From positions 124,001-188,000 of the forward strand of contig NC_009937.1 in the NCBI RefSeq assembly GCF_000010525.1: a stretch of DNA of 64,000 nt, written 5' to 3'. The DNA comes from Azorhizobium caulinodans ORS 571. Lineage in GTDB: Bacteria; Pseudomonadota; Alphaproteobacteria; Rhizobiales; Xanthobacteraceae. The notes below the pieces were generated by a model. It saw nothing but the letters and a program-made list of their open reading frames with translations, was not told the origin of the DNA and searched no databases. This document shows positions 1-64,000 of the stretch, piece by piece. Position numbers and translations under genes: made by a program. Numbering within the stretch: the stretch's first letter is position 1; every line of letters starts with the position of its first letter.

Positions 1-229
1 ACGATCATCAGGCCATGCGCGGCGGCGGCGGCCCGGTACTCGCCCTTCTCCATGACATTGGCATGGGTGCAGGTGAGGCCGGAGAGATACCAGAGCACCG
101 GCACCGGTCCCCGCGCCGCCTGCGGCGGCACGAAGACGGCGAAGGTCATCTCGGTTCCGGTGGCCTCGGAGACGTGCCGGTACACCCCCTGCACGCCGCC
201 GTGGGACTTCGCCGTGGAGAGGGTCTCCA

Positions 230-230
<1 letters not shown>
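1..230 (-). CDS. fghA: S-formylglutathione hydrolase, N-terminal part (runs off the window)
   Basis: The first 76 residues are readable from an ATG at 228-230. They begin METLSTAKSHGGVQGVYRH and continue through the LWYLSGLTCTHANVMEKGEY block typical of the esterase-D/S-formylglutathione hydrolase family; that block precedes the catalytic serine, which lies outside the window. The enzyme hydrolyses S-formylglutathione to formate and glutathione in the cytosol. Its start overlaps the stop of the upstream dehydrogenase gene (TGATG), so the two genes are translationally coupled and form the classical glutathione-dependent formaldehyde oxidation pair. The rest of the protein cannot be assessed. 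Confidence 0.93.
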
Positions 231-1357
<1,127 letters not shown>

Positions 1358-1428
1358 GACAGACCTCTGGCGTTGATCGCGACGCAGGGCGCCACGATTC
1401 GTCGATTCTTGGGGCGGCTCGGGTGGTT

Positions 1429-2955
1429 CTACTCCGCAGCTTCGCTACGGGAAACCGTCTCATGCGGGGCGTTGGGATCGCCGGGCGCCGTCTCCCAGGC
1501 CAGGCCCGGAATGGCGATGATGCGCTGGCCGCGACCATCGGTGCGGCAGACGATGGCGCCCTGTTCTTCCATGTAGGCCAGCAGCCGCCGCGCGCGCCCC
1601 AGCGAGCGCGTGCCATAAGCGTGGGCGACGCCGGCATCCGAAGGGCAGGGCTTGCCGTCATGGGCGGCGCGGGCGAGCACGAGGAACACGCTCTGCATGT
1701 CCTCCGGCAGTTGGCCTGCCATGGAGATGACCTCGCCCCAGGGCGAATCTTCCTTCTCCAGCTCGCCGCTGTCGATGCCCGCATGGGCGATGGCGAGCCG
1801 GCGGCGGAAGGCACGCAGGCTCAGGGCCTCGCCCGCCACCTTGCGGATGCGGCAGCGGACCAGAAAGTCCTGATAGAGCACCGCCGCCGTGCGGAAGCCG
1901 GCTTCCGGATCGGAGAGGATTTCCTTCAACGCTTGGTCGATGGCCGCCTGCCGCTCTTCCGGGCTCATGGTGGGCGCGGCGGGGCCCGCCTGCACCGGGG
2001 CCTCGCGGGTGGCGCGGGCGAGCTGGGAGAGGATGTTCTCGGTGGGCACCGGGGCCGGCGCGCGGCGGGGAGGGGGCGGCAGGCGCTCGTCCTCGTCCGG
2101 CGCGGCGGTGAAGATGAGCTCCTGCATGTTCTCGGCCGGAGCATCCGGCAGGGGCAGGAGCTTGGGCGTCACCGAGCGGGCGCCGGTCTCGACCGAACCG
2201 ATCTTCACCGGCAGCGGCCGGCGGGAGAGGGCCGGGCCGAGGGCCACGAAGTGCCCCGCCATGAGATCGCGGAACATCTCCGCCTGCCGGCGCTCCATGC
2301 CCAGCAGGTCGGCGGCGCGAGCCATGTCGATGTCGAGGAAGGTGCGGCCCATGAGGAAGTTGGAGGCTTCCGCCGCCACGTTCTTGGCGAGCTTGGCGAG
2401 GCGCTGGGTGGCGATGACCCCGGCAAGGCCGCGCTTGCGGCCCCGGCACATGAGGTTGGTCATGGCGCCGAGGGAGGCCTTTCGGGTCTCGTCCGATACC
2501 TCGCCGCCGGCGGCGGGGGCGAACAGCTGGGCCTCGTCCACCACCACCAGCATGGGATACCAGTGGTCGCGCTCGGCATCGAACAGGCCGCCGAGGAAGG
2601 CGGCGGCGGCGCGCATCTGCTGCTCGCTGTCGAGGCCCTCCATGTCCAGCACGACGGAAACGCGGTGCTGGCGCACGCGGCTGGCAATGCGGTGGAGGTC
2701 GCTTTCGTTGCGGGAAGCGTCAACGACCACATGGCCGTACTTCTCGGCCAGCGAGACGAAGTCGCCTTCCGGGTCGATCACCGCCTGCTGCACCCAGGGC
2801 GCGCTCTGTTCCAGCAGGCGGCGCAGCAGATGCGACTTGCCGGAGCCGGAATTGCCCTGCACCAGCAGGCGGGTGGCCAGAAGCTCCTCAAGGTCCATCG
2901 GAACGGGCGCGGGGGCACCCTGGCTGGAAAGACCGAGCTCGATCGAAACCTTCAT
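1429..2955 (-). CDS. HerA/DUF87-type ATP-binding protein
   Basis: 508 residues. The N-terminal half is a P-loop ATPase: Walker A GNSGSGKS at residues 34-41 and Walker [12 protein letters not shown] with the DE at 140-141, followed by a RecA/FtsK-like block ([21 protein letters not shown]). After about residue 270 there is a proline-rich linker and then a C-terminal region with winged-helix character (about 330-508). The family is the HerA-like DNA translocase/ATPase group; whether this member moves DNA is unknown. No NurA-like nuclease is adjacent. Transcription is toward adhC, with a 71-base gap. The ATG at 2953-2955 begins MKVSIELGL. Confidence 0.8.
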
Positions 2956-3074
2956 CGGCTCTTGATCCCCACGCGCCTGCGCTTTGCCTTGACCATCGAA
3001 TGCGAGGGACCAGTCATAGCGATTCGCCCCCGCGATTCAACTCACCCCTCCGCATGGCCGTCCGGCCTGATGCC

Positions 3075-4340
3075 TCAGGCCCGGTGGCGGTCGGGATGGT
3101 GGAAGAGCAGCACGACCACGACCGAGGATAGAGCCAGCGCCGCCATGAGCGCGAAGCCGTCGGTGAAGGAGCCCCGCAGCGCCAGCACCCAGCCGGTGAT
3201 GGCGGGGGCGAGGAAGCCGGCAAGCGCGAAGGCGAAGTCCATGATGCCGAGCGCCGAGGCCGCCCGTTCAGGGACCACATCCACATTCACCGCATAATAA
3301 GCGGCGTTAGATCCCATGGAGGCGGCCACCGCCACCGTGATGCCGGTGATAGCCACCGCGAGATTGTCCGTGAGTGCGACCGGCACGATGGCGAGCGCCG
3401 CCACCAGTTGCGAGCCGGCGATGAGATAGGAGCGCGCCACCCGCAGGCGACCCGTGGTGCGCAGCAGATGGTCCGACCAGCGGCCCATGGACCACAGGGC
3501 GACCGCCGCTGCCAGCCAGGGCAGCACGGTGAACAGGCCGACCTGCTTCAGGTTGAGATGATAGGCCTGCTCCAGATAGCTGGGCAGCCAGGTCATGAAG
3601 AAGAACAGGAAATAGCCGAAGACGAAGAAGGCCCAGTAATTGGACACCAGCGTGGGATTGGTCAGCAGCAGCCGCGCGAGGCCGGGGCCGTGTCCCGCCG
3701 CAGGCTTGGCGGGCCCAGTCGCATCGGGCGTGCGGATGTGGGCGAGTTCCGCAGCGTTCACGAAGCGGGAGTCTTCCGGCCGGTTGCGGAAGAAGACCAG
3801 CCAGAGCGGCACCCACATGATGGAGAGCGCGAACAGGACGCCGAAGGCCGTGCGCCAGTCCAGATGGGCCAGAAGCTGCGTGACGATGGGCCCGCCGATG
3901 GCGAGGGCCACTGGCACCGCCACCAGAGCGTTGCCGAGCGCGGTGGCCCGCTCGTTGGGCGCGAGCCAGCGGCTCACCGCCCCGGTCAGCGCCGGGAAGT
4001 TCGGCCCCTCGGACACGCCGAGCAGCACGCGGGCCGCATAGAGGCTGGCAAAGCCGGTGGCCATGGCGGTGCCGCCGATGGACAGGCTCCACAGCACGGC
4101 GGAGATGGTGAGCACGAGGCGGGCGCCGTAGCGATCCACCGCGAAGCCGCCGAGCAGGGTGGTGATCGCATAGCCGACGCCGAACGCGCCGAGGATGCTG
4201 CCCGCGGCGGCAGGCGAGAGGCCGAGATCGCGCTCCATGGCAGTGATGGCATAAGCGATGGCGGCGCGGTCGATATAGTTCACCACCGTGATGGCGAAGA
4301 GCAGGAAGATCACGAACCAGCGGTATCTTGTCGGCGCCAT
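3075..4340 (-). CDS. MFS transporter, anion:cation symporter (sugar acid/organic acid) type
   Basis: 421 residues with about 12 hydrophobic segments. The N-terminus (MAPTRYRWFVIFLLFAITVVNYIDR) is typical of the ACS family that includes glucarate, galactonate and phthalate carriers; the VVNYIDRAAIAYA block is diagnostic. The frame is open far upstream because antisense of the next genes lacks stops, but the ATG at 4338-4340 gives the conserved N-terminus and normal family length. It is divergent from the deformylase-like gene, with a 138-base shared upstream region. The substrate cannot be deduced; an organic acid is likely from the family. Confidence 0.88.
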   Translation of the reverse strand: MAPTRYRWFVIFLLFAITVVNYIDRAAIAYAITAMERDLGLSPAAAGSILGAFGVGYAITTLLGGFAVDRYGARLVLTISAVLWSLSIGGTAMATGFASLYAARVLLGVSEGPNFPALTGAVSRWLAPNERATALGNALVAVPVALAIGGPIVTQLLAHLDWRTAFGVLFALSIMWVPLWLVFFRNRPEDSRFVNAAELAHIRTPDATGPAKPAAGHGPGLARLLLTNPTLVSNYWAFFVFGYFLFFFMTWLPSYLEQAYHLNLKQVGLFTVLPWLAAAVALWSMGRWSDHLLRTTGRLRVARSYLIAGSQLVAALAIVPVALTDNLAVAITGITVAVAASMGSNAAYYAVNVDVVPERAASALGIMDFAFALAGFLAPAITGWVLALRGSFTDGFALMAALALSSVVVVLLFHHPDRHRA

Positions 4341-4478
4341 CGAACGCTCCCCTACGCACGGCGCCACCATAGGACAGCTGGCGTGCGCGCAACAGTCGCA
4401 CGTTGCGGGCGCCAGCCATGGACCAGCGGCGGACGGCATGCTTGTGTGCCGCCGCCTCATCCCCCGGAGCCCTGATCC

Positions 4479-4976
4479 ATGGCCGTCCTCGACCTCGTGC
4501 GCTTTCCTGATCCGCGCCTGCGCCAGCCCGCTGAGCCGGTGACGGTGTTCGACGGGGCGCTGGCGGACCGGGCGCAGGATCTCCTGGACACCATGCGCGC
4601 CGCACCGGGCATCGGCATCACCGGCCCGCATGCCGGCCTCATGATCCGTCTCGTGGCGCTGGAACTGCCCGAAACGGCGCCTGCCTTTTACGTGAACCCG
4701 CGCGTGCTCAGGGCCTCGCCCGAGATGGGCCGCCACCCCGAGGGAAGCGTTTCCATGCCGGGCGTGGTGGAGGAGGTGGAGCGCCCGGCGCGCGTGCGCG
4801 TCGCCTTTCAGGGGCTCGACGGCACCGGGCACGAGGTGGAGGCGGACGGGCTGCTCTCGGTCTGCCTCCAGCATGAGATCGACCAACTGGACGGCATCTT
4901 CTGGATCCAGCGCCTCTCCCGCCTCAAGCGCGAGCGGGTGGTGAAGAAATACGAGAAGCTGCTGAAGGCGGGCTGA
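4479..4976 (+). CDS. Peptide-deformylase-like protein lacking canonical metal ligands
   Basis: 165 residues, deformylase length and fold signature throughout (RFPDPRLRQPA, then three motif positions). All three active-site motifs are altered. Motif 1 is GIGITGPH (residues 44-51) where deformylases end in Gln. Motif 2 is EGSVS, with Ser90 in place of the metal-binding Cys. Motif 3 is QHEIDQLDG, keeping His132 and Glu133 but with Gln136 in place of the second metal-binding His. Such deformylase-like paralogs are known in rhizobia. It is therefore unlikely to be a normal Fe/Zn deformylase. The ATG follows a divergent gap to the MFS gene; 45 bases separate it from the helicase gene. Confidence 0.88.
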   Translation: MAVLDLVRFPDPRLRQPAEPVTVFDGALADRAQDLLDTMRAAPGIGITGPHAGLMIRLVALELPETAPAFYVNPRVLRASPEMGRHPEGSVSMPGVVEEVERPARVRVAFQGLDGTGHEVEADGLLSVCLQHEIDQLDGIFWIQRLSRLKRERVVKKYEKLLKAG

Positions 4977-5021
4977 TCGTTTCCGCCGCGTCTCGCGCCC
5001 GAGGGGGCGCGTGCCTATCTT

Positions 5022-7625
5022 GTGGGCGTGTCGACCCTCACGCAAAGGCGCGACGGCGCCCTTCCCGATGTGTTCCAGCGCTGGTTCGCCGCGCGTGGCT
5101 GGGCGCCCCGCCGGCACCAGCTGGACCTGCTCGCTTCGGCGCGGGCCGGCCGCTCCGTGCTGCTCATCGCCCCGACCGGCGCGGGCAAGACGCTGGCCGG
5201 CTTCCTGCCCACGCTGGTGGAACTGACGGAAGCCCGCAGCCCGGAAGCCCGCAAGGCGAAGGCCAAGGCGAAAAAGGCGGAAGGCCAGCCGGTGGGCCGG
5301 ACCCCGCCGCCCCGCACCTCGCCGCTGCACACGCTCTATATCTCCCCGCTGAAGGCGCTGGCGGTGGACATCGCCCGCAATCTGGAAGCGCCCATCAGCG
5401 AGATGGGCCTGCCCATCCGCGTGGAGACCCGCACCGGCGATACGCCGTCCTCCCGCCGACAGCGCCAGCGGCGCGACCCGCCGGACATTCTCCTCACCAC
5501 GCCCGAGCAGATCGCTCTGCTGCTGGCCTCCAAGGATGCGGAATTCCTGTTCTCGGGCCTGAAGCGCGTGGTGCTGGACGAACTGCACGCCCTCGTCACC
5601 TCCAAGCGCGGCGACCTTCTGGCGCTGGCCCTCGCCCGCCTGCGCACCATCGCGCCCGGCCTTCAGGCGGTGGGCCTCTCCGCCACCGTCGCCGAGCCGG
5701 ACGATCTCAGGCGCTATCTGGTGCGGCAGGCGGACGGCTTGCCGAAGAAGGAGACGCTGGCCGACCTCGTTGTGGCGGCAGGCGGGGCGGCGCCGGACCT
5801 CTCCATGCTGGAGAGCAAGGCGCGCATGCCCTGGGCCAGCCACACCGCGCTCCATGCTCTGGAGGAAATCTACGCCCTCATCGGCGCCCACCGCACCAGC
5901 CTCGTCTTCGTGAACACCCGCTGGCAGGCGGAGATGCTGTTCCAGGAACTCTGGCGCATCAATGACGACAATCTGCCCATCGCCCTGCACCACGGCTCGC
6001 TGGACGTGGAGCAGCGCCGCAAGGTGGAGGCGGCCATGTCCGCCGGGCGGCTCAAGGGGGTAGTGTGCACCTCGTCCCTCGATCTCGGCATCGACTGGGG
6101 CGATGTGGATCAGGTGATCAATGTGGGCGCGCCCAAGGGCTCGTCGCGCCTCATGCAGCGCATCGGCCGCGCCAACCACCGGCTGGATGAAAGCTCCCGC
6201 GCCGTGCTCGTGCCTGCCAACCGCTTCGAGGTGCTGGAATGCCGGGCGGCGCTGGAGGCGGTGGCGGCGGGCGCGCAGGATACCCCGCCCGAGCGCGAGG
6301 GCGCGCTCGACGTGCTGGCCCAGCACGTGCTCGGCAGCGCCTGCGCCGCCCCCTTCTCGGCGGATGCGCTCTATGACGAGGTGCGCTCCGCCGCGCCCTA
6401 CCGCGCCCTGTCGCGGGAGGATTTCGATGCGGTGCTCGATTTCGTCGCCACCGGCGGATATGCGCTGCGCGCCTATGAGCGGTTCGCCAAGATCCGCCGC
6501 ACCAAGGACGGGCTCTGGCGGGTGGCCAATCCGCAGGTGGCCCAGACCTACCGCATGAATGTGGGCACCATCGTCGAGGCCACCATGCTGAAGGTGCGCC
6601 TCGTCTCCGCGCGCGGCGCGCCCAGGACCGGCCCGGCCGGGCGGCCGCGCTTCGGCGGGCGGATGCTGGGCGAGGTGGAGGAATATTTCATCGAGACGCT
6701 CGTGCCCGGCGACACCTTCGTCTTCGCGGGCGAGATCCTGCGCTATGAGACCATGGTGGAGGACGAGGTCTATGTCTCGCGCACCACCGCCACCGAGCCG
6801 CGCGTGCCCTCTTATGCGGGCGGCAAGTTCCCGCTCTCCACCTTCCTCGCCGCCGGCGTGCGGGCGCTGCTCGCCTCCCCGTCACGCTGGGCGGCGCTGC
6901 CCGCGCAGGTGCGCGAGTGGCTGGAACTGCAGAAGAAACGCTCCCGCCTGCCGGGCCGCAAGGAACTGCTGGTGGAGACCTTCGCCCGCTCCGGCCGCTA
7001 TTATCTCGTCGCTTATTCCTTTGAGGGGCGCCTTGCCCACCAGACGCTTGGCATGCTGCTGACCCGCCGGCTGGAGCGGGCGCGGCTGAAGCCGCTCGGC
7101 TTCGTGGCGAACGATTATGCCCTCGCCGTCTATGCGGCGGGCGACATGGGCGCGGCGGCGAAAGACGGCCGCCTCTCGCTGGATGCCCTGTTCGACGCGG
7201 ACATGCTGGGCGACGATCTGGAGGCGTGGCTGGCGGAATCGGCCTTGATGAAGCGCACCTTCCGCTATTGCGCCGTGATCGCCGGCCTCATCGAGCGGCG
7301 CTTTCCGGGCAAGGAGAAGACCGGCCGGCAGGTCACCATCTCCACCGATCTCATCTATGACGTGCTGCGTCGGCACGAGCCCGGCCACATCCTGCTGCGC
7401 GCGGCCCGCGCCGACGCCGCCACCGGTCTCCTCGACGTGCGCCGCCTCTCCGACATGCTCATGCGCATCCGCGGCCACATCGTCCACCAGCCGCTGGAGC
7501 GCGTCTCGCCGCTCTCGGTGCCCGTCCTCCTCGAAATCGGCCGCGAGAGCGTGGGCGGGCCCGAGACCCACGAGGCGCTTCTGGCGGAAGCCGAGGAGGA
7601 ACTGGTGCGCGAGGCGATGGGGTGA
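5022..7625 (+). CDS. lhr: Ligase-associated DEXH-box DNA helicase (Lhr family)
   Basis: 867 residues, the length of the short Lhr class that accompanies bacterial ATP-dependent DNA ligases. Visible motifs: Walker A PTGAGKT (51-57), DEXH box as LDELHAL, motif III GLSATV, motif VI RIGRANHR, and a long C-terminal region with a winged-helix block. It is a 3'-to-5' ATP-dependent DNA helicase implicated in DNA repair. It normally sits with a metallo-phosphoesterase (PdeM) and often with a ligase and exonuclease. PdeM is at 12376, after a 4.75-kb interval; no ATP-dependent ligase or exonuclease is in the window. The start used is GTG at 5022; a second in-frame GTG at 5028 is possible. Confidence 0.93.
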   Translation: MGVSTLTQRRDGALPDVFQRWFAARGWAPRRHQLDLLASARAGRSVLLIAPTGAGKTLAGFLPTLVELTEARSPEARKAKAKAKKAEGQPVGRTPPPRTSPLHTLYISPLKALAVDIARNLEAPISEMGLPIRVETRTGDTPSSRRQRQRRDPPDILLTTPEQIALLLASKDAEFLFSGLKRVVLDELHALVTSKRGDLLALALARLRTIAPGLQAVGLSATVAEPDDLRRYLVRQADGLPKKETLADLVVAAGGAAPDLSMLESKARMPWASHTALHALEEIYALIGAHRTSLVFVNTRWQAEMLFQELWRINDDNLPIALHHGSLDVEQRRKVEAAMSAGRLKGVVCTSSLDLGIDWGDVDQVINVGAPKGSSRLMQRIGRANHRLDESSRAVLVPANRFEVLECRAALEAVAAGAQDTPPEREGALDVLAQHVLGSACAAPFSADALYDEVRSAAPYRALSREDFDAVLDFVATGGYALRAYERFAKIRRTKDGLWRVANPQVAQTYRMNVGTIVEATMLKVRLVSARGAPRTGPAGRPRFGGRMLGEVEEYFIETLVPGDTFVFAGEILRYETMVEDEVYVSRTTATEPRVPSYAGGKFPLSTFLAAGVRALLASPSRWAALPAQVREWLELQKKRSRLPGRKELLVETFARSGRYYLVAYSFEGRLAHQTLGMLLTRRLERARLKPLGFVANDYALAVYAAGDMGAAAKDGRLSLDALFDADMLGDDLEAWLAESALMKRTFRYCAVIAGLIERRFPGKEKTGRQVTISTDLIYDVLRRHEPGHILLRAARADAATGLLDVRRLSDMLMRIRGHIVHQPLERVSPLSVPVLLEIGRESVGGPETHEALLAEAEEELVREAMG

Positions 7626-7678
7626 CGAGCGCAGCAGTTTTTGGAATATAATTTCTGGTGCTATCGGGGGAGAGCAAC

Positions 7679-8230
7679 GTGATACCGGCATTCGGTCCAT
7701 CTGGCGTGATACCGCCATTCACGGGGCAAAGTGCAGCCAGTCGAGCACTTGTGTCACCATACGCTGCAAGCGCGACCGAGATCGTTCTCCGCTTTGCCCA
7801 ATCGCCAGAGCGCACCGAAATAGTAAGAGGCTTGTTGGCCTACAGGGCAGCACTGGCTGACATCGGCATCGTGGATGGCTTCCAGTGGATCGACGGAAGT
7901 TTCGTCGAAGATTGCGAAACGATACGAGGGCGTCCACCTAACGATGTAGATGTGGTAACATTCGCCCATCGCCCACACATAGCGTCGTCGGGTGAAGCGT
8001 GGGCACAACTCGCCCAGACGAATGAGCCGCTGTTCGTGCCGAAAGCAACCAAGGCTAGCTTCCAATGTGACGCATATTTCATCGACCTGCAAAAGCCCCC
8101 GCACCTGCTGGTCCAGGACACCGCATACTTTAACGGCCTATTTTCCCATCAACGAGATACTGCCCAATGGAAGGGCATGGTTTTGATCCCACTTCGCTCA
8201 GACGATGCTGCAGCCAGGGCAATGATATGA
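7679..8230 (+). CDS. NTase-fold protein of the DUF6932 type, first gene of an A/T-rich pair
   Basis: 183 residues from GTG at 7679. I prefer this over the GTG at 7658 because it follows a purine-rich GGGGGAGAG ribosome site with about five bases spacing, and it gives the N-terminus VIPAFGPSGVIPP that I associate with DUF6932. The core has a minimal nucleotidyltransferase signature: GSF at 73-75, then DVD at 89-91, and a third acidic residue at Asp131 (QCDAYFIDL). NTase folds of this kind occur as toxins, antitoxins and nucleotide-transfer enzymes. The gene is visibly richer in A/T than its neighbours and lies 10 bases before its partner. Family assignment is from memory of the pattern, not a search. 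Confidence 0.7.
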   Translation: MIPAFGPSGVIPPFTGQSAASRALVSPYAASATEIVLRFAQSPERTEIVRGLLAYRAALADIGIVDGFQWIDGSFVEDCETIRGRPPNDVDVVTFAHRPHIASSGEAWAQLAQTNEPLFVPKATKASFQCDAYFIDLQKPPHLLVQDTAYFNGLFSHQRDTAQWKGMVLIPLRSDDAAARAMI

Positions 8231-8240
8231 GTGACGCACT

Positions 8241-9167
8241 ATGCTGAAGCGCCTCGAACGTGATGCAACCAAAGCGGATCTTGCCGCTGTCGAAGCGCTA
8301 CTGAACGCCCGTAGCGCCGAGGACGATCCCATTGGTCACCTTCAGTTTTCTCGCAGGCGCGATGATCTCAATCAGCGCCTCCAGCAAATTGAGGGCCGGC
8401 CGTCTACCAACGCCGAAGTCGGCCTTTTCTTTGGTGGACGCCCTGTTCTGGGTTCCTACGGGATACAAGCGGATTTCGGAGCTAACGCGATCGCGGAATT
8501 TCAGAAGCTGGTGTCGAGTGCCCATGCCGTAGTTGAACGCCCGCTCGGCACGCGCGGTCCGGTGCCTCAGCGCGACCGAACACAGCTCATGTTGACGGAT
8601 GTCGCCCGTGGCTCATTCGGCTTTATACTTCAGCAAGCCGAAGATCCTCAGCTCGTGGATAGCGCGATGAAGAATGTCCTGGAGCGGACAACAGATCTCA
8701 TTTTTAGGGTAGCCTCACCCGATCAAGAATCGTTTGATAACATCGCTGAGGATGTAGATAATCGCTTATTTAACGCGCTTCGGTCATTTTTCAAAGTGTT
8801 GGGTGACGCTGGAGCAACCCTACGCATTGTAGAAGATCGACGAGAATTCACGCTTCACCGCGACGAAGTCGAACTCGCGCGTGAACGCACGGAGACTAGT
8901 ACGCTTCATGAAACCGAAGAGACGGCTGAGGGCCTGTTCTACTTTTTGCCAGACGGGCGTCGGTTTGAACTCGATCAGGGCTCGGATGCCGGGGTGCTAA
9001 AGGGCACAGTTTCTCCGGCGTGCATGGACTGGTTGACCAGCAGCGGAACACAGATCCGTCCGGGCATTCTAGGCACCTTCCGCAGGGTCCAAATGCGGGT
9101 AAGAGAGATCAGAGGCCGCGGCCATCGGTCTCACAAGAGCTACACTCTACTGACAGTGATAGATTGA
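8241..9167 (+). CDS. Unknown 308-residue protein, second gene of the A/T-rich pair
   Basis: No family recognised. The N-terminal 60 residues are charged and helical, with coiled-coil-like character (LKRLERDATKADLAAVEALL). The middle holds a GTRGPVPQRDRTQLMLTDVARGSFGF block. The C-terminal third is mixed beta with FYFLPDGRRFELD and GTFRRVQMRVREIRG. No signal peptide and no membrane segment. An in-frame stop at 8232-8234 fixes the start at or after the ATG at 8241. Base composition is unlike the flanks: bases 8641-8760 hand-count to 56 G/C of 120, against 44 of 60 in 7141-7200 of the helicase gene. The close spacing to the NTase-fold gene suggests one transcript and a joint function. Confidence 0.75.
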   Translation: MLKRLERDATKADLAAVEALLNARSAEDDPIGHLQFSRRRDDLNQRLQQIEGRPSTNAEVGLFFGGRPVLGSYGIQADFGANAIAEFQKLVSSAHAVVERPLGTRGPVPQRDRTQLMLTDVARGSFGFILQQAEDPQLVDSAMKNVLERTTDLIFRVASPDQESFDNIAEDVDNRLFNALRSFFKVLGDAGATLRIVEDRREFTLHRDEVELARERTETSTLHETEETAEGLFYFLPDGRRFELDQGSDAGVLKGTVSPACMDWLTSSGTQIRPGILGTFRRVQMRVREIRGRGHRSHKSYTLLTVID

Positions 9168-9254
9168 TTGCTTGGCATAAGTAGCGCCCCAAGCCTCTTG
9201 CAACCCGGCGCCTTCTCCCGCAGCCTTGTGCATTGCACAGGCGGGGAGGACGCA

Positions 9255-9569
9255 ATGGCAAATCTGTTCAGGGGACTGGCGCCAGAGCAGTTGTGGCAGG
9301 CGATCAATCCGTGGCGCTTCTTCGAGAACGCCAGCTTCACCGGCATCAGCGTCAATCTCGGCCAGTCGGGCAATCCGCAGGCCGAGGAGGCCATCCTCGA
9401 CGAGGTCGGCAGCTACGGCCGGCAGATCGGGCGCATCGGCGATGCGCTCGACGTCATCATGGCGCACATGGACAAGACCGGCTTGTCGCCCGAGGAACAG
9501 GACAAGCTCACCGCCCTGCGCTTCCAGCTTGAAGCCGTGCGCAAGGTGAAGGCGCGTAACGGGAGCTGA
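9255..9569 (+). CDS. Small hypothetical protein, 104 residues
   Basis: Starts at ATG 9255, five bases after a strong GGGGAGGA ribosome site at 9243-9250, which argues for a real gene and against the longer upstream reading. The protein begins MANLFRGLAPEQLWQAINPWRFF. It has a short middle block (SVNLGQSGNPQAEEAIL) and ends in a mostly helical, charged region (EEQDKLTALRFQLEAVRKVK). No membrane segment, signal or known motif. Codon use is G/C-rich like the core genome and unlike the two genes just upstream, so it probably marks the right edge of the foreign segment. Function unknown. Confidence 0.65.
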   Translation: MANLFRGLAPEQLWQAINPWRFFENASFTGISVNLGQSGNPQAEEAILDEVGSYGRQIGRIGDALDVIMAHMDKTGLSPEEQDKLTALRFQLEAVRKVKARNGS

Positions 9570-9571
9570 GC

Positions 9572-9610
9572 AGGGGGAGGGGGCTCGCGCGGTTGCAACC
9601 GGCTCCCCCT
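9572..9610. terminator. Hairpin between convergent genes
   Basis: The bases AGGGGGAG (9572-9579) pair with CTCCCCCT (9603-9610), and the loop contains the perfect palindrome CGGTTGCAACCG. It lies between two convergent stops, where it could terminate both transcripts. There is no T-tract, so the call is tentative. Confidence 0.4.
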
Positions 9611-9619
9611 ACCCGTTCC

Positions 9620-10552
9620 TCACCCGGGGTATCTTTCCGCAAAGCCGTGGTGAGCCGCGGCGGCGACACAGCGTGCCAACTTGCCCGGATCGGCCGTGGC
9701 CACCCCGATTTCGCCGCCGCCGTGGCCGCCGCTGAAGAACTTGAGGGTAAAGCCGTTGCGCGCGAAGCACTCGCGGATGAAATCGTGCGACCAGCCGGAT
9801 TCGAACCAGCCGAACTTCCGGGCCACGTAGATGGATTCCTGATCCATGCGGATACCCCAGTTCTTCCAACCGGCCTGAACCGGCTCGCCGGTGAATGCGA
9901 TCACGCCGTCGGCCACGATCTTGCCCTTCAGTGTCTCGATCAGGACCCAGGGGCGCAGGCAATGGTGAAGGGACTGGAAGAAGAAGGCCGCGGAGTAATG
10001 ATTGTCCGGCACGCTGGACAGATCATCGAAATTCAGGGTGCTGCGCCGGATGTCATAGCCGCGCGCAGCGGCCCGGACCTTGCTCAGCAGGCTGAGCTGG
10101 GGGTCGATATCGACCGCATGCACATGGGCGCCGCAGAAAGCGAAAATCTCGGAGCTCACGCCGTGCCCGGCACCCATGTCCAGAATGTTCGGCCGGACAT
10201 CGAGGCTCGAAAGCGTGAACATCGTCGTCAGCGCCCGCACGTGCTCGGCAATGAACGGCGCATGGGCCAGGCCCAGCGGGTTGCTGGCGTTCACCAGCGA
10301 GGGCACATCCACGGGATGCAGCTCGCCATCCCACTGGTTCAGCTCGCGACCGGAAATTTCCTTGTACAGCGCCAACTGCTGCTGGAAATATTCCTCCGAG
10401 AACGGATCGATCTCCTGATTTACTTCCGTCTCGAACGAGAGGGACAGCGGATAATAGGCCGCCGCCAGTTCGGGATGGGCGAGATTTCCAGCATAATTGC
10501 CGTCAACCATCTGCACGAACTGTTCAATCTCGGCCGTCTTTATCGTCGCCAT
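9620..10552 (-). CDS. Class I SAM-dependent methyltransferase
   Basis: 310 residues. The SAM-binding motif I is ILDMGAGHGVSS, followed by the acidic second strand in VHAVDIDPQ and a motif-IV-like FFFQSLHHCLRPW. An N-terminal helical extension of about 110 residues precedes the Rossmann core. The end contains a GGHGGGEIG stretch. The substrate is unknown; small-molecule or saccharide substrates are more likely than DNA because no DNA-methylase catalytic motif (N/D-PPY) is visible. It stands alone, convergent with the small hypothetical gene and divergent from the Old Yellow Enzyme. ATG at 10550-10552. Confidence 0.82.
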   Translation of the reverse strand: MATIKTAEIEQFVQMVDGNYAGNLAHPELAAAYYPLSLSFETEVNQEIDPFSEEYFQQQLALYKEISGRELNQWDGELHPVDVPSLVNASNPLGLAHAPFIAEHVRALTTMFTLSSLDVRPNILDMGAGHGVSSEIFAFCGAHVHAVDIDPQLSLLSKVRAAARGYDIRRSTLNFDDLSSVPDNHYSAAFFFQSLHHCLRPWVLIETLKGKIVADGVIAFTGEPVQAGWKNWGIRMDQESIYVARKFGWFESGWSHDFIRECFARNGFTLKFFSGGHGGGEIGVATADPGKLARCVAAAAHHGFAERYPG

Positions 10553-10946
10553 GTTCAGCCCGCGCCGCCGTCATCTGGAGTTAGCCATTTCGTGTGCCCC
10601 GCGTTTCGAGGCGCCCGAACATCCGTTCAAGGTCCCCTGCGCATTGCCCCACTCAACCTTATGCGTCGCATCTGGCGCCCGTGAGATCAACCCCAAGGAG
10701 ACCTTGTTGAACCTTCGCCGCGTCGGGCGGCGGCTGACGGATCGATAGGCGCCTGGCCTGTGGAAAAGCCGGTTCGCTTTCCGTTCGATCGTCCGGCCGG
10801 CGGTGTCCGCGAGCCGGCGTGAGACTGGGGTGCGCGGTGCGTGCGTTACGGCGGGCGAAGGCGCAAGCCGGGCCCAATCGGCACTCGCCGAATGTGCGCC
10901 GCCGTCCCATATTGACGGCATCTTCCCATTCCTCCCGGAATTTCCC
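10553..10946. other. 394-base divergent intergenic region
   Basis: It separates the divergent methyltransferase and Old Yellow Enzyme genes, so it must hold both promoters. I found no clear sigma-70 or sigma-54 consensus, operator repeat, RNA gene or credible small ORF. Confidence 0.5.
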
Positions 10947-12050
10947 ATGCCCCTGCTGTTTGAACCGCTGACCCTGCGCGGCCTCGCGCTCGACAATCGC
11001 ATCGTCATCGCCCCCATGTGCCAGTATTCGGCGAAGGAAGGGGCGGCGACCGACTGGCACCTCATCCATCTCGGCACGCTCGCCATGTCAGGGGCGGGGT
11101 TGCTCATCATCGAGGCGACGGGCGTCACGCCCGAGGGGCGCATCTCGCCCTTCGATCTCGGCCTCTATTCCGATGAGACGGAGGCGGCCTTGGCCGGCGT
11201 CATCGCGCGGGTGAAGGCGCAGATCCCGGCGGAGGGCATGCCGAGGTTTGCCATCCAGCTCGGCCATGCGGGGCGCAAGGCCTCCAGTGCGCAGCCGTGG
11301 AAGGGTGGCGGGCAGGTGCCCGAGGCCGAAGGCGGCTGGCAGACGGTGGCGCCCTCCGCGCTCCCCTTCCGCAATGCCGACGCCCCGCCCGCGGCTCTGG
11401 ACGACGCGGGCCTCGACCGCCTGCGCACGGCCTTTGCGGAGGCTGCCCGGCGCGCCGCGCGCATCGGCTTCGAGGCGGTGGAGATCCATGCCGCCCACGG
11501 CTATCTGCTGCATCAGTTCCTCTCGCCCCTCTCCAATGCCCGCACGGACGCCTATGGCGGATCGCTGGAAAACCGCATGCGCTTCCCGCTGGAGGTGTTC
11601 GAGGCGGTGCGCGCCGCTTTGCCGGACAGCGTGCCGGTGATCGTGCGCGTCTCGGGCACTGACTGGGTGGACGGCGGCTGGGACATCGAGGGCACGATCG
11701 CGTTCGCGCAGGCTCTGAAGGCGCGGGGCGCGGATGCGATCCACGTCTCTTCCGGCGGCCTCTCGCCCTTGCAGCAGATCCCCGTGGAGCCGGGCTATCA
11801 GGTGCCGCTCGCCAAGGCCGTGAAGGAGGCGACCGGCCTGCCGACCATCGCCGTCGGCCTCATCACCGAGCCGAAGCAGGCGGAGGCCGTCCTCGCGGCC
11901 GGCGAGGCGGATGCCATCGGCATCGCGCGCGGGGCGCTCTATGACCCGCGCTGGGGCTGGCACGCGGCGGCGGAACTCGGTGCCAGCGTCACCGCCCCGC
12001 CGCAATACCTGCGCTGCCAGCCCTCCGGCCTGCGCCATCTCTTCCGCTGA
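10947..12050 (+). CDS. NADH:flavin oxidoreductase, Old Yellow Enzyme family (YqjM/XenA-like)
   Basis: 367 residues. The start at ATG 10947 gives MPLLFEPLTLRGLALDNRIV. The thermophilic-like OYE subclass is shown by APMCQYSA with Cys25, which tunes the FMN in YqjM. Other family features are HAGRKA, HAAHGYLLHQFLSPLSN and YGGSLENR(M)RF. The enzyme uses NAD(P)H to reduce activated C=C bonds of enones, maleimides or nitro compounds. There is no adjacent partner, and the physiological substrate is unknown. Upstream in-frame codons are disregarded because the conserved N-terminus is at 10947. Confidence 0.93.
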   Translation: MPLLFEPLTLRGLALDNRIVIAPMCQYSAKEGAATDWHLIHLGTLAMSGAGLLIIEATGVTPEGRISPFDLGLYSDETEAALAGVIARVKAQIPAEGMPRFAIQLGHAGRKASSAQPWKGGGQVPEAEGGWQTVAPSALPFRNADAPPAALDDAGLDRLRTAFAEAARRAARIGFEAVEIHAAHGYLLHQFLSPLSNARTDAYGGSLENRMRFPLEVFEAVRAALPDSVPVIVRVSGTDWVDGGWDIEGTIAFAQALKARGADAIHVSSGGLSPLQQIPVEPGYQVPLAKAVKEATGLPTIAVGLITEPKQAEAVLAAGEADAIGIARGALYDPRWGWHAAAELGASVTAPPQYLRCQPSGLRHLFR

Positions 12051-12375
12051 GGGGGCCGGGCGCCGCCCGCCGTCGGTCTGGGCATCGCCTTCCCCATTCG
12101 TCATGGCCGGGCTTGTCCTGGGCATCCACGCCGGGTCGTTGGCGCGACCTTTGAGGACTTTCCTGGCCCTGGCCCGTAGATGGCCTGAGCAAGTGCGGCC
12201 GTGACGGAAAGGGGAGGGGTGGCGAGCGCCGCGCCGAAGCCGTGCGAGACGCGCTGCGAAGGCCGGCCGCCGCTCCGCTCGGCCGGTTGCCGTTCCGCGC
12301 CGCCACACCCGGACACCGGGAACATCCCGCGAACATCGGTCTTGCCGAGGGGCGGCGGATGGGCGAATAAGGGCC
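12051..12375. other. 325-base intergenic region with a rhizobial-type repeat fragment
   Basis: It lies between the Old Yellow Enzyme gene and pdeM. At about 12098-12133 it contains a copy resembling a short palindromic sequence common in Hyphomicrobiales intergenic DNA (core GTCATGGCCGGGCTTGTC, then GGGCATCCACG). No gene or promoter consensus is evident in the remainder. Confidence 0.45.
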
Positions 12376-13077
12376 ATGCTCGCCCGCGTCGATTCCGCCT
12401 CTCAACCGCTGACAGCCCTTCACGGCTGCGCGGTCTGGCTCGATCCCAGGGGCGCCCTCGTGTGGCCGGACGAGCGGCTGCTGGTGGTGGCGGATCTCCA
12501 TCTGGAGAAAGGCTCCGCCTTCGCCCGCCGCGGCCAGATGCTGCCGCCCTATGACACGGTCGAGACCCTCGCCCGGCTGGAGGCGCTCGTCCACGCGCAC
12601 CAGCCGCGCACGATCGTCTCGCTGGGCGACAGCTTCCATGACCGCTGGGGCGCCGAGCGGCTCGACGACGAGGCGCGCCATCGCCTTGCGGCCCTTCAGG
12701 CCGGCCGCAGCTTCATCTGGGTGGCCGGCAACCACGATCCCGAGCCGCAGGCGGGGCTCGAGGGCGAATGGGTGCGCGAACTTTCCCTCGGCTCGCTGGT
12801 CTTCCGCCACGAGCCGTCAGAGCACCACACGCCCGGCGAGGTGGCGGGCCATCTCCATCCCGTGGCGCGTCTATCAGTCCGCGGGCGGTCCATCCGCCGG
12901 CGCTGCTTTGCCACCGACGGACGACGCGTCGTGCTGCCGGCGCTGGGCGCCTATGCGGGCGGGCTCAATGTGCGCCACGGCGCGCTGGCCGGTCTGTTCG
13001 CCGGCCCGTTCGAGGCGCACATGCTGGGCGAGGGGCGCACCTATCGGATCGCCTCCACCGCCTGCCTGATGGACTGA
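12376..13077 (+). CDS. pdeM: Ligase-associated DNA damage response endonuclease PdeM
   Basis: 233 residues of the calcineurin-like metallophosphoesterase fold with all signature motifs in order: VVADLHLEKG (D-x-H), GDSFHD, GNHDPE and the C-terminal GHLHP. The LHLEKGS...RRGQMLPPYDT region is characteristic of the ligase-associated MPE subfamily. PdeM-type enzymes are metal-dependent nucleases that act with the Lhr-like helicase in DNA repair. The partner helicase gene is on the same strand but 4.75 kb upstream, which is unusual because the two are normally adjacent. The chosen ATG gives the expected N-terminal extension. Confidence 0.93.
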   Translation: MLARVDSASQPLTALHGCAVWLDPRGALVWPDERLLVVADLHLEKGSAFARRGQMLPPYDTVETLARLEALVHAHQPRTIVSLGDSFHDRWGAERLDDEARHRLAALQAGRSFIWVAGNHDPEPQAGLEGEWVRELSLGSLVFRHEPSEHHTPGEVAGHLHPVARLSVRGRSIRRRCFATDGRRVVLPALGAYAGGLNVRHGALAGLFAGPFEAHMLGEGRTYRIASTACLMD

Positions 13078-13082
13078 CCGGG

Positions 13083-13574
13083 TCAGGCCTCCTCGTCGTC
13101 CTCGGCGCCCTCCGGCTCGTCGTCGGCGCCATGGTCGGCCCCGAGGCGGGCGGCAAGATTCTTCTCCACCTTCCGCAACAGCTTGCGCAGGCGCTTGCGC
13201 TCCTTGTTATCGAGCCCGTCGACGATCTCGGTCTCGAGCGCTTCCCAGATGCCGTCGACCGCGAGGCCGCGCTCGCGTCCGGTGCTGGTAAGGAAGACGC
13301 GCACGAGGCGGCCGTCGCCATCGGTGGCGCGGCGCTCCACAAGGCCCTGTGTGGTCAGGCGGGCAATGGTCTTGGAGGCGGTGGGCGGGCGCACGCGCAA
13401 GGCGGTGGCCAGTTCGCCCATGGTGCGGCCGTCCTGCTCCACCAGCATCTTCAGCACCGATTCCTGGCCCGGAAACAGGCCAAGGTCGGCCAGCAGGCGC
13501 GCGGAGAGCGCACGCTGGAGCCGGGCCGTGTGGTTGAGCCGGTAGCCGATGGACTTCGCAATCGGATCCTTCAT
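13083..13574 (-). CDS. MarR-family transcriptional regulator
   Basis: 163 residues from ATG at 13572-13574, which has a purine-rich site (AGGGGGCGGG) immediately upstream. The winged-helix DNA-binding core is visible: ESVLKMLVEQDGRTMGELATALRVRPPTASKTIARLTTQGLVERRATDGDGRLVRVFLT. The acidic C-terminal tail (DEPEGAEDDEEA) is an oddity. It is convergent with pdeM, five bases apart. The regulated target is unknown; the gene's own upstream region faces the autotransporter gene end. Confidence 0.88.
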   Translation of the reverse strand: MKDPIAKSIGYRLNHTARLQRALSARLLADLGLFPGQESVLKMLVEQDGRTMGELATALRVRPPTASKTIARLTTQGLVERRATDGDGRLVRVFLTSTGRERGLAVDGIWEALETEIVDGLDNKERKRLRKLLRKVEKNLAARLGADHGADDEPEGAEDDEEA

Positions 13575-13840
13575 CCCGCCCCCTCGTGCCGGCACACCGG
13601 CGATGTCAGCCTGCTGCGGATCCGGGCGGGGCCGCGAGGGTCCTGCCCGGCGCTCAGCGCCCCCACGGAAAACCACCGCCTCCCAGGGCATCTGCCTGTC
13701 CCCCTGCAAAGGGGCTGGGCGGCCCCGGTGGACGGAACCCGGCCAGAATCGGCGCGGCGCCTTCTTATCCTCACGCCGGCTTACAATTTTACAACAGAGG
13801 GGCCGTTCGGCTGCGTTCGGCGCGAAAAAGGCAAAGTGAC

Positions 13841-13858
13841 GCGGGCCGGGTGGCCCGC
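13841..13858 (-). terminator. Probable terminator of the autotransporter gene
   Basis: GCGGGCC (13841-13847) pairs with GGCCCGC (13852-13858) across a four-base loop, just past the autotransporter stop on the minus strand. A weak T-rich stretch (CACTTTGCCTTTTTCG) follows a few bases later. Confidence 0.5.
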
Positions 13859-13865
13859 GCCGACG

Positions 13866-16800
13866 TCAGAAGGTGAAGCCGACGGTGCCGCGCACCGCAT
13901 TGCTCTGGCTGGACGAGGCGAAGGCGCCGTCATAGCTGACCCCCACCGTGAAACCCTTGCCCAGCGCAAGGTCGAGCCCGGCGCCGAGCACCGCGCTGTC
14001 CTCGGCAATGGGCAGGCCCTGCACGGTGAAGCCGGTGCCCGTGTTGAGATAGGTGACCGCGAGAGCCGGCGTGACATCGCCATAGGCATGGCGCCAGCCC
14101 ACCGAAGCGTGCGGCACGATGTTGTAACCGGCGAAGGAGACGGCGCCCGCCGCCCGCAGGCCGAGCGTCGTGTACCAGGTGTCGAAGCTCAGGCCCGAGG
14201 AGGAGAGGCCGGTCACCGGCGCGCCCGTCTCCGCGAAGCTGCCCATGTTCACCCCGCTCCAGGCAAGCTGGGCGAAGGGCTCGAAAGCCACCGGGCCGAC
14301 AGGCAGGGCATAGCCCGCCTCCCCGAAGAAGCCGCCGGACCAGCCGTCATAGGACGCGGTGGGCCGTTCCGTGAGCGATCCGACCACCACCACGCGGTTG
14401 CTGTCCACGTTGGAGTAGGCGAGCGTCGCGCCGGCCCGCAGCTTGAGCGCGCCGAAGGCGGTGCCGGCATAGAAGGCGAACTGGGCGGTGTCGCTGTTCA
14501 CCTGCGAGCCGAGATTGGCGACGGAGGAATTGGACCAGCCATAGCCGGCGGCGAAGCCCAGGGTCCAGTTGTTGACGCTCGTGTCGAGGCCGGCGAGCAC
14601 GCCGCCCACGGTGCTGTCCAGCGTCGAGGCATTGCCGTTGCCGCTCAGGTGGTTCCACTGGCCATAGCCCTGCACCCAGCCGGTCCAGGCCTGCGGCGCC
14701 GGTGCGGGCGCAGCGGCGCTGGAGAAGGGGCCGGCTTTTACGGCGCGCTCATTGGCATAAGCGGTAGGCCCGCCGGCGCCCAGACCGGCGGCGGCACCCG
14801 TCGCACCTGCGTAGTTCGACTGCCGCAGGCGGGCGTCGATCACATCGCCGACCATCTGGTTCTGGTTGAAGGCGGTGGTGCCGAAGGAGGCCTGCGCCTC
14901 GCCCGAGAGCAGTTGGAACGCGGACTGGGAGGCGGTGATGCTACCGGTGGCTACCGCATTGTAGAGCGCCGTGTTCGGCCCGCCCGCTTCCACCGCGGCG
15001 GCGGCCTGGCGGCCGTTGCGCGTGGTGGCGACGCTGGCGAAGGTCGTGTCGTTGCGGTTCAGCGCCAGATAGACGGTGTTGGCGTCATAGCTGAGGGAGG
15101 GCGTGAGGAAGGCGAAGTTTGAGGAGACCGGACCGAAGGTGCCGGAGATGCCGCCGGCGGAGGTCAGGATCGTATAGGTCTGGCGGAAATTGTAGAGGCC
15201 GGCGATGGCCTGCACGCTCACGCTGGCGCCGGTGGAGAGGGTGGTGGCCCCCGAGACGGCGATGCGGTCGCTGGCGCCGGAATTGGTCACCGTAACGGCA
15301 TAGGTGGAGCCGCTGTTGAAGCGCGCCGCGCCATTCACCGAGAGCGTGCCGAGGCCGCTGGCCGTGAGGCCGGGCGAGATGGTGGCGCCGGAATTGGCGA
15401 CGAGGCTGCCGATGGTGCCGGTGCCCGCCAGCACCGCATTGCTGCCGCCCACCGTGACCACGGAGGCCGCGAGCGAGGCGTTGTTGAGGGTCAGGCTGGC
15501 GCCGGTGACATTGGTGGCGCCGGAGAAGCTGCTGGAGCCGGTGACGGTCCAGCCGGAGCCAATGGCGAGATCGAGGATCTCGAAGCCCTGATAGGTGGCG
15601 CTGTCGCCGAGGAGCGACAGGTTGAAGGTGCCGGCCACCTCGCCGAGCCGAAGCGTGTCCGTGCCGCCTTCGCCCTTCACCGCGCCGTTCACGCTTGAGC
15701 CGGCCTCATAGACAAAGAGGTCGTTGCCATTGCCCATGGCCACCGCATAGGTGGTGCCGGAGATGGTGCCATAATTGGTGATGGTGGTGGCAAAGCCGGC
15801 ATTGTTGACCACCTGGATGCCGTAGCCGTTGAGGCCCTGGATGGTGCCGTAATTGGTCACGGTCAGCGCGCCGTAGATGCTGCCGCTGTTGCTGTCGTCG
15901 GCGAGGATGCCGTTGTTGGCGCCGGAGATGAGCGCGGTGCGCACCGTGGCCGAGCCGTTGGTGATGGAGCCGCCGCCGATGGCGATGCCCTCGCTGGTGG
16001 AGGGCTTGGTCTCGCCCGGCTTGGTGCCCTTGGAGCCCAGCGCCTGGATGGTGCCGTAATTGACGATGGTGCCGATGTGGTCGATGTCCACGCCGTCGCC
16101 ATCGCCGAAGCTCGCGGCGGGATCGAAGCTGCCGGTGATGATGCCGTAGTTCAGCACAGAGCCGGTGCCGTTGGAATTCACGCCCGAGCCGTTGCGGCCC
16201 GTGATGGTGCCGCCGGCATCGTTGATGACGTCGATATTGTCGGTGAGGCCCGAGGCCTTGATGCCGTGATAGGCGCCCGAGATCACGCCGCCAGCGTAAT
16301 TGTGCACGGCGCCCGAGGCGCCGTCGAACTTGACAGCCGAATAGTTCTGCGCGTCCGCGGACGTGGTCGTGTAGTTCGAGGTGATGGTGCCGTAGTTGCT
16401 CACCACCGTGTTCATGCCGGCTTTGACGCCGTCATTGTCCGAGGCGGTGATCAGGCCGGTGGACTGGTTGGTGATGGTGATCTTCAGACTGGTGGAGGTC
16501 AGGTCACCCAGATCGATGCCCTGGCCGCCCGCCGTCGAGCGGATGGTGCCGGCATTGTTGATGGCGATCACCGCCGCCGAGGTGCTGCCGGCATTGCCCG
16601 CGATCTTGATGGCATCGTCCGTGCCGGAAATCAGCCCGCCGATCCCGTTGGTGAGGGAGAGGGACACCAGCGTGTCGACGTTCGAGGCGGTGTCGAACTT
16701 GATCGCCCGCTTGCCCGCCGAGGTCGTGGAGATGGTGCCGGAATTGCTCAGGCTGATGGTGCCGCCGCCGAGGCGCACGGCGTCCGAACCGCTGGACTGG

Positions 16801-17282
16801 ATGGAGCCGGAATTGGTGATCGTCACGATGGCGTTCGTGGCCGTGGCCTTGTCGAAATCCAGCGCCTGGCCCGTCGACGAGACGATGGTGCCGGAATTGC
16901 TGAGCAGGAGCGTCCCGCCCGCCAGCGTGCCGTTGATGCGGAAGCCGTCGTCCGTCGCCGTGATGGCGCCGCCGTTGTTCACCGTGAGCAGGCCGGTGAC
17001 GGTGGACGTGGTGTCGACGGCGCGGTTGCCGGACGAGATGGTGCCGGCATTGTTGAGCACGACCCCGGTGCCGGTGGCGATGCCGAGCGTCACGCTGCTG
17101 GCGGTGGTGGAAAGCGTGCCGCCGACCGACACGGCGCCGGTCTGCGTACCCGTCAGCGTTTGCACCGTCGTGTTGGTGCTGCCCGTCGGCACGGTGAAGC
17201 TGGCAGCAAGAACGGGCGCCGGCGCAAAGGCCAGGGCGCAGGCAATAGCCGTCCGCGAGACGGACGAGGAAAGGCAGCGCAT
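13866..17282 (-). CDS. Autotransporter with beta-helical passenger and outer-membrane beta-barrel
   Basis: 1138 residues. A Sec signal (MRCLSSSVSRTAIACALAF...VLAA) is followed by a passenger of about 500 residues. The passenger is full of NSGTI/NAGTI/NYGTI-type repeats, expected to fold as a right-handed beta-helix. Then comes a PATR-like region (NGAARFNSGSTYAVTVT, around residue 650). The last 280 or so residues form an autotransporter barrel ending in the terminal phenylalanine motif VGFTF. Type Va secretion would expose the passenger at the surface; adhesion is the usual role but is not shown. The gene is single, divergent from an orphan response regulator. Confidence 0.93.
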   Translation of the reverse strand: MRCLSSSVSRTAIACALAFAPAPVLAASFTVPTGSTNTTVQTLTGTQTGAVSVGGTLSTTASSVTLGIATGTGVVLNNAGTISSGNRAVDTTSTVTGLLTVNNGGAITATDDGFRINGTLAGGTLLLSNSGTIVSSTGQALDFDKATATNAIVTITNSGSIQSSGSDAVRLGGGTISLSNSGTISTTSAGKRAIKFDTASNVDTLVSLSLTNGIGGLISGTDDAIKIAGNAGSTSAAVIAINNAGTIRSTAGGQGIDLGDLTSTSLKITITNQSTGLITASDNDGVKAGMNTVVSNYGTITSNYTTTSADAQNYSAVKFDGASGAVHNYAGGVISGAYHGIKASGLTDNIDVINDAGGTITGRNGSGVNSNGTGSVLNYGIITGSFDPAASFGDGDGVDIDHIGTIVNYGTIQALGSKGTKPGETKPSTSEGIAIGGGSITNGSATVRTALISGANNGILADDSNSGSIYGALTVTNYGTIQGLNGYGIQVVNNAGFATTITNYGTISGTTYAVAMGNGNDLFVYEAGSSVNGAVKGEGGTDTLRLGEVAGTFNLSLLGDSATYQGFEILDLAIGSGWTVTGSSSFSGATNVTGASLTLNNASLAASVVTVGGSNAVLAGTGTIGSLVANSGATISPGLTASGLGTLSVNGAARFNSGSTYAVTVTNSGASDRIAVSGATTLSTGASVSVQAIAGLYNFRQTYTILTSAGGISGTFGPVSSNFAFLTPSLSYDANTVYLALNRNDTTFASVATTRNGRQAAAAVEAGGPNTALYNAVATGSITASQSAFQLLSGEAQASFGTTAFNQNQMVGDVIDARLRQSNYAGATGAAAGLGAGGPTAYANERAVKAGPFSSAAAPAPAPQAWTGWVQGYGQWNHLSGNGNASTLDSTVGGVLAGLDTSVNNWTLGFAAGYGWSNSSVANLGSQVNSDTAQFAFYAGTAFGALKLRAGATLAYSNVDSNRVVVVGSLTERPTASYDGWSGGFFGEAGYALPVGPVAFEPFAQLAWSGVNMGSFAETGAPVTGLSSSGLSFDTWYTTLGLRAAGAVSFAGYNIVPHASVGWRHAYGDVTPALAVTYLNTGTGFTVQGLPIAEDSAVLGAGLDLALGKGFTVGVSYDGAFASSSQSNAVRGTVGFTF

Positions 17283-17610
17283 GGAATGTAACCCCCGCAG
17301 ATCACGCTGCCCCTACGGGCGTTCCATGACGGACAGGTGACAATCAGCGCGCCTGCCATTTTCAATGACGCCGCCTCTCCTGACGGGGGGGAGGCGTGCC
17401 GTTCCGGTCACACGTGGTCGGGCGGCTTCGGCAATCCGGGGTTGCGCTTCGGGCGGTTCCGGAGGTCGCGTCGTCGATGCCGGACGCGCAAATCGGCCGG
17501 CGGCCAAACCTGTGTATGATATCGGCGGGCGCGAGCTGCGGGTAAGGTGGCGCGATGCGGGTGCGCGGAGACGGACCCGAGGTCCTGCATGTGTCGAGGT
17601 GTCCCCCGAA
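17283..17610. other. 328-base divergent intergenic region
   Basis: It lies between the autotransporter and the receiver gene and must carry both promoters. A short inverted element GGAACG/CGTTCC occurs near 17320, but no confident promoter, operator or RNA was identified. Confidence 0.4.
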
Positions 17611-18000
17611 GTGTCCCCAGTGCCGACCATCGCGATCATCGACGATGACGAAGCCGTCCGCCGGGCGACCGAAAGTCTCATCCGCTCCCTCGGGTTTGGC
17701 ACACGCTCCTTCGCGTCCGCAGAGGACTTCCTGAAGTCTGCCGAGCGCGATCAGGCCGACTGCGTCATCACCGACATTCACATGGCGGGCATGAGCGGCG
17801 TGGACCTCCAGAGCCGGCTGCGGGCCGAGGGCGACATGGTGCCCCTCATCTTCATCACCGGATATCCCGAGGAGAAGGTGCGCCGGCAGGTGGACGCGGC
17901 CGGTGCCTTCGGTTTTCTGGCCAAGCCCTTCGAAGGCAACGCCATGATCGACTGCATCGATCGCGCGCTCGAAGCACGCGCGGCCCGGCGTCCGGTCTGA
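17611..18000 (+). CDS. Orphan FixJ/NarL-type receiver domain protein
   Basis: About 129 residues forming a single receiver domain: acidic pocket IIDDDEAVR, phosphoacceptor Asp55 in CVITDIHMAGMSG, Thr in FITGYPEE, and Lys in LAKPFE. No output domain follows; the protein stops after the fifth helix. The start is uncertain: GTG codons at 17599, 17611 and 17620 are in frame. I chose 17611 because GAGGTG lies nine bases upstream. Single-domain receivers usually act by protein contact in phosphorelays. No kinase is adjacent. It is divergent from the autotransporter, which might be under the same signal, but that is a guess. Confidence 0.85.
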   Translation: MSPVPTIAIIDDDEAVRRATESLIRSLGFGTRSFASAEDFLKSAERDQADCVITDIHMAGMSGVDLQSRLRAEGDMVPLIFITGYPEEKVRRQVDAAGAFGFLAKPFEGNAMIDCIDRALEARAARRPV

Positions 18001-18368
18001 ACCGGGCGCCTCCCGGCTAACCCCCAGGCGCCGGCAGCCGGAACGGGAAGACGCTGCCCGCCCCGAGCGTGGAGTGCGCCTCCGTCCTCCAGTAATGTCG
18101 CGGCTTCGAGACGACGCGTGCCGGCCTCGATGCTCTCCCGCGTCCCTTCGGGCGTGAGGATGAGACCGTCGAAGGACGCGGCATCCGTGCCGCGCGGGTG
18201 CACGGGCTTGTCGTTATCGAAGTCGCGCGCGCTGTCCACGGTGAGGTCCTTCAACAGCTCTCTGCCATCTCGGATCGCGCTCTAGTGCAAGCCGGCCTTC
18301 GCCGTATCCGGACTTCATGCCGCAGGATCAGCGGGCAGTATTGAACGTCCTGCTCATCGACGGAAGGA
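18001..18368. other. Non-coding stretch upstream of the malic enzyme operon, first part
   Basis: No credible gene. A minus-strand reading frame across 17778-18254 is antisense to the receiver gene for about half its length and has no recognisable product. The downstream part (18369-18679) carries the regulatory elements listed separately. Confidence 0.45.
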
Positions 18369-18388
18369 ACGCTTGAATTCTCAAGCGT
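18369..18388. promoter_or_regulatory. Perfect 20-base palindrome, possible operator
   Basis: ACGCTTGA (18369-18376) and TCAAGCGT (18381-18388) are exact reverse complements around ATTC. No T-tract follows, so it is not a terminator. It lies about 240 bases upstream of the expected sigma-54 start of the malic enzyme operon. The binding protein is unknown. Confidence 0.4.
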
Positions 18389-18495
18389 CAGTGGTGCGTT
18401 CCATTCCATCAGGAACAGGGCCGGGCGCCGACGCGCCGGGCCGGTTGGATGCCAGCGGTCAGGGTGAGGCTGCGGCATTCGAATTCCCGATCGCT

Positions 18496-18526
18496 GCATC
18501 CGGATGATCGTCGGGAAACCGGATGC
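18496..18526. promoter_or_regulatory. Inverted repeat upstream of the malic enzyme promoter, possible activator site
   Basis: GCATCCGG (18496-18503) is repeated inverted as CCGGATGC (18519-18526). Its centre is roughly 115 bases upstream of the predicted start, the usual distance of an enhancer site for a sigma-54 activator. Its sequence differs from the tandem operators at 26326/26358. Confidence 0.4.
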
Positions 18527-18598
18527 GGATCACTTGCACAATCCGGGCTCGGCTGAAAAAGACGTGCAGAATCAAAGAGATTTCATTTTCACAGAAGC

Positions 18599-18614
18599 TG
18601 GCACGGCCCTTGCC
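18599..18614 (+). promoter_or_regulatory. Sigma-54 promoter of the malic enzyme-aspT operon
   Basis: TGGCACGGCCCTTGCC matches the sigma-54 -24/-12 consensus (TGGCACG, four bases, TTGC) at every invariant position. The ATG of the malic enzyme gene lies 66 bases downstream of the element, allowing a short leader. Confidence 0.85.
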
Positions 18615-18679
18615 AATCTGTTTTGCGAGGCCAGCCTCCGCCGATCTCCGGCGCGCTGCCCCTCGAGACAGAATAGAGT

Positions 18680-20356
18680 ATGGCGGACACGAAAATGGCT
18701 TCTCAGCTCAAGCACGTCGAAAGCACCAAGGCTCCCCTGCACGCGCTCGCGTCTTCCGGTCTGGCGCTGCTGCACGAACCCAACCAGAACAAGGGCACGG
18801 CCTTCTCCCGCGACGAGCGCCAGGCGCTGGGCCTCGAAGGCCTGCTGCCGCACGCGGTGGAATCCCTCGACCGGCAGGTGGAGCGCGTTCTGTCCCATCT
18901 CGATACCAAGATGGATGATCTGGAGCGCTATATCTATCTGATCGGCCTCGAAGACCGGAACGAGACCGTCTTCTACAAGACGATCATGTCCGACCCCAAG
19001 CGCTTCATCCCGATCCTCTATGACCCCACCGTCGCCGATGCCTGCCTGACCTTCGGCAATCTCTATCGCCGCGCCCGGGGCATGTACATCACCCGCCACA
19101 TGAAGGGTCGCATTGCTGAGGTGCTGCGCAACTGGCCGCGCAAGGACGTGCGCTTCATCTGCGTCTCCACCGGCGGCCGCATCCTCGGCCTTGGCGATAT
19201 CGGCGCCAATGGCATGGGCATCCCGATCGGCAAGCTCCAGCTCTATACGGCCTGCGCCGCAGTGCCGCCGGATTGCCTGCTGCCCGTTCTGTTCGACATC
19301 GGCACCACCAACGAGAGCCTCAGGGCCGATCCCTTCTATCTCGGCACCCGCGAGCCCCCGCTGGCCGAGGCGGAGCTCGATGAACTGACCGAGGAATTCA
19401 TCACCGCGGTACAGGAGGTGTTCCCCGACTGCTGCGTGCATTTCGAGGACTGGAAGGGCACCGACGCCATCCGCATGCTCGACCGCTACCGCGACCGCAT
19501 CCTGACCTACAATGACGACATCCAGGGCACGGCCAGCGTGGCGCTGGCGGGCATCGCCGCGGCGATGAACATCACCGGCGGCAAGCTCTCCGAGCAGCGG
19601 GTGCTGTTCCTCGGCGCCGGCTCCGCGGGCATCGGCATTTCCAAGCTCATCGCCGCCGAAATGCAGACCAAGGGTCTCACCGCCGAGGAGGCGCGCGCCC
19701 GCATCGCCCTCTTCGACGTCAACGGCCTCGTGGAAGCCTCGCGCACCGACCTCACCGAGGCGCAGAAGCTCTATGCCCACAAGGGTCCGCCGACCAAGGA
19801 CTTCGTGAAGTTCATCAAGGAATTCAAGCCAACCGTCCTGATCGGCGTGAGCACCAAGGCGGGGGCCTTCAACCAGCAGGTGGTGGAAGCCATGAGCCAG
19901 TTGAACGAGCGCCCGGTGATCTTCGCGCTGTCCAACCCCACCACGAAGGCCGAGTGCACGGCGGAGCAGGCCTATACCTGGTCCAAGGGCAAGGCGCTCT
20001 TCGCGGCCGGCGTACAGTTCGACGACGTGGAGTTCGAGGGCAAGATCTACCGTCCGGGCCAGGCCAACAACTTCTACATCTACCCGGCGATCGGCCTTGC
20101 CACCTATGTGGCGCGTCCCAAGCGCCTGACGGATGAGTGCTTCATCGTGGCGGCGCATGCCACCGCCGATCAGGTCGGCCCCGCGCTCTGCGCCAAGGGG
20201 ATGCTGTATCCGAGCCAGGATCAGATCCTTGAGACGGAAGTCACCACCGCGACCCGCATCGTCGAATACATGTTCGATGCCGGCCTCGCGCAGGTGGAGC
20301 GTCCCCGCGACATCCGCGCCTGGATCGAGGGGCAGCTCTACAAGCCCCACTATTGA
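18680..20356 (+). CDS. maeA: NAD-dependent malic enzyme (SfcA type)
   Basis: 558 residues, the length of the SfcA/MaeA class and not the long phosphotransacetylase-fused rhizobial form. It has the N-terminal YDPTVAD block, the catalytic region GGRILGLGDIGANGM with Lys185, metal-binding acids in FEDW (255-258) and NDDIQGT (278-284), and the NAD motif GAGSAGIGI (312-320). It decarboxylates L-malate to pyruvate and CO2, yielding NADH. The gene is preceded by a consensus sigma-54 promoter and followed 100 bases later by an AspT-type antiporter gene on the same strand. That arrangement points to C4-dicarboxylate use under sigma-54 control. Confidence 0.95.
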   Translation: MADTKMASQLKHVESTKAPLHALASSGLALLHEPNQNKGTAFSRDERQALGLEGLLPHAVESLDRQVERVLSHLDTKMDDLERYIYLIGLEDRNETVFYKTIMSDPKRFIPILYDPTVADACLTFGNLYRRARGMYITRHMKGRIAEVLRNWPRKDVRFICVSTGGRILGLGDIGANGMGIPIGKLQLYTACAAVPPDCLLPVLFDIGTTNESLRADPFYLGTREPPLAEAELDELTEEFITAVQEVFPDCCVHFEDWKGTDAIRMLDRYRDRILTYNDDIQGTASVALAGIAAAMNITGGKLSEQRVLFLGAGSAGIGISKLIAAEMQTKGLTAEEARARIALFDVNGLVEASRTDLTEAQKLYAHKGPPTKDFVKFIKEFKPTVLIGVSTKAGAFNQQVVEAMSQLNERPVIFALSNPTTKAECTAEQAYTWSKGKALFAAGVQFDDVEFEGKIYRPGQANNFYIYPAIGLATYVARPKRLTDECFIVAAHATADQVGPALCAKGMLYPSQDQILETEVTTATRIVEYMFDAGLAQVERPRDIRAWIEGQLYKPHY

Positions 20357-20456
20357 GCACTTTCCCATCCTGATCCGGAACCTGCGGGTTCCCGAGTTCC
20401 TGGGTACCGGGCCGGCGGATGCCGGCCCGGTCGACCATGTCGCTTGGAGACGTGTC

Positions 20457-22133
20457 ATGTCCTCCGTTATCGCAACCATCCAGAAGTATCCGGAGATCGC
20501 GATCTATCTCACGATCGCCATCGGCTTCTGGGTCGGGAATCTGAAGATCGGCAATTTCAGCCTCGGAACCGTCACCAGCACCCTGCTGGCGGGCCTGCTG
20601 ATCGGTCAGGCCAACATCTCGCTGCCGCCGGTGCTTCAGTCCACCTTCTTCGCCATGTTCCTGTTCGCCGTCGGCTATGCGGTGGGCCCGCAGTTCGTCC
20701 GCGCGCTCCGCAGCGATGGCCTGCCGCAAGTTGTGTTCGCGGTTCTCGTGTGCATCTCCGGTCTTGTGACGGCGGTCATTCTTGGCAAGCTCCTGGGCTA
20801 CAATGCCGCGCTCACCGCCGGCCTCCTGTCGGGCGGCTACACCAATTCCACCGTCCTCGGCGTCGCGACCGACCTCATCTCCCAGTCAGGTCTCGACCCG
20901 CAGCAACTGAAGATGGCGCTGTCGCTCATGCCGGTCGCCTATGCGGTGACCTATCCCTTCGGCACGGCGGGGTCCGCCTGGATCCTCGCCACCCTTGCCC
21001 CGAAGATGCTGAAGTTCGATCTGGCGGCGGAATGCGAGGCCTATGAGAAGGCCCATGGCACCGGCGTCGGCAACGGCACCACTGCCTATCGCGAATTCTC
21101 CGCCCGCGCCTTCCGGGTCAACAATCCGGAACTGATCGGCAAGAGCGTGCGGGAGATCGAGCGGCTGTTCAACCACGAGATCTTCGTGCGCCGGGTGCGC
21201 AACGGCAATCGCATCGTGGATTGCGACGATTGCACGGTCATCCACGAGAATGACGTGGTGGCCTTCTCCGGCAGCCTGAGCGCGCTCATCGCCTATCAGG
21301 ACCGCTTCGGCGTCGAGGTGAAGGACGTGCCCCTGCTGGACTTCTCCACCGAGCTGCTGGACCTCGTGGTGACCAACCGCGCCTATGCCAACAAGACCCT
21401 CGGCGAGATCCTGCGTACGCTGTTCGGCAAGCCCGGCCGCGGCGTGTTCCTCACCAAGTTCGTGCGGTCGGATCTGGCGATGCCGCTCAACAGCGAGATC
21501 ACCATCCAGCGGGGCGACGTGCTTACCATCCTTGGTGCCAAGGAGGACGTGGCCAAGATCGCGAAGGAGCTCGGCTATGCCGACCGTCCGCTCGAGAATT
21601 CGGATATGGCCTTCATGGGCTTCGGCATCGTGGTGGGCAGCCTGCTCGGGGCTATCACCGTGCATGTGGCGGGCATTCCGCTCAGCTTCGGCACGTCGGT
21701 GGGCGCCATCGTCGCCGGCATCTTTTGCGGCTATCTGCGCTCAACCAAGCGCACCTTCGGCCGTATCCCCGGCCCGGCGCTCTGGGTGTTCAACAATGTG
21801 GGCCTCAACGGCTTCATCGCGGTGATCGGCCTCAATGCCGCGCCCGGCTTTGTCTCGGGTCTCCAGACTTACGGTGTGACGCTGTTCCTCGCCGGAACGG
21901 TGGTGACCATGGTGCCCCTCTTCGTCGGGCTCTTCCTTGGCCACTACGTGTTCAAGTTCAACCCGGCGATCATGCTCGGCGCCTGCGCCGGCGCCCGTTC
22001 CACCACGGCGGCGCTGGGTGCTCTCCAGGATGCCGGGCGCAGCAAGGTGCCGGCGCTCGGCTACACCATCGGCTATGCGGTCTCCCGCCTCGTCATGGCC
22101 GTGCTGACCATCGTCGTCGTCAACGTCTTCTGA
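20457..22133 (+). CDS. aspT: AspT-family antiporter (aspartate:alanine / dicarboxylate exchanger)
   Basis: 558 residues from ATG 20457, preceded by a GGAGA ribosome site. Two hydrophobic blocks (about 1-180 and 385-558) flank two TrkA-C-like cytoplasmic domains (about 200-370). This is the layout of AspT and of the succinate exporter SucE. The internal repeat of the transport domain (AAALGALQ/GGYTNST-type segments) is visible. AspT exchanges aspartate for alanine; relatives export succinate. It is co-directional with the malic enzyme and terminates at a strong hairpin. In this setting dicarboxylate exchange is plausible; the substrate is inferred. Confidence 0.88.
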   Translation: MSSVIATIQKYPEIAIYLTIAIGFWVGNLKIGNFSLGTVTSTLLAGLLIGQANISLPPVLQSTFFAMFLFAVGYAVGPQFVRALRSDGLPQVVFAVLVCISGLVTAVILGKLLGYNAALTAGLLSGGYTNSTVLGVATDLISQSGLDPQQLKMALSLMPVAYAVTYPFGTAGSAWILATLAPKMLKFDLAAECEAYEKAHGTGVGNGTTAYREFSARAFRVNNPELIGKSVREIERLFNHEIFVRRVRNGNRIVDCDDCTVIHENDVVAFSGSLSALIAYQDRFGVEVKDVPLLDFSTELLDLVVTNRAYANKTLGEILRTLFGKPGRGVFLTKFVRSDLAMPLNSEITIQRGDVLTILGAKEDVAKIAKELGYADRPLENSDMAFMGFGIVVGSLLGAITVHVAGIPLSFGTSVGAIVAGIFCGYLRSTKRTFGRIPGPALWVFNNVGLNGFIAVIGLNAAPGFVSGLQTYGVTLFLAGTVVTMVPLFVGLFLGHYVFKFNPAIMLGACAGARSTTAALGALQDAGRSKVPALGYTIGYAVSRLVMAVLTIVVVNVF

Positions 22134-22348
22134 GCCAGTCCGGGCGCCGCTGTCCGCCCTTGCGGGAGGTGGCGGCGTCCGGGCGGCCGGGACCGACGGT
22201 CCGGCACGGGCCTTTCCGGGATGGGGCGCGACACGGCTTCTTCCAGCCGCCGCGCCACCTCCACCGCCACACGGCGGATCGTGCGAGGATCGCGCGGGTG
22301 CGATGCGTCCGCGCCATGGCGTGCCGGCCATGACCTCCGATCCGCTTC

Positions 22349-22382
22349 AAGGGCTGCGCCTCTCCCGGGCGCAGCCCTTTTG
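22349..22382 (+). terminator. Rho-independent terminator of the malic enzyme-aspT operon
   Basis: A 12-base stem, AAGGGCTGCGCC (22349-22360) with GGCGCAGCCCTT (22368-22379), has a seven-base loop and continues into TTTTG. Confidence 0.85.
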
Positions 22383-22480
22383 TTTCGGCAAGGTTCGGCG
22401 GACGGGTGGGGTCGCATGGAACATCCGGCGCGTCTTCCCGGCTCCGCCTTTTACGCGCCAACATGTCTGGCTCAAACGAA

Positions 22481-22505
22481 AAGCGGCGCCTCCGGGGCGC
22501 CGCTT
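22481..22505 (-). terminator. Terminator of the fumarate-reductase-like operon
   Basis: AAGCGGCGCC (22481-22490) pairs perfectly with GGCGCCGCTT (22496-22505). On the minus strand the stem is followed by TTCGTTT, and it lies 37 bases past the last stop of the operon. Confidence 0.75.
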
Positions 22506-22542
22506 GCTTTGGTGAAGAAGACCGCCGGAGCGGACCGCATGC

Positions 22543-23796
22543 TCAGGGCACGGGTGACGGCTCGCCGATCCGGTATTCGGCCGGGAACGTATGGAGCGAG
22601 CTCTCCACCACCGTCACGGCCCCGTCGATCAGCCCGCAGCGGCCGCTGCCCGGAAGGATCTGGCAGAGGTTGTAGAGGGCGGCGAGATCCGCCGGCACGG
22701 CACGCCCGCTGTCCACCCGGTCCAGCAGCCGCGCCATCTGGAACGTCCCCGCCTTGCAGGGTGGGCACTGTCCGCACGAGCCCTTGGCGAAGAAGTCGAT
22801 ATATTCCGCCACCTTGCGCACGATGCTGGTGCCTTCCGAAATGACGATCATCGCCCCGGTGCCGAGACGGGAGCGGCGCGCCCGCACGGAATCGAAGTCG
22901 AGGGCGACGTCCAGGTCGCGGGCGGTGAGCAGCGTGTTGGAGGGGCCGCCGGTGAACACCGCCTTGAAGGCCTTGCCCTCCAGCATGCCGCCCCCGTGGA
23001 CGAAGATCAGGTCCTGGAGCGGCGTGCCCATGGGCAGCTCGTAGAGCCCCGGGCGAAGCACGTCGCCCGAGAGGGAATAGAGCTTCGTGCCCACCGCCTC
23101 CCCGAGGCCGAGCCGCCGATACCACGCTGCACCGTGGCGCAGGATGTGGGGTACGTTGGCGAGCGTCTCGGTGTTGTTGATGAGCGTCGGGGTGCCGCGA
23201 TAGCCGCTTTCCGCCGGAAAGGGCGGCTTGCGGCGCGGAAAGGGAAAGCCGCCTTCGAGGCTCGAGATGACCGCCGTCTCCTCGCCGCCGATATAGCGGC
23301 CCGATGTGGGGAAGACGGTGAGTTCGAGGGTCGCTCCGATCCGCCGCTCCACCGCGCGCAGGCGATCGGTATCCGCCCATTGCGCGACGGCGCGGCGCAT
23401 CTCCGCCAACGCCTCGATCTGCTGGGGGTTGATATAGAGGAAGACGCGCCGGGCGCCGATGGCCAGTGCCGCGATCAGCGCGCCCTCGATCACCTGATGG
23501 GGCGTCCAGCGCAGCAGATGGCGATCCTTGAAGGTGCCGGGCTCGTCCTCATTGCCGTTGCAGACCACGGTCCGGTCGGTGTTCTGCGCCGCCGCGGCGG
23601 CGGCCCACTTGCGGTGGGTGGGAAAGCCGGCGCCGCCCATGCCGCGCAGGCCTGCGGCCTCCAGCGCCGGGATGATGGCGCCGGGATCGGCAAGGGCGGC
23701 GTCGAGGCCCAGCCCGCCGCCGGCGGCGAACCATCCGTCGAGGTCCGCCCCGAGCTGGATGGCGGGATTCAGCAGGATCTGATTGAGCGAGGTCAT
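22543..23796 (-). CDS. NuoF-like NADH-binding FMN/4Fe-4S subunit
   Basis: 417 residues of the 51-kDa complex I subunit family: the FMN/NADH glycine-rich region (LRGMGGAGFPTHRKW, GNEDEPGTFKDRHL, YIGGEETAVISSLEG) and the C-terminal iron-sulfur motif SCGQCPPCKAGT with a distal CQILPGSGRCGL cysteine. No other complex I genes are present. The start ATG overlaps the stop of the flavoprotein gene (ATGA), so it is the last gene of a three-gene operon. It probably feeds electrons from NADH to the iron-sulfur and flavin subunits. Relatives act in formate dehydrogenases and bifurcating hydrogenases, so the direction of electron flow is not certain. Confidence 0.88.
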   Translation of the reverse strand: MTSLNQILLNPAIQLGADLDGWFAAGGGLGLDAALADPGAIIPALEAAGLRGMGGAGFPTHRKWAAAAAAQNTDRTVVCNGNEDEPGTFKDRHLLRWTPHQVIEGALIAALAIGARRVFLYINPQQIEALAEMRRAVAQWADTDRLRAVERRIGATLELTVFPTSGRYIGGEETAVISSLEGGFPFPRRKPPFPAESGYRGTPTLINNTETLANVPHILRHGAAWYRRLGLGEAVGTKLYSLSGDVLRPGLYELPMGTPLQDLIFVHGGGMLEGKAFKAVFTGGPSNTLLTARDLDVALDFDSVRARRSRLGTGAMIVISEGTSIVRKVAEYIDFFAKGSCGQCPPCKAGTFQMARLLDRVDSGRAVPADLAALYNLCQILPGSGRCGLIDGAVTVVESSLHTFPAEYRIGEPSPVP

Positions 23797-25415
23797 GGGT
23801 TCCCCCTGTCTGTGGTGCCCCGGCGCAGAGCGAAATTGCCGTAGGTGGGATAGAGCTGCGGGGCGCGCAGATCCGCCGGCAGCCCCGCCCGCGCCAGTTC
23901 CCGCCGCCAGCGGTGGACATGGGAGAGGCCGCCGCGCCCCGGCGCGTGGGGCGGCCTCGCTTCGGCGGCGCGCGCGCCGGCCCGCCGGCCGAAGCTGATG
24001 ATGTCGAGCAGGGCGTTGCCCATCAGACGGTTGCGGCCGTGGATGCCGCCGGTGACTTCGCCGGCGCAGAACAGGCCGGGCACGGCGGTTGCCCCGTCGC
24101 CGTCGATCTCGATGCCGCCATTCTGATAGTGGAGCGTCGGATAGATGAGGAAAGGCTCGGTCCTCGGGTCGAGACCGCACTTTGCGGCCAGATGCCCGAG
24201 CGAAACGAGATCGCGCTCCAGCAGGTCCGGCCGCGCGGCGAGCGCACCGCGCACGTCGAGGAAGACGCCCGTCTCCCCGTCCCGCATGATGCCGCGCTGC
24301 TCCGCGCATTCGCGCAGGATCGCGGCGGCCACCACGTCGCGGGGCTGGAGCTCGTCCACGAAGCGCTCTCCGAGGCCGTTGAGCAACACGGCGCCGGCCG
24401 AGCGTGCGGCCTCCGAGATCAGGCCGCCCGCCAGATGGCGCGGCCAGGCGACGCCGGTCGGGTGATACTGGAAGGAATCCAGATCCCGCATCCGCGCGCC
24501 CAGCCGATAGGCCAGCACGAGGCCGTCTGCCGTCGCGCCGTAATGGTTGGAGGTCGGGAAGCCCTGGAGGTGCAGCCGGCCGCTTCCGCCGGTCGCCAGC
24601 ACGACGGCGTTGGCGCGCACCAGCAGGAAGCTGCGCCGCTCCAGATCGTACAGGACCGCACCGGCGCAACTGCCGTCCTCGTGCGACAGCAGCTCCACGG
24701 CGGGGCATCGCATGAACTGCTCGATGCCGCCTTGTAGTTCCACCGCCTCGCGCAACACGCGCATCATCTCGAGCCCGGTGAAGTCGCGGTGGCACAGGAT
24801 ACGCGCCGCCGTGGTGCCGCCGGCCCGCTTCCGCACCAGCGTCTGGCCGAGGGCCTTGTCCTGCGAGAGATCGAAAGCCATGCCGAGGTCGATGAGCCAG
24901 CGGATCACATCCGGCGCATCGCGCACCATCTGCGCGATGAGCATGTGCTCGCCCCGGCCGTGCCCGCCGCGCACGGTGTCGTCGAAATGGCGCTGCAAGC
25001 TGTCCTCCGCGCCGACCGCGGCCTGGATGCCGCCCTCCGCCATCACCGTATTGCTGTCGCCGATGCGCAGCTTGCCGGCGATGATGACGCGCGCGCCCTG
25101 CCGCGCCGCCGTGACGGCCGCCGCCGCGCCCGCGCCGCCGCCGCCGATGACCAGCACGTCCGTCGCAAGAGGCGTCGCGCGCGCGAGGTCGAGATCGTCG
25201 ATCAGCGCATTGCTCTCCAGCAGCCGGGCGAGTTCCGGGTGGCAGGCGTCACCGGCGTTGGCGCCGATGCGCAGCGGCACCCGCGCCCGCGGCCCATGGT
25301 CGGGATGGAAGCGGGCCAGGAGCGTCTCGACCGGAAGGTCGTCGCTGCGGACCGGCGGAGCCGAACCGGACGCGATGGCGGCGAGCGCCGCGGCATAGGG
25401 AATCTGGATCGTCAT
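23793..25415 (-). CDS. Fumarate-reductase/succinate-dehydrogenase-type flavoprotein
   Basis: 540 residues. The FAD-binding fold is VLVIGGGGAGAAAAV. The catalytic-domain residues of the FrdA/SdhA/NadB superfamily are kept: SFQYHPTG, the arginine in ISEAARSAGA, the histidine in LHYQNGGI, and RNRLMGNALLD. The position of the histidine that binds FAD covalently in membrane enzymes (SHT...EGG) is Asn (GDSNTVMAEGG), so FAD is likely non-covalent, as in L-aspartate oxidase and soluble fumarate reductases. It lies between an iron-sulfur and a NuoF-like subunit in a tight operon. Probable role: reduction of fumarate or a related unsaturated acid with NADH. Quinolinate-pathway NadB is unlikely in this setting. 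Confidence 0.85.
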   Translation of the reverse strand: MTIQIPYAAALAAIASGSAPPVRSDDLPVETLLARFHPDHGPRARVPLRIGANAGDACHPELARLLESNALIDDLDLARATPLATDVLVIGGGGAGAAAAVTAARQGARVIIAGKLRIGDSNTVMAEGGIQAAVGAEDSLQRHFDDTVRGGHGRGEHMLIAQMVRDAPDVIRWLIDLGMAFDLSQDKALGQTLVRKRAGGTTAARILCHRDFTGLEMMRVLREAVELQGGIEQFMRCPAVELLSHEDGSCAGAVLYDLERRSFLLVRANAVVLATGGSGRLHLQGFPTSNHYGATADGLVLAYRLGARMRDLDSFQYHPTGVAWPRHLAGGLISEAARSAGAVLLNGLGERFVDELQPRDVVAAAILRECAEQRGIMRDGETGVFLDVRGALAARPDLLERDLVSLGHLAAKCGLDPRTEPFLIYPTLHYQNGGIEIDGDGATAVPGLFCAGEVTGGIHGRNRLMGNALLDIISFGRRAGARAAEARPPHAPGRGGLSHVHRWRRELARAGLPADLRAPQLYPTYGNFALRRGTTDRGNP

Positions 25416-25419
25416 GGGC

Positions 25420-26079
25420 TCATCCTTCCGCCGGTTCGCCGGATGCGGTGGCCGGCTGCGGGCCTTCGACGGTCATGGCGCCGGTCTCGATGTCCCGCAG
25501 GCGCCGCATGAGATCGACCGGGCGCAGGGTGAGGGCGGCGATGGCCCGCCGCACGAACAGGCCGAGATGGTTGGGCCGAATGTTCTCGGGGCAGGCCAGC
25601 GTGCAGAGATTGCACATGACGCAGGGATCGAAGACCGCGGCTGCGGCGGCAAGATCTCCCGCGACGGCGCTGGCGACGCCCGACTGCACCGGAAGGCCCT
25701 TAGGACAGGCCCGATCACAGCCGCTGCAATGCCGGCAATACGCGGCTTCCGGAAACACGGCGCGGATCTGGCCGAGCAGTCCCCAGCTGTCCCTGATGTC
25801 GGAGAGGTCATAGCGATGCACATGGGCCGGCAGGAAATGGTCGATGAAGCTGACCTGCATTCCGGCTTCCACCCGCGTCTCGCAGGCGAGCGCCGTCGAT
25901 ACCTGCCGCTCCTGATCCTTGCGGATGAGACAGCGGCAGGAACCGCATACGCCCTGGCCGAGGCAGCCGACGTTCGCCGTCAGCTCGGCCCCGCTCCGGG
26001 CATAGGCCTGGAGGATCGACTGCGTGGGGTCGGCCGCGACCTCGCACCCGTCGATGGTCAAATGAACAGTTTCGCGCAC
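25420..26079 (-). CDS. Iron-sulfur subunit with 2Fe-2S and two 4Fe-4S motifs (FrdB/TfrB-like)
   Basis: 219 residues from GTG at 26077-26079, which is preceded by an AAGGAA ribosome site. The N-terminal ferredoxin domain has GCLGQGVCGSC and a later cysteine (ALACETR). The C-terminal part has two CxxCxxCxxxCP motifs, CRHCSGCDRACP and CVMCNLCTLACP, so both clusters should be 4Fe-4S; true SdhB carries one 3Fe-4S cluster. It has no membrane anchor. It would relay electrons between the NuoF-like and flavoprotein subunits. The flavoprotein start is four bases downstream. A sigma-54 promoter is about 100 bases upstream. Confidence 0.87.
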   Translation of the reverse strand: MRETVHLTIDGCEVAADPTQSILQAYARSGAELTANVGCLGQGVCGSCRCLIRKDQERQVSTALACETRVEAGMQVSFIDHFLPAHVHRYDLSDIRDSWGLLGQIRAVFPEAAYCRHCSGCDRACPKGLPVQSGVASAVAGDLAAAAAVFDPCVMCNLCTLACPENIRPNHLGLFVRRAIAALTLRPVDLMRRLRDIETGAMTVEGPQPATASGEPAEG

Positions 26080-26180
26080 GGTGAATTTCCTTCGCGGATC
26101 GCGCGGCGGGCCGGCGTGCTGCGGCCGGCATGGGGCGCCCCGTCGAGGGATGGCCCGCGCCGCGATGACCCTCTCCGGGC

Positions 26181-26196
26181 AGCAAGGCGCATGCCA
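26181..26196 (-). promoter_or_regulatory. Sigma-54 promoter of the iron-sulfur/flavoprotein/NuoF-like operon
   Basis: On the minus strand the sequence reads TGGCATGCGCCTTGCT, with the invariant GG and GC of the -24/-12 elements at correct spacing. The GTG start is about 100 bases downstream. Confidence 0.8.
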
Positions 26197-26325
26197 GTAA
26201 AGGCCGGACCGCGATCTTGCCGCACCCACGCCGCGCAAGACGGCTGGAAGGAGCTGGCATCAGAGGATTTTCGCCCCTGCGCCGCGCGTCCGCCATCCCC
26301 GCGCGGGCGTGGTGTGGGCGCAAGC

Positions 26326-26345
26326 GCGTTCCGAAACCCGAACGC
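26326..26345. promoter_or_regulatory. Operator copy 1 of a tandem pair (predicted activator site)
   Basis: GCGTTCCGAAACCCGAACGC is a 20-base imperfect inverted repeat with perfect outer arms GCGTTC/GAACGC. It matches copy 2 at 17 of 20 positions, with 32 bases start to start (about three helical turns). It lies between two divergent sigma-54 promoters, where an enhancer-binding protein would act. Confidence 0.7.
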
Positions 26346-26357
26346 GGGAACGGGCCC

Positions 26358-26377
26358 GCGTTCGGAAATCCGAATGC
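26358..26377. promoter_or_regulatory. Operator copy 2 of a tandem pair (predicted activator site)
   Basis: GCGTTCGGAAATCCGAATGC contains the perfect core TTCGGA-AA-TCCGAA. Together with copy 1 it would place dimers about 95-130 bases upstream of the plus-strand promoter and 165-200 bases upstream of the minus-strand one. Confidence 0.7.
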
Positions 26378-26436
26378 GCGCCCCGTGTCGAAGTAAATTG
26401 GCGAGTGTTTACAGAGGACTGTGGCCTATCCGGCGC

Positions 26437-26452
26437 TGGCACGGGCGTTGCT
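26437..26452 (+). promoter_or_regulatory. Sigma-54 promoter of the AEC transporter gene
   Basis: TGGCACGGGCGTTGCT is a full match to the -24/-12 consensus. It also decides the gene start: the longer reading frame beginning at 26421 would place coding sequence across the promoter, so the ATG at 26505 is used. Confidence 0.85.
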
Positions 26453-26504
26453 AACGGAACCTCATAGGCCGCGCGTCGCTTGCGGCCCAGTTCAGGGGTT
26501 CAGC

Positions 26505-27446
26505 ATGTTCGCCGTCATGACCGGGGCGCTCCTGCCCGTCGTCTTCCTCATGTTCCTCGGCTGGCTCGGCGGCAGGAAAGGCTATTTCAGGCGCGAGGAC
26601 GTGAACGTCTTCGCCGCGCTGGTCATGCGCTTCGCGCTGCCGTTTTCGCTGTTCCTGGGCGCCCTGAACACGCCGCCGGAGAAGCTCCAGAACCTGCCCT
26701 TCATCCTGTGCATGGCCTTCGGCTTCGTCGGCACCTACATCGTCGCGCTCGTCATCGCCCGCCTCGCCTTCCGCCATGACCTCAAGACCTCGGCCATCCA
26801 GGCGCTGGTCTGCACCTTTCCGGACATGGCCTATTTCGGCGCGCCCATCCTCCTTGCCGTCTGCGGTCCGTCGGGCTTCCTCGCGGTGCTCGTGGGCAAT
26901 CTCATCACCAGCTTCATCATCCTGCCGCTCACCATCGTGCTGAGCCGCTGGGGCGAGATGGCCAGCGGGCCGGACGAAAGCGGCGTCGCCGACATCCTGA
27001 AGAGCAGCCTCTGGCGCACTGTGACCAACCAGATGGTGTGGCTGCCCATCCTCGGCGTGATCCTGAGCTTCTCCGGCGTCACGCTGCCGGCCGCCCTGAA
27101 GCATTCCGTTGAGCTCGTCGCGACGACGGCGGGCGGGGTCTCGCTGCTGGCGCTGGGGCTCATGTTCTTCGGCGAGCGCCCGAGCGTGAACCTCGACGTG
27201 ACGGTGAACGTCGGGATGAAGAACGTCCTCCAGCCGGCGCTGATGGCGCTCGGCATCTTCCTCTTCGGCGTGGATGCGGAATTCGCCCGCCAGGCGCTCA
27301 TCGTCGGGGCGGTGCCCACCGCCATCGCCGCCTCCATGTTCGCCGTGCGCAACCGCACCTATGCGATGCCGGCCTCCGATTCCGTGGTCATCGGGACGGT
27401 GCTCGCCGTGTTCACCGAGGCCTTCCTCATCGCCGTCGTCCTTTGA
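26505..27446 (+). CDS. AEC family (auxin efflux carrier/malonate-malate type) transporter
   Basis: 313 residues with about ten membrane segments, starting MFAVMTGALLPVVFLMFLGWLGG. The AEC pattern of two five-helix repeats is visible, with the conserved ALPFSLFLGAL and DMAYFGAPI blocks. Bacterial AEC proteins include MdcF and malate permeases, so a dicarboxylate is likely. It is transcribed from its own sigma-54 promoter, divergent from the reductase-like operon, and is followed 175 bases later by the sensor kinase gene. An AGGGG ribosome site precedes the ATG. Confidence 0.88.
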   Translation: MFAVMTGALLPVVFLMFLGWLGGRKGYFRREDVNVFAALVMRFALPFSLFLGALNTPPEKLQNLPFILCMAFGFVGTYIVALVIARLAFRHDLKTSAIQALVCTFPDMAYFGAPILLAVCGPSGFLAVLVGNLITSFIILPLTIVLSRWGEMASGPDESGVADILKSSLWRTVTNQMVWLPILGVILSFSGVTLPAALKHSVELVATTAGGVSLLALGLMFFGERPSVNLDVTVNVGMKNVLQPALMALGIFLFGVDAEFARQALIVGAVPTAIAASMFAVRNRTYAMPASDSVVIGTVLAVFTEAFLIAVVL

Positions 27447-27621
27447 CCTGCGACAAGGTTTGCAAGCTATGGATGCGCTAGCTGTCAATGCGAAACAAGC
27501 GCGCATGCCGACCTGGGCGGGGCAGGTGCCGTGCCGCTATCGCCATCGCTGCGGCGCGCGGTGTGGAGGCAAGGTGCCTGCCGGCCTCGATCCCGTGCAC
27601 CTGACCCATCTTGAATGCGTG

Positions 27622-29466
27622 ATGACCTTCCGGCGCCGTGACTTCCTGATCTCCCTCGCCCTCGCGGTGCTGTGCGCCGTGGTGGCGGGCTGGGCCGGCT
27701 ATAAGATGGTCTGCGCCGCTGGCATCAACGAGCAGCACGCGCTCGCCGAGCGGCGCATGGACATCGCCAACGAGACGCTGGAACGGGAAATCGAGAAGTA
27801 CGGCCTCCTGCCGCGCACTGCTGCCGTCAGCCCGAACGTGATCGACTTCCTCAGCCGGCCCGCGACAGCCGAGGGCGTGGCCGAGATCAACCGCCAGCTG
27901 CGCACGCTCAACGACAGCGCCGGCACGCTCCAGACCTATCTGGTCGATCCCTCGGGCCGCATCGTCGCCTCCAGCAACTGGTCGGAGAAAGACAGCTTCA
28001 TCGGCCGGGATATCTCCTACCGGCCCTATTTCCAGAACGCCCAGCCGGGGCGGACCACCGGTTATTACGCGGTGGGCACGACGGGCGATGCCCCGGGCTA
28101 TTTCCTCGCCAGCGCGGTGGAGGACGGAGGCCGCAGGCTCGGCGTGGTCGCCGTGAAGCTCGGGCTCGACCAGCTGGAGCGGCTGTGGCTCGGCCAGCCC
28201 GAGCCGGCCCTCATGGTCGATGACAACGGCATCGTCGTCGTCTCCTCCGTACCGGACTGGAAGTTCGGCGCCCTGCGCCCGCTGCCCGCGGCGACCCTCG
28301 CCCATCTGGAAGCTTCGCAGCAATACAATCACCGGGAGATCAGGACGCTGGACTGGAAGGTGCTGACCACCTTCCGGAACGGGTCCTTCCTCGTGCGGGC
28401 GGGCACCCCGGCCGGCACCGCGACCTATCTTGCCGCCGGCCGCCCCGTGCCGGATCTGCACATGCACATGATCGTCCTCTCCGAGCCGCGCGAGGTCTAT
28501 CGGGTCGCCTGGGGATGGGCCATCGCCTGCGCGGCCCTCGCCGCCCTCGCCTGCGCCTTGCTGCACGTGCTGAACATGCGGCGGCTCAGCATCCGCGAGC
28601 GCCTTGCCATGCGCGAGGCGCTCCAGGCCTCCCACGACCGGCTGGAAATCCTCGTCGAGGCCCGCAGCGCGGAACTGCGTCGCGCCAATGAGGGCCTGCG
28701 CCGGGAGGTGAGCGAGCGCATCCAGGCCGTGAAGCAGCTCCAGTCCTTTCAGGAGGAGCTGATCCGTACCGAAAACCTCGCCGTGATCGGCCAGCTTTCC
28801 GCCGGGATCGCCCATGAGATCAACCAGCCGCTCGCGGCTCTCAGCACGCTCTCGGCCAATGCGGTGCGCTTCCTGGAGCGCAACGATCTCGCGACCGTGC
28901 GCCTCAACCTCGGGCGCATCTCCGATCTGGTGGCGCGCATGGGCGCGCTCACCGGACAACTGCGCTCCTTCGCCCGCCGCTCGACCGGCGAGATCGGGGC
29001 GACCGCCGTCGGGTTGCGCGTAGATGGCGCCGTGGCCCTGCTGGCCCATCGCCTCACGAAGGACGGTGTGGTGGTCGAGCTGCTGCCGCCCGGCGGCGTG
29101 CTCACGGTGCTGTGCGACCCGGTGCGCCTCGAGCAGGTGCTGGTCAACCTCATCAGCAATGCGGTGGATGCCAGCAGCGACCTGCGGGTGCCGCACATCC
29201 AGGTGAGCTGGGGGGCGGAGGGTGAGAGCGGGATCATCCGCGTTCGCGACAACGGCATCGGGCTGACGGACGCGGTGAAGGCGCATCTCTTCGAACCCTT
29301 CTTCACCACCAAGAAGACCAGCGGCCTCGGGCTCGGGCTCGCCATTTCCGCCGACATCATCCGCGGCTTCGGCGGCGCGCTGACGGCCGACAACAATCCT
29401 GATGGCGGAGCCACCTTCACCATCACGCTGCCCCTCGCCGAGCAGAAGGAGACCTGCGATGCCTGA
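27622..29466 (+). CDS. DctB-like membrane sensor histidine kinase
   Basis: 614 residues. An N-terminal membrane helix (residues 8-32) is followed by a periplasmic double-Cache-type domain (YLVDPSGRIVASSNW, GRDISYRPYF, GYYAVGTT) to about 290. A second membrane helix comes next (AWGWAIACAALAALACALL), then a coiled coil. The kinase core has the phospho-acceptor His398 in GIAHEINQPLAAL, the N box NLISNAVDAS, G1 DNGIGL and G2 GLGLGLAIS. This is the DctB layout for C4-dicarboxylate sensing. The end overlaps the response regulator start by eight bases. Confidence 0.9.
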   Translation: MTFRRRDFLISLALAVLCAVVAGWAGYKMVCAAGINEQHALAERRMDIANETLEREIEKYGLLPRTAAVSPNVIDFLSRPATAEGVAEINRQLRTLNDSAGTLQTYLVDPSGRIVASSNWSEKDSFIGRDISYRPYFQNAQPGRTTGYYAVGTTGDAPGYFLASAVEDGGRRLGVVAVKLGLDQLERLWLGQPEPALMVDDNGIVVVSSVPDWKFGALRPLPAATLAHLEASQQYNHREIRTLDWKVLTTFRNGSFLVRAGTPAGTATYLAAGRPVPDLHMHMIVLSEPREVYRVAWGWAIACAALAALACALLHVLNMRRLSIRERLAMREALQASHDRLEILVEARSAELRRANEGLRREVSERIQAVKQLQSFQEELIRTENLAVIGQLSAGIAHEINQPLAALSTLSANAVRFLERNDLATVRLNLGRISDLVARMGALTGQLRSFARRSTGEIGATAVGLRVDGAVALLAHRLTKDGVVVELLPPGGVLTVLCDPVRLEQVLVNLISNAVDASSDLRVPHIQVSWGAEGESGIIRVRDNGIGLTDAVKAHLFEPFFTTKKTSGLGLGLAISADIIRGFGGALTADNNPDGGATFTITLPLAEQKETCDA

Positions 29467-30787
29467 CCTCAAGGTTCTCATCGTCGAGGACGACGAGGAC
29501 GTCCGCCTCGGCTGCCTCCAGGCGCTTGAGCTGGAAGGCCTCACGGTCATCGGCGCGAAGTGCGTGGAGCAGGTTCCACGCATGGCGCCGCAGGATTTTC
29601 CCGGCGTCGTGGTGACGGACATCCGCATGCCCGGCATGGACGGCATGGCCTATCTGCGCCAGCTCGTGGAGGCGGATGCCGATCTTCCCGTCATCCTCAT
29701 CACCGGCCATGGCGATGTGGCGACGGCGGTGCAGGCCATGCGCGACGGGGCCTATGACTTCATTCAGAAGCCCTTCTCGCCGGAGCAACTGGTGGGCGTG
29801 GTGCAGCGGGCGCTGGAGAAGCGGCGGCTGACCATGGAGGTGCGGGCCCTCCGTCGCCAGGTGGCGGCCATCGGCGGCCTCGAAAGCCGCATCGTCGGGC
29901 GCTCGGCGGCGGTGGTGGAGCTGCGCGCTCTGGTGCAGGACCTTGCCGCGACGCCCACCGACGTGATGATCCTGGGCGAGACCGGCTGCGGCAAGGAGCT
30001 GATCGCCCGCTGCCTGCACGACCTCTCCGGCCGGACCGGGCCGTTCGTGGCGCTCAATTGCGGCGGCCTGCCGGAGACGCTGTTCGAGAGCGAGATATTC
30101 GGCCATGAGGCCGGCGCCTTCTCGGGCGCCGCCAAGCAGCGCATCGGCAAGGTCGAGCATGCCCAGCGCGGCACGCTGTTTCTCGACGAGATCGAGAGCA
30201 TGCCCATGGCCATGCAGGTCAAGTTTCTGCGCGTGCTGCAGGAGCGCGTGGTGGAGCGGCTCGGCTCCAACCGTCTCATTCCTGTTGATTTCCGGGTCAT
30301 TGCGGCGACAAAGGCCGATCTCGGCGCGCTCTCGGAAGAGGGAAAATTCCGCGCCGATCTGCATTTCCGCCTCAACGTGGCGACCATCGACCTGCCGCCG
30401 CTGCGCGACCGGCGGGAGGATATTCCGCTTCTGTTCCAGTACTTTGTCAGCCAGGCCGCGCTGCGCCTGGACCGCCCTGCGCCGGAGATCCGCGACAGCC
30501 ACATCCGCGAACTCATGGCCCACAAATGGCGCGGCAATGTCCGCGAACTGCGCAACGAGGCGGAGCGCTATGTGCTCGGGCTGAAGTCGAGCATCGGTCA
30601 GGGCGCGTCCGATACGCCGGCACCGCTCAGCCAGACGGTGGAAGTCTTTGAGCGAGGGATCATCGCCGAAGAGCTGCGGCGCCAGCACGGCAACATCTCG
30701 CGGGCAGCTGAAGCGCTGCGCATCGCCAAAACCACCTTGTTCGACAAGATCCGCAAATACGGCATCGAGACCGCACCACTGGTCTGA
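29459..30787 (+). CDS. DctD-like sigma-54-dependent response regulator
   Basis: 442 residues: a receiver domain with Asp54 (VVTDIRMPGMDG) and Lys in IQKPFS; an AAA+ domain with Walker A GETGCGKE (173-180), Walker B TLFLDEIESM, and a sigma-54-contact loop written GAFSGA (219-224), where most family members have GAFTGA; and a C-terminal Fis-type helix-turn-helix (GNISRAAEALRIAKTTLFDKIRKYG). It is the likely activator of the sigma-54 promoters at 18599, 26181 and 26437. It overlaps the kinase gene, so the two are co-translated. The Thr-to-Ser change is conservative and may be tolerated. Confidence 0.92.
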   Translation: MPDLKVLIVEDDEDVRLGCLQALELEGLTVIGAKCVEQVPRMAPQDFPGVVVTDIRMPGMDGMAYLRQLVEADADLPVILITGHGDVATAVQAMRDGAYDFIQKPFSPEQLVGVVQRALEKRRLTMEVRALRRQVAAIGGLESRIVGRSAAVVELRALVQDLAATPTDVMILGETGCGKELIARCLHDLSGRTGPFVALNCGGLPETLFESEIFGHEAGAFSGAAKQRIGKVEHAQRGTLFLDEIESMPMAMQVKFLRVLQERVVERLGSNRLIPVDFRVIAATKADLGALSEEGKFRADLHFRLNVATIDLPPLRDRREDIPLLFQYFVSQAALRLDRPAPEIRDSHIRELMAHKWRGNVRELRNEAERYVLGLKSSIGQGASDTPAPLSQTVEVFERGIIAEELRRQHGNISRAAEALRIAKTTLFDKIRKYGIETAPLV

Positions 30788-30823
30788 TCGCTCAGCCCCG
30801 CGCCATCCGGAAAGGAAAGGGCG

Positions 30824-31720
30824 ATGGAAATCAGGACATTACGCGCGTTCGTCGAGGTCGTGCGCCAGGGTGGCTTCTCCAATGCCGCAAAAGCCATCCT
30901 CGCCACGCAGAGCACGGTCAGCAAGGCCGTCCGCCAGCTCGAGGACGAGCTGGGGCTGCCGCTGCTCGATCGTCTCGGCCACAGCAGCCGGCTGACGGCG
31001 GCGGGCGAGATCGTCTACCGGCGGGCGGCGGTCATGCTGGCCGAGCGGGAGGATCTGGTGAGCGAACTCGACGAACTGCGGGGCCTCACGCGCGGGGTGC
31101 TGCGGCTCGGCCTGCCGCCGCTCGGCAGCAACATCCTGTTCGCGCCGCTGTTTGCCCTCTATCGCCAGCGCTTTCCCGGCATCGAGATCAAGCTTCACCA
31201 GCATGGCAGCCGGCGGCTGGAGGAGATGGTTCTGGCGGGCGAAATGGACCTTGCAGGCTCGCTCCTGCCGGTGGCGCCCGACTTCGCCTGGCAGTCCATC
31301 CATCAGGAGCCGATCGTGGCGCTGCTGCCGGCCTCGCACCGCCTCGCCGGCGCGGCGCGCGTGGACCTGGGGGACCTCGCCGCCGATCCCTTCCTGCTGT
31401 TTCAGGAGGGCTTCGCCATCGATACGGTGCTGCAGGCGGCCTGCGAGCGGCGGGGCCTGAAGCCGCAGGTGGCCGTGCGCAGCGCCCAGGCCGATTTTCT
31501 GGTCGAACTGGTCGCCGCGGAGGTGGGGGTGACGTTTCTTCCGCGCATGATCGCGGACCAGCGCCCCCGCCCCGGCGTCGCCCGCGTGCTGCTGGATGAG
31601 CCGGGCACCGACTGGCACATGGCCCTCGTCTGGCGCAAAGGCGGCTACCTCTCCCGCGCCGCCCTCGCGTGGCTGGACCTCAGCCGCGAAGTCCTCGCCG
31701 CCAATGCGGCGGCGGCCTGA
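30824..31720 (+). CDS. LysR-family transcriptional regulator
   Basis: 298 residues with an N-terminal winged helix (MEIRTLRAFVEVVRQGGFSNAAKAILATQSTVSKAVRQLEDELG) and a periplasmic-binding-like effector domain (GVLRLGLPPLGSN...). It lies 36 bases after the sigma-54 activator gene on the same strand, so it may be co-transcribed and be a second regulator of the same locus. LysR proteins often bind near palindromes of the T-N11-A type. The palindrome at 18369 and the repeat at 18496 are candidates, without direct evidence. Confidence 0.9.
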   Translation: MEIRTLRAFVEVVRQGGFSNAAKAILATQSTVSKAVRQLEDELGLPLLDRLGHSSRLTAAGEIVYRRAAVMLAEREDLVSELDELRGLTRGVLRLGLPPLGSNILFAPLFALYRQRFPGIEIKLHQHGSRRLEEMVLAGEMDLAGSLLPVAPDFAWQSIHQEPIVALLPASHRLAGAARVDLGDLAADPFLLFQEGFAIDTVLQAACERRGLKPQVAVRSAQADFLVELVAAEVGVTFLPRMIADQRPRPGVARVLLDEPGTDWHMALVWRKGGYLSRAALAWLDLSREVLAANAAAA

Positions 31721-31741
31721 GCACGGGAGCTGCGCGCGCCC

Positions 31742-32386
31742 TCAGGCTGCCCGGCGGGCCAGCCAGGCCTCGCCGCGGGCGGCGACGTCGGCGCGGTGCA
31801 GGGCGATCCACATGAGGGCGAGGCGCAGATAGCCGTTGGCGAGGGAAGATCCGTCGTCGAGTGCCGCAATGGCCCGATCGAGCGGCACGAGGAAGGGGCG
31901 GATGACTTCCGTCTCGTCCGCCGCGCCGGTGGTCTCCGGCAGGTTCGAGGCATCGACGAAGGCGAGGTAGAACCACGCCATCTCATCCACGGCGCCCGGC
32001 GAGACGAGGCAGGAGAAGAGGAAGTCCACCTCGACCGGGTCAAGCCCGGTTTCCTCGATGCATTCCCGCCGCGCGGTGAGCGCGGGGTCTTCTCCGGGCT
32101 CGATCAGCCCGGCCGGGATTTCGATGAGCTCGCCCCGTCCGGTTGCCATGTGCGCCGTGAGGCGGAACTGGCGCAGCAGCACGATGGCATCGCGGACCGG
32201 ATCAATGGCGAGGATGCCGACCGCCCCGCCGACCCGCAGGATTTCGCGGGTCTGCACCACAGGCTCGGCGCCCGGCGTATGTAGGCGGAGGTCATAGCGC
32301 TCGAAACGGCGGAAGCCCTTGTAGATCAGCGTTTCGTCGAGAATGTCGATACGGGCCGGTTCGTCCTGAAAGGGCGTCTTCGTCAC
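31742..32386 (-). CDS. Nudix hydrolase, ADP-ribose pyrophosphatase type
   Basis: 214 residues with a complete Nudix box: GLIEPGEDPALTARREC then IEETGL. The upstream LLRQFR and GELIEIPAG blocks are typical of the ADP-ribose pyrophosphatase (NudF/TrgB) branch. It hydrolyses ADP-ribose or related nucleoside diphosphate sugars. The start ATG overlaps the end of the ABC ATPase gene by four bases, so it is the last gene of the yej transcript. A functional link to peptide uptake is not obvious. Confidence 0.88.
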   Translation of the reverse strand: MTKTPFQDEPARIDILDETLIYKGFRRFERYDLRLHTPGAEPVVQTREILRVGGAVGILAIDPVRDAIVLLRQFRLTAHMATGRGELIEIPAGLIEPGEDPALTARRECIEETGLDPVEVDFLFSCLVSPGAVDEMAWFYLAFVDASNLPETTGAADETEVIRPFLVPLDRAIAALDDGSSLANGYLRLALMWIALHRADVAARGEAWLARRAA

Positions 32387-34020
32387 TGGGCGGTCACTCC
32401 CGCATGGGCCGTCTCGATGTTGAAGGCGGCGGCGAACAGCGCCTGCGTATAGGCCTCGCGGGGATGCTCGAACACCTCCCGCGCCGGGCCTTCCTCCACC
32501 ACCGTGCCGTTGCGCATCACGAGGATGCGGCTCGCCAGCGCCGAGACGACGCGCAGATCGTGGGAAATGAACATGTAGGTGAGGGAGCGCTTGCGCTGGA
32601 GCGCGCGCAGCAGATCCACGATCTGCGCCTGCACCAGCATGTCGAGCGCCGAGGTGGGCTCGTCCAGCACCACGAAGGAGGGCTCGAGCGCCATGGCGCG
32701 GGCGATGGAGATGCGCTGGCGCTGGCCGCCGGAGAATTCATGCGGATAACGGAAGCGGCTCTCCGGATCGAGGCCCACGTCCTGAAGCGCCGCGATCACC
32801 CGCGCCTCCCGCTCATCCTGCGAGAGCTTGCGCTGGTGGATCAGCAGGCCCTCTTCCACGATGTCGGCCACCGACATGCGGGGGGAGAGCGCGCCGAACG
32901 GGTCCTGGAAGACGATCTGCATGTGCGCCCGCAGTGGCCGCATGCCGGCGAAAGAAAGCCCGTCCACCCGCTGGCCGAGGAAGGCGATGGGCCCCTTGGA
33001 AGAGATGAGCCGCAGCAAGGCGAGGCCCAGCGTCGTCTTGCCCGAGCCGCTCTCGCCTACGACGCCCAGCGTCTCGCCCTCGTGGATTTCCACGCTCACG
33101 CCGTCCACCGCCTTCACATGGCCGACGGTGCGCCGCAGGATGCCGCGCTTGATGGGGAAATGGACCTTCAGGTCCTGCGCCGAGACCACCACCTTCGCCT
33201 CCGGCGCGGCGGGGGCGGGATCGGGCTTCGGCTCCGCCTTCAGCAGCGCCTGCGTATAAGGGTGCTTGGGGTGGAGGAAGGTCTCTTCCGCGCCGCCCTG
33301 CTCGACGATCTCGCCTTTCTGCATCACGCACACCCGGTCGGCGATCTTGCGCACGATCCCGAGGTCATGGGTGATGAACAGCATGGCCATGCCGAGCCGC
33401 GCCTGAAGATCCTTCAGCAGCTTCAGGATCTGCGCCTGCACGGTGACGTCGAGCGCGGTGGTGGGCTCGTCGGCGATCAGCAGGTCCGGCTCGTTGGCGA
33501 GCGCCATGGCGATCATGACGCGCTGGCGCTGCCCGCCGGAAAGCTGGTGCGGATAGGCCCCGAGCCGGCTTTCGGGATCGGGAATGCCCACCTCGTGCAG
33601 CAACTCCAGCGTCCGCGTGCGCACCGCCGTGCCCGAAAGGCCGCGGTGGAGGATCAGCATCTCGCCGATCTGGCGGTCGATGGTGTGCAGCGGGTTGAGC
33701 GAGGTCATGGGTTCCTGGAACACCATGGTCACGTCATTGCCGCGCACCGCCCGCAGTTCCCGGTCGGAGGCGGTGAGGAGGTCGCGCCCCTTGAACAGGA
33801 TGCGCCCCGACGGATGGCTGGCGGAGGGATAGGGCAGCAGCTTCAGCACCGAGAGCGCCGTCACCGACTTGCCCGAGCCCGACTCGCCCACCAGCGCCAC
33901 CGTCTCGCCCGGCTTCACATCGAACGACACGCGATTGACCGCGATCTGCTCCCGTCCCTCGCGGCGGAAGGCGACGGAGAGGTCCTGCACGGAGAGGAGG
34001 GGGGCGGAGGTCTCTGTCAT
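32383..34020 (-). CDS. yejF: Peptide ABC transporter, double ATPase (YejF)
   Basis: 545 residues with two complete ABC ATPase domains: Walker A GESGSGKS in the first and GESGSGKT in the second, signatures LSGGQRQRV and FSGGQRQRI, and Walker B LLIADEP and FVVLDEP. Single polypeptides with both ATPases are the YejF arrangement of the microcin C/oligopeptide importer. The ATG at 34018-34020 overlaps the stop of the toxin gene (ATGA), so its translation appears coupled to vapC and not directly to yejE. Confidence 0.93.
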
Positions 34021-34466
34021 GGTTGCCCCAGAATATCGTCGAGCGTGAATGGAGTGACGCCGAGCCGACGTAGATCGTCCGGAAGCGCGATGCGCTCGTC
34101 CTGCGTGATGAAGACGCTGCATTGCGCGATCTGCGCCGAGGCGACGTGGATGGCGTCCGGCAGGCGCAGCGAGTGCCGCCCCGCCCGCAGGCGCGCAGCC
34201 GTGGTCAGGACATCACGGCCGACACTGACGGTCTCGAAATACGGAGCTGGCGCGATCATACCCTCGTAGGCGTCCGCAAGAGCCTCATCATCCCGCTCCA
34301 TGGGCTTCACGAGGACTTCTGCCAGTGTGATCTCACTGGTGACGCCAATGATCGTACCGGCCTCGATACCTTTCAATATCCACCATGCGTGGTCCGAATG
34401 GGCACCGGTCATCTCGAACGCCGCAATGAAAACATTGGTATCCAGATAGACCCTCGGAACGCTCAT
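34017..34466 (-). CDS. vapC: PIN-domain ribonuclease toxin (VapC)
   Basis: 149 residues. The four acidic positions of an active PIN nuclease are present: Asp9 (YLDTNVF), Glu in the SEITLAEVL block (Glu50), Asp104 (LRLPDAIHVA) and Asp123 (FITQDERI). VapC toxins cut tRNA or rRNA and are inhibited by VapB. I use the ATG at 34464-34466, which overlaps the antitoxin stop (ATGA), rather than an ATG four codons upstream. Downstream, its TGA overlaps the yejF start in the same way. Confidence 0.9.
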   Translation of the reverse strand: MSVPRVYLDTNVFIAAFEMTGAHSDHAWWILKGIEAGTIIGVTSEITLAEVLVKPMERDDEALADAYEGMIAPAPYFETVSVGRDVLTTAARLRAGRHSLRLPDAIHVASAQIAQCSVFITQDERIALPDDLRRLGVTPFTLDDILGQP

Positions 34467-34708
34467 CGGCGATCCCATTCGTCCCGCAGGGCGCGGACGT
34501 GGGCGACAACGCCCTCCGGCGTTTCGAACCGTGTCTGACGCAGGTGCCGCCAGCGGCTGAAATGACCTTCGCGGGCCATTTCTCCGGCGGGCGGCGCAGC
34601 CGTTTCCCGTTCCAGCACGACACGGACGGAGCTTTCGTCCTCGACCGCGGCCCGCAGATCGTCCGGCAATTTCTCGACGGGGTAATGCTCGCGCACGATC
34701 CGGTTCAT
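34463..34708 (-). CDS. vapB: Antitoxin of the VapBC pair
   Basis: 81 residues, beginning MNRIVREHYPVEKLPDDLRA. This is a charged protein whose first 30 residues fit a short DNA-binding N-terminus and whose C-terminal half (WRHLRQTRFETPEGVVAHVRALRDEWDRR) would wrap the toxin. It is recognised mainly by position: directly upstream of and overlapping the PIN toxin gene. It starts 31 bases after the yejE stop, so the pair probably rides on the transporter transcript and may also have its own promoter. Confidence 0.8.
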   Translation of the reverse strand: MNRIVREHYPVEKLPDDLRAAVEDESSVRVVLERETAAPPAGEMAREGHFSRWRHLRQTRFETPEGVVAHVRALRDEWDRR

Positions 34709-34739
34709 GGCTCGGCCTCCGGGCACCAGTCTAGCACAC

Positions 34740-35897
34740 TCACGCGAACGTCTTGCGCGGGTCGAAGGCGTCGCGGACGGCTTCGCCGATGAAGATGAGC
34801 AAGCTCAGCATGATGGCGACCGTGAAGAAGCCGGTGAGGCCGAGCCAGGGGGCCTGGATGTTGGCCTTGCCCTGCGAGAGCAGTTCGCCCAGCGAGGGCG
34901 AGCCGGGGGGCAGGCCGAAGCCGAGGAAGTCGAGGGCGGTGAGCGTCATCACCGAAGAGGAGAGGATGAAGGGCAGGAACGTGAGGGTCGCCACCATGGC
35001 GTTGGGCAGGAGGTGCCGCATCATGATGGTGAAGTTGCCCACGCCCAGCGCCCGCGCCGCCTGCACATATTCGAAGTTGCGGGCCCTGAGGAATTCCGCC
35101 CGCACGAGGCCGACGAGGCTCACCCAGGAGAACAGCAGCAGGATGCCCAGCAGCACCCAGAAGCCGGGCACCAGCACGGACGAGATGATGAGCAGCAGAT
35201 AGAGGGAGGGGATGGAGGTCCAGATCTCGATGAAACGCTGGAAGAGCAGGTCCACCCAGCCGCCGAAATAGCCCTGCACCGCGCCGGCAGCGACGCCGAC
35301 CACGGAGGAGATGAGGGTGAGGGCGAGGCCGAAGAGCACCGAGATGCGGAAGCCGTAGATGAGGCGGGCGAGCACGTCGCGGCCCTGATCGTCCGTGCCG
35401 AGCCAGTTGTATTCGAGCCCCGCGCAGCCCTTCACGCCCTTCTTCTCGGCCACCGCCGCACACTGCTGCTCGGTGAGCATCCAGGTGGGCGGGGAGGGGG
35501 CGGGGGTCGGCAGATCGAGATTGTGGGTGGAATAGGAGAAGTGGATCGGCGGCCAGATCATCCAGCCGCCTTTCTCTGCGATCAGCTTCTGGAGATAGGG
35601 GTCGCGATAGTCCGCCTCGGTCTCGAAGTCGCCGCCGAAGGCGGTCTCCGGATAGGCACGCAGCACGGGCGCGTAATAGGCGCCGTCATAGCGGATGAGG
35701 ATCGGCTTGTTGTTGGCGATGAATTCCGCGAACAGGCTGAGGACGAACAGCACCATGAACAGCACGAAGGACCACCAGCCCCGCCGGTTGTGGCGGAAGT
35801 TGGTGATGCGGCGCTGGTTCAGCGGCGAGAAGAAGGGCCGCTTGCGCGGGGCGTCGGTGGCGGGGAGGGCGTTGGCGGTGGTGTCCATGGCGCTCAC
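34740..35897 (-). CDS. yejE: Peptide ABC transporter permease (YejE)
   Basis: 385 residues. A cytoplasmic N-terminus and first helix ([21 protein letters not shown]) precede a large periplasmic insertion (about residues 60-170), as is typical of YejE. The five-helix binding-protein-dependent permease domain follows, with the EAA-loop [25 protein letters not shown]. The start overlaps the yejB stop (ATGA). It pairs with YejB in the inner membrane. Confidence 0.93.
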
Positions 35898-37006
35898 ACG
35901 TCCCGCGTCTCGAAGTCGATGCGCGGATCGACCAGCATGTAGGTGAGGTCCGAGACGAGGCCGATGAGAAGGCCGGCCAGCGAGAAGATGTAGAGGGTGG
36001 CGAACACCACCGGATAGTCGCGGTTCAGTACGCTCTCGAAGCCGAGCAGGCCGAGGCCATCGAGGGAGAAGATGGTCTCGATCAGCAGCGAGCCGGTGAA
36101 GAAGGCCGAGATGAAGGCGCTCGGAAAGCCGGCGATGACGATGAGCATGGCATTGCGGAACACGTGCCGGTAGAGCACGGCGCGCTCGGGCAGTCCCTTC
36201 ATCCGCGCCGTGATGACATATTGCTTGCGGATTTCCTCAAGGAACGAGTTTTTCGTCAGCAGCGTCATGGTGGCGAACGCCCCGAGCACCATGGAGGTGA
36301 GCGGCAGCACGAGATGCCAGGCATAATCGCCAATGCGCTGGGGCCAGCTCATCTGCGCCCAATTGTCGGAGGTGAGGCCCCGCAGGGGGAACCAGTCGAG
36401 GAACGAGCCGCCCGCGAACAGGATGATGAGCAGGATGGCGAAGAGGAAGGACGGGATAGCATAGCCGACGATGATGACCGCCGAGGTCCATACATCGAAG
36501 CGCGAGCCGTCCCGCATGGCCTTGGAGATGCCGAGCGGAATGGAGATGGCGTAGGTGAGCAGCGTCATCCAGAGCCCGAGGGAGATGGAGACGGGCAGCT
36601 TCTCCGCGATGAGGTCCAGCACCGAGATGTCGCGGAAATAGGAGCGTCCGAAGTCGAACCGCACATAATTCCAGATCATCAAAGCGAAGCGCTCGGCGGG
36701 GGGCTTGTCGAAGCCGAACTGCTTTTCCAGCTCCTTGATGAAATTGGGGTCGAGGCCCTGCGCGCCGCGATATTTCGAGGCGTCCGCCCCGCCGCCGCCG
36801 GCACCGGGCGCCTGCGCGCCGCCCGCGAAATCGCCGCCGCCGCCGGAGACGCGGGCGGTGGCGGAGACGTCATCGCCTGTCAGCTGCGCGATCACGCGCT
36901 CGACGGGGCCGCCGGGGGCGAACTGCACGACGACGAAGGACACCAGCATGATGCCGAGGATGGTCGGCACCATGAGCGCGAGACGGCGGACGATATAAGC
37001 GAGCAT
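35894..37006 (-). CDS. yejB: Peptide ABC transporter permease (YejB)
   Basis: 370 residues from ATG 37004-37006: [36 protein letters not shown] is the classical DppB/YejB start. A low-complexity glycine/alanine insert ([19 protein letters not shown]) lies around residues 60-80. The EAA-loop is [26 protein letters not shown]. It is separated by 47 bases from the binding-protein gene upstream. Confidence 0.93.
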
Positions 37007-37053
37007 CGGGTCTCCGGAACTGGATGGACCGTGCGGTATCCGACGGCGCGGCG

Positions 37054-39003
37054 TCAACCGTCCTTTTGCGGAGACGCCGGGCCGGGCTCCACCACGGGTG
37101 GCGGATCGGCAATGCCTTTGCGCCACCACCAGGTGTCGGGTGTGCCGCGGTCATATTTCGGCTTCACCGCAGGGCGGTCGAACACGTCCCAATAGGCGAT
37201 CCAGAAGGACGCCTTGTTCCATTGCGGCACCCAGTAGCGGCCCGCCCGCAGGACGCGATCGAGCGCCCGGCAGGCGGTCACGAGGTCCGCGCGGGTCTGA
37301 GCGGCGATGGCATCGGCGATGAGGGCGTCCACCACCTTGTCCGAAATGCCCGACAGATTGTTGGAGCCGGGCAGGCGTGCGGCCTCCGAGCCGAAGTAGG
37401 CGCGCAGTTCGTCGCCTGGATTGAGCGAGACCGAATAGCGGCGCACCACCATGTCGAAATCGAAATCCTTCAGGCGCGCCTGATATTGCGCCGGATCGAC
37501 GATGCGGAAGCTGGCCTCGATGCCGAGCAGCTTGAGATTGGCGATGAAGCGCGAGGTATGCCGCTCGAAGGCGCCGTCATCGTCCAGGAACTCGATGGTG
37601 AGCGCGGTCCCCTTGCCGTCCACCAGCCGGCCCTGCTGGATGGTGTAGCCGGCGTCCTTCAGGAGCGCCGCCGCCCGCCTCAGCAGCGCCCGGTCCTGCC
37701 CCGAGCCGTCGCTGACGGGCGGCACATAGGGTTCGCCGAACACCTCGGCCGGGAGCGCATCGCGGAAAGGCGCGAGCAGCTTCTCCTCGGCGGGGGAGGG
37801 GAGCCCCTTCGCCATCAGGTCGGAATTCTGGAAGAAGGACCACGTGCGTTCGTACTGGCCGAACATCAGGTTCTTGTTGGTCCACTCGAAATCGAAGGCC
37901 AGCGCGATGGCTTCGCGCACGCGCGGATCGAGGAATTTGGCCCGCCGTGTGTTGAAGAACCACCCCTGCGCGCCCGAGGGCGTCTCGTCGGGCAGCACCT
38001 CGCGCTTCACCCGGCCGGTCTTGAGGGCGGGGAAGTCATACTGTGTGGCCCAGGCGCGGGAGGTGAATTCCTCGCGGAAGAGATAGGCGCGGGCCTTGAA
38101 GGCCTCGAAGCCCACCTCCCGGTCGCGGAAATATTCAAAGCGCAGCACATCGAAATTGTGCCGGCCCCGGTTCACGGGCAGATCGGCCGCCCAATAGTCC
38201 GCCACCCGCAGATATTCGATGAAGCGCCCCACCTCGAACCGCCCCACCTTGTAGGGGCCGGAGCCAAGCGGCGGGTCGAGGGTCGTCTCCTCGAACTTGT
38301 GCTTGCCGTAATAGGCCTTGGAGAAGATGGGCAGGGTCGCCGCATAGCTCGGGACATCTCGAGGGCGCTGGGCGGTGAAGGAGAGCACCACGGTGCCCTT
38401 GTCCTCCGCCTCGGCGCCGGTGAATTCCCGCAGCGCCTGCCGGATCAGCGGATGGCCCTGCGCCTTCAGGGTGTTGAGCGAGAAGGCGACATCCTCGGCG
38501 GTGAGCGGCGTGCCGTCGTGGAAGCGCGCCTCGGGGCGCAGCCGGAAGCGATAGGTGCGCCCGTCGTCCGAGATGCTCACCGACGAGGCGACAAGTCCGT
38601 AGACCGCATCCGGTTCGTCCGAGGCGCGGACCATCAGGCTGTCGAAGATGAGCGCGATACCCTGTGCGCCGTCGCCCCGCAGGATGTAGCCGTTCAGCGA
38701 ATTGAAGGTCTGGAACGACTGGTTATAGGCGGCGGTCGGCCCGATCTGCGAGAAGGTGCCGCCCTTTGGCGCGCCCGGAAACACATAGTCGAAATTCTTG
38801 AAGTCCTTCGGATATTTCAGTTCGCCGAAGGACGACAGGCCGTGCCGCTCCACCGCCGGGGCGGCGGCGCCGCCCTCGCTGGCCGGTGCCGGCGGCGGGG
38901 TCTGCGCCCGCGCCCGTCCGGCGCCGAGGCCGGGCAGGAAAGCCGCCGCCCCGCCGGCGGCGGCGAGGCGCAGGAGGGTGCGACGGTCCGTGCCGGCGCT
39001 CAA
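37054..39003 (-). CDS. yejA: Extracellular solute-binding protein (YejA-like), Tat-type signal
   Basis: About 649 residues. No ATG fits; the TTG at 39001-39003 follows a GGAGG site with six bases spacing and overlaps the stop of the upstream paralog (TTGA). The N-terminus then contains a twin-arginine-like signal ([14 protein letters not shown]) ending at ARAQ. The mature protein is a family 5 (peptide/nickel) binding protein with the YejA hallmarks [24 protein letters not shown] and [12 protein letters not shown]. It would deliver peptides to YejBE. It is a diverged paralog of the next gene. Confidence 0.9.
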
Positions 39004-40859
39004 TTGCCGCCTCCGATCTTCGCGGCCTTGGCCGCGTCCCACCACCAGATGTCGGGGAACTCGAAGGAATATTGCGGCAGCGCCGGCGGGTGGGCGAAAC
39101 GGTCCCAGCGGGCGGTACGGGTGAAGCCGAGCGTCCAGGCCGGGATCACATAGTCGTTCCACAGGAGCACCCGGTCGAGCGCGTGAGTGGCGGCGACCAG
39201 TTGCTGGCGGTCGGTGGCATAGATGATCTTCTCGATCAGCGCGTCCACCGCCGGATCCTTGATACCGGCATAATTGCGCGAGCCTTCGCGGTCCGCCGAG
39301 TCCGAGCCCCAATAATCGCGCTGCTCATTGCCCGGCGAGAGCGACTGGCCCCAGCCGGAGATGATCATGTCGAAGTCACGCGCCCGCACGCGGTTCACAT
39401 ATTGCGAGCTGTCCACGAGGCGCACGGAGGTCTGGATGCCGAGGCGCTCCAGCGCCGGCTTGTAGAACAGGGCCACGCGCTCGAAGGCCGGGCTGGCGAT
39501 GAGGATTTCCAGGGTGAAGGCGTCGCCCTTGGCGTTGACGAGCTGCTTGCCCTTCACCTGCCAGCCGGCCTCCTTCAGCAGGTCCGCCGCCTTGCGCAGG
39601 TTGGCGCGGCGGTCCTGTTCGGAGGGGTTGTCCGGATTGGTGTAGGGCGTCGTGAACACGCCGGGCGGCACCTTGTCCTTGACGCCGTTCAGGATGTCGA
39701 GCTCGGCCCCGGTGGGCAGGCCCGAGGAGGCCAGTTCCGTACCGGAGAAGAAGCTGCCGATGCGCTTGTACTGGTCGAAGAAGAGGGTGTGGTTCATGCC
39801 GTCGAAGTCGAGGGCATAGTTCAGCGCGCGGCGCACGCGCGGGTCCTGGAACTTGGCCCGGCGCAGGTTCGGGATGAAGGCCTGCATCACGCCGGAGGCG
39901 CGGTTCTCGAACATCTCCAGCACGACCTTGCCCTGCTGCTTGGCCGGGAAATCGTAGGAGGTGGCCCAGTTCTTGGCCGAAGGCTCGATGCGCCAGTCGT
40001 ACTGGTCGGCCTTGAAGGCTTCGAGCGCGACGGTGTCGTCGCGATAATATTCGTAGCGCAGCTCGTCGAAATTGTTCCGCCCGACGTTCACCGGCAGGTC
40101 CTTGCCCCAATAGTCCTTCACCCGCTCGTAGACGATGGTGCGGCCGGGAACGAAGGACTTGATCCTGTAAGGGCCGGAGCCGAGCGGGGCTTCCAGAGTG
40201 CCCTGCGTGATGTCGCGGGCCTTGCCGTTGGCGTCGGTGCCGGTCCACCAGTGCTTGGGCAGCACCAGCAGTTCGCCGACGATCTGCGGCAGTTCGCGAT
40301 TGCCGCCCTGATCGAAGGTGAAGGTCACCTCCCGCTGGCCGGTTTTCTCCACGCTCTTCACGTGCCGATAGTAGAAGGCCTGACCGGGGTTGTTCTTGGT
40401 GAGCACCTGGAAGGACCACACCACGTCATCGGGCGTGATCGGCGTTCCATCCTGCCACTTCGCCTCCGCGCGCAGCCGGTAGGTGACAGACGAGAAGTCC
40501 GCGGGATAGCTCAGGCCCTCGGCGATGAGGCCATAGGCGGTCGCCACCTCGTCCCGCGACTGGGTGGTGAGCGTGTCGTAGATGTTGCCGATGCCCGCGC
40601 CCACGGTGCCGCGTGGCACCACGAAATTGAAGCTGTCGAACGTGCCGTCCTCGGCGAAACGGACGACGCCGCCCTTGGGGGCATCCGGGTTCACATAGTC
40701 GAAATGCTTGAAGTCCGGCTTGTACTTGGGCTCGCCCATCAGCGAGGTCGCGAAGCGGAACGGCGCCGGGGCTGCGGCCTGCTGGGCTTGCGCGAACGCC
40801 GGCGCGGTGCAGGCGAGGATGGCGGTGGCGAGGGCGATCCGGCGGATCTTCACGAGCAT
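39000..40859 (-). CDS. yejA: Extracellular solute-binding protein (YejA-like), Sec signal
   Basis: 619 residues from ATG 40857-40859 with a Sec signal (MLVKIRRIALATAILACTAPAFAQA). The mature part follows the same family 5 pattern as its neighbour (LMGEPKYKPDFKHFDYVNPDAPKGG, FNFVVPRGTVGAGIGNIYDTL), and both end in a WWW/WWWR-type tail. It is the first gene of the yejA-yejA-yejB-yejE-vapB-vapC-yejF transcript. Two paralogs with different export signals suggest different peptide preferences. Confidence 0.92.
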   Translation of the reverse strand: MLVKIRRIALATAILACTAPAFAQAQQAAAPAPFRFATSLMGEPKYKPDFKHFDYVNPDAPKGGVVRFAEDGTFDSFNFVVPRGTVGAGIGNIYDTLTTQSRDEVATAYGLIAEGLSYPADFSSVTYRLRAEAKWQDGTPITPDDVVWSFQVLTKNNPGQAFYYRHVKSVEKTGQREVTFTFDQGGNRELPQIVGELLVLPKHWWTGTDANGKARDITQGTLEAPLGSGPYRIKSFVPGRTIVYERVKDYWGKDLPVNVGRNNFDELRYEYYRDDTVALEAFKADQYDWRIEPSAKNWATSYDFPAKQQGKVVLEMFENRASGVMQAFIPNLRRAKFQDPRVRRALNYALDFDGMNHTLFFDQYKRIGSFFSGTELASSGLPTGAELDILNGVKDKVPPGVFTTPYTNPDNPSEQDRRANLRKAADLLKEAGWQVKGKQLVNAKGDAFTLEILIASPAFERVALFYKPALERLGIQTSVRLVDSSQYVNRVRARDFDMIISGWGQSLSPGNEQRDYWGSDSADREGSRNYAGIKDPAVDALIEKIIYATDRQQLVAATHALDRVLLWNDYVIPAWTLGFTRTARWDRFAHPPALPQYSFEFPDIWWWDAAKAAKIGGGN

Positions 40860-41008
40860 CGACGACTCCGGGCTGCTGGCCGCCGGGCGGCGGCCCGCGA
40901 GGACAGACCGCATATCACGCCTGACGCGACGGCAGAAACATGGCGTGATCAGCGGGAAATGATAGCGGAAGATCCGTTGCCGCACGCATTTTCCCCGCAC
41001 GTGAACAG

Positions 41009-41040
41009 GAAAAAGGCCGGTCTCCTCGCGGAGCCGGCCT
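41009..41040 (-). terminator. Rho-independent terminator of the cytochrome c gene
   Basis: AGGCCGG and CTCC (from 41014) pair with GGAG and CCGGCCT (41030-41040) with one bulged base. On the minus strand the stem is followed by TTTTTCC. It separates the cytochrome gene from the yej operon. Confidence 0.85.
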
Positions 41041-41097
41041 GCTGTGACATTTGCGTGAGGCGGCGGGTCGGTGCCGCAGAGCAGCCCCGCCGGGGTC

Positions 41098-41661
41098 TCA
41101 CTTCGCCGGTGCGGCGTCGGCGGCCTTGGGCAGCGGCAGCGGGCTGTGGGAGAGGGTGTTGAGATAGGCGATGAGGTCCGCCCGCTCGCTCTCCTTCGGA
41201 ATGCCGGCGAACGCCATGGCGGTTCCGGGCACATAGGCCTTCGGGTTGGTCAGGAAGGCGTTGAGATCGTCGAAGGACCAGTCGCCACCCTTGCCCTGGA
41301 GGGCCGAGGAATAGGCAAAGCCCGCGACGCTCGCCTTCTTGCGGCCGACCACCCCATAGAGATCAGGGCCGACCTTGGCACCGGCACCTTCCGCGAAATT
41401 GTGGCAGGAGGCGCAACGCTTGGCGACGTTGGCTCCCTTCTCCACGGAGGCGGTGGGCAGCAACTGGGCGATCGGCACCTCGGCCGCCGCCTTGGGGGCC
41501 GCCTGGCCGGTCGCGCCGCCTTCCGGCACCGCGATCTCGTAGCCGGGCTTGGCCGGAGCCTCGGGCGTGAAAAGGATTTCGGACACGATGCCGAGGCCGA
41601 GCGTCAACGTCAGCGTGCCGAGCACCGCGCCTGCGATCTTGTTTAATTCAAAACTATCCAT
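41098..41661 (-). CDS. cycM: Membrane-anchored cytochrome c (CycM type)
   Basis: 187 residues from ATG 41659-41661. An uncleaved N-terminal anchor ([23 protein letters not shown]) precedes a proline/alanine linker and one class I cytochrome c domain: haem motif [23 protein letters not shown], and methionine ligand region [11 protein letters not shown]. CycM-type proteins carry electrons from the bc1 complex to terminal oxidases at the periplasmic face. The position divergent from kdsB-pheA is common in the order. Confidence 0.93.
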
Positions 41662-41851
41662 CGACGCTTCGCTCCCCCGGAGCCCTAATTCCTCGCCTGA
41701 GATCGGGGCGTGCAAACAGGCTTTGCCGCACGGTTTTACGCGGCGGCAGCTTGGAACTAATCACTTTGAAAGATGCCGTGCAACTCGTATAAGGCGCGCC
41801 CCAATGCCGCGTGTGGCGGGTGCGCCGCAGCAAAATTCCTTGAGCTGGAAC

Positions 41852-42604
41852 ATGGCCTTCTCCGCCTCAGACGTCCTGGTGCTCATTCCTGCGCGCCTCG
41901 CGGCCTCCCGGCTGCCGGGAAAACCGCTCGCTGACGTGGGCGGACGGCCCATGATCGTCGAGGTTGCGCGACGTGCGGTCGCAGCCGGCATCGGTCGCGT
42001 GGCGGTGGCCACCGACGCGGTGGAGATCGCGGACGCGGTGCGCGCCGCCGGGTTCGAGGCGGTGATGACCCGCGCCGATCACCCTTCCGGCTCCGACCGC
42101 ATCTTCGAGGCGCTCGGCGTGCTGGACCCGGACGGTGCCGTTCAGGTGGTGGTGAATGTGCAGGGCGACCTGCCCACCATCGCGCCCGAGACCATCCGCG
42201 CGGCGCTCGTGCCGCTGGAGGAGGGGCCGGCGGACATCGCCACCCTGACCGCCGTCATCACGGAAGAGGGCGAGCGCACGGACCCGAACGTGGTCAAGGT
42301 GGTGGGTACGCCGATCGGGGAGAATCGCCTGCGCGCGCTCTATTTCACCCGCGCCACGGCGCCCACGGGCGAGGGGCCGCTCTATCACCACATCGGGCTC
42401 TATGCCTATCGCCGTGCCGCGCTGGAGCGCTTCGTGTCGCTGCCACCCTCGCCGCTGGAGAAGCGCGAGCGGCTGGAGCAGTTGCGGGCGCTGGAGGCCG
42501 GCATGCGCATCGATGTCGCGGTGGTTGACGCGGTGCCGCTGGGGGTCGATACGCCCGAGCATCTCGAGCGGGCGCGCGCCCTGCTCGCAAGCAACGATAA
42601 CTGA
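41852..42604 (+). CDS. kdsB: 3-deoxy-manno-octulosonate cytidylyltransferase
   Basis: 250 residues from ATG 41852, giving [26 protein letters not shown], the diagnostic N-terminal nucleotide-binding block of CMP-Kdo synthetase. Further blocks are NVQGDLPTI and HIGLYAYRR, with the final [13 protein letters not shown]. It activates Kdo as CMP-Kdo for lipopolysaccharide inner core. The pheA start is ten bases downstream, so both genes are probably co-transcribed. Confidence 0.95.
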
Positions 42605-42614
42605 GGAGCAAGGC

Positions 42615-43472
42615 ATGAACCGCCGCATCGTGTTCCAGGGCGAACCGGGGGCCAATTCCCACATCGCCTGCCGGGAGGTGTTTCCGGACTACGAAGCGGT
42701 GCCGTGCCCGACCTTCGAGGACGCCTTCATCGCCGTGGACAACGGATCGGCGGAGCTCGCCATGATCCCCATCGAGAATACGGTGGCGGGGCGCGTGGCG
42801 GACATCCACCACCTGATGCCGCGCTCCTCGCTCCAGATCACGGCTGAGTTCTTCCTGCCGCTCTCCCACCAGCTCATGGCGGTGAAGGGCGCGAGCCTCT
42901 CCACCATCAAGACCGTGCAGAGCCACGTGATGGCGCTCGGCCAGTGCCGCAAGGCCATCCGCACGCTCAATCTCACCGCCGTGGTGGGCGGCGACACCGC
43001 CGGCTCCGCCCGCGAGATTGCGGACGCCAAGGACATCACCCGCGCCGCCATCGCCCCCCGCCTCGCGGCGGAGATCTATGGGCTCGACATCCTCGCCGAG
43101 AACATCGAGGACGAGGCCCACAACACGACGCGCTTCATCATCCTGAAGCGCGAGGCGGACTGGGCGCCGGCGGGCAACGGTCCGGTGATGACGACCTTCG
43201 TGTTCCGCGTGCGCAACGTGCCGGCGGCGCTTTACAAGGCGCTGGGCGGCTTTGCCACCAATGGCGTGAACATGACCAAGCTGGAGAGCTATCAGCTCGA
43301 CGGCGAGTTCACCGCCACCCAGTTCTATGCGGACGTGGACGGCCATCCGGACGACCGGAACCTGAAGCTGGCGCTGGAGGAACTGGCCTTCTTCTCCCGC
43401 GAGATGCGCATTCTGGGCGTCTATCCCGCCCACCCCTTCCGCACCACCCGCTCGCCCAAGCCGGAGGCGTGA
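42615..43472 (+). CDS. pheA: Prephenate dehydratase
   Basis: 285 residues from ATG 42615 with a GAGGAGCAAG ribosome site. The PDT domain has FQGEPGANSH, the IPIENT(V)AGRV block and HNTTRF near the catalytic threonine. A C-terminal ACT domain (residues about 190-280) has the phenylalanine-binding ESYQLDGEFTATQFYADVDGH, so feedback inhibition by phenylalanine is expected. It is a stand-alone enzyme without chorismate mutase, as usual in alphaproteobacteria. Confidence 0.95.
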   Translation: MNRRIVFQGEPGANSHIACREVFPDYEAVPCPTFEDAFIAVDNGSAELAMIPIENTVAGRVADIHHLMPRSSLQITAEFFLPLSHQLMAVKGASLSTIKTVQSHVMALGQCRKAIRTLNLTAVVGGDTAGSAREIADAKDITRAAIAPRLAAEIYGLDILAENIEDEAHNTTRFIILKREADWAPAGNGPVMTTFVFRVRNVPAALYKALGGFATNGVNMTKLESYQLDGEFTATQFYADVDGHPDDRNLKLALEELAFFSREMRILGVYPAHPFRTTRSPKPEA

Positions 43473-43487
43473 GGCGCGCTGCGGCCC

Positions 43488-45290
43488 TCAGTGGTCAAAG
43501 CGGAGCGCAATGCGGGCCCGCCCGCTGCTCTGGCCGAAAGTGACGTGGTCGGAGAGCTTCTGGATCATATAGGCGCAGAAGGCCGCCACCTCCGCGTCAT
43601 CACCCAGAAGGGCCTCGGGCGAGGGGCGCGCCTTTGGCGGCTCCAGCACCGCGCCGTCATAAAGCAGGAAAACGTCGAGGTGCGTCTCGTCGAAGCGGGC
43701 GCGCACCTCCACCTCGCCGGTGGCGATGCTGTTCTCCAGAAGCAGCTCCAGCGCCTGGGCGCCCACCGGAATGGCGGCGGCGATCACGTCGCGCCGCGCA
43801 CCCCAGAGATCCCCTTGGCGCTCGAGGAAGTCGCGCATGGTCGGGTAGGGATCGGTGCCGAGACCGGCGGTAAAGCCGGACTCCTGCGAGATGCCGATCC
43901 GGAAGATGAGGTTGAGCACGATGGCGCAGAAGGCGCCGACGCTCATGGGGGTGGAGACCAGAGGCTGGATCCAGCCCGGAAACTGCCCCTTGATGGGCAG
44001 CAGCGCGACGGACAGAGCCGCGAGGATCGACAAGCCGACGAGAAACACCCGCCGCTCGCTGAGACGGCGGGAAAGGATCAGCTCCATGCCCGCCACCAGC
44101 AGGTAAGCGGTGGTGTAGATGAGGATGCCACCCACCACGGGCGCGGGAATGAGGGTGAGCGCCACGATGGCCTTCGGGAAGAAGGCGGTGGCGAAGATGA
44201 GCGCGCCGGCGACGAAGCCGATGATGCGCGCGGTGGCCCCCGTGGCGAAGGCAAGGCCCACTGCCGAGGATGACAGGCCCGACTGGAAGCCGGAGACGAG
44301 GCCGTTCAGCACGTTGCCGATGCCGGATGTGGTGACGGCGCGGCTCGCCGCCCGCATGTCCGCCCGCCGCCATTCCGCATCGTTCATCTTTTCCAGCGAG
44401 ACGGTGATGCTGAGCACGTCCACGATGTTCAGCATCACGCTCAGTGCCGCCAGCGGCAGCAGGGAAGGGGCGATCTCGAAGGCGGGCAGATGCAGCGAAG
44501 GCAGTGCCACGAGCGGCGCCGAGGCGAGCAGCGCCGCGCCGCCCGGCTGCTCGATGCCGAGCCAGGCGGCGAGCGCCCAGCCCGAGGAGGCCCCTATCAG
44601 GACGGCGAAGATCTTGATGCGCCGGGGCGTGAAAATGGCGATGCCGACGATGAGCGCCACGGTCACGAGGCTGACGATCAGCGCATTGTCGTCCACCACG
44701 CTGCTGCCCCGGTCGAGCCCGAGCGCGCGCCGGAGCGCCGGTTCCGCCAGCGAGATGCCGAGCGTGGTCACCGCGACGCCGCAGACCTCCGGCGGCAGCA
44801 GCACCCGAAGCGGGCGAACGATGCGGGCGATGAACAGTTGCGACACGCCCACCAGCAGCGTCATGGCCGCCATGAGCCCGACGCCGCCCAGGGTCAGCGC
44901 CTGGATGGCCAGCGGCAAGGCGCCGGGCGAGGGCACATGGACGATGAGATAGCCGCTGCCGACCCGGGAGCGCGCGCACTGGAGCATGGTGGCGATGCCG
45001 ATGCACAGCGTGCAGGCGGTGAGCACTGCATTGGTCTCGGGCTGCGATAGCCCGACCTGGCTGGCCGCCACCAGCGGATAGATCAGGAAGGTGAGCGCCA
45101 GCATGGCGTGCTGGCCCGAGAGGGCGATAAGCGCCCCGGCGGGAACCTTGTCCTCGAGCCCGAACACCAGCGCCGGCGGCCGGCGGCGCGGCCGGTGGGG
45201 CGTGCCGTGTTCCAGCATCACGAGGCGGCGGAGACGGTTGAGGAGCCCCTGCGGTCGCTTGGCTGGCGAGGCGCCCGGAACAGGCGTCAT
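43488..45290 (-). CDS. NCS2-family (xanthine/uracil-type) permease with extra C-terminal ATPase-like domain
   Basis: 600 residues. Residues about 40-470 form the NCS2 membrane domain (FGLEDKVPAGALIALSGQHAMLALTF at the start). The remaining 130 residues are soluble. They show a GHKL/anti-sigma-like pattern: an N-box-like LELLLENSIATGEVEV, then FLLYDGAVLE and a final GRARIALRF strand. NCS2 permeases are normally 430-460 residues without such a tail. The G2 loop is not evident, so nucleotide binding is uncertain. The substrate is unknown. It is convergent with pheA, 15 bases apart. Confidence 0.82.
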   Translation of the reverse strand: MTPVPGASPAKRPQGLLNRLRRLVMLEHGTPHRPRRRPPALVFGLEDKVPAGALIALSGQHAMLALTFLIYPLVAASQVGLSQPETNAVLTACTLCIGIATMLQCARSRVGSGYLIVHVPSPGALPLAIQALTLGGVGLMAAMTLLVGVSQLFIARIVRPLRVLLPPEVCGVAVTTLGISLAEPALRRALGLDRGSSVVDDNALIVSLVTVALIVGIAIFTPRRIKIFAVLIGASSGWALAAWLGIEQPGGAALLASAPLVALPSLHLPAFEIAPSLLPLAALSVMLNIVDVLSITVSLEKMNDAEWRRADMRAASRAVTTSGIGNVLNGLVSGFQSGLSSSAVGLAFATGATARIIGFVAGALIFATAFFPKAIVALTLIPAPVVGGILIYTTAYLLVAGMELILSRRLSERRVFLVGLSILAALSVALLPIKGQFPGWIQPLVSTPMSVGAFCAIVLNLIFRIGISQESGFTAGLGTDPYPTMRDFLERQGDLWGARRDVIAAAIPVGAQALELLLENSIATGEVEVRARFDETHLDVFLLYDGAVLEPPKARPSPEALLGDDAEVAAFCAYMIQKLSDHVTFGQSSGRARIALRFDH

Positions 45291-45330
45291 GCGACAGGCT
45301 CCCTCACTGGCCGGCTCTGATCCGCACCGA

Positions 45331-46269
45331 TCAGGCGGTGGCGCCTTCCACGAAGGCGCGGATGAGATGGTGGGCGATGGCCACGGGCGGCGGGGCGAAC
45401 AGGCCGTCCGGGTGGGTGCGCGTCAGCATGGCCGCAGCCTCGGCGCGGTCGAACCAGCGGGCGGCCTCCAGTTCCAGCGGATCGATCACGATGTCCGTGG
45501 ACGTCGCCTCTGCGAGACAGCCGATCATGAGCGACATGGGGAAGGGCCAGGGCTGGGCGGAATGATAGGCGACCTTGCCCGTGGTGATTCCGGCTTCCTC
45601 GAAGGTCTCGCGCCGCACCGCCTCCTCGAAGGTCTCGCCCGGCTCCACGAAGCCGGCAAGACACGACCACATGTTGGGGGCAAAGCGCGGCTGGCGGCCG
45701 AGCAGGCACTTGTCGCCGGAATAGGTGAGCATGATCGCCACCGGGTCCGTGCGCGGAAAATGCTGGCCGCCGCAGGAGGGGCAGTCGCGCCGCCAGCCCG
45801 CCTCCACCACGCGGGTGGGGGCGCCGCAATTGGAGCAGAAGCGGTGACGCTGGTGCCAGGCGCCCAGCGCCTTGGCGCAGGCGATGGGGCCGAGATGGCG
45901 GGCTTCGACCAAGCCGCCCACGGCGATGCTGCGCAGATCGGTGACGATGAGGCCGGCGGCCTCCATGCGCTCGCGATTCTCGACAGGGAAGAAGAGGCCG
46001 AAGCGGGGGGCGCCGTCCTCAAGGCCGAGGAAGAGCGGCTCGCTGCCGCCCCAGTCCTGCGCCTCGGGAAGGGAAAAGAGGGGGCCGTGGACCTCTCCCT
46101 TTCCCGCTTTCAGCGCCACGAGTTCCCCACCCAGGAGATAGGCCTGGGCATCGGAGCGCCGGGCGAGGGCGTCCGCCTCGCCCCGACGCTGGGCCGCACG
46201 ATCGAGGGGATTGCCCACATAGCCGAGAGCCGGCCACGGGCCGAGAGGGGAAGACGAGGACGCGAGCAT
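45331..46269 (-). CDS. nudC: NAD(+) diphosphatase (NudC)
   Basis: 312 residues. The zinc ribbon is CSNCG...CPSCG. The Nudix box GFVEPGETFEEAVRRETFEEAGI is complete. The NADH-pyrophosphatase signature SAQPWPFPMSLM follows. It hydrolyses NAD(H) to NMN(H) and AMP, and bacterial members remove NAD caps from RNA. It is a single gene, 40 bases downstream of the NCS2 gene start and upstream in the same direction. Confidence 0.94.
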   Translation of the reverse strand: MLASSSSPLGPWPALGYVGNPLDRAAQRRGEADALARRSDAQAYLLGGELVALKAGKGEVHGPLFSLPEAQDWGGSEPLFLGLEDGAPRFGLFFPVENRERMEAAGLIVTDLRSIAVGGLVEARHLGPIACAKALGAWHQRHRFCSNCGAPTRVVEAGWRRDCPSCGGQHFPRTDPVAIMLTYSGDKCLLGRQPRFAPNMWSCLAGFVEPGETFEEAVRRETFEEAGITTGKVAYHSAQPWPFPMSLMIGCLAEATSTDIVIDPLELEAARWFDRAEAAAMLTRTHPDGLFAPPPVAIAHHLIRAFVEGATA

Positions 46270-46339
46270 GGAGCCTGAGAACTGAGGGCGGGAGGCCTGC
46301 GCCGGACCGTGGCACGCCGGCCCGATGGAGGCAAGCGCC

Positions 46340-46756
<417 letters not shown>

Positions 46757-46833
46757 GGCCGCACTTGAGGAAGAATCGAAAGCCGGCGCAAGGCGGGCTT
46801 GCCATTCGGCGCGTGGGCGACGATATAGGGGCC

Positions 46834-46930
46834 GGGAGGTTGGCGGTGGACGAGCCACTCGCCAACCGGGTCAGGTCCGGAAGGAAGCAGCCCCAACGAG
46901 CCCGGTCTCGGGTCTCTGTCCAGCCTCCCA
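46834..46930 (+). ncRNA. ffs: Signal recognition particle RNA, small bacterial type (4.5S)
   Basis: The invariant apical loop domain TCAGGTCCGGAAGGAAGCAG is at 46871-46890. The 5' end GGGAGGTTGG (from 46834) pairs with the 3' end CCAGCCTCCC (to 46930), closing a hairpin of about 97 nucleotides, the size of 4.5S RNA. It binds Ffh for membrane protein targeting. Position just upstream of dnaX is conserved across Hyphomicrobiales. Confidence 0.95.
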
Positions 46931-46953
46931 CCTTCTCCACGCATGGGCATGTC

Positions 46954-47151
46954 ATGTTCCAGTGGATGACGCGGGCCCGCCGGCCCGAACAGAGCGCGGC
47001 CATCGTGCTCATCGTCACCTCGGTGACGGCCGCCGTGCGCTTCCCCCATGACACGACGACCGATCTGGCGTTCTGCGCGATCGCCCTTGCGCTCGGGATC
47101 GGTGGCGCGTGGGCGCTGCTGCGGTTCGGCCGGTCGCGGGACGGGGCGTGA
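46954..47151 (+). CDS. Possible small membrane protein, 65 residues
   Basis: From ATG 46954 (MFQWMTRARRPEQSAAIV). Two hydrophobic stretches (IVLIVTSVTAAV and LAFCAIALALGIGGAWALLRF) with basic ends would fit two membrane helices. The gene lies between the SRP RNA and dnaX on the same strand. There is no strong ribosome site and no recognised family, so it may be a chance reading frame. Confidence 0.35.
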   Translation: MFQWMTRARRPEQSAAIVLIVTSVTAAVRFPHDTTTDLAFCAIALALGIGGAWALLRFGRSRDGA

Positions 47152-47203
47152 ATATCCGTGCGGCGGATGGGCATGGCCCGCGCCGGAATGATATGAAGGC
47201 GCC

Positions 47204-49045
47204 ATGAGCGCCGACACCCCCGAAGATATGCCCGCCTTCGACCTGCCCGCCGCGACGCCCGCTCCGGCGCCGCAGGCCGCGCCCTATCGCGTGCTGGCGC
47301 GCAAATACCGGCCGCAGAATTTCGACGACCTGATCGGCCAGGAAGCCATGGTGCGGACGCTCTCCAATGCGTTCGCCTCCGGCCGCATCGCGCAGGCCTA
47401 TATCCTCACGGGCGTTCGCGGCGTCGGCAAGACGACCACCGCCCGCATCCTCGCCCGCGCCCTCAATTACGAGCCCATGGACGGCAGCCCCGGCGGCCCC
47501 TCGCTCGACCTCTCGGTGTTCGGCAAGCACTGCAAGGACATCATCGAGTCGCGCCATGTGGACGTGATGGAGATGGACGCCGCGTCCAACACCTCCATCA
47601 ACGACATCCGCGAGATCATCGAAGGCTCGCGCTACCGCCCGGTGATGGCCCGCTACAAGGTCTACATCATCGACGAGGTGCACATGCTCTCCACGGCGGC
47701 CTTCAACGGGCTGCTGAAGACGCTGGAAGAGCCGCCCGAGCATGTGAAGTTCATCTTCGCCACCACGGAAATCCGCAAGGTGCCCGTCACCGTGCTCTCC
47801 CGCTGCCAGCGCTTCGACCTGCGGCGCGTGGAGGCGGGCGTGCTGGCCGCGCATCTGTCGCGCATCTGCGCGAAGGAGAACGTCTCGGTGGATGCCGAGG
47901 CGCTCTCCATCGTCGCCCGCGCGGCGGAAGGCTCGGTGCGCGATTCGCTCTCGCTGCTCGATCAGGCCATCGCCCATGGCGGCGGCGCGGTGACGGGCGA
48001 GGAGGTCCGCCGCCTGCTGGGCCTTGCGGACAAGGCGCGCGTCATCGACCTGTTCGACGCGCTGATGAAGGGCGACATGCCCCGTGCGCTGGCCGAATTC
48101 CGCGATCAGTATGATTCGGGCGCCGATCCAGCCGTGATCCTCACGGACCTCGCCGAATTCACCCATCTCGTCACCCGCCTCAAGATCGTGCCGGATAGCG
48201 CCTCCGACGCCTCGCTGGTGGAGGCCGAACGCATCCGCGGCGTGGAGATGGCGGAGGCCCTGTCCATGCGCGTGCTCTCGCGCACCTGGCAGATGCTGAC
48301 CAAGGGCATCGCCGAGGTGCAGCAGGCGGCCAAGCCCGCGCAGGCCGCCGAAATGGTGCTGGTGCGCCTCGCCTATGCCGCCGATCTGCCGACGCCCGAC
48401 GAGGCGTTACGCAAGCTGAAGGACATGCCGGCGCCGGAGGCCTCCGCGCCCCCGTCTCCGCCTTCGGGTGGCGGCGGTGGAATGGGCGGCGGGGCGATGA
48501 CCGCCATGGCCGCCGGCGGTGGCGCCCGCCTCTCGGTGGCGGCCCGCTCGGAGCCCGCGCCCCAGCGGGTGGCGGCGGAGCCCGTCGCCGTGGCCGGCCC
48601 GCAGCTTTCCAGCCTCGCGGATGTGGTGGCGCTCGCCACCCAGAAGCGCGACCTCATGCTCAAGCATGCGGTGGAGAGCCACGCCCGCCTCGTGCATTTC
48701 GAGGAAGGGCGCATCGAGATTTCCATGGCGCCGGGCGGCGATCCGAACCTCGTTCAGGATCTCTCCCGCAAGCTTGCCGAATGGACCGGCCGCCGGTGGC
48801 TGGTGTCGCTATCCTCCAAACAGGGCGAGGCGACGATCGCGGAAATCGCCCGTGCCGCCCGCGAGGAGCGGGAGGACGGCATCCGGGCCGAGCCGCTGGT
48901 GGCGGCCGTGCTCTCCCAATTCCCCGGTGCGCAGATCGTGGACGTGCGCATCAAGGAAGAGGTGCCGGAAGCCACCCTGGCACCGGTGGAGGAAGTCGAC
49001 TCGGGCCCCGATGCCGACGAGGACGGGCTTTCACCCTTCGACTGA
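47204..49045 (+). CDS. dnaX: DNA polymerase III subunits gamma/tau
   Basis: 613 residues. The AAA+ core begins with YRPQNFDDLIGQEAMVRTL, Walker A GVRGVGKTTTAR, Walker B IIDEVHML and sensor TLEEPPEHVKFIFATTE. Most of the zinc-finger cysteines of other bacterial DnaX proteins are missing (only one Cys, in GKHCKDI), as in other rhizobial DnaX. A glycine-rich linker (about residues 405-440) precedes the C-terminal tau region. It loads the beta clamp. No frameshift signal was looked for systematically. It is followed 246 nt... further on by ybaB and recR, with one inserted gene. Confidence 0.95.
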   Translation: MSADTPEDMPAFDLPAATPAPAPQAAPYRVLARKYRPQNFDDLIGQEAMVRTLSNAFASGRIAQAYILTGVRGVGKTTTARILARALNYEPMDGSPGGPSLDLSVFGKHCKDIIESRHVDVMEMDAASNTSINDIREIIEGSRYRPVMARYKVYIIDEVHMLSTAAFNGLLKTLEEPPEHVKFIFATTEIRKVPVTVLSRCQRFDLRRVEAGVLAAHLSRICAKENVSVDAEALSIVARAAEGSVRDSLSLLDQAIAHGGGAVTGEEVRRLLGLADKARVIDLFDALMKGDMPRALAEFRDQYDSGADPAVILTDLAEFTHLVTRLKIVPDSASDASLVEAERIRGVEMAEALSMRVLSRTWQMLTKGIAEVQQAAKPAQAAEMVLVRLAYAADLPTPDEALRKLKDMPAPEASAPPSPPSGGGGGMGGGAMTAMAAGGGARLSVAARSEPAPQRVAAEPVAVAGPQLSSLADVVALATQKRDLMLKHAVESHARLVHFEEGRIEISMAPGGDPNLVQDLSRKLAEWTGRRWLVSLSSKQGEATIAEIARAAREEREDGIRAEPLVAAVLSQFPGAQIVDVRIKEEVPEATLAPVEEVDSGPDADEDGLSPFD

Positions 49046-49097
49046 CGGCGGAGGACGCCGCCGTCTCTTGTAAATCCGGCTCCGGTGGGGTGCCAGA

Positions 49098-50195
49098 TTG
49101 GTGCGTGAAGAGATCTTTGCTTCCCCGACGCTCCGCGTCGTGCGGGGCGCCGGGGACCGTTCCGGCCCGGTCGTGGTCACCTTTGAACCCTATGCGGATT
49201 TCCCGTCGCTGGACCGCGCGGGATTTGGTGCGGCCTTCTTCGCGCAGCAGGGCATCGAGGCCTTCCATGTCATCCCGGCGCGCAACGACTGGTATCAAGA
49301 TGCGGACATGCCGGCGGCGCTCGCCGCCATACGGGCGGCGGTGGGCGAGGGACGTCGTCTCGCCACCTATGGCAGCAGCATGGGCGGCTATGCCGCCTAT
49401 CGTTTCTCGGGTCGCCTCCGGGCGGACGTGGTGCTGGCCTGTTCGCCGCAATATTCCGTCGATCCCGCAAGGGTGCCATGGGAGAAGCGCTGGAAGCGGG
49501 CCGCCGAAGGCTTGCGCTTTCCGTTCGATGCCGAACCGGTGCGGCGGGAGGCGAGGGCTTATCTATTCTATGATCCCCGCACCGCCGACCGTCGCCATGC
49601 CCGTCTGATCGGGCGGGAGATGCCGGTGTGCCATGTCCGTCTGCCCCATGCGGGCCATCCCTGCCTGCCGCTGCTGCGGGAGATGGGGCTGCTGGGGCCC
49701 ACGGTGGAGGCGGTGGTCCGGGGGACGTTCGATCCGCAGGCTCTGGAGGCGGAGGTGCGCCAACGCAGCGATCGGTCGCCGCGCTATCTCATGCACAAGG
49801 CGCTGGCCCTGCCGCGGGTCTTGCGTGGGCGCCGTGTGCGCCTGCTGGACAGGGCGCTGGCGCTGGCCCCCGACGATCCGTGGGTTTCGCTCACCTATGG
49901 CTGGGTGCTGGCCTCCCATCGGGACTGGGACAAGGCGGATGCCCGCTTCCGCAAGGCGCTTGCGCTGTCGCCGGACGATCCGAGCCTGCTCTATGTGTAC
50001 CGGCGCTTTCTGGAACGCGCAGGCCGCCACGCCGAGGCGCTGGCCGTGCAGGAAGCGATCGTGCGCCGCTTTCCCGAGGCCATCGTCCATGTGGCGGAAC
50101 TCGATCGGGTCCGGGCGCAACAGGCCCGCAAGGGGCTGCTCAAGCGGCTCATCGCCGCGCTGCCCGGCCGGGGCTCGCACACAGCCCGGCCTTGA
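49098..50195 (+). CDS. Alpha/beta-hydrolase-like protein fused to TPR repeats
   Basis: 365 residues. The N-terminal 190 residues resemble an alpha/beta hydrolase with nucleophile elbow GSSMGG (Ser about 94) and a late histidine in LPHAGHPCLP. The C-terminal third contains tetratricopeptide-like helices (DRALALAPDDPWVSLTYGWVLASHRDWDKADARFRKALALSPDDPS, read as successive units). Start is TTG at 49098 or GTG at 49101 after GGTGGGG. It sits between dnaX and ybaB, which are usually adjacent. The function is unknown; relatives occur near polysaccharide genes. Confidence 0.75.
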   Translation: MVREEIFASPTLRVVRGAGDRSGPVVVTFEPYADFPSLDRAGFGAAFFAQQGIEAFHVIPARNDWYQDADMPAALAAIRAAVGEGRRLATYGSSMGGYAAYRFSGRLRADVVLACSPQYSVDPARVPWEKRWKRAAEGLRFPFDAEPVRREARAYLFYDPRTADRRHARLIGREMPVCHVRLPHAGHPCLPLLREMGLLGPTVEAVVRGTFDPQALEAEVRQRSDRSPRYLMHKALALPRVLRGRRVRLLDRALALAPDDPWVSLTYGWVLASHRDWDKADARFRKALALSPDDPSLLYVYRRFLERAGRHAEALAVQEAIVRRFPEAIVHVAELDRVRAQQARKGLLKRLIAALPGRGSHTARP

Positions 50196-50291
50196 ATGCG
50201 CCCCGCCGCCGACCTATGGCCTTTGTCCTGAACATGCCGGTGCGCTCCGCGCGGCCGGCCACACCGTGACCGGAACCGGGAGACCCTGACG

Positions 50292-50612
50292 ATGCGCGAC
50301 CTCATGGGCATGATGAAGCAGGCCAAGGAACTTCAGGGCCGGATGCAGCAGGTGCAGGAGGAACTGGAGAATACCGAGGTGGACGGCGCCTCCGGCGGTG
50401 GTCTCGTCACCGTGCGGGTGAGCGCCAAGGGCGCCACCAAGTCCGTGCGCATCGACCCGAGCCTCATGAAGCCGGAAGAGGTGGAGATCCTCGAAGACCT
50501 CATCGTCGCCGCGCTGGCGGACGCCCGCGCCAAGGCCGAGAAGGTGATGGCCGAGAAGATGCAGGAACTGACCGGCGGCCTGCCCCTGCCTCCCGGCCTC
50601 AAGCTGTTCTGA
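50292..50612 (+). CDS. YbaB/EbfC nucleoid-associated protein
   Basis: 106 residues beginning [25 protein letters not shown], the standard YbaB start, with the [17 protein letters not shown] core and a C-terminal helix. It forms dimers that bind DNA. The dnaX-ybaB-recR order is conserved; here recR is further away, with two minus-strand genes between. Confidence 0.95.
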
Positions 50613-50618
50613 TCGCTT

Positions 50619-50993
50619 TCAGCGCCGGAGCGCGGCGGGGTTGAAGAACAGCCCCGCCTTCAGGCTTTCGGCGATGCGCTCCGCCTTCTCCACGAAGAGG
50701 GCGGCAAGCTCTGGCGTGAACATCTCGCCCGTGGTCTGCCGCCACAGCGCCAGCCAGTCGCCGAACAGGTCCGGCGTCAGCGGCAGGGCGCGGTGCATGG
50801 CGAGCGGATTGCCCTTGTACTGGCGGCTCGCCAGCATGATGGAGCCCCAGAAGGCGTTGAGCGTCGCCATGTGCTCGGGCCAGTCGTCCACCGCCGCGTT
50901 GAAGACCGGGCCGAGCCGCTCGTGCGCTCGCGCCTTCGCATAGAAGCGGTCCAGCAGGTCTGCGATGGTCTGCGGCGTGACGTGATCGTGCAT
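50619..50993 (-). CDS. Group III truncated haemoglobin
   Basis: 124 residues: WPEHMATLNAFWGSIMLASRQYKGNPLAMHRAL holds the proximal histidine region and FGDWLALWRQT the G-helix tryptophan, both typical of group III trHb. It probably binds oxygen or nitric oxide. The ATG overlaps the stop of the HPP-CBS gene (TGATG), so both are one transcript. Confidence 0.9.
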   Translation of the reverse strand: MHDHVTPQTIADLLDRFYAKARAHERLGPVFNAAVDDWPEHMATLNAFWGSIMLASRQYKGNPLAMHRALPLTPDLFGDWLALWRQTTGEMFTPELAALFVEKAERIAESLKAGLFFNPAALRR

Positions 50994-52153
50994 CAGGAGG
51001 CCACTTGGGCGGGGGGAGCCTCGCCGCGGCCCTGGATCAGCGCGGCGATGAGATCGCCCTGGCTGACCACGCCGGCGAGCTGGCCCTTGGCGTCCACCAC
51101 CGGAATGTGGTGCATCCCGCTCTGCGACATGAGCGGCACGAGGGCGGCGACGCGCATCTCGGCGGTGACGGCGGTGACCGGCGTGCTCATGATCTCCTCC
51201 ACCGTTCCATCCGGCGCCCGCCCGGCGCGGAGTGCCGCGCTGACGCGCCTGCCGAAGCCGAGGCGCGGGCCTTTATGGTCCCAGTCCACCTTGTCCAGCA
51301 AGTCGGTCTGGGTGAGGACGCCGATCACCTCCGCCTTGTCGCTGGTCACCGGCAGCACCTTGGTCCGGCCGGACCGCAACAGTTCCATGGCCTCCAGAAT
51401 GGGGGTGGCGGGAGAGACCGCGAGTACGTGCCGCGTCATGATGTCTCCGCAGGTGAGCCCGTCCGAGCGCCGATCGAACGCGCGGAGCTGGGCGCGGTGC
51501 AGGATGTCCTCGAGGTCGGACGGGTCCACGTCGATCAGTTCGTCCGCCTCCCGCAGGGCGGCGATGATGTCCTGATGGGCGAAGGTGGCCGCGCGGGCTT
51601 CCTGCGCCGCCGGGGCCGGCGTCTTGAGCGGGGCGAGGTGCGGATAGCGCCGGCGCGTGAGGTTGTTGTAGGCGATGGCGACCGAGAGGATGACCAGCGA
51701 ATTCACCATCACCGGCCACAGGACGAACGCATAGCCGAGCTTGGTCACCGCCGGGCCGCCCACCACGGCGGTGAGCGCCACCGCCCCGCTGGGCGGATGC
51801 ACGCAGCGCAGCGCCAGCATGAGCGCAATGGCCCCGCCCACGCCGACGCCTCCGGCGAGGAAGGGATCGGGGATCCACATGGTGGCGGTGACGCCGACGG
51901 TGGAGGCCACCAGATTCCCGCCGAGGATCGACCAGGGCTGCGCGAGCGGGCTCGACGGCACGGCGAACAGCAGCACGGCGGACGCGCCCATGGGGGCGAT
52001 GAGCAGCGGCACGGCGGAGCCCGAGCCGAGCGCGAGACGGGTGATGAAGCCGGTCAGGAAGATGCCGAGCAGCGCCCCGCAGGCGGCGCGGACCTGCTCG
52101 GACGGGCTCACCGGCCCGATGGGCGGAATGAGCCGCTTCAGGGTTTCGAGCAT
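50993..52153 (-). CDS. HPP-family membrane protein with a C-terminal CBS pair
   Basis: 386 residues. Four to five membrane helices (about 15-175) carry the HPP motif CVHPPSGAVALTAV. A linker (AAPAAQEARAATFAHQD) is followed by two CBS domains (DIMTRHVLAVSPATPILEAMELL and EIMSTPVTAVTAEMRVAALVPLM). HPP proteins include nitrite transporters, and CBS pairs bind adenine nucleotides to regulate activity. It is followed directly by the haemoglobin gene; together they hint at nitrogen-oxide handling, which is an inference. Confidence 0.88.
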   Translation of the reverse strand: MLETLKRLIPPIGPVSPSEQVRAACGALLGIFLTGFITRLALGSGSAVPLLIAPMGASAVLLFAVPSSPLAQPWSILGGNLVASTVGVTATMWIPDPFLAGGVGVGGAIALMLALRCVHPPSGAVALTAVVGGPAVTKLGYAFVLWPVMVNSLVILSVAIAYNNLTRRRYPHLAPLKTPAPAAQEARAATFAHQDIIAALREADELIDVDPSDLEDILHRAQLRAFDRRSDGLTCGDIMTRHVLAVSPATPILEAMELLRSGRTKVLPVTSDKAEVIGVLTQTDLLDKVDWDHKGPRLGFGRRVSAALRAGRAPDGTVEEIMSTPVTAVTAEMRVAALVPLMSQSGMHHIPVVDAKGQLAGVVSQGDLIAALIQGRGEAPPAQVAS

Positions 52154-52329
52154 GGGGCGCCTCCCGTTCGGCTTGTTTGTTGCCCAATGAATTAGCAGGA
52201 AGCCTGATCCGTGGGCAATATTGGCATACGTAATGCCAATGCCTGGGTGCGGCTGGCTGGTCCCGGATTGGCGCTCCGGCGGGTGGCGCGCTACATGACG
52301 GGAAGCCGATTTGTGAAAGTGTGCCGCTG

Positions 52330-52935
52330 ATGTCCCGTGCCGTGGCCGGTCCCGAGATCGAACGCCTCATCCAGCTTCTGGGCCGCCTGCCGGGCCTTGG
52401 CCCGCGCTCGGCCCGCCGGGCGACGCTGCATCTCATCAAGAAGCGCGAAACGCTGATGGCCCCCCTCGGCCTCGCCTTGCAGGATGTGCTCGGCAAGATC
52501 GTCGAGTGTCAGGTGTGCGGGAACGTGGACGTGCGCGATCCCTGCACGGTGTGCACGGACATCCATCGCGATTCGAGCGTGCTCGTGGTGGTGGCGGAGG
52601 TGGCCGACCTCTGGGCGTTGGAGCGGGCCAACGCCATCAACGCCAAGTATCATGTGCTCGGCGGCGTGCTCTCTCCGCTCGACGGCGTGGGCCCGGACGA
52701 CCTCAATCTGACAAAGCTCGTTGAGCGCGTGGGGGCGGGTGGCGTCAACGAGGTGATCCTCGCGCTCGGCGCCACCGTCGATGCCCAGACCACCGCCCAT
52801 TATGTCACCGACCTGCTGCGCGAGACCGGCGTGAAGGTGACCCGCCTCGCCCATGGCGTGCCGGTGGGCGGCGAGCTGGACCATCTGGACGAAGGCACGC
52901 TCTCCGCTGCCATCCGCGCCCGCACGGCGCTCTGA
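52330..52935 (+). CDS. recR: Recombination protein RecR
   Basis: 201 residues from ATG 52330 (a GTG nine bases upstream is possible). Helix-hairpin-helix [20 protein letters not shown], zinc finger CQVCGN...DPCTVC, and the Toprim block [17 protein letters not shown] are all present. It works with RecF/RecO in gap repair. A small hairpin with a T-run follows. Confidence 0.96.
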
Positions 52936-52950
52936 GCGCCCGGCGAGCAC

Positions 52951-52968
52951 GGCCGGAACGGCCTTTTC
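52951..52968 (+). terminator. recR terminator
   Basis: GGCCG-GAA-CGGCC (52951-52963, stem five) is followed by TTTTCCC, 16 bases after the recR stop. Confidence 0.6.
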
Positions 52969-53087
52969 CCCCTCCCCAGCCCTCCCCCGCAAGCGGGAGA
53001 GGGGGCCTGTTGCGCCAACCGCAGCGACAGGCCAAACCCTGGCGGGGAAAGCCCTCTCCCGCTTGCGGGGGAGGGTTGGGAGGGGGC
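52967..53087. repeat. REP-like element with long inverted arms
   Basis: The left arm (about 52967-53007, core CCCTCCCCCGCAAGCGGGAG) and right arm (about 53050-53087, core CTCCCGCTTGCGGGGGAGGG) are near-perfect inverted copies around a 42-base centre. Each arm itself holds a GC-rich hairpin. It is of the type found scattered in many proteobacterial intergenic regions. Confidence 0.75.
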
Positions 53088-53149
53088 AGGCACGCAAATG
53101 GGCGCGAAGCCGACATTCCCGGACGGGCGCCCTAACCCTCAAAACAGAA

Positions 53150-53171
53150 CCGGCCGGGTTTCCCCGGCCGG
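53150..53171 (-). terminator. Terminator of the CbiM-like gene
   Basis: CCGGCCGGG (53150-53158) pairs with CCCGGCCGG (53163-53171) across a four-base loop. On the minus strand it is followed by TTCTGTTTTG, 26 bases past the gene stop. Confidence 0.75.
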
Positions 53172-53196
53172 CTGGTCTCGCGATGACGGATCGGGC

Positions 53197-53853
53197 TCAG
53201 CGGGTGGCGAGTTCGCCCACCACGGTGAAACGGCGCACGGCGCTGTTGTTCTCGATGCGGCCCAGCAGCTTCAGCGCGACGAAGGTGAAGATGGGTTCGC
53301 ACAGCACCAGCGGCAGGTAGGAGGCGGCGAAGATCGCCCAGTCGTAGACCGGCGTGGCTTCGTTGCCCATCAGCAGCCAGAAGCCGACCATGCTGACGAC
53401 GCCGGAATAATAGGCCGCGTCGAACTTCAGGATCTGCGCCCAGGAGACGGGCAGCTTGCTCTCGTCGCGGGCGAAGAAGCGCTTGCCGAAGGTCTCGTGC
53501 ACGGCGATCAGCGGCACCATGAGCGAGAGGCTGTTGACGCCCAGGTGGACGAGGTCCTGCGGCTCGAACAGCGCGCCCTGCAGCAGCAGGCCGAGGGCGA
53601 AGCCGAACAGCGTCGGCACGAAGCCGAAGATGAAATAGACCGCTGAAGCTCCGACGAAATGCAGTTCCGACGCGCCCACCGGCAGGTGGAAAATCTCCAT
53701 GAAGACGGAGAAGAAAGCGGCGGCGAGCACCGTTTTCACGAGGATCACGGGGTTGCGCACCAGCTTGGGCGCATAGGTGGCAAGGGTCGCGATGGCGGCG
53801 GCGTTGGCGGCGACGACCTTGGCGGCCGACAGGATGCCGGGTTCGATATGCAT
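53197..53853 (-). CDS. CbiM-like energy-coupling-factor permease (cobalt uptake)
   Basis: 218 residues starting MHIEPG. The N-terminal Met-His of CbiM/NikM proteins takes part in metal binding; about six membrane helices follow, with HLPVGASELHFVGASAVYF matching the second metal-binding histidine region. Typical CbiM works with CbiN, CbiQ and CbiO, none of which is in the window. A cobalamin riboswitch directly upstream indicates that it supplies cobalt (or another B12-related solute). Confidence 0.87.
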   Translation of the reverse strand: MHIEPGILSAAKVVAANAAAIATLATYAPKLVRNPVILVKTVLAAAFFSVFMEIFHLPVGASELHFVGASAVYFIFGFVPTLFGFALGLLLQGALFEPQDLVHLGVNSLSLMVPLIAVHETFGKRFFARDESKLPVSWAQILKFDAAYYSGVVSMVGFWLLMGNEATPVYDWAIFAASYLPLVLCEPIFTFVALKLLGRIENNSAVRRFTVVGELATR

Positions 53854-53984
53854 GGGAAAATTCCGGATGAAAGAGAACGGGTCAGGGGGCGCGTCTTTGG
53901 CGCGGCACGCACGCGCGGCGGCTCAGGCGCTGTCGGTCGTCATGTCCACCCCCATCCGTCCCGCCGACGGCTTCGAGTTCAGTT

Positions 53985-54170
53985 GCGAGAAGGCAGGTCT
54001 CCTGGCTCGCGTCCTGTCCGCGATCGCCTTCCGGGGCGTGCCCGTGGCATGAGGATCGCGTCTTCGGCCGCTTACAGTTGCGGGGGCAGCTCCGGCCTGG
54101 GCCTTGTGGCCGCACCGGATTCCCTTTTCACGGCCCCAAAGGGCCGCACCTTCCCGATGACACCTTAGCC
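53985..54170 (-). promoter_or_regulatory. Cobalamin riboswitch
   Basis: On the minus strand the leader of the CbiM-like gene shows the conserved blocks in order: GGGAATCCGGTG, GAGCTGCCCCCGCAACTGTA with AAGCGG (54068-54086), the ATGCCACGGG box (54041-54050), and a terminal AGGAGACCTGCC (53992-54003). Ends are approximate. High adenosylcobalamin would be expected to lower expression of the gene. Confidence 0.93.
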
Positions 54171-54213
54171 AAGCCGATGCCGCGCCGCCACCTTTACGTC
54201 AGCTGCGGCAGGC

Positions 54214-58496
<4,283 letters not shown>

Positions 58497-58521
58497 CCGG
58501 CAAACAACCGTCGCGGTGGGG

Positions 58522-59199
58522 TCAGACCAGTCCCGCCGCGACGTTGACGCCCAGCGCCAGCACGGAGGCGTTGAAGGCATAGGCCACGAGCTGGTGGCCG
58601 AGCACGAAGCGGCGCATCCGCGCCGAGTTCACGCTCACGTCCGCCGTCTGCGCCGAGGTGCCGATGGTGAAGGAGAAATACATGAAGTCCCAGGCATCCG
58701 GCTCCTGCGAGCCCGGAAAGCCGAGCATGGGATGGCAGTCGACGTCGGGCGCATAATATTCGCGGGCATAGTGCAGCGCGTAGATGCCGTGGATGAAGCA
58801 CCAGGACAGCGCCAGCGTGCCGATGGCGAGCAGGATGTGCGCTGCCGCCGCGCCGCTGGCATGGGCGGTCGCTCCCGCCTCCATCACCACCGCCACGAGG
58901 CTGCTGAAGCTGGCGAGCAGGCAGCCGATGAGGATGGCGGCGGCGCCTTCGTCCTCCTCGGCGGCACGGGCCCGGATCTTCGCCGCATTGGAGCCGTTGA
59001 CCATATGCAGGGTGAGGATGAGCCACAGCGCGATGCCCGCGTCCCAGCCCACCAGCAGGCGGGTGCGGAAGCTCAGCATGGGCGCGAAAAGCACGATCAC
59101 GATGGCGACCCCCACGGCGATGGCGAGCCGGCGGTGCAGGCGCACGCCTCGCCGCAAGGCCGCACCCAGGGTCGGAACGGGAGGGGTGGAGCGGGACAT
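58522..59199 (-). CDS. DUF1345 membrane protein
   Basis: 225 residues from ATG 59197-59199. About five to six membrane helices with the family's conserved DFMYFSFTIGTSAQTADV block near residue 175. Some DUF1345 frames begin earlier; the ATG used removes a non-conserved N-terminal tail and has AAGG upstream. Function unknown. It is convergent with the cytochrome gene. Confidence 0.87.
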   Translation of the reverse strand: MSRSTPPVPTLGAALRRGVRLHRRLAIAVGVAIVIVLFAPMLSFRTRLLVGWDAGIALWLILTLHMVNGSNAAKIRARAAEEDEGAAAILIGCLLASFSSLVAVVMEAGATAHASGAAAAHILLAIGTLALSWCFIHGIYALHYAREYYAPDVDCHPMLGFPGSQEPDAWDFMYFSFTIGTSAQTADVSVNSARMRRFVLGHQLVAYAFNASVLALGVNVAAGLV

Positions 59200-59325
59200 G
59201 GGAGCCTTTGTGGTGCGGATGGCGTGTTCGTGCGGCATCATTCCCGCGTGTGGACGCGGCGATGTCTTAGCATCGGCCGCCAAGGTCGCCTATGATTGCG
59301 CTCCAGGTTGCGGATGGAGGCTTCC

Positions 59326-59916
59326 ATGACGATTCCCAACGATGCGCGGGGCGGCATCGCTCCCGGCGGGCCTCTGCTGCCGGGACTGTCCCAGATGCGG
59401 CATTCCTGGGGCTGGTTCGTCGCCCTCGGCGCCGTCTTCATCCTGCTCGGGTTCGTGGCGCTGGCGCATCTCGTCGCTTCCACCTTCGCCACCGCGCTCT
59501 ATGTGGGCGCGATGATCCTCGTGGCCGGCGTCGTGCAGGTGTTGCACGCTTTCCGGGTGCGGGAGTGGAGCCGGTTCGCGGTGTGGCTCGTCTGCGGCCT
59601 GCTTTATGTGGTGGCCGGCGGGCTCATCATGTCCGAGCCGCTGCTGGCGGCCGGCGTCATCACGCTGATGCTCGGCGTCGCCTTCGTGGTGAGCGGCGTG
59701 TTCCGCATCGCCGCCGGCCTCGGCGCGCGGGGCACCGACGGCTGGATCTTCATCGTTCTGTCCGGCGTCGTGACGCTGCTCCTCGGGGCGGTCATCATCG
59801 CCCACTGGCCGGTGAGCAGCCTCACCATTCTCGGTCTGCTCCTGGGGGTGGAGCTGATCGTGAACGGGGTGGCCACGCTGGTGTTCGGCCTTGCCCTGCG
59901 GGGCAAGGGCGTCTGA
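59326..59916 (+). CDS. HdeD-family (DUF308) membrane protein
   Basis: 196 residues from ATG 59326, five bases after GGAGG. Six membrane helices in three repeating pairs (GWFVALGAVFILLGFVALAH and so on), the HdeD layout. HdeD relates to acid stress at high cell density in enterics; in alphaproteobacteria the role is unknown. The opgC start is three bases after its stop, so these genes form an operon. Confidence 0.88.
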   Translation: MTIPNDARGGIAPGGPLLPGLSQMRHSWGWFVALGAVFILLGFVALAHLVASTFATALYVGAMILVAGVVQVLHAFRVREWSRFAVWLVCGLLYVVAGGLIMSEPLLAAGVITLMLGVAFVVSGVFRIAAGLGARGTDGWIFIVLSGVVTLLLGAVIIAHWPVSSLTILGLLLGVELIVNGVATLVFGLALRGKGV

Positions 59917-59919
59917 CCC

Positions 59920-61131
59920 GTGGCGGAACCGCGCCGGGCGAGGGGGGAAGGGGCGCGCACCGGAACCGTGGTGCGCCTGCCGGTGCGTGCGCGTCCCGCG
60001 CCCGCACCGCGCGACCTGAGGCTCGATTTCTTCCGCGGCCTGGCGCTGTGGCTGATCTTCCTCGACCACGTTCCGACGAACGTCCTCAACATGGTGACGC
60101 TGCGCAATTTCGGCTTCAGCGACGCGTCCGAAATCTTCGTCTTCATCTCCGGCTACACAGCCGCGATGGTCTATGGCCGGGTGATGCATGAGCGCGGCTT
60201 CGTCATCGCCTCCGCCCGCGCGCTGAAGCGGGCGTGGCAGCTCTATGTAGCCTTCGTCTTCCTGTTCGTGGTCTTCCTCGCCCAGATCTCCTACGTGGCG
60301 GGCCGGTTCAACAATCCGCTCTATGCGGAGGAGACCAACGTCCTGCGTTTCCTCGACGAGCCGGACGTGACGCTCATCCAAGCGCTGCTGCTGCGCTTCA
60401 AGCCGGCCAACACGGACATCCTGCCGCTTTACATCCTGCTGATGGCCGCCCTTCCGCTGGTGCTTGCGGGCCTGCTGCGGCGGCCCAATCTCACCCTTGG
60501 CCTGTCGGTTGCGCTTTATGCGGTGACGCGCGCCATGGGCTGGAACCTGCCCGGTTGGCCGGAGGAGCATGTCTGGCTGTTCAACCCGCTCGCCTGGCAA
60601 CTGCTCTTTGTCTTCGCCGGCTGGTGCGCCATCGGCGGATCGGAGCGGCTGGAGCCCGTGCTGCGCTCACGGGTGGCGGTGGTGGCCGCCGGCCTCTTCC
60701 TGGTGGTCTCGGCCGTCGTGGTGCTGAGCTGGAGCGTTCCGGCGCTTGATGGTGTCGTGCCGGAGGAACTGGGCGAGCTGATCTATCCCATTTCCAAGAC
60801 CGACATGTCTCTGCTGCGCTTCTTCCACTTCCTCGCATTGGCGCTGGTGGTGGTGCATTTCGTGCCGCGGGACTGGCGGGGGCTCACCTCGCCGCTCGCC
60901 CGGCCCCTGGTGCTGTGCGGACAGCATTCGCTGGAAATCTTCTGCCTCGGCGTCTTCCTCTCCTTCGGCGCCCATCTGGTGCTGGTGGAAGTGAGCGGCC
61001 GGCTGTGGGTCCATATGGCTGTCAGTTTGGCAGGAATCGCAATCATGGTTGCGCTCGCCGCCGTGATGTCGTGGTATCATGAGAATGAGAAACGGCGGGG
61101 GCCCGAGCGGCCTCCCGGAGGACCGGCATGA
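59920..61131 (+). CDS. opgC: OpgC-type membrane acyltransferase
   Basis: 403 residues from GTG 59920. A basic N-terminal tail leads into RDLRLDFFRGLALWLIFLDHVPTN, the OpgC signature with the catalytic-type histidine in DH, then about ten membrane helices. OpgC succinylates osmoregulated periplasmic glucans. No glucan synthase (opgGH or ndvB) is in the window. Its stop overlaps the next start (ATGA) and it is followed by two SGNH-type proteins, which suggests acyl transfer and removal on one glycan. Confidence 0.9.
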   Translation: MAEPRRARGEGARTGTVVRLPVRARPAPAPRDLRLDFFRGLALWLIFLDHVPTNVLNMVTLRNFGFSDASEIFVFISGYTAAMVYGRVMHERGFVIASARALKRAWQLYVAFVFLFVVFLAQISYVAGRFNNPLYAEETNVLRFLDEPDVTLIQALLLRFKPANTDILPLYILLMAALPLVLAGLLRRPNLTLGLSVALYAVTRAMGWNLPGWPEEHVWLFNPLAWQLLFVFAGWCAIGGSERLEPVLRSRVAVVAAGLFLVVSAVVVLSWSVPALDGVVPEELGELIYPISKTDMSLLRFFHFLALALVVVHFVPRDWRGLTSPLARPLVLCGQHSLEIFCLGVFLSFGAHLVLVEVSGRLWVHMAVSLAGIAIMVALAAVMSWYHENEKRRGPERPPGGPA

Positions 61132-61913
61132 TCCGCAGGGTCGGGCCATGGATGATCGCACTGGCCCTGGCGTGCCTCACGCCGGGAACGCTGGCGGCTC
61201 AGCCGGCGGCGCCCGCCGCGTCCGCCGTCCGGGCCTGCCCCGCGCCTGACCGCTATCTCACGCCCAAGGTGCCGCTGCGCCGGGCGGCGGAGGCGGTGCG
61301 CAAGGGCAAGCGGCTGCGAGTGCTGGTCTTCGCCGCCGTTCGCATGCCGGCCATCACCGAGACGGTGGAGGCCAAGCGCTATCCCGCGAGCCTTGCTGCG
61401 GCTCTGTCCCAGCGCCTGCCGGGCGTCGATGTCACCGTAACGACCCGCATGGAGCCGCGGGCCGGCGCGGGCGAGAGCCTGCCGCTGCTGAATGCGGCCC
61501 TCTCCGCGCCTGTCGCCCCGTCCGGCTACGACCTCGTGATCTGGCAGCTCGGGTCCACCGACGTGCTGAAGGGCACCGACATGTCGGCCTTCGGCACCAA
61601 GCTCTCGTCCGGCGTGCAGGCCATCCATGCGCGGCAGGCGGACGCCATCGTCATCACCATGCAGTATAGTCCCCGCACCGACTTCATGTTCGACGCCGGG
61701 CCATATCTTCAGGCGCTGCGCTGGACCGTGAAGTCCGAGGGCGCGGCGCTGTTCAACCGCTACGACATCATGCGCTACTGGGCGGAGGAGGGGACGTTCG
61801 ACCTTTCCGATCTCCAGCCCGGCGCCAGCATGTTCGAGGATGTTCACCGGTGTGTCGGTGATCTGCTCGCCCGCTTCATCACCAACGGCATGGCTGCGCC
61901 GGAGACCCAGTGA
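61128..61913 (+). CDS. SGNH-hydrolase-like protein lacking the nucleophile
   Basis: 261 residues with a Sec signal (ALALACLTPGTLAAQ). It is clearly paralogous to the next gene over the core (LRVLVFAAVRM, PASLAAALSQRLPGVDVTV, WQLGSTDVL, MFEDVHRC). Where the next gene has GSSS in block I, this one has FAAVRM (68-73), and the block III Asn is GST instead of GTN. The final Asp-x-x-His is kept. It is therefore probably inactive as an esterase and may bind substrate or a partner. Confidence 0.85.
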   Translation: MIRRVGPWMIALALACLTPGTLAAQPAAPAASAVRACPAPDRYLTPKVPLRRAAEAVRKGKRLRVLVFAAVRMPAITETVEAKRYPASLAAALSQRLPGVDVTVTTRMEPRAGAGESLPLLNAALSAPVAPSGYDLVIWQLGSTDVLKGTDMSAFGTKLSSGVQAIHARQADAIVITMQYSPRTDFMFDAGPYLQALRWTVKSEGAALFNRYDIMRYWAEEGTFDLSDLQPGASMFEDVHRCVGDLLARFITNGMAAPETQ

Positions 61914-61917
61914 TCCA

Positions 61918-62700
61918 ATGCGTCTGATGTCCCTTTTCCGTCTCGGTGTCCTCGCGCTGCCGCTCACCCTTCCCGCCGTCGCCCACGCCGAAACCCCGGT
62001 GTGTTCGACTGTCACCAGCCAGCCGACGCTCCGGTTGCCGCGCGCCGCTGACAAGCTGGCGAAGACCAAGCAGCTCACCATCGTGGTGCTCGGCTCGTCC
62101 TCCACGGCAGGAGTCGGCGCCTCCGGTCCGGACCGCACCTATCCGGCGCGCCTCCAGCAGGAACTGGCGGCGCGCTTTCCCGGCACCACCATCACCGTGC
62201 TCAACCGCGGCGTGAACGGCGAGGACGCGCCCGAGAACGTGCGCCGCATGGACCGGGACGTCGCTCCGGCGCAGCCGGATGTGGTGATCTGGCAGGTGGG
62301 CACGAACGCCCTTCTGCGGCAGTTCGGCCTTGGCAACATCGGCGAAACCATCCGGACCGGCATCACCCAGCTTCGGGGCTATGGCGCGGAAGTGGTGCTG
62401 ATGGACCCGCAGTACGCCCCCTGGGTGGTGGCGGACCCGGATTCCAAGCCGATGGTGAAGCTGATCGACGACGTGGGGCGCGAGATGAACGTGCCGGTCT
62501 TTCATCGCTTCGCGATGATGCAGGTGTGGCATGACCGGGACAAGATCAGCTTCCCGCAGATGAGCGCCTTCGACGGCTTGCACGGCAACGACTTTGCCTA
62601 TGACTGCCTCGGCCGTTCGCTGGCCTACAGCGTGGCGATGGGCCTCAAGGCCCCGTCCCAGCCGGCGGTGGCCTCCACCGCCGTGCCGCGCCCGCGCTGA
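61918..62700 (+). CDS. SGNH/GDSL hydrolase
   Basis: 260 residues from ATG 61918, with a Sec signal ending AVAHA. Block I VVLGSSSTAGVG (serine around 60-61), block II RGVNGEDA, block III QVGTNALL and the catalytic Asp/His in AFDGLHGNDF are all present, so it should be an active periplasmic esterase or acyltransferase. It is the last gene of the hdeD-opgC-SGNH-SGNH operon. Substrate may be the acyl group added by OpgC or its glycan; this is inferred from context. Confidence 0.9.
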   Translation: MRLMSLFRLGVLALPLTLPAVAHAETPVCSTVTSQPTLRLPRAADKLAKTKQLTIVVLGSSSTAGVGASGPDRTYPARLQQELAARFPGTTITVLNRGVNGEDAPENVRRMDRDVAPAQPDVVIWQVGTNALLRQFGLGNIGETIRTGITQLRGYGAEVVLMDPQYAPWVVADPDSKPMVKLIDDVGREMNVPVFHRFAMMQVWHDRDKISFPQMSAFDGLHGNDFAYDCLGRSLAYSVAMGLKAPSQPAVASTAVPRPR

Positions 62701-62710
62701 CGCAATAAAA

Positions 62711-62733
62711 AGGGGCCGGTCGCGCCGGCCCCG
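62711..62733 (-). terminator. gpmA terminator
   Basis: GGGGCCGG pairs with CCGGCCCC across TCGCG. On the minus strand it is followed by TTTTTATT, about 30 bases past the gpmA stop. Confidence 0.85.
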
Positions 62734-62763
62734 TTCCATGCTCCGACCGATCGTCGGAAACGC

Positions 62764-63384
62764 TCAGATCAGGATGTCCCGCTTCTCGCTCACGGTCGCA
62801 TCGGCGCCGAGGCGGTAGAGGATGGGCGCGCCGGTGGCGAGCTCGCGCTTCATGATGCCTTCCGGCGACAGACGCTCCAGCACCATCACCAGCGCGCGCA
62901 GGGAATTACCGTGCGCCGCCACCAGCGTGCGCTCGCCGCGCAGCACGCTCGGCAGGATCTCCTGCACGAAATAGGGCAGCACGCGGGCGACCGTGTCGCG
63001 CAGGCTCTCGCCGCCGGGCGGGGAGATGTCATAGGAACGGCGCCACACATGCACCTGCTCCTCGCCGAACTTGGCGCGGGCATCGTCCTTGTTGAGGCCG
63101 GAGAGATCGCCGTAATCGCGCTCGTTCAGCGCTTGGTCGGCGATGGTCCTGAGGCCGGTGAGGCCCATTTCCTCCAGCACCAGCTGGCAGGTGCGCTGGG
63201 CGCGGGTGAGGGCCGAGGTATAGGCCACGTCGAAGCTCAGGCCCTCGGCGGCGAGCAGCGCGCCGGCGCGGCGGGCTTCGCTGACGCCCTGATCGGTCAG
63301 GTTCGGGTCACGCCAGCCGGTGAAGAGGTTCTTGAGATTCCACTCGCTCTGTCCATGACGGACGAGGACGAGAAGCCGGTCCAT
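62764..63384 (-). CDS. gpmA: 2,3-bisphosphoglycerate-dependent phosphoglycerate mutase
   Basis: 206 residues with the RHG motif [19 protein letters not shown], the [20 protein letters not shown] block, and the second catalytic histidine in [14 protein letters not shown]. It interconverts 3- and 2-phosphoglycerate. It is downstream of dapB, as in other Hyphomicrobiales, with a 130-base gap. Confidence 0.95.
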
Positions 63385-63514
63385 AGGAATGTCCTTGCGT
63401 GGCTGGCGGGTCCGCGGCGGCTGAGGCCGCCGGGCCGCGATCGGAATGCACGCGAGACATATAGGACGCCGCCGGAAAACTCAAAGACGGCCCACCTTCC
63501 ACCCCGCGCGCGGG

Positions 63515-64000
63515 TCAGCCGGCGAGGCCCAGCACATCGACCATGGAATAGAGGCCGGGCTCGCGGCCCTTGGCCCAGCGGGCGGCCGTGAGGGCGCCAT
63601 TGGCGAAGATGGTGCGGCTCTCGGCCTTGTGCACCAGTTCGACGCGTTCGGAGGGGCCAGCGAAGATCACCGCATGCTCGCCCACCACGGAGCCGCCGCG
63701 CAGGCTGGCAAAGCCGATGTCGCCGGGGCGGCGGGGGCCGGTGACGCCATCGCGGGCCTTGGCGGTCCAGTCCGGCAGGTGGATACCGCGACCCTCGGCC
63801 GCAGCCTCGCCCAGCAGCAGGGCCGTGCCCGAGGGCGCGTCGACCTTGCGGGCGTGGTGCATCTCGACGATCTCGATGTCGAATTCGATGCCGAGGGCGG
63901 CGGCGGCCTGGCGGGTGAGGGCCGCCAGCATGTTCACGCCGAGGCTCATGTTGCCGGACTTCACCACGACGGTGCGGCGGGCGGCCGCCTCGATGGCTGC
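63515..64000 (-). CDS. dapB: 4-hydroxy-tetrahydrodipicolinate reductase, C-terminal part (runs off the window)
   Basis: 162 residues are readable in frame to the window edge. The family hallmark [20 protein letters not shown] is present, with the catalytic His pair and Lys, together with the downstream [11 protein letters not shown] and a final YSMVDVLGL. It reduces the lysine/diaminopimelate precursor with NAD(P)H. The N-terminal nucleotide-binding half is outside the window. Confidence 0.95.

Follow-up and report, generated by a model that had tools for sequence, protein, structure and literature searches.

A probable AauSR-type two-component regulon with sigma-54 promoters and other targets in Azorhizobium caulinodans

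Gene content and sigma-54 promoters

The block lies within a window of 64 kb (the whole stretch of A. caulinodans ORS 571 DNA that was analysed) and its features are collected in Table 1. The malic enzyme gene is followed by aspT. Three genes encoding an FeS protein, an FAD flavoprotein and a NuoF-like protein run in the opposite direction, and divergent from these are the genes for an AEC carrier, a dCache histidine kinase and, adjoining the kinase, an activator built from REC, AAA+ (sigma-54) and Fis HTH domains. The original prediction had assigned the same gene types and had placed sigma-54 sites before malic enzyme-AspT, before the FeS/flavoprotein/NuoF-like trio and before the AEC carrier, with the kinase/activator pair following, and this layout stands. 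The start of the kinase, which had been put at 27622, is probably 27469, since the relatives keep the additional N-terminal stretch.

Table 1. Features of the block and their positions in the window
Feature	Position	Strand	Remarks
Tandem AauR-like boxes before the malic enzyme gene	18475-18494, 18507-18526	+	GCATTCGAATTCCCGATCGC, ATCGTCGGGAAACCGGATGC; 32 bp apart
sigma-54 -24/-12 element, malic enzyme-aspT	18599-18614	+	TGGCACGGCCCTTGCC; 75 bp past second box core
Malic enzyme (oxaloacetate-decarboxylating malate dehydrogenase)	18680-20356	+	NF010052 over cut-off
AspT aspartate:alanine antiporter	20457-22133	+	TIGR03802 equivalog, 581.9 vs cut-off 546.95 bits
NuoF-like NADH/FMN/4Fe-4S subunit	22543-23793	-	Below NuoF equivalog cut-offs
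FrdA/TfrA-like FAD flavoprotein	23793-25415	-	
2Fe-2S/4Fe-4S subunit, FrdB/TfrB-like	25420-26079	-	
sigma-54 element, reductase operon	26181-26196	-	TGGCATGCGCCTTGCT; 132-133 bp from nearer box core
Tandem AauR boxes between divergent promoters	26326-26345, 26358-26377	+	32 bp apart
sigma-54 element, AEC and probably aauSR	26437-26452	+	TGGCACGGGCGTTGCT; 62 bp past second box core
AEC-family carrier	26505-27446	+	PF03547
AauS/DctB-superfamily sensor kinase	27469-29466	+	N-terminal Cys segment, periplasmic dCache, HisKA, HATPase
AauR-type enhancer-binding response regulator	29459-30787	+	REC-AAA+-Fis
LysR-family regulator, CidR-like (below cut-off)	30824-31720	+	Directly downstream; counterpart in L270, L052, L271

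All three predicted sigma-54 sites are present, and they are the only exact matches to TGGCA[CT]-N5-TTGC in the window. When the window was simulated 100 times with an order-1 Markov model, such matches averaged 0.28 per run and no run reached three. Relaxing TGGCACN5TTGC to two mismatches or fewer is uninformative at this scale (73 found against 72.6 expected). Across the genome the strict pattern occurs 46 times (30 TGGCAC and 16 TGGCAT) and its backward-read control nine times (eight and one).

The gene block is kept in five relatives (loci L270, L271, L052, L053 and L054; L272 and L052 are one Xanthobacter contig, counted once). In all six loci aspT adjoins the malic enzyme gene, and the AEC carrier is found in two, the window and L270, the latter from a second Azorhizobium. 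The -24/-12 elements recur in some of these loci. L270 has an exact malic-enzyme site at the equivalent place. The reductase-directed site has exact counterparts in both L270 and L053, is imperfect in L052 and L054, and was not found in L271 at one mismatch or fewer.

Tandem boxes and the lineage of the regulator pair

The footprinted AauR site of Pseudomonas putida is TTCGG-N4-CCGAA, and in P. aeruginosa two motifs lie within 46 bp by the published coordinates, from which a spacing of 32 bp can be computed (PMC7962211, PMC7386598). Two sets of tandem palindromes, at 18475-18526 and at 26326-26377, had gone unnoticed in the original prediction. Between the divergent promoters the first core has one mismatch and the second is an exact TTCGG-N4-CCGAA core at 26361; a pair at this place, between reductase and kinase, is found in all five relatives. 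The distance from this pair to the reductase promoter exceeds the usual 61-87 bp. The boxes before the malic enzyme gene carry two mismatches each. This weak, degenerate pair is put forward on its spacing, its position and a pair at the equivalent place in L270 (one and three mismatches, 32 bp); no convincing pair precedes the malic enzyme gene in L053. Genome-wide, a box pair lies within 260 bp upstream of just three of the strict sigma-54 sites, all three in the block, in keeping with the prediction that the block is a compact sigma-54 regulon and includes its activator. Weaker sigma-54 variants may mark additional AauR targets in the genome.

The lineage of the activator was examined in a tree of 37 rows (the window, L270, L271, 32 of the 85 collected activators and two other enhancer-binding proteins of the genome). 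The activators of the six loci form one group (100/99), which joins the group holding Pseudomonas AauR at 98/97. The other AauR rows group without them at 84/84 only, and whether the six are sister to AauR or lie within it is weakly resolved. The DctD proteins of A. caulinodans and Rhizobium leguminosarum fall together outside both (100/99). The outer branches are long, and L237 may be falsely joined to the DctD rows. In its recognition helix, too, the activator is of the AauR type.

In the common view, rhizobia feed on plant C4-dicarboxylates by way of DctBD. The pair had been predicted to be DctBD with a target set other than dctA. The second part is upheld: dctA is missing from the block, all four SDF genes of the genome lie elsewhere, and a DctD-type paralogue (G000:C1:3443547-3444854) adjoins an SDF/dctA gene near 3.44 Mb of the contig. 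The activator of the window is 48.5% identical to this paralogue (48.5-50% when R. leguminosarum DctD is included), and the sigma-54 site before that dctA has no box pair. The identity of the pair as DctBD is rejected on account of the activator lineage and the AauR boxes. It shares with rhizobial DctB-DctD the dCache kinase and enhancer-binding protein superfamily, but differs in its separate clade, its DNA site and its lack of dctA.

The sensor domain of the kinase is less clear-cut. AauS-type and DctB-type sensor domains resemble each other and that of the window fits neither group exactly. Its three PDB matches are all DctB-type, and it keeps the Arg and Lys common to the DctB rows, which we take to have a ligand-binding role, while other positions differ. 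At a candidate pocket position, occupied by Glu in Pseudomonas AauS and by Arg or Lys in rhizobial DctB, the kinase has Ala, so something other than an amino acid may be bound. Together with the use of C4 acids by malic enzyme and the predicted fumarate reductase, these features would suit a second, DctBD-like system that responds to malate, fumarate and succinate and has malic enzyme/AspT, the reductase and the AEC carrier as new targets. Such a system is unlikely, as activator, recognition helix and enhancers are all AauR-like and dctA lies elsewhere with its own DctD, behind a promoter without boxes. The signal sensed is probably aspartate or glutamate, but may be a C4-dicarboxylate.

The block is most readily read as an AauSR-type two-component regulon in Azorhizobium, of a sister lineage and with other targets (probability roughly 0.74). 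Two tandem-box AauR-type enhancers, three sigma-54 promoters, the grouping of the activator with AauR and conservation in relatives, all visible in the DNA itself, point this way. Like Pseudomonas AauS-AauR, the block combines a dCache kinase, a response-regulator enhancer-binding protein with a Fis-type HTH, sigma-54 promoters and tandem TTCGG-N4-CCGAA; unlike it, the predicted targets are malic enzyme-aspT, the reductase trio and AEC-aauSR rather than aatJQMP (PMC7962211, PMC7386598). There are two further differences. The activator falls in a separate clade next to other AauR proteins, and the kinase begins with a segment of four cysteines, C-X5-C-X3-C-X(15-17)-C, present in all six kinases of the window and its relatives and in none of the 81 others scanned. 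The window version is C-X5-C-X3-C-X17-C, and a Pfam search of this N-terminus gave nothing above cut-off.

The predicted reductase trio and a model for the regulon

The trio is predicted to be an NADH-linked fumarate reductase. Its flavoprotein keeps the residues H244, T259 (as Ser), E260, R290, H351 and R386 (NadB numbering), which we take to form the C4-acid active site, and has Asn in place of the covalent-FAD His. Glu121 of NadB, presumably needed for aspartate oxidation, is replaced by Ala in all five flavoproteins aligned (those of the window, L270, L052, L053 and L054), and aspartate oxidase activity is therefore unlikely. An NAD-linked L-aspartate dehydrogenase or oxidase feeding oxaloacetate would sit well with a promoter held in common with acidic-amino-acid control, and the NadB model does score 264.6 bits. 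It is nevertheless quite improbable given the Ala at Glu121, and NadB is outscored by TfrA (319.8 bits) and fumarate reductase/succinate dehydrogenase (276.3 bits), all three scores being below cut-off. Hydrogenobacter thermophilus has an NADH-dependent fumarate reductase, and TfrAB is a thiol:fumarate reductase. The block similarly has a TfrA-like flavoprotein and an FeS subunit, but as a three-gene set with a NuoF-like partner. In six plasmid records (L230-L235) neither AauSR nor boxes lie within 12 kb of the trio, and so the link between trio and AauR appears lineage-specific.

In the AauSR-type model, a periplasmic acidic amino acid (aspartate/glutamate) or a close C4 acid would bind the kinase, which would phosphorylate the activator. 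On the box pairs the activator would then drive sigma-54 transcription of malic enzyme-aspT and of the FeS-flavoprotein-NuoF trio, and also of AEC-aauS-aauR, giving positive autoregulation. Aspartate would enter via AspT and its carbon pass to oxaloacetate and malate; malic enzyme would decarboxylate malate to pyruvate, which would accept the amino group, and alanine would leave via AspT. The trio would pass electrons from NADH to fumarate and so help to balance redox when oxygen is low. The block has no aatJQMP, and no aspA scored over cut-off in the genome, which makes it unlikely that aspartase acts on aspartate directly.

AspD and AspT form an aspartate decarboxylase/antiporter cycle, of which the proposed cycle would be a multi-enzyme counterpart. 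The AspT aspartate:alanine antiporter is common to both, but the named genes of the block neither enclose nor adjoin an aspartate decarboxylase gene, and the neighbour of aspT is the malic enzyme gene. We also consider, as a doubtful extension, that the added four-cysteine segment binds a metal or Fe-S centre, so that an AauS-type sensor would read a periplasmic acidic amino acid as well as the cellular redox or iron state, and would switch on aspartate:alanine exchange-decarboxylation through malic enzyme and AspT together with NADH-dependent fumarate reduction, as low-oxygen aspartate metabolism in a nitrogen-fixing symbiont.

Amino-acid exchange between rhizobia and plants is debated. If the model is correct, A. 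caulinodans has a compact acidic-amino-acid regulon that joins malic enzyme to aspartate:alanine exchange and to fumarate reduction with NADH. The metabolism of aspartate, both in nodules and in free-living cells, could then be tested in a specific and easily mutated system. The AauR regulon would also reach past the targets named in the Pseudomonas papers (PMC7962211, PMC7386598).

Box pairs across the genome and the collected loci

Single boxes are not diagnostic, since in a genome scan they are no more frequent than the pattern read backwards (285 boxes and 295 controls at one mismatch or fewer; for the 20-base form at three or fewer, 185 and 153). The inner pair pattern at 32 bp gave 15 rows in about 11 regions at one mismatch or fewer, two of them the enhancers of the block, and at two or fewer was rarer than its control (116/110 against 178/166). 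Each of the nine other regions lies inside an open frame of 232-834 aa; no strict sigma-54 site comes within 220 bp of any of them, and one has a site with one mismatch. Chance palindromes in GC-rich DNA, with non-functional box pairs and the three promoters under another enhancer-binding protein, might explain the poor malic-enzyme pair, these genome counts and the equally good fit of the nine regions, but are very improbable given that sites with an upstream pair number three in the window and none in 100 simulations, that the nine lie in open frames away from strict sites, and that spacing and position recur in five relatives.

Two candidates were set aside. A palindrome at G000:C1:1171830 (two mismatches) is near two sigma-54 sites, neither with an upstream box pair. 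IHF-like sites between box and promoter are exact in L270, L052 and L271, but have two to three mismatches in the window and are for that reason not claimed there.

Among 82 loci, 72 box pairs spaced at 31-33 bp were found in 69, against 3, 1, 2, 1 and 0 pairs in five sets of control spacings. A box pair at this spacing ahead of a sigma-54 site offers a sequence diagnostic of AauR-type versus DctD-type systems. The genes behind 71 AauR-box promoters in 67 relative loci encode an AatJ-like binding protein in 45 cases (Pfam-confirmed in one locus), an SDF symporter in 12, an aspartase-like protein in four, the kinase itself in three, an FrdB-like protein in two and malic enzyme in one, the remaining four being wrong-frame readings.

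Promoters, tandem boxes and the regulator of the block

The block carries three sigma-54 sites, found exactly where the original prediction had placed them, and these are the sole strict matches to TGGCA[CT]-N5-TTGC within the window (0.28 expected from simulation). Each lies at a sensible distance 5' of a gene, judging by the inferred transcription starts and the start codons (see table). The gene types proposed at the outset also hold: a malic enzyme and an aspartate:alanine antiporter (AspT); an FeS protein, a FAD flavoprotein and a NuoF-like protein on the minus strand; and an AEC carrier, a dCache kinase and an enhancer-binding response regulator. The malic enzyme is presumably azc0119, reportedly studied by Zhang et al. 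in 2012.

The box pairs formed no part of the earlier description of the block. The divergent promoters enclose two boxes, GCGTTCCGAAACCCGAACGC and GCGTTCGGAAATCCGAATGC, spaced by 32 bp. Two weaker copies, likewise spaced by 32 bp and with 4 mismatches in all, precede the malic enzyme, the end of the second core being 75 bp 5' of the -24 element. The core of these boxes, TTCGG-N4-CCGAA, is the sequence to which AauR, which regulates the use of acidic amino acids in Pseudomonas, binds according to two publications (PMC7962211, PMC7386598).

Table. Coordinates of features in the window and in relatives' loci, with the island loci of the five relatives
Feature	Locus	Position (strand)	Details
Receiver-domain response regulator	window	17365-18000	
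Malic-enzyme boxes	window	18475, 18507	
Sigma-54 site, malic enzyme	window	18599 (+)	inferred start ~18624, start codon 18680
Flavoprotein	window	23796-25415 (-)	
Sigma-54 site, reductase	window	26181 (-)	inferred start ~26170, start codon 26079
First divergent box	window	26326-26345	
Second divergent box	window	26358-26377	
Sigma-54 site, AEC carrier	window	26437 (+)	inferred start ~26463, start codon 26505
Kinase four-cysteine segment	window	27469-27640	
LysR-family gene	window	30824-31720	
Island	L270		second Azorhizobium
Island	L052		Xanthobacter oligotrophicus; same contig as L272
Island	L271		second Xanthobacter genome, going by its label
Island	L053		Pseudochelatococcus
Island	L054		Roseomonas
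SDF-like symporter with box pair and strict sigma-54 site	L053	2822-2956	adjoins island
Trio without AauSR nearby	L230	11180-14783	Pseudoroseomonas plasmid
Trio without AauSR nearby	L231	11348-16388	Cupriavidus metallidurans

Genome-wide, 46 strict sigma-54 sites were tested, counted from 48 rows in which two sites appeared twice. Three of them are preceded, at no more than 260 bp, by a box pair spaced 31-33 bp with up to 5 mismatches, and all three are the block promoters. The site 5' of dctA lacks a box pair in this test. The inner pair by itself is not specific: at 32 bp and up to one mismatch it occurs in 11 regions of the whole genome, and at up to two mismatches it shows no excess over a backward control. 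Among those 11 regions, a strict sigma-54 site lies within 220 bp at the two block regions only. The activator's nearest paralogue in the genome is the DctD adjoining dctA. Since, among the strict sigma-54 sites, the pairing with boxes is confined to the block, and DctD adjoins dctA elsewhere, the block looks self-contained, as had been proposed, under a regulator other than DctD.

The kinase and activator had been described as DctB-like and DctD-like, an assignment that the activator phylogeny does not support. A maximum-likelihood phylogeny built from 37 activators, for which the program warns of long branches (relatives' loci L237 and L239, A. caulinodans DctD and two outgroup rows), places the window activator within a clade of six (support 100/99) that joins the AauR group at 98/97, and the DctD proteins of A. 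caulinodans and R. leguminosarum pair up outside (100/99). A grouping of the other AauR rows that excludes the island has support of 84/84 only.

A receiver-domain response regulator, under every NCBIfam cut-off listed, lies just 5' of the malic-enzyme enhancer region. Immediately 3' of the activator is a LysR-family gene, a possible co-regulator, which is also present in L270, L052 and L271.

Boxes and island in relatives

A genome collection was scanned with the activator and the best 80 of 553 relatives' loci were taken (L052-L131); 63 of these 80 contain an exact box. Across 82 loci (1.63 Mb; the same best 80 of 553, the window and one Azospirillum plasmid locus), 72 box pairs spaced 31-33 bp with up to 3 mismatches in all, a count that leaves out the window's malic-enzyme pair, were found in 69 loci, against 3, 1, 2, 1 and 0 pairs at five control spacing sets. 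In this set the -24 element usually lies 61-87 bp 3' of the second box. The genes behind 71 promoters in 67 relatives' loci encode an AatJ-like binding protein (45), an SDF symporter (12), an aspartase-like enzyme (4), the sensor kinase itself (3), an FrdB-like protein (2) and a malic enzyme (1), with four promoters left out of the assignment because their genes were translated in a wrong frame, and the SDF and aspartase names being a reading of the translations. Pfam confirmed the AatJ-like type in one locus, where two permeases and an ATPase come next. The three most frequent gene types are in keeping with acidic amino acids.

In all six island loci (the window and five relatives) the malic enzyme adjoins AspT, and the reductase trio is present together with the kinase and activator; only the two Azorhizobium loci have the AEC carrier as well. 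Box pairs lie between the reductase and the kinase or AEC gene in all five relatives. L270 has exact sigma-54 sites at the three equivalent places, conspicuous in alignments. The other relatives are less regular. Of their reductase-directed sites, that of L053 is exact and those of L052 and L054 are imperfect, and L271 showed none when up to one mismatch was allowed. At the malic-enzyme promoter, L052, L053 and L271 each carry a strict sigma-54 site (the L054 contig ends short of this promoter); box pairs accompany it in L052 and L271, with none convincing in L053. The SDF-like symporter adjoining the L053 island may be a further regulon member.

The sensor kinase

The kinase likely starts at 27469, which adds a C-X5-C-X3-C-X17-C segment on the N-terminal side of the first membrane helix. 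This segment occurs in all six island kinases, with X15 replacing X17 in L054; a motif scan of 84 kinases matched three (L052-L054) and none of the other 81, the window, L270 and L271 being examined besides. Pfam gave no family over cut-off for the segment, and a metal or Fe-S site there would be conjecture. For the periplasmic domain, the structural matches are to DctB. A published analysis places AauS, DctB and MifS in one carboxylate-binding group, a clade recovered in 29 of 100 bootstrap replicates only (PMC8694187). Some sensor-domain positions agree with neither AauS nor DctB, so the ligand is not fixed to either type.

Proposed function and the reductase trio

The promoter and enhancer architecture, the activator lineage and the conservation are established at the level of sequence. 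Acidic amino acids would control the block, AspT would exchange aspartate for alanine, the malic enzyme would supply pyruvate and the trio would reduce fumarate with NADH; transcription of AEC-aauSR would provide autoregulation. No aspartase over the family cut-off was found in the genome, and therefore aspartate would probably be transaminated. Among open-licence papers there was no relevant report linking AauR to malic enzyme, none of an NADH-dependent fumarate reductase with NuoF, and no mention of AZC_0119, 0120, 0125, 0126 or 0127, of which 0119 alone is presumably a gene of the block; such reports may be in print elsewhere.

The flavoprotein keeps the C4-acid residues, and Glu121 of NadB, which has a role in aspartate oxidation, is replaced by Ala. 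Given its FeS and NuoF-like subunits, the trio is most simply predicted to be an NADH:fumarate oxidoreductase. At its N terminus (first 80 residues) the flavoprotein has an extension preceding the FAD domain; the aligned relatives share it, and E. coli FrdA and NadB lack it.

At E 1e-100, and with the window's own genome counted in each survey, the reductase is rare, occurring in 2/397 genomes sampled in the order and 1/385 in the class; the phylum and family samples gave 31/398 and 6/391. It is also present in eight plasmid records, and six of them, examined over 12 kb around the reductase, contained no AauSR and no box. Because the trio is rare and occurs on plasmids without AauSR or boxes, its control by AauR looks like a lineage-specific capture. 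The L231 locus has a different enhancer-binding protein (42% identical). Sugar PTS genes precede the L230 copy of the trio, and an SDF carrier follows the L231 copy.
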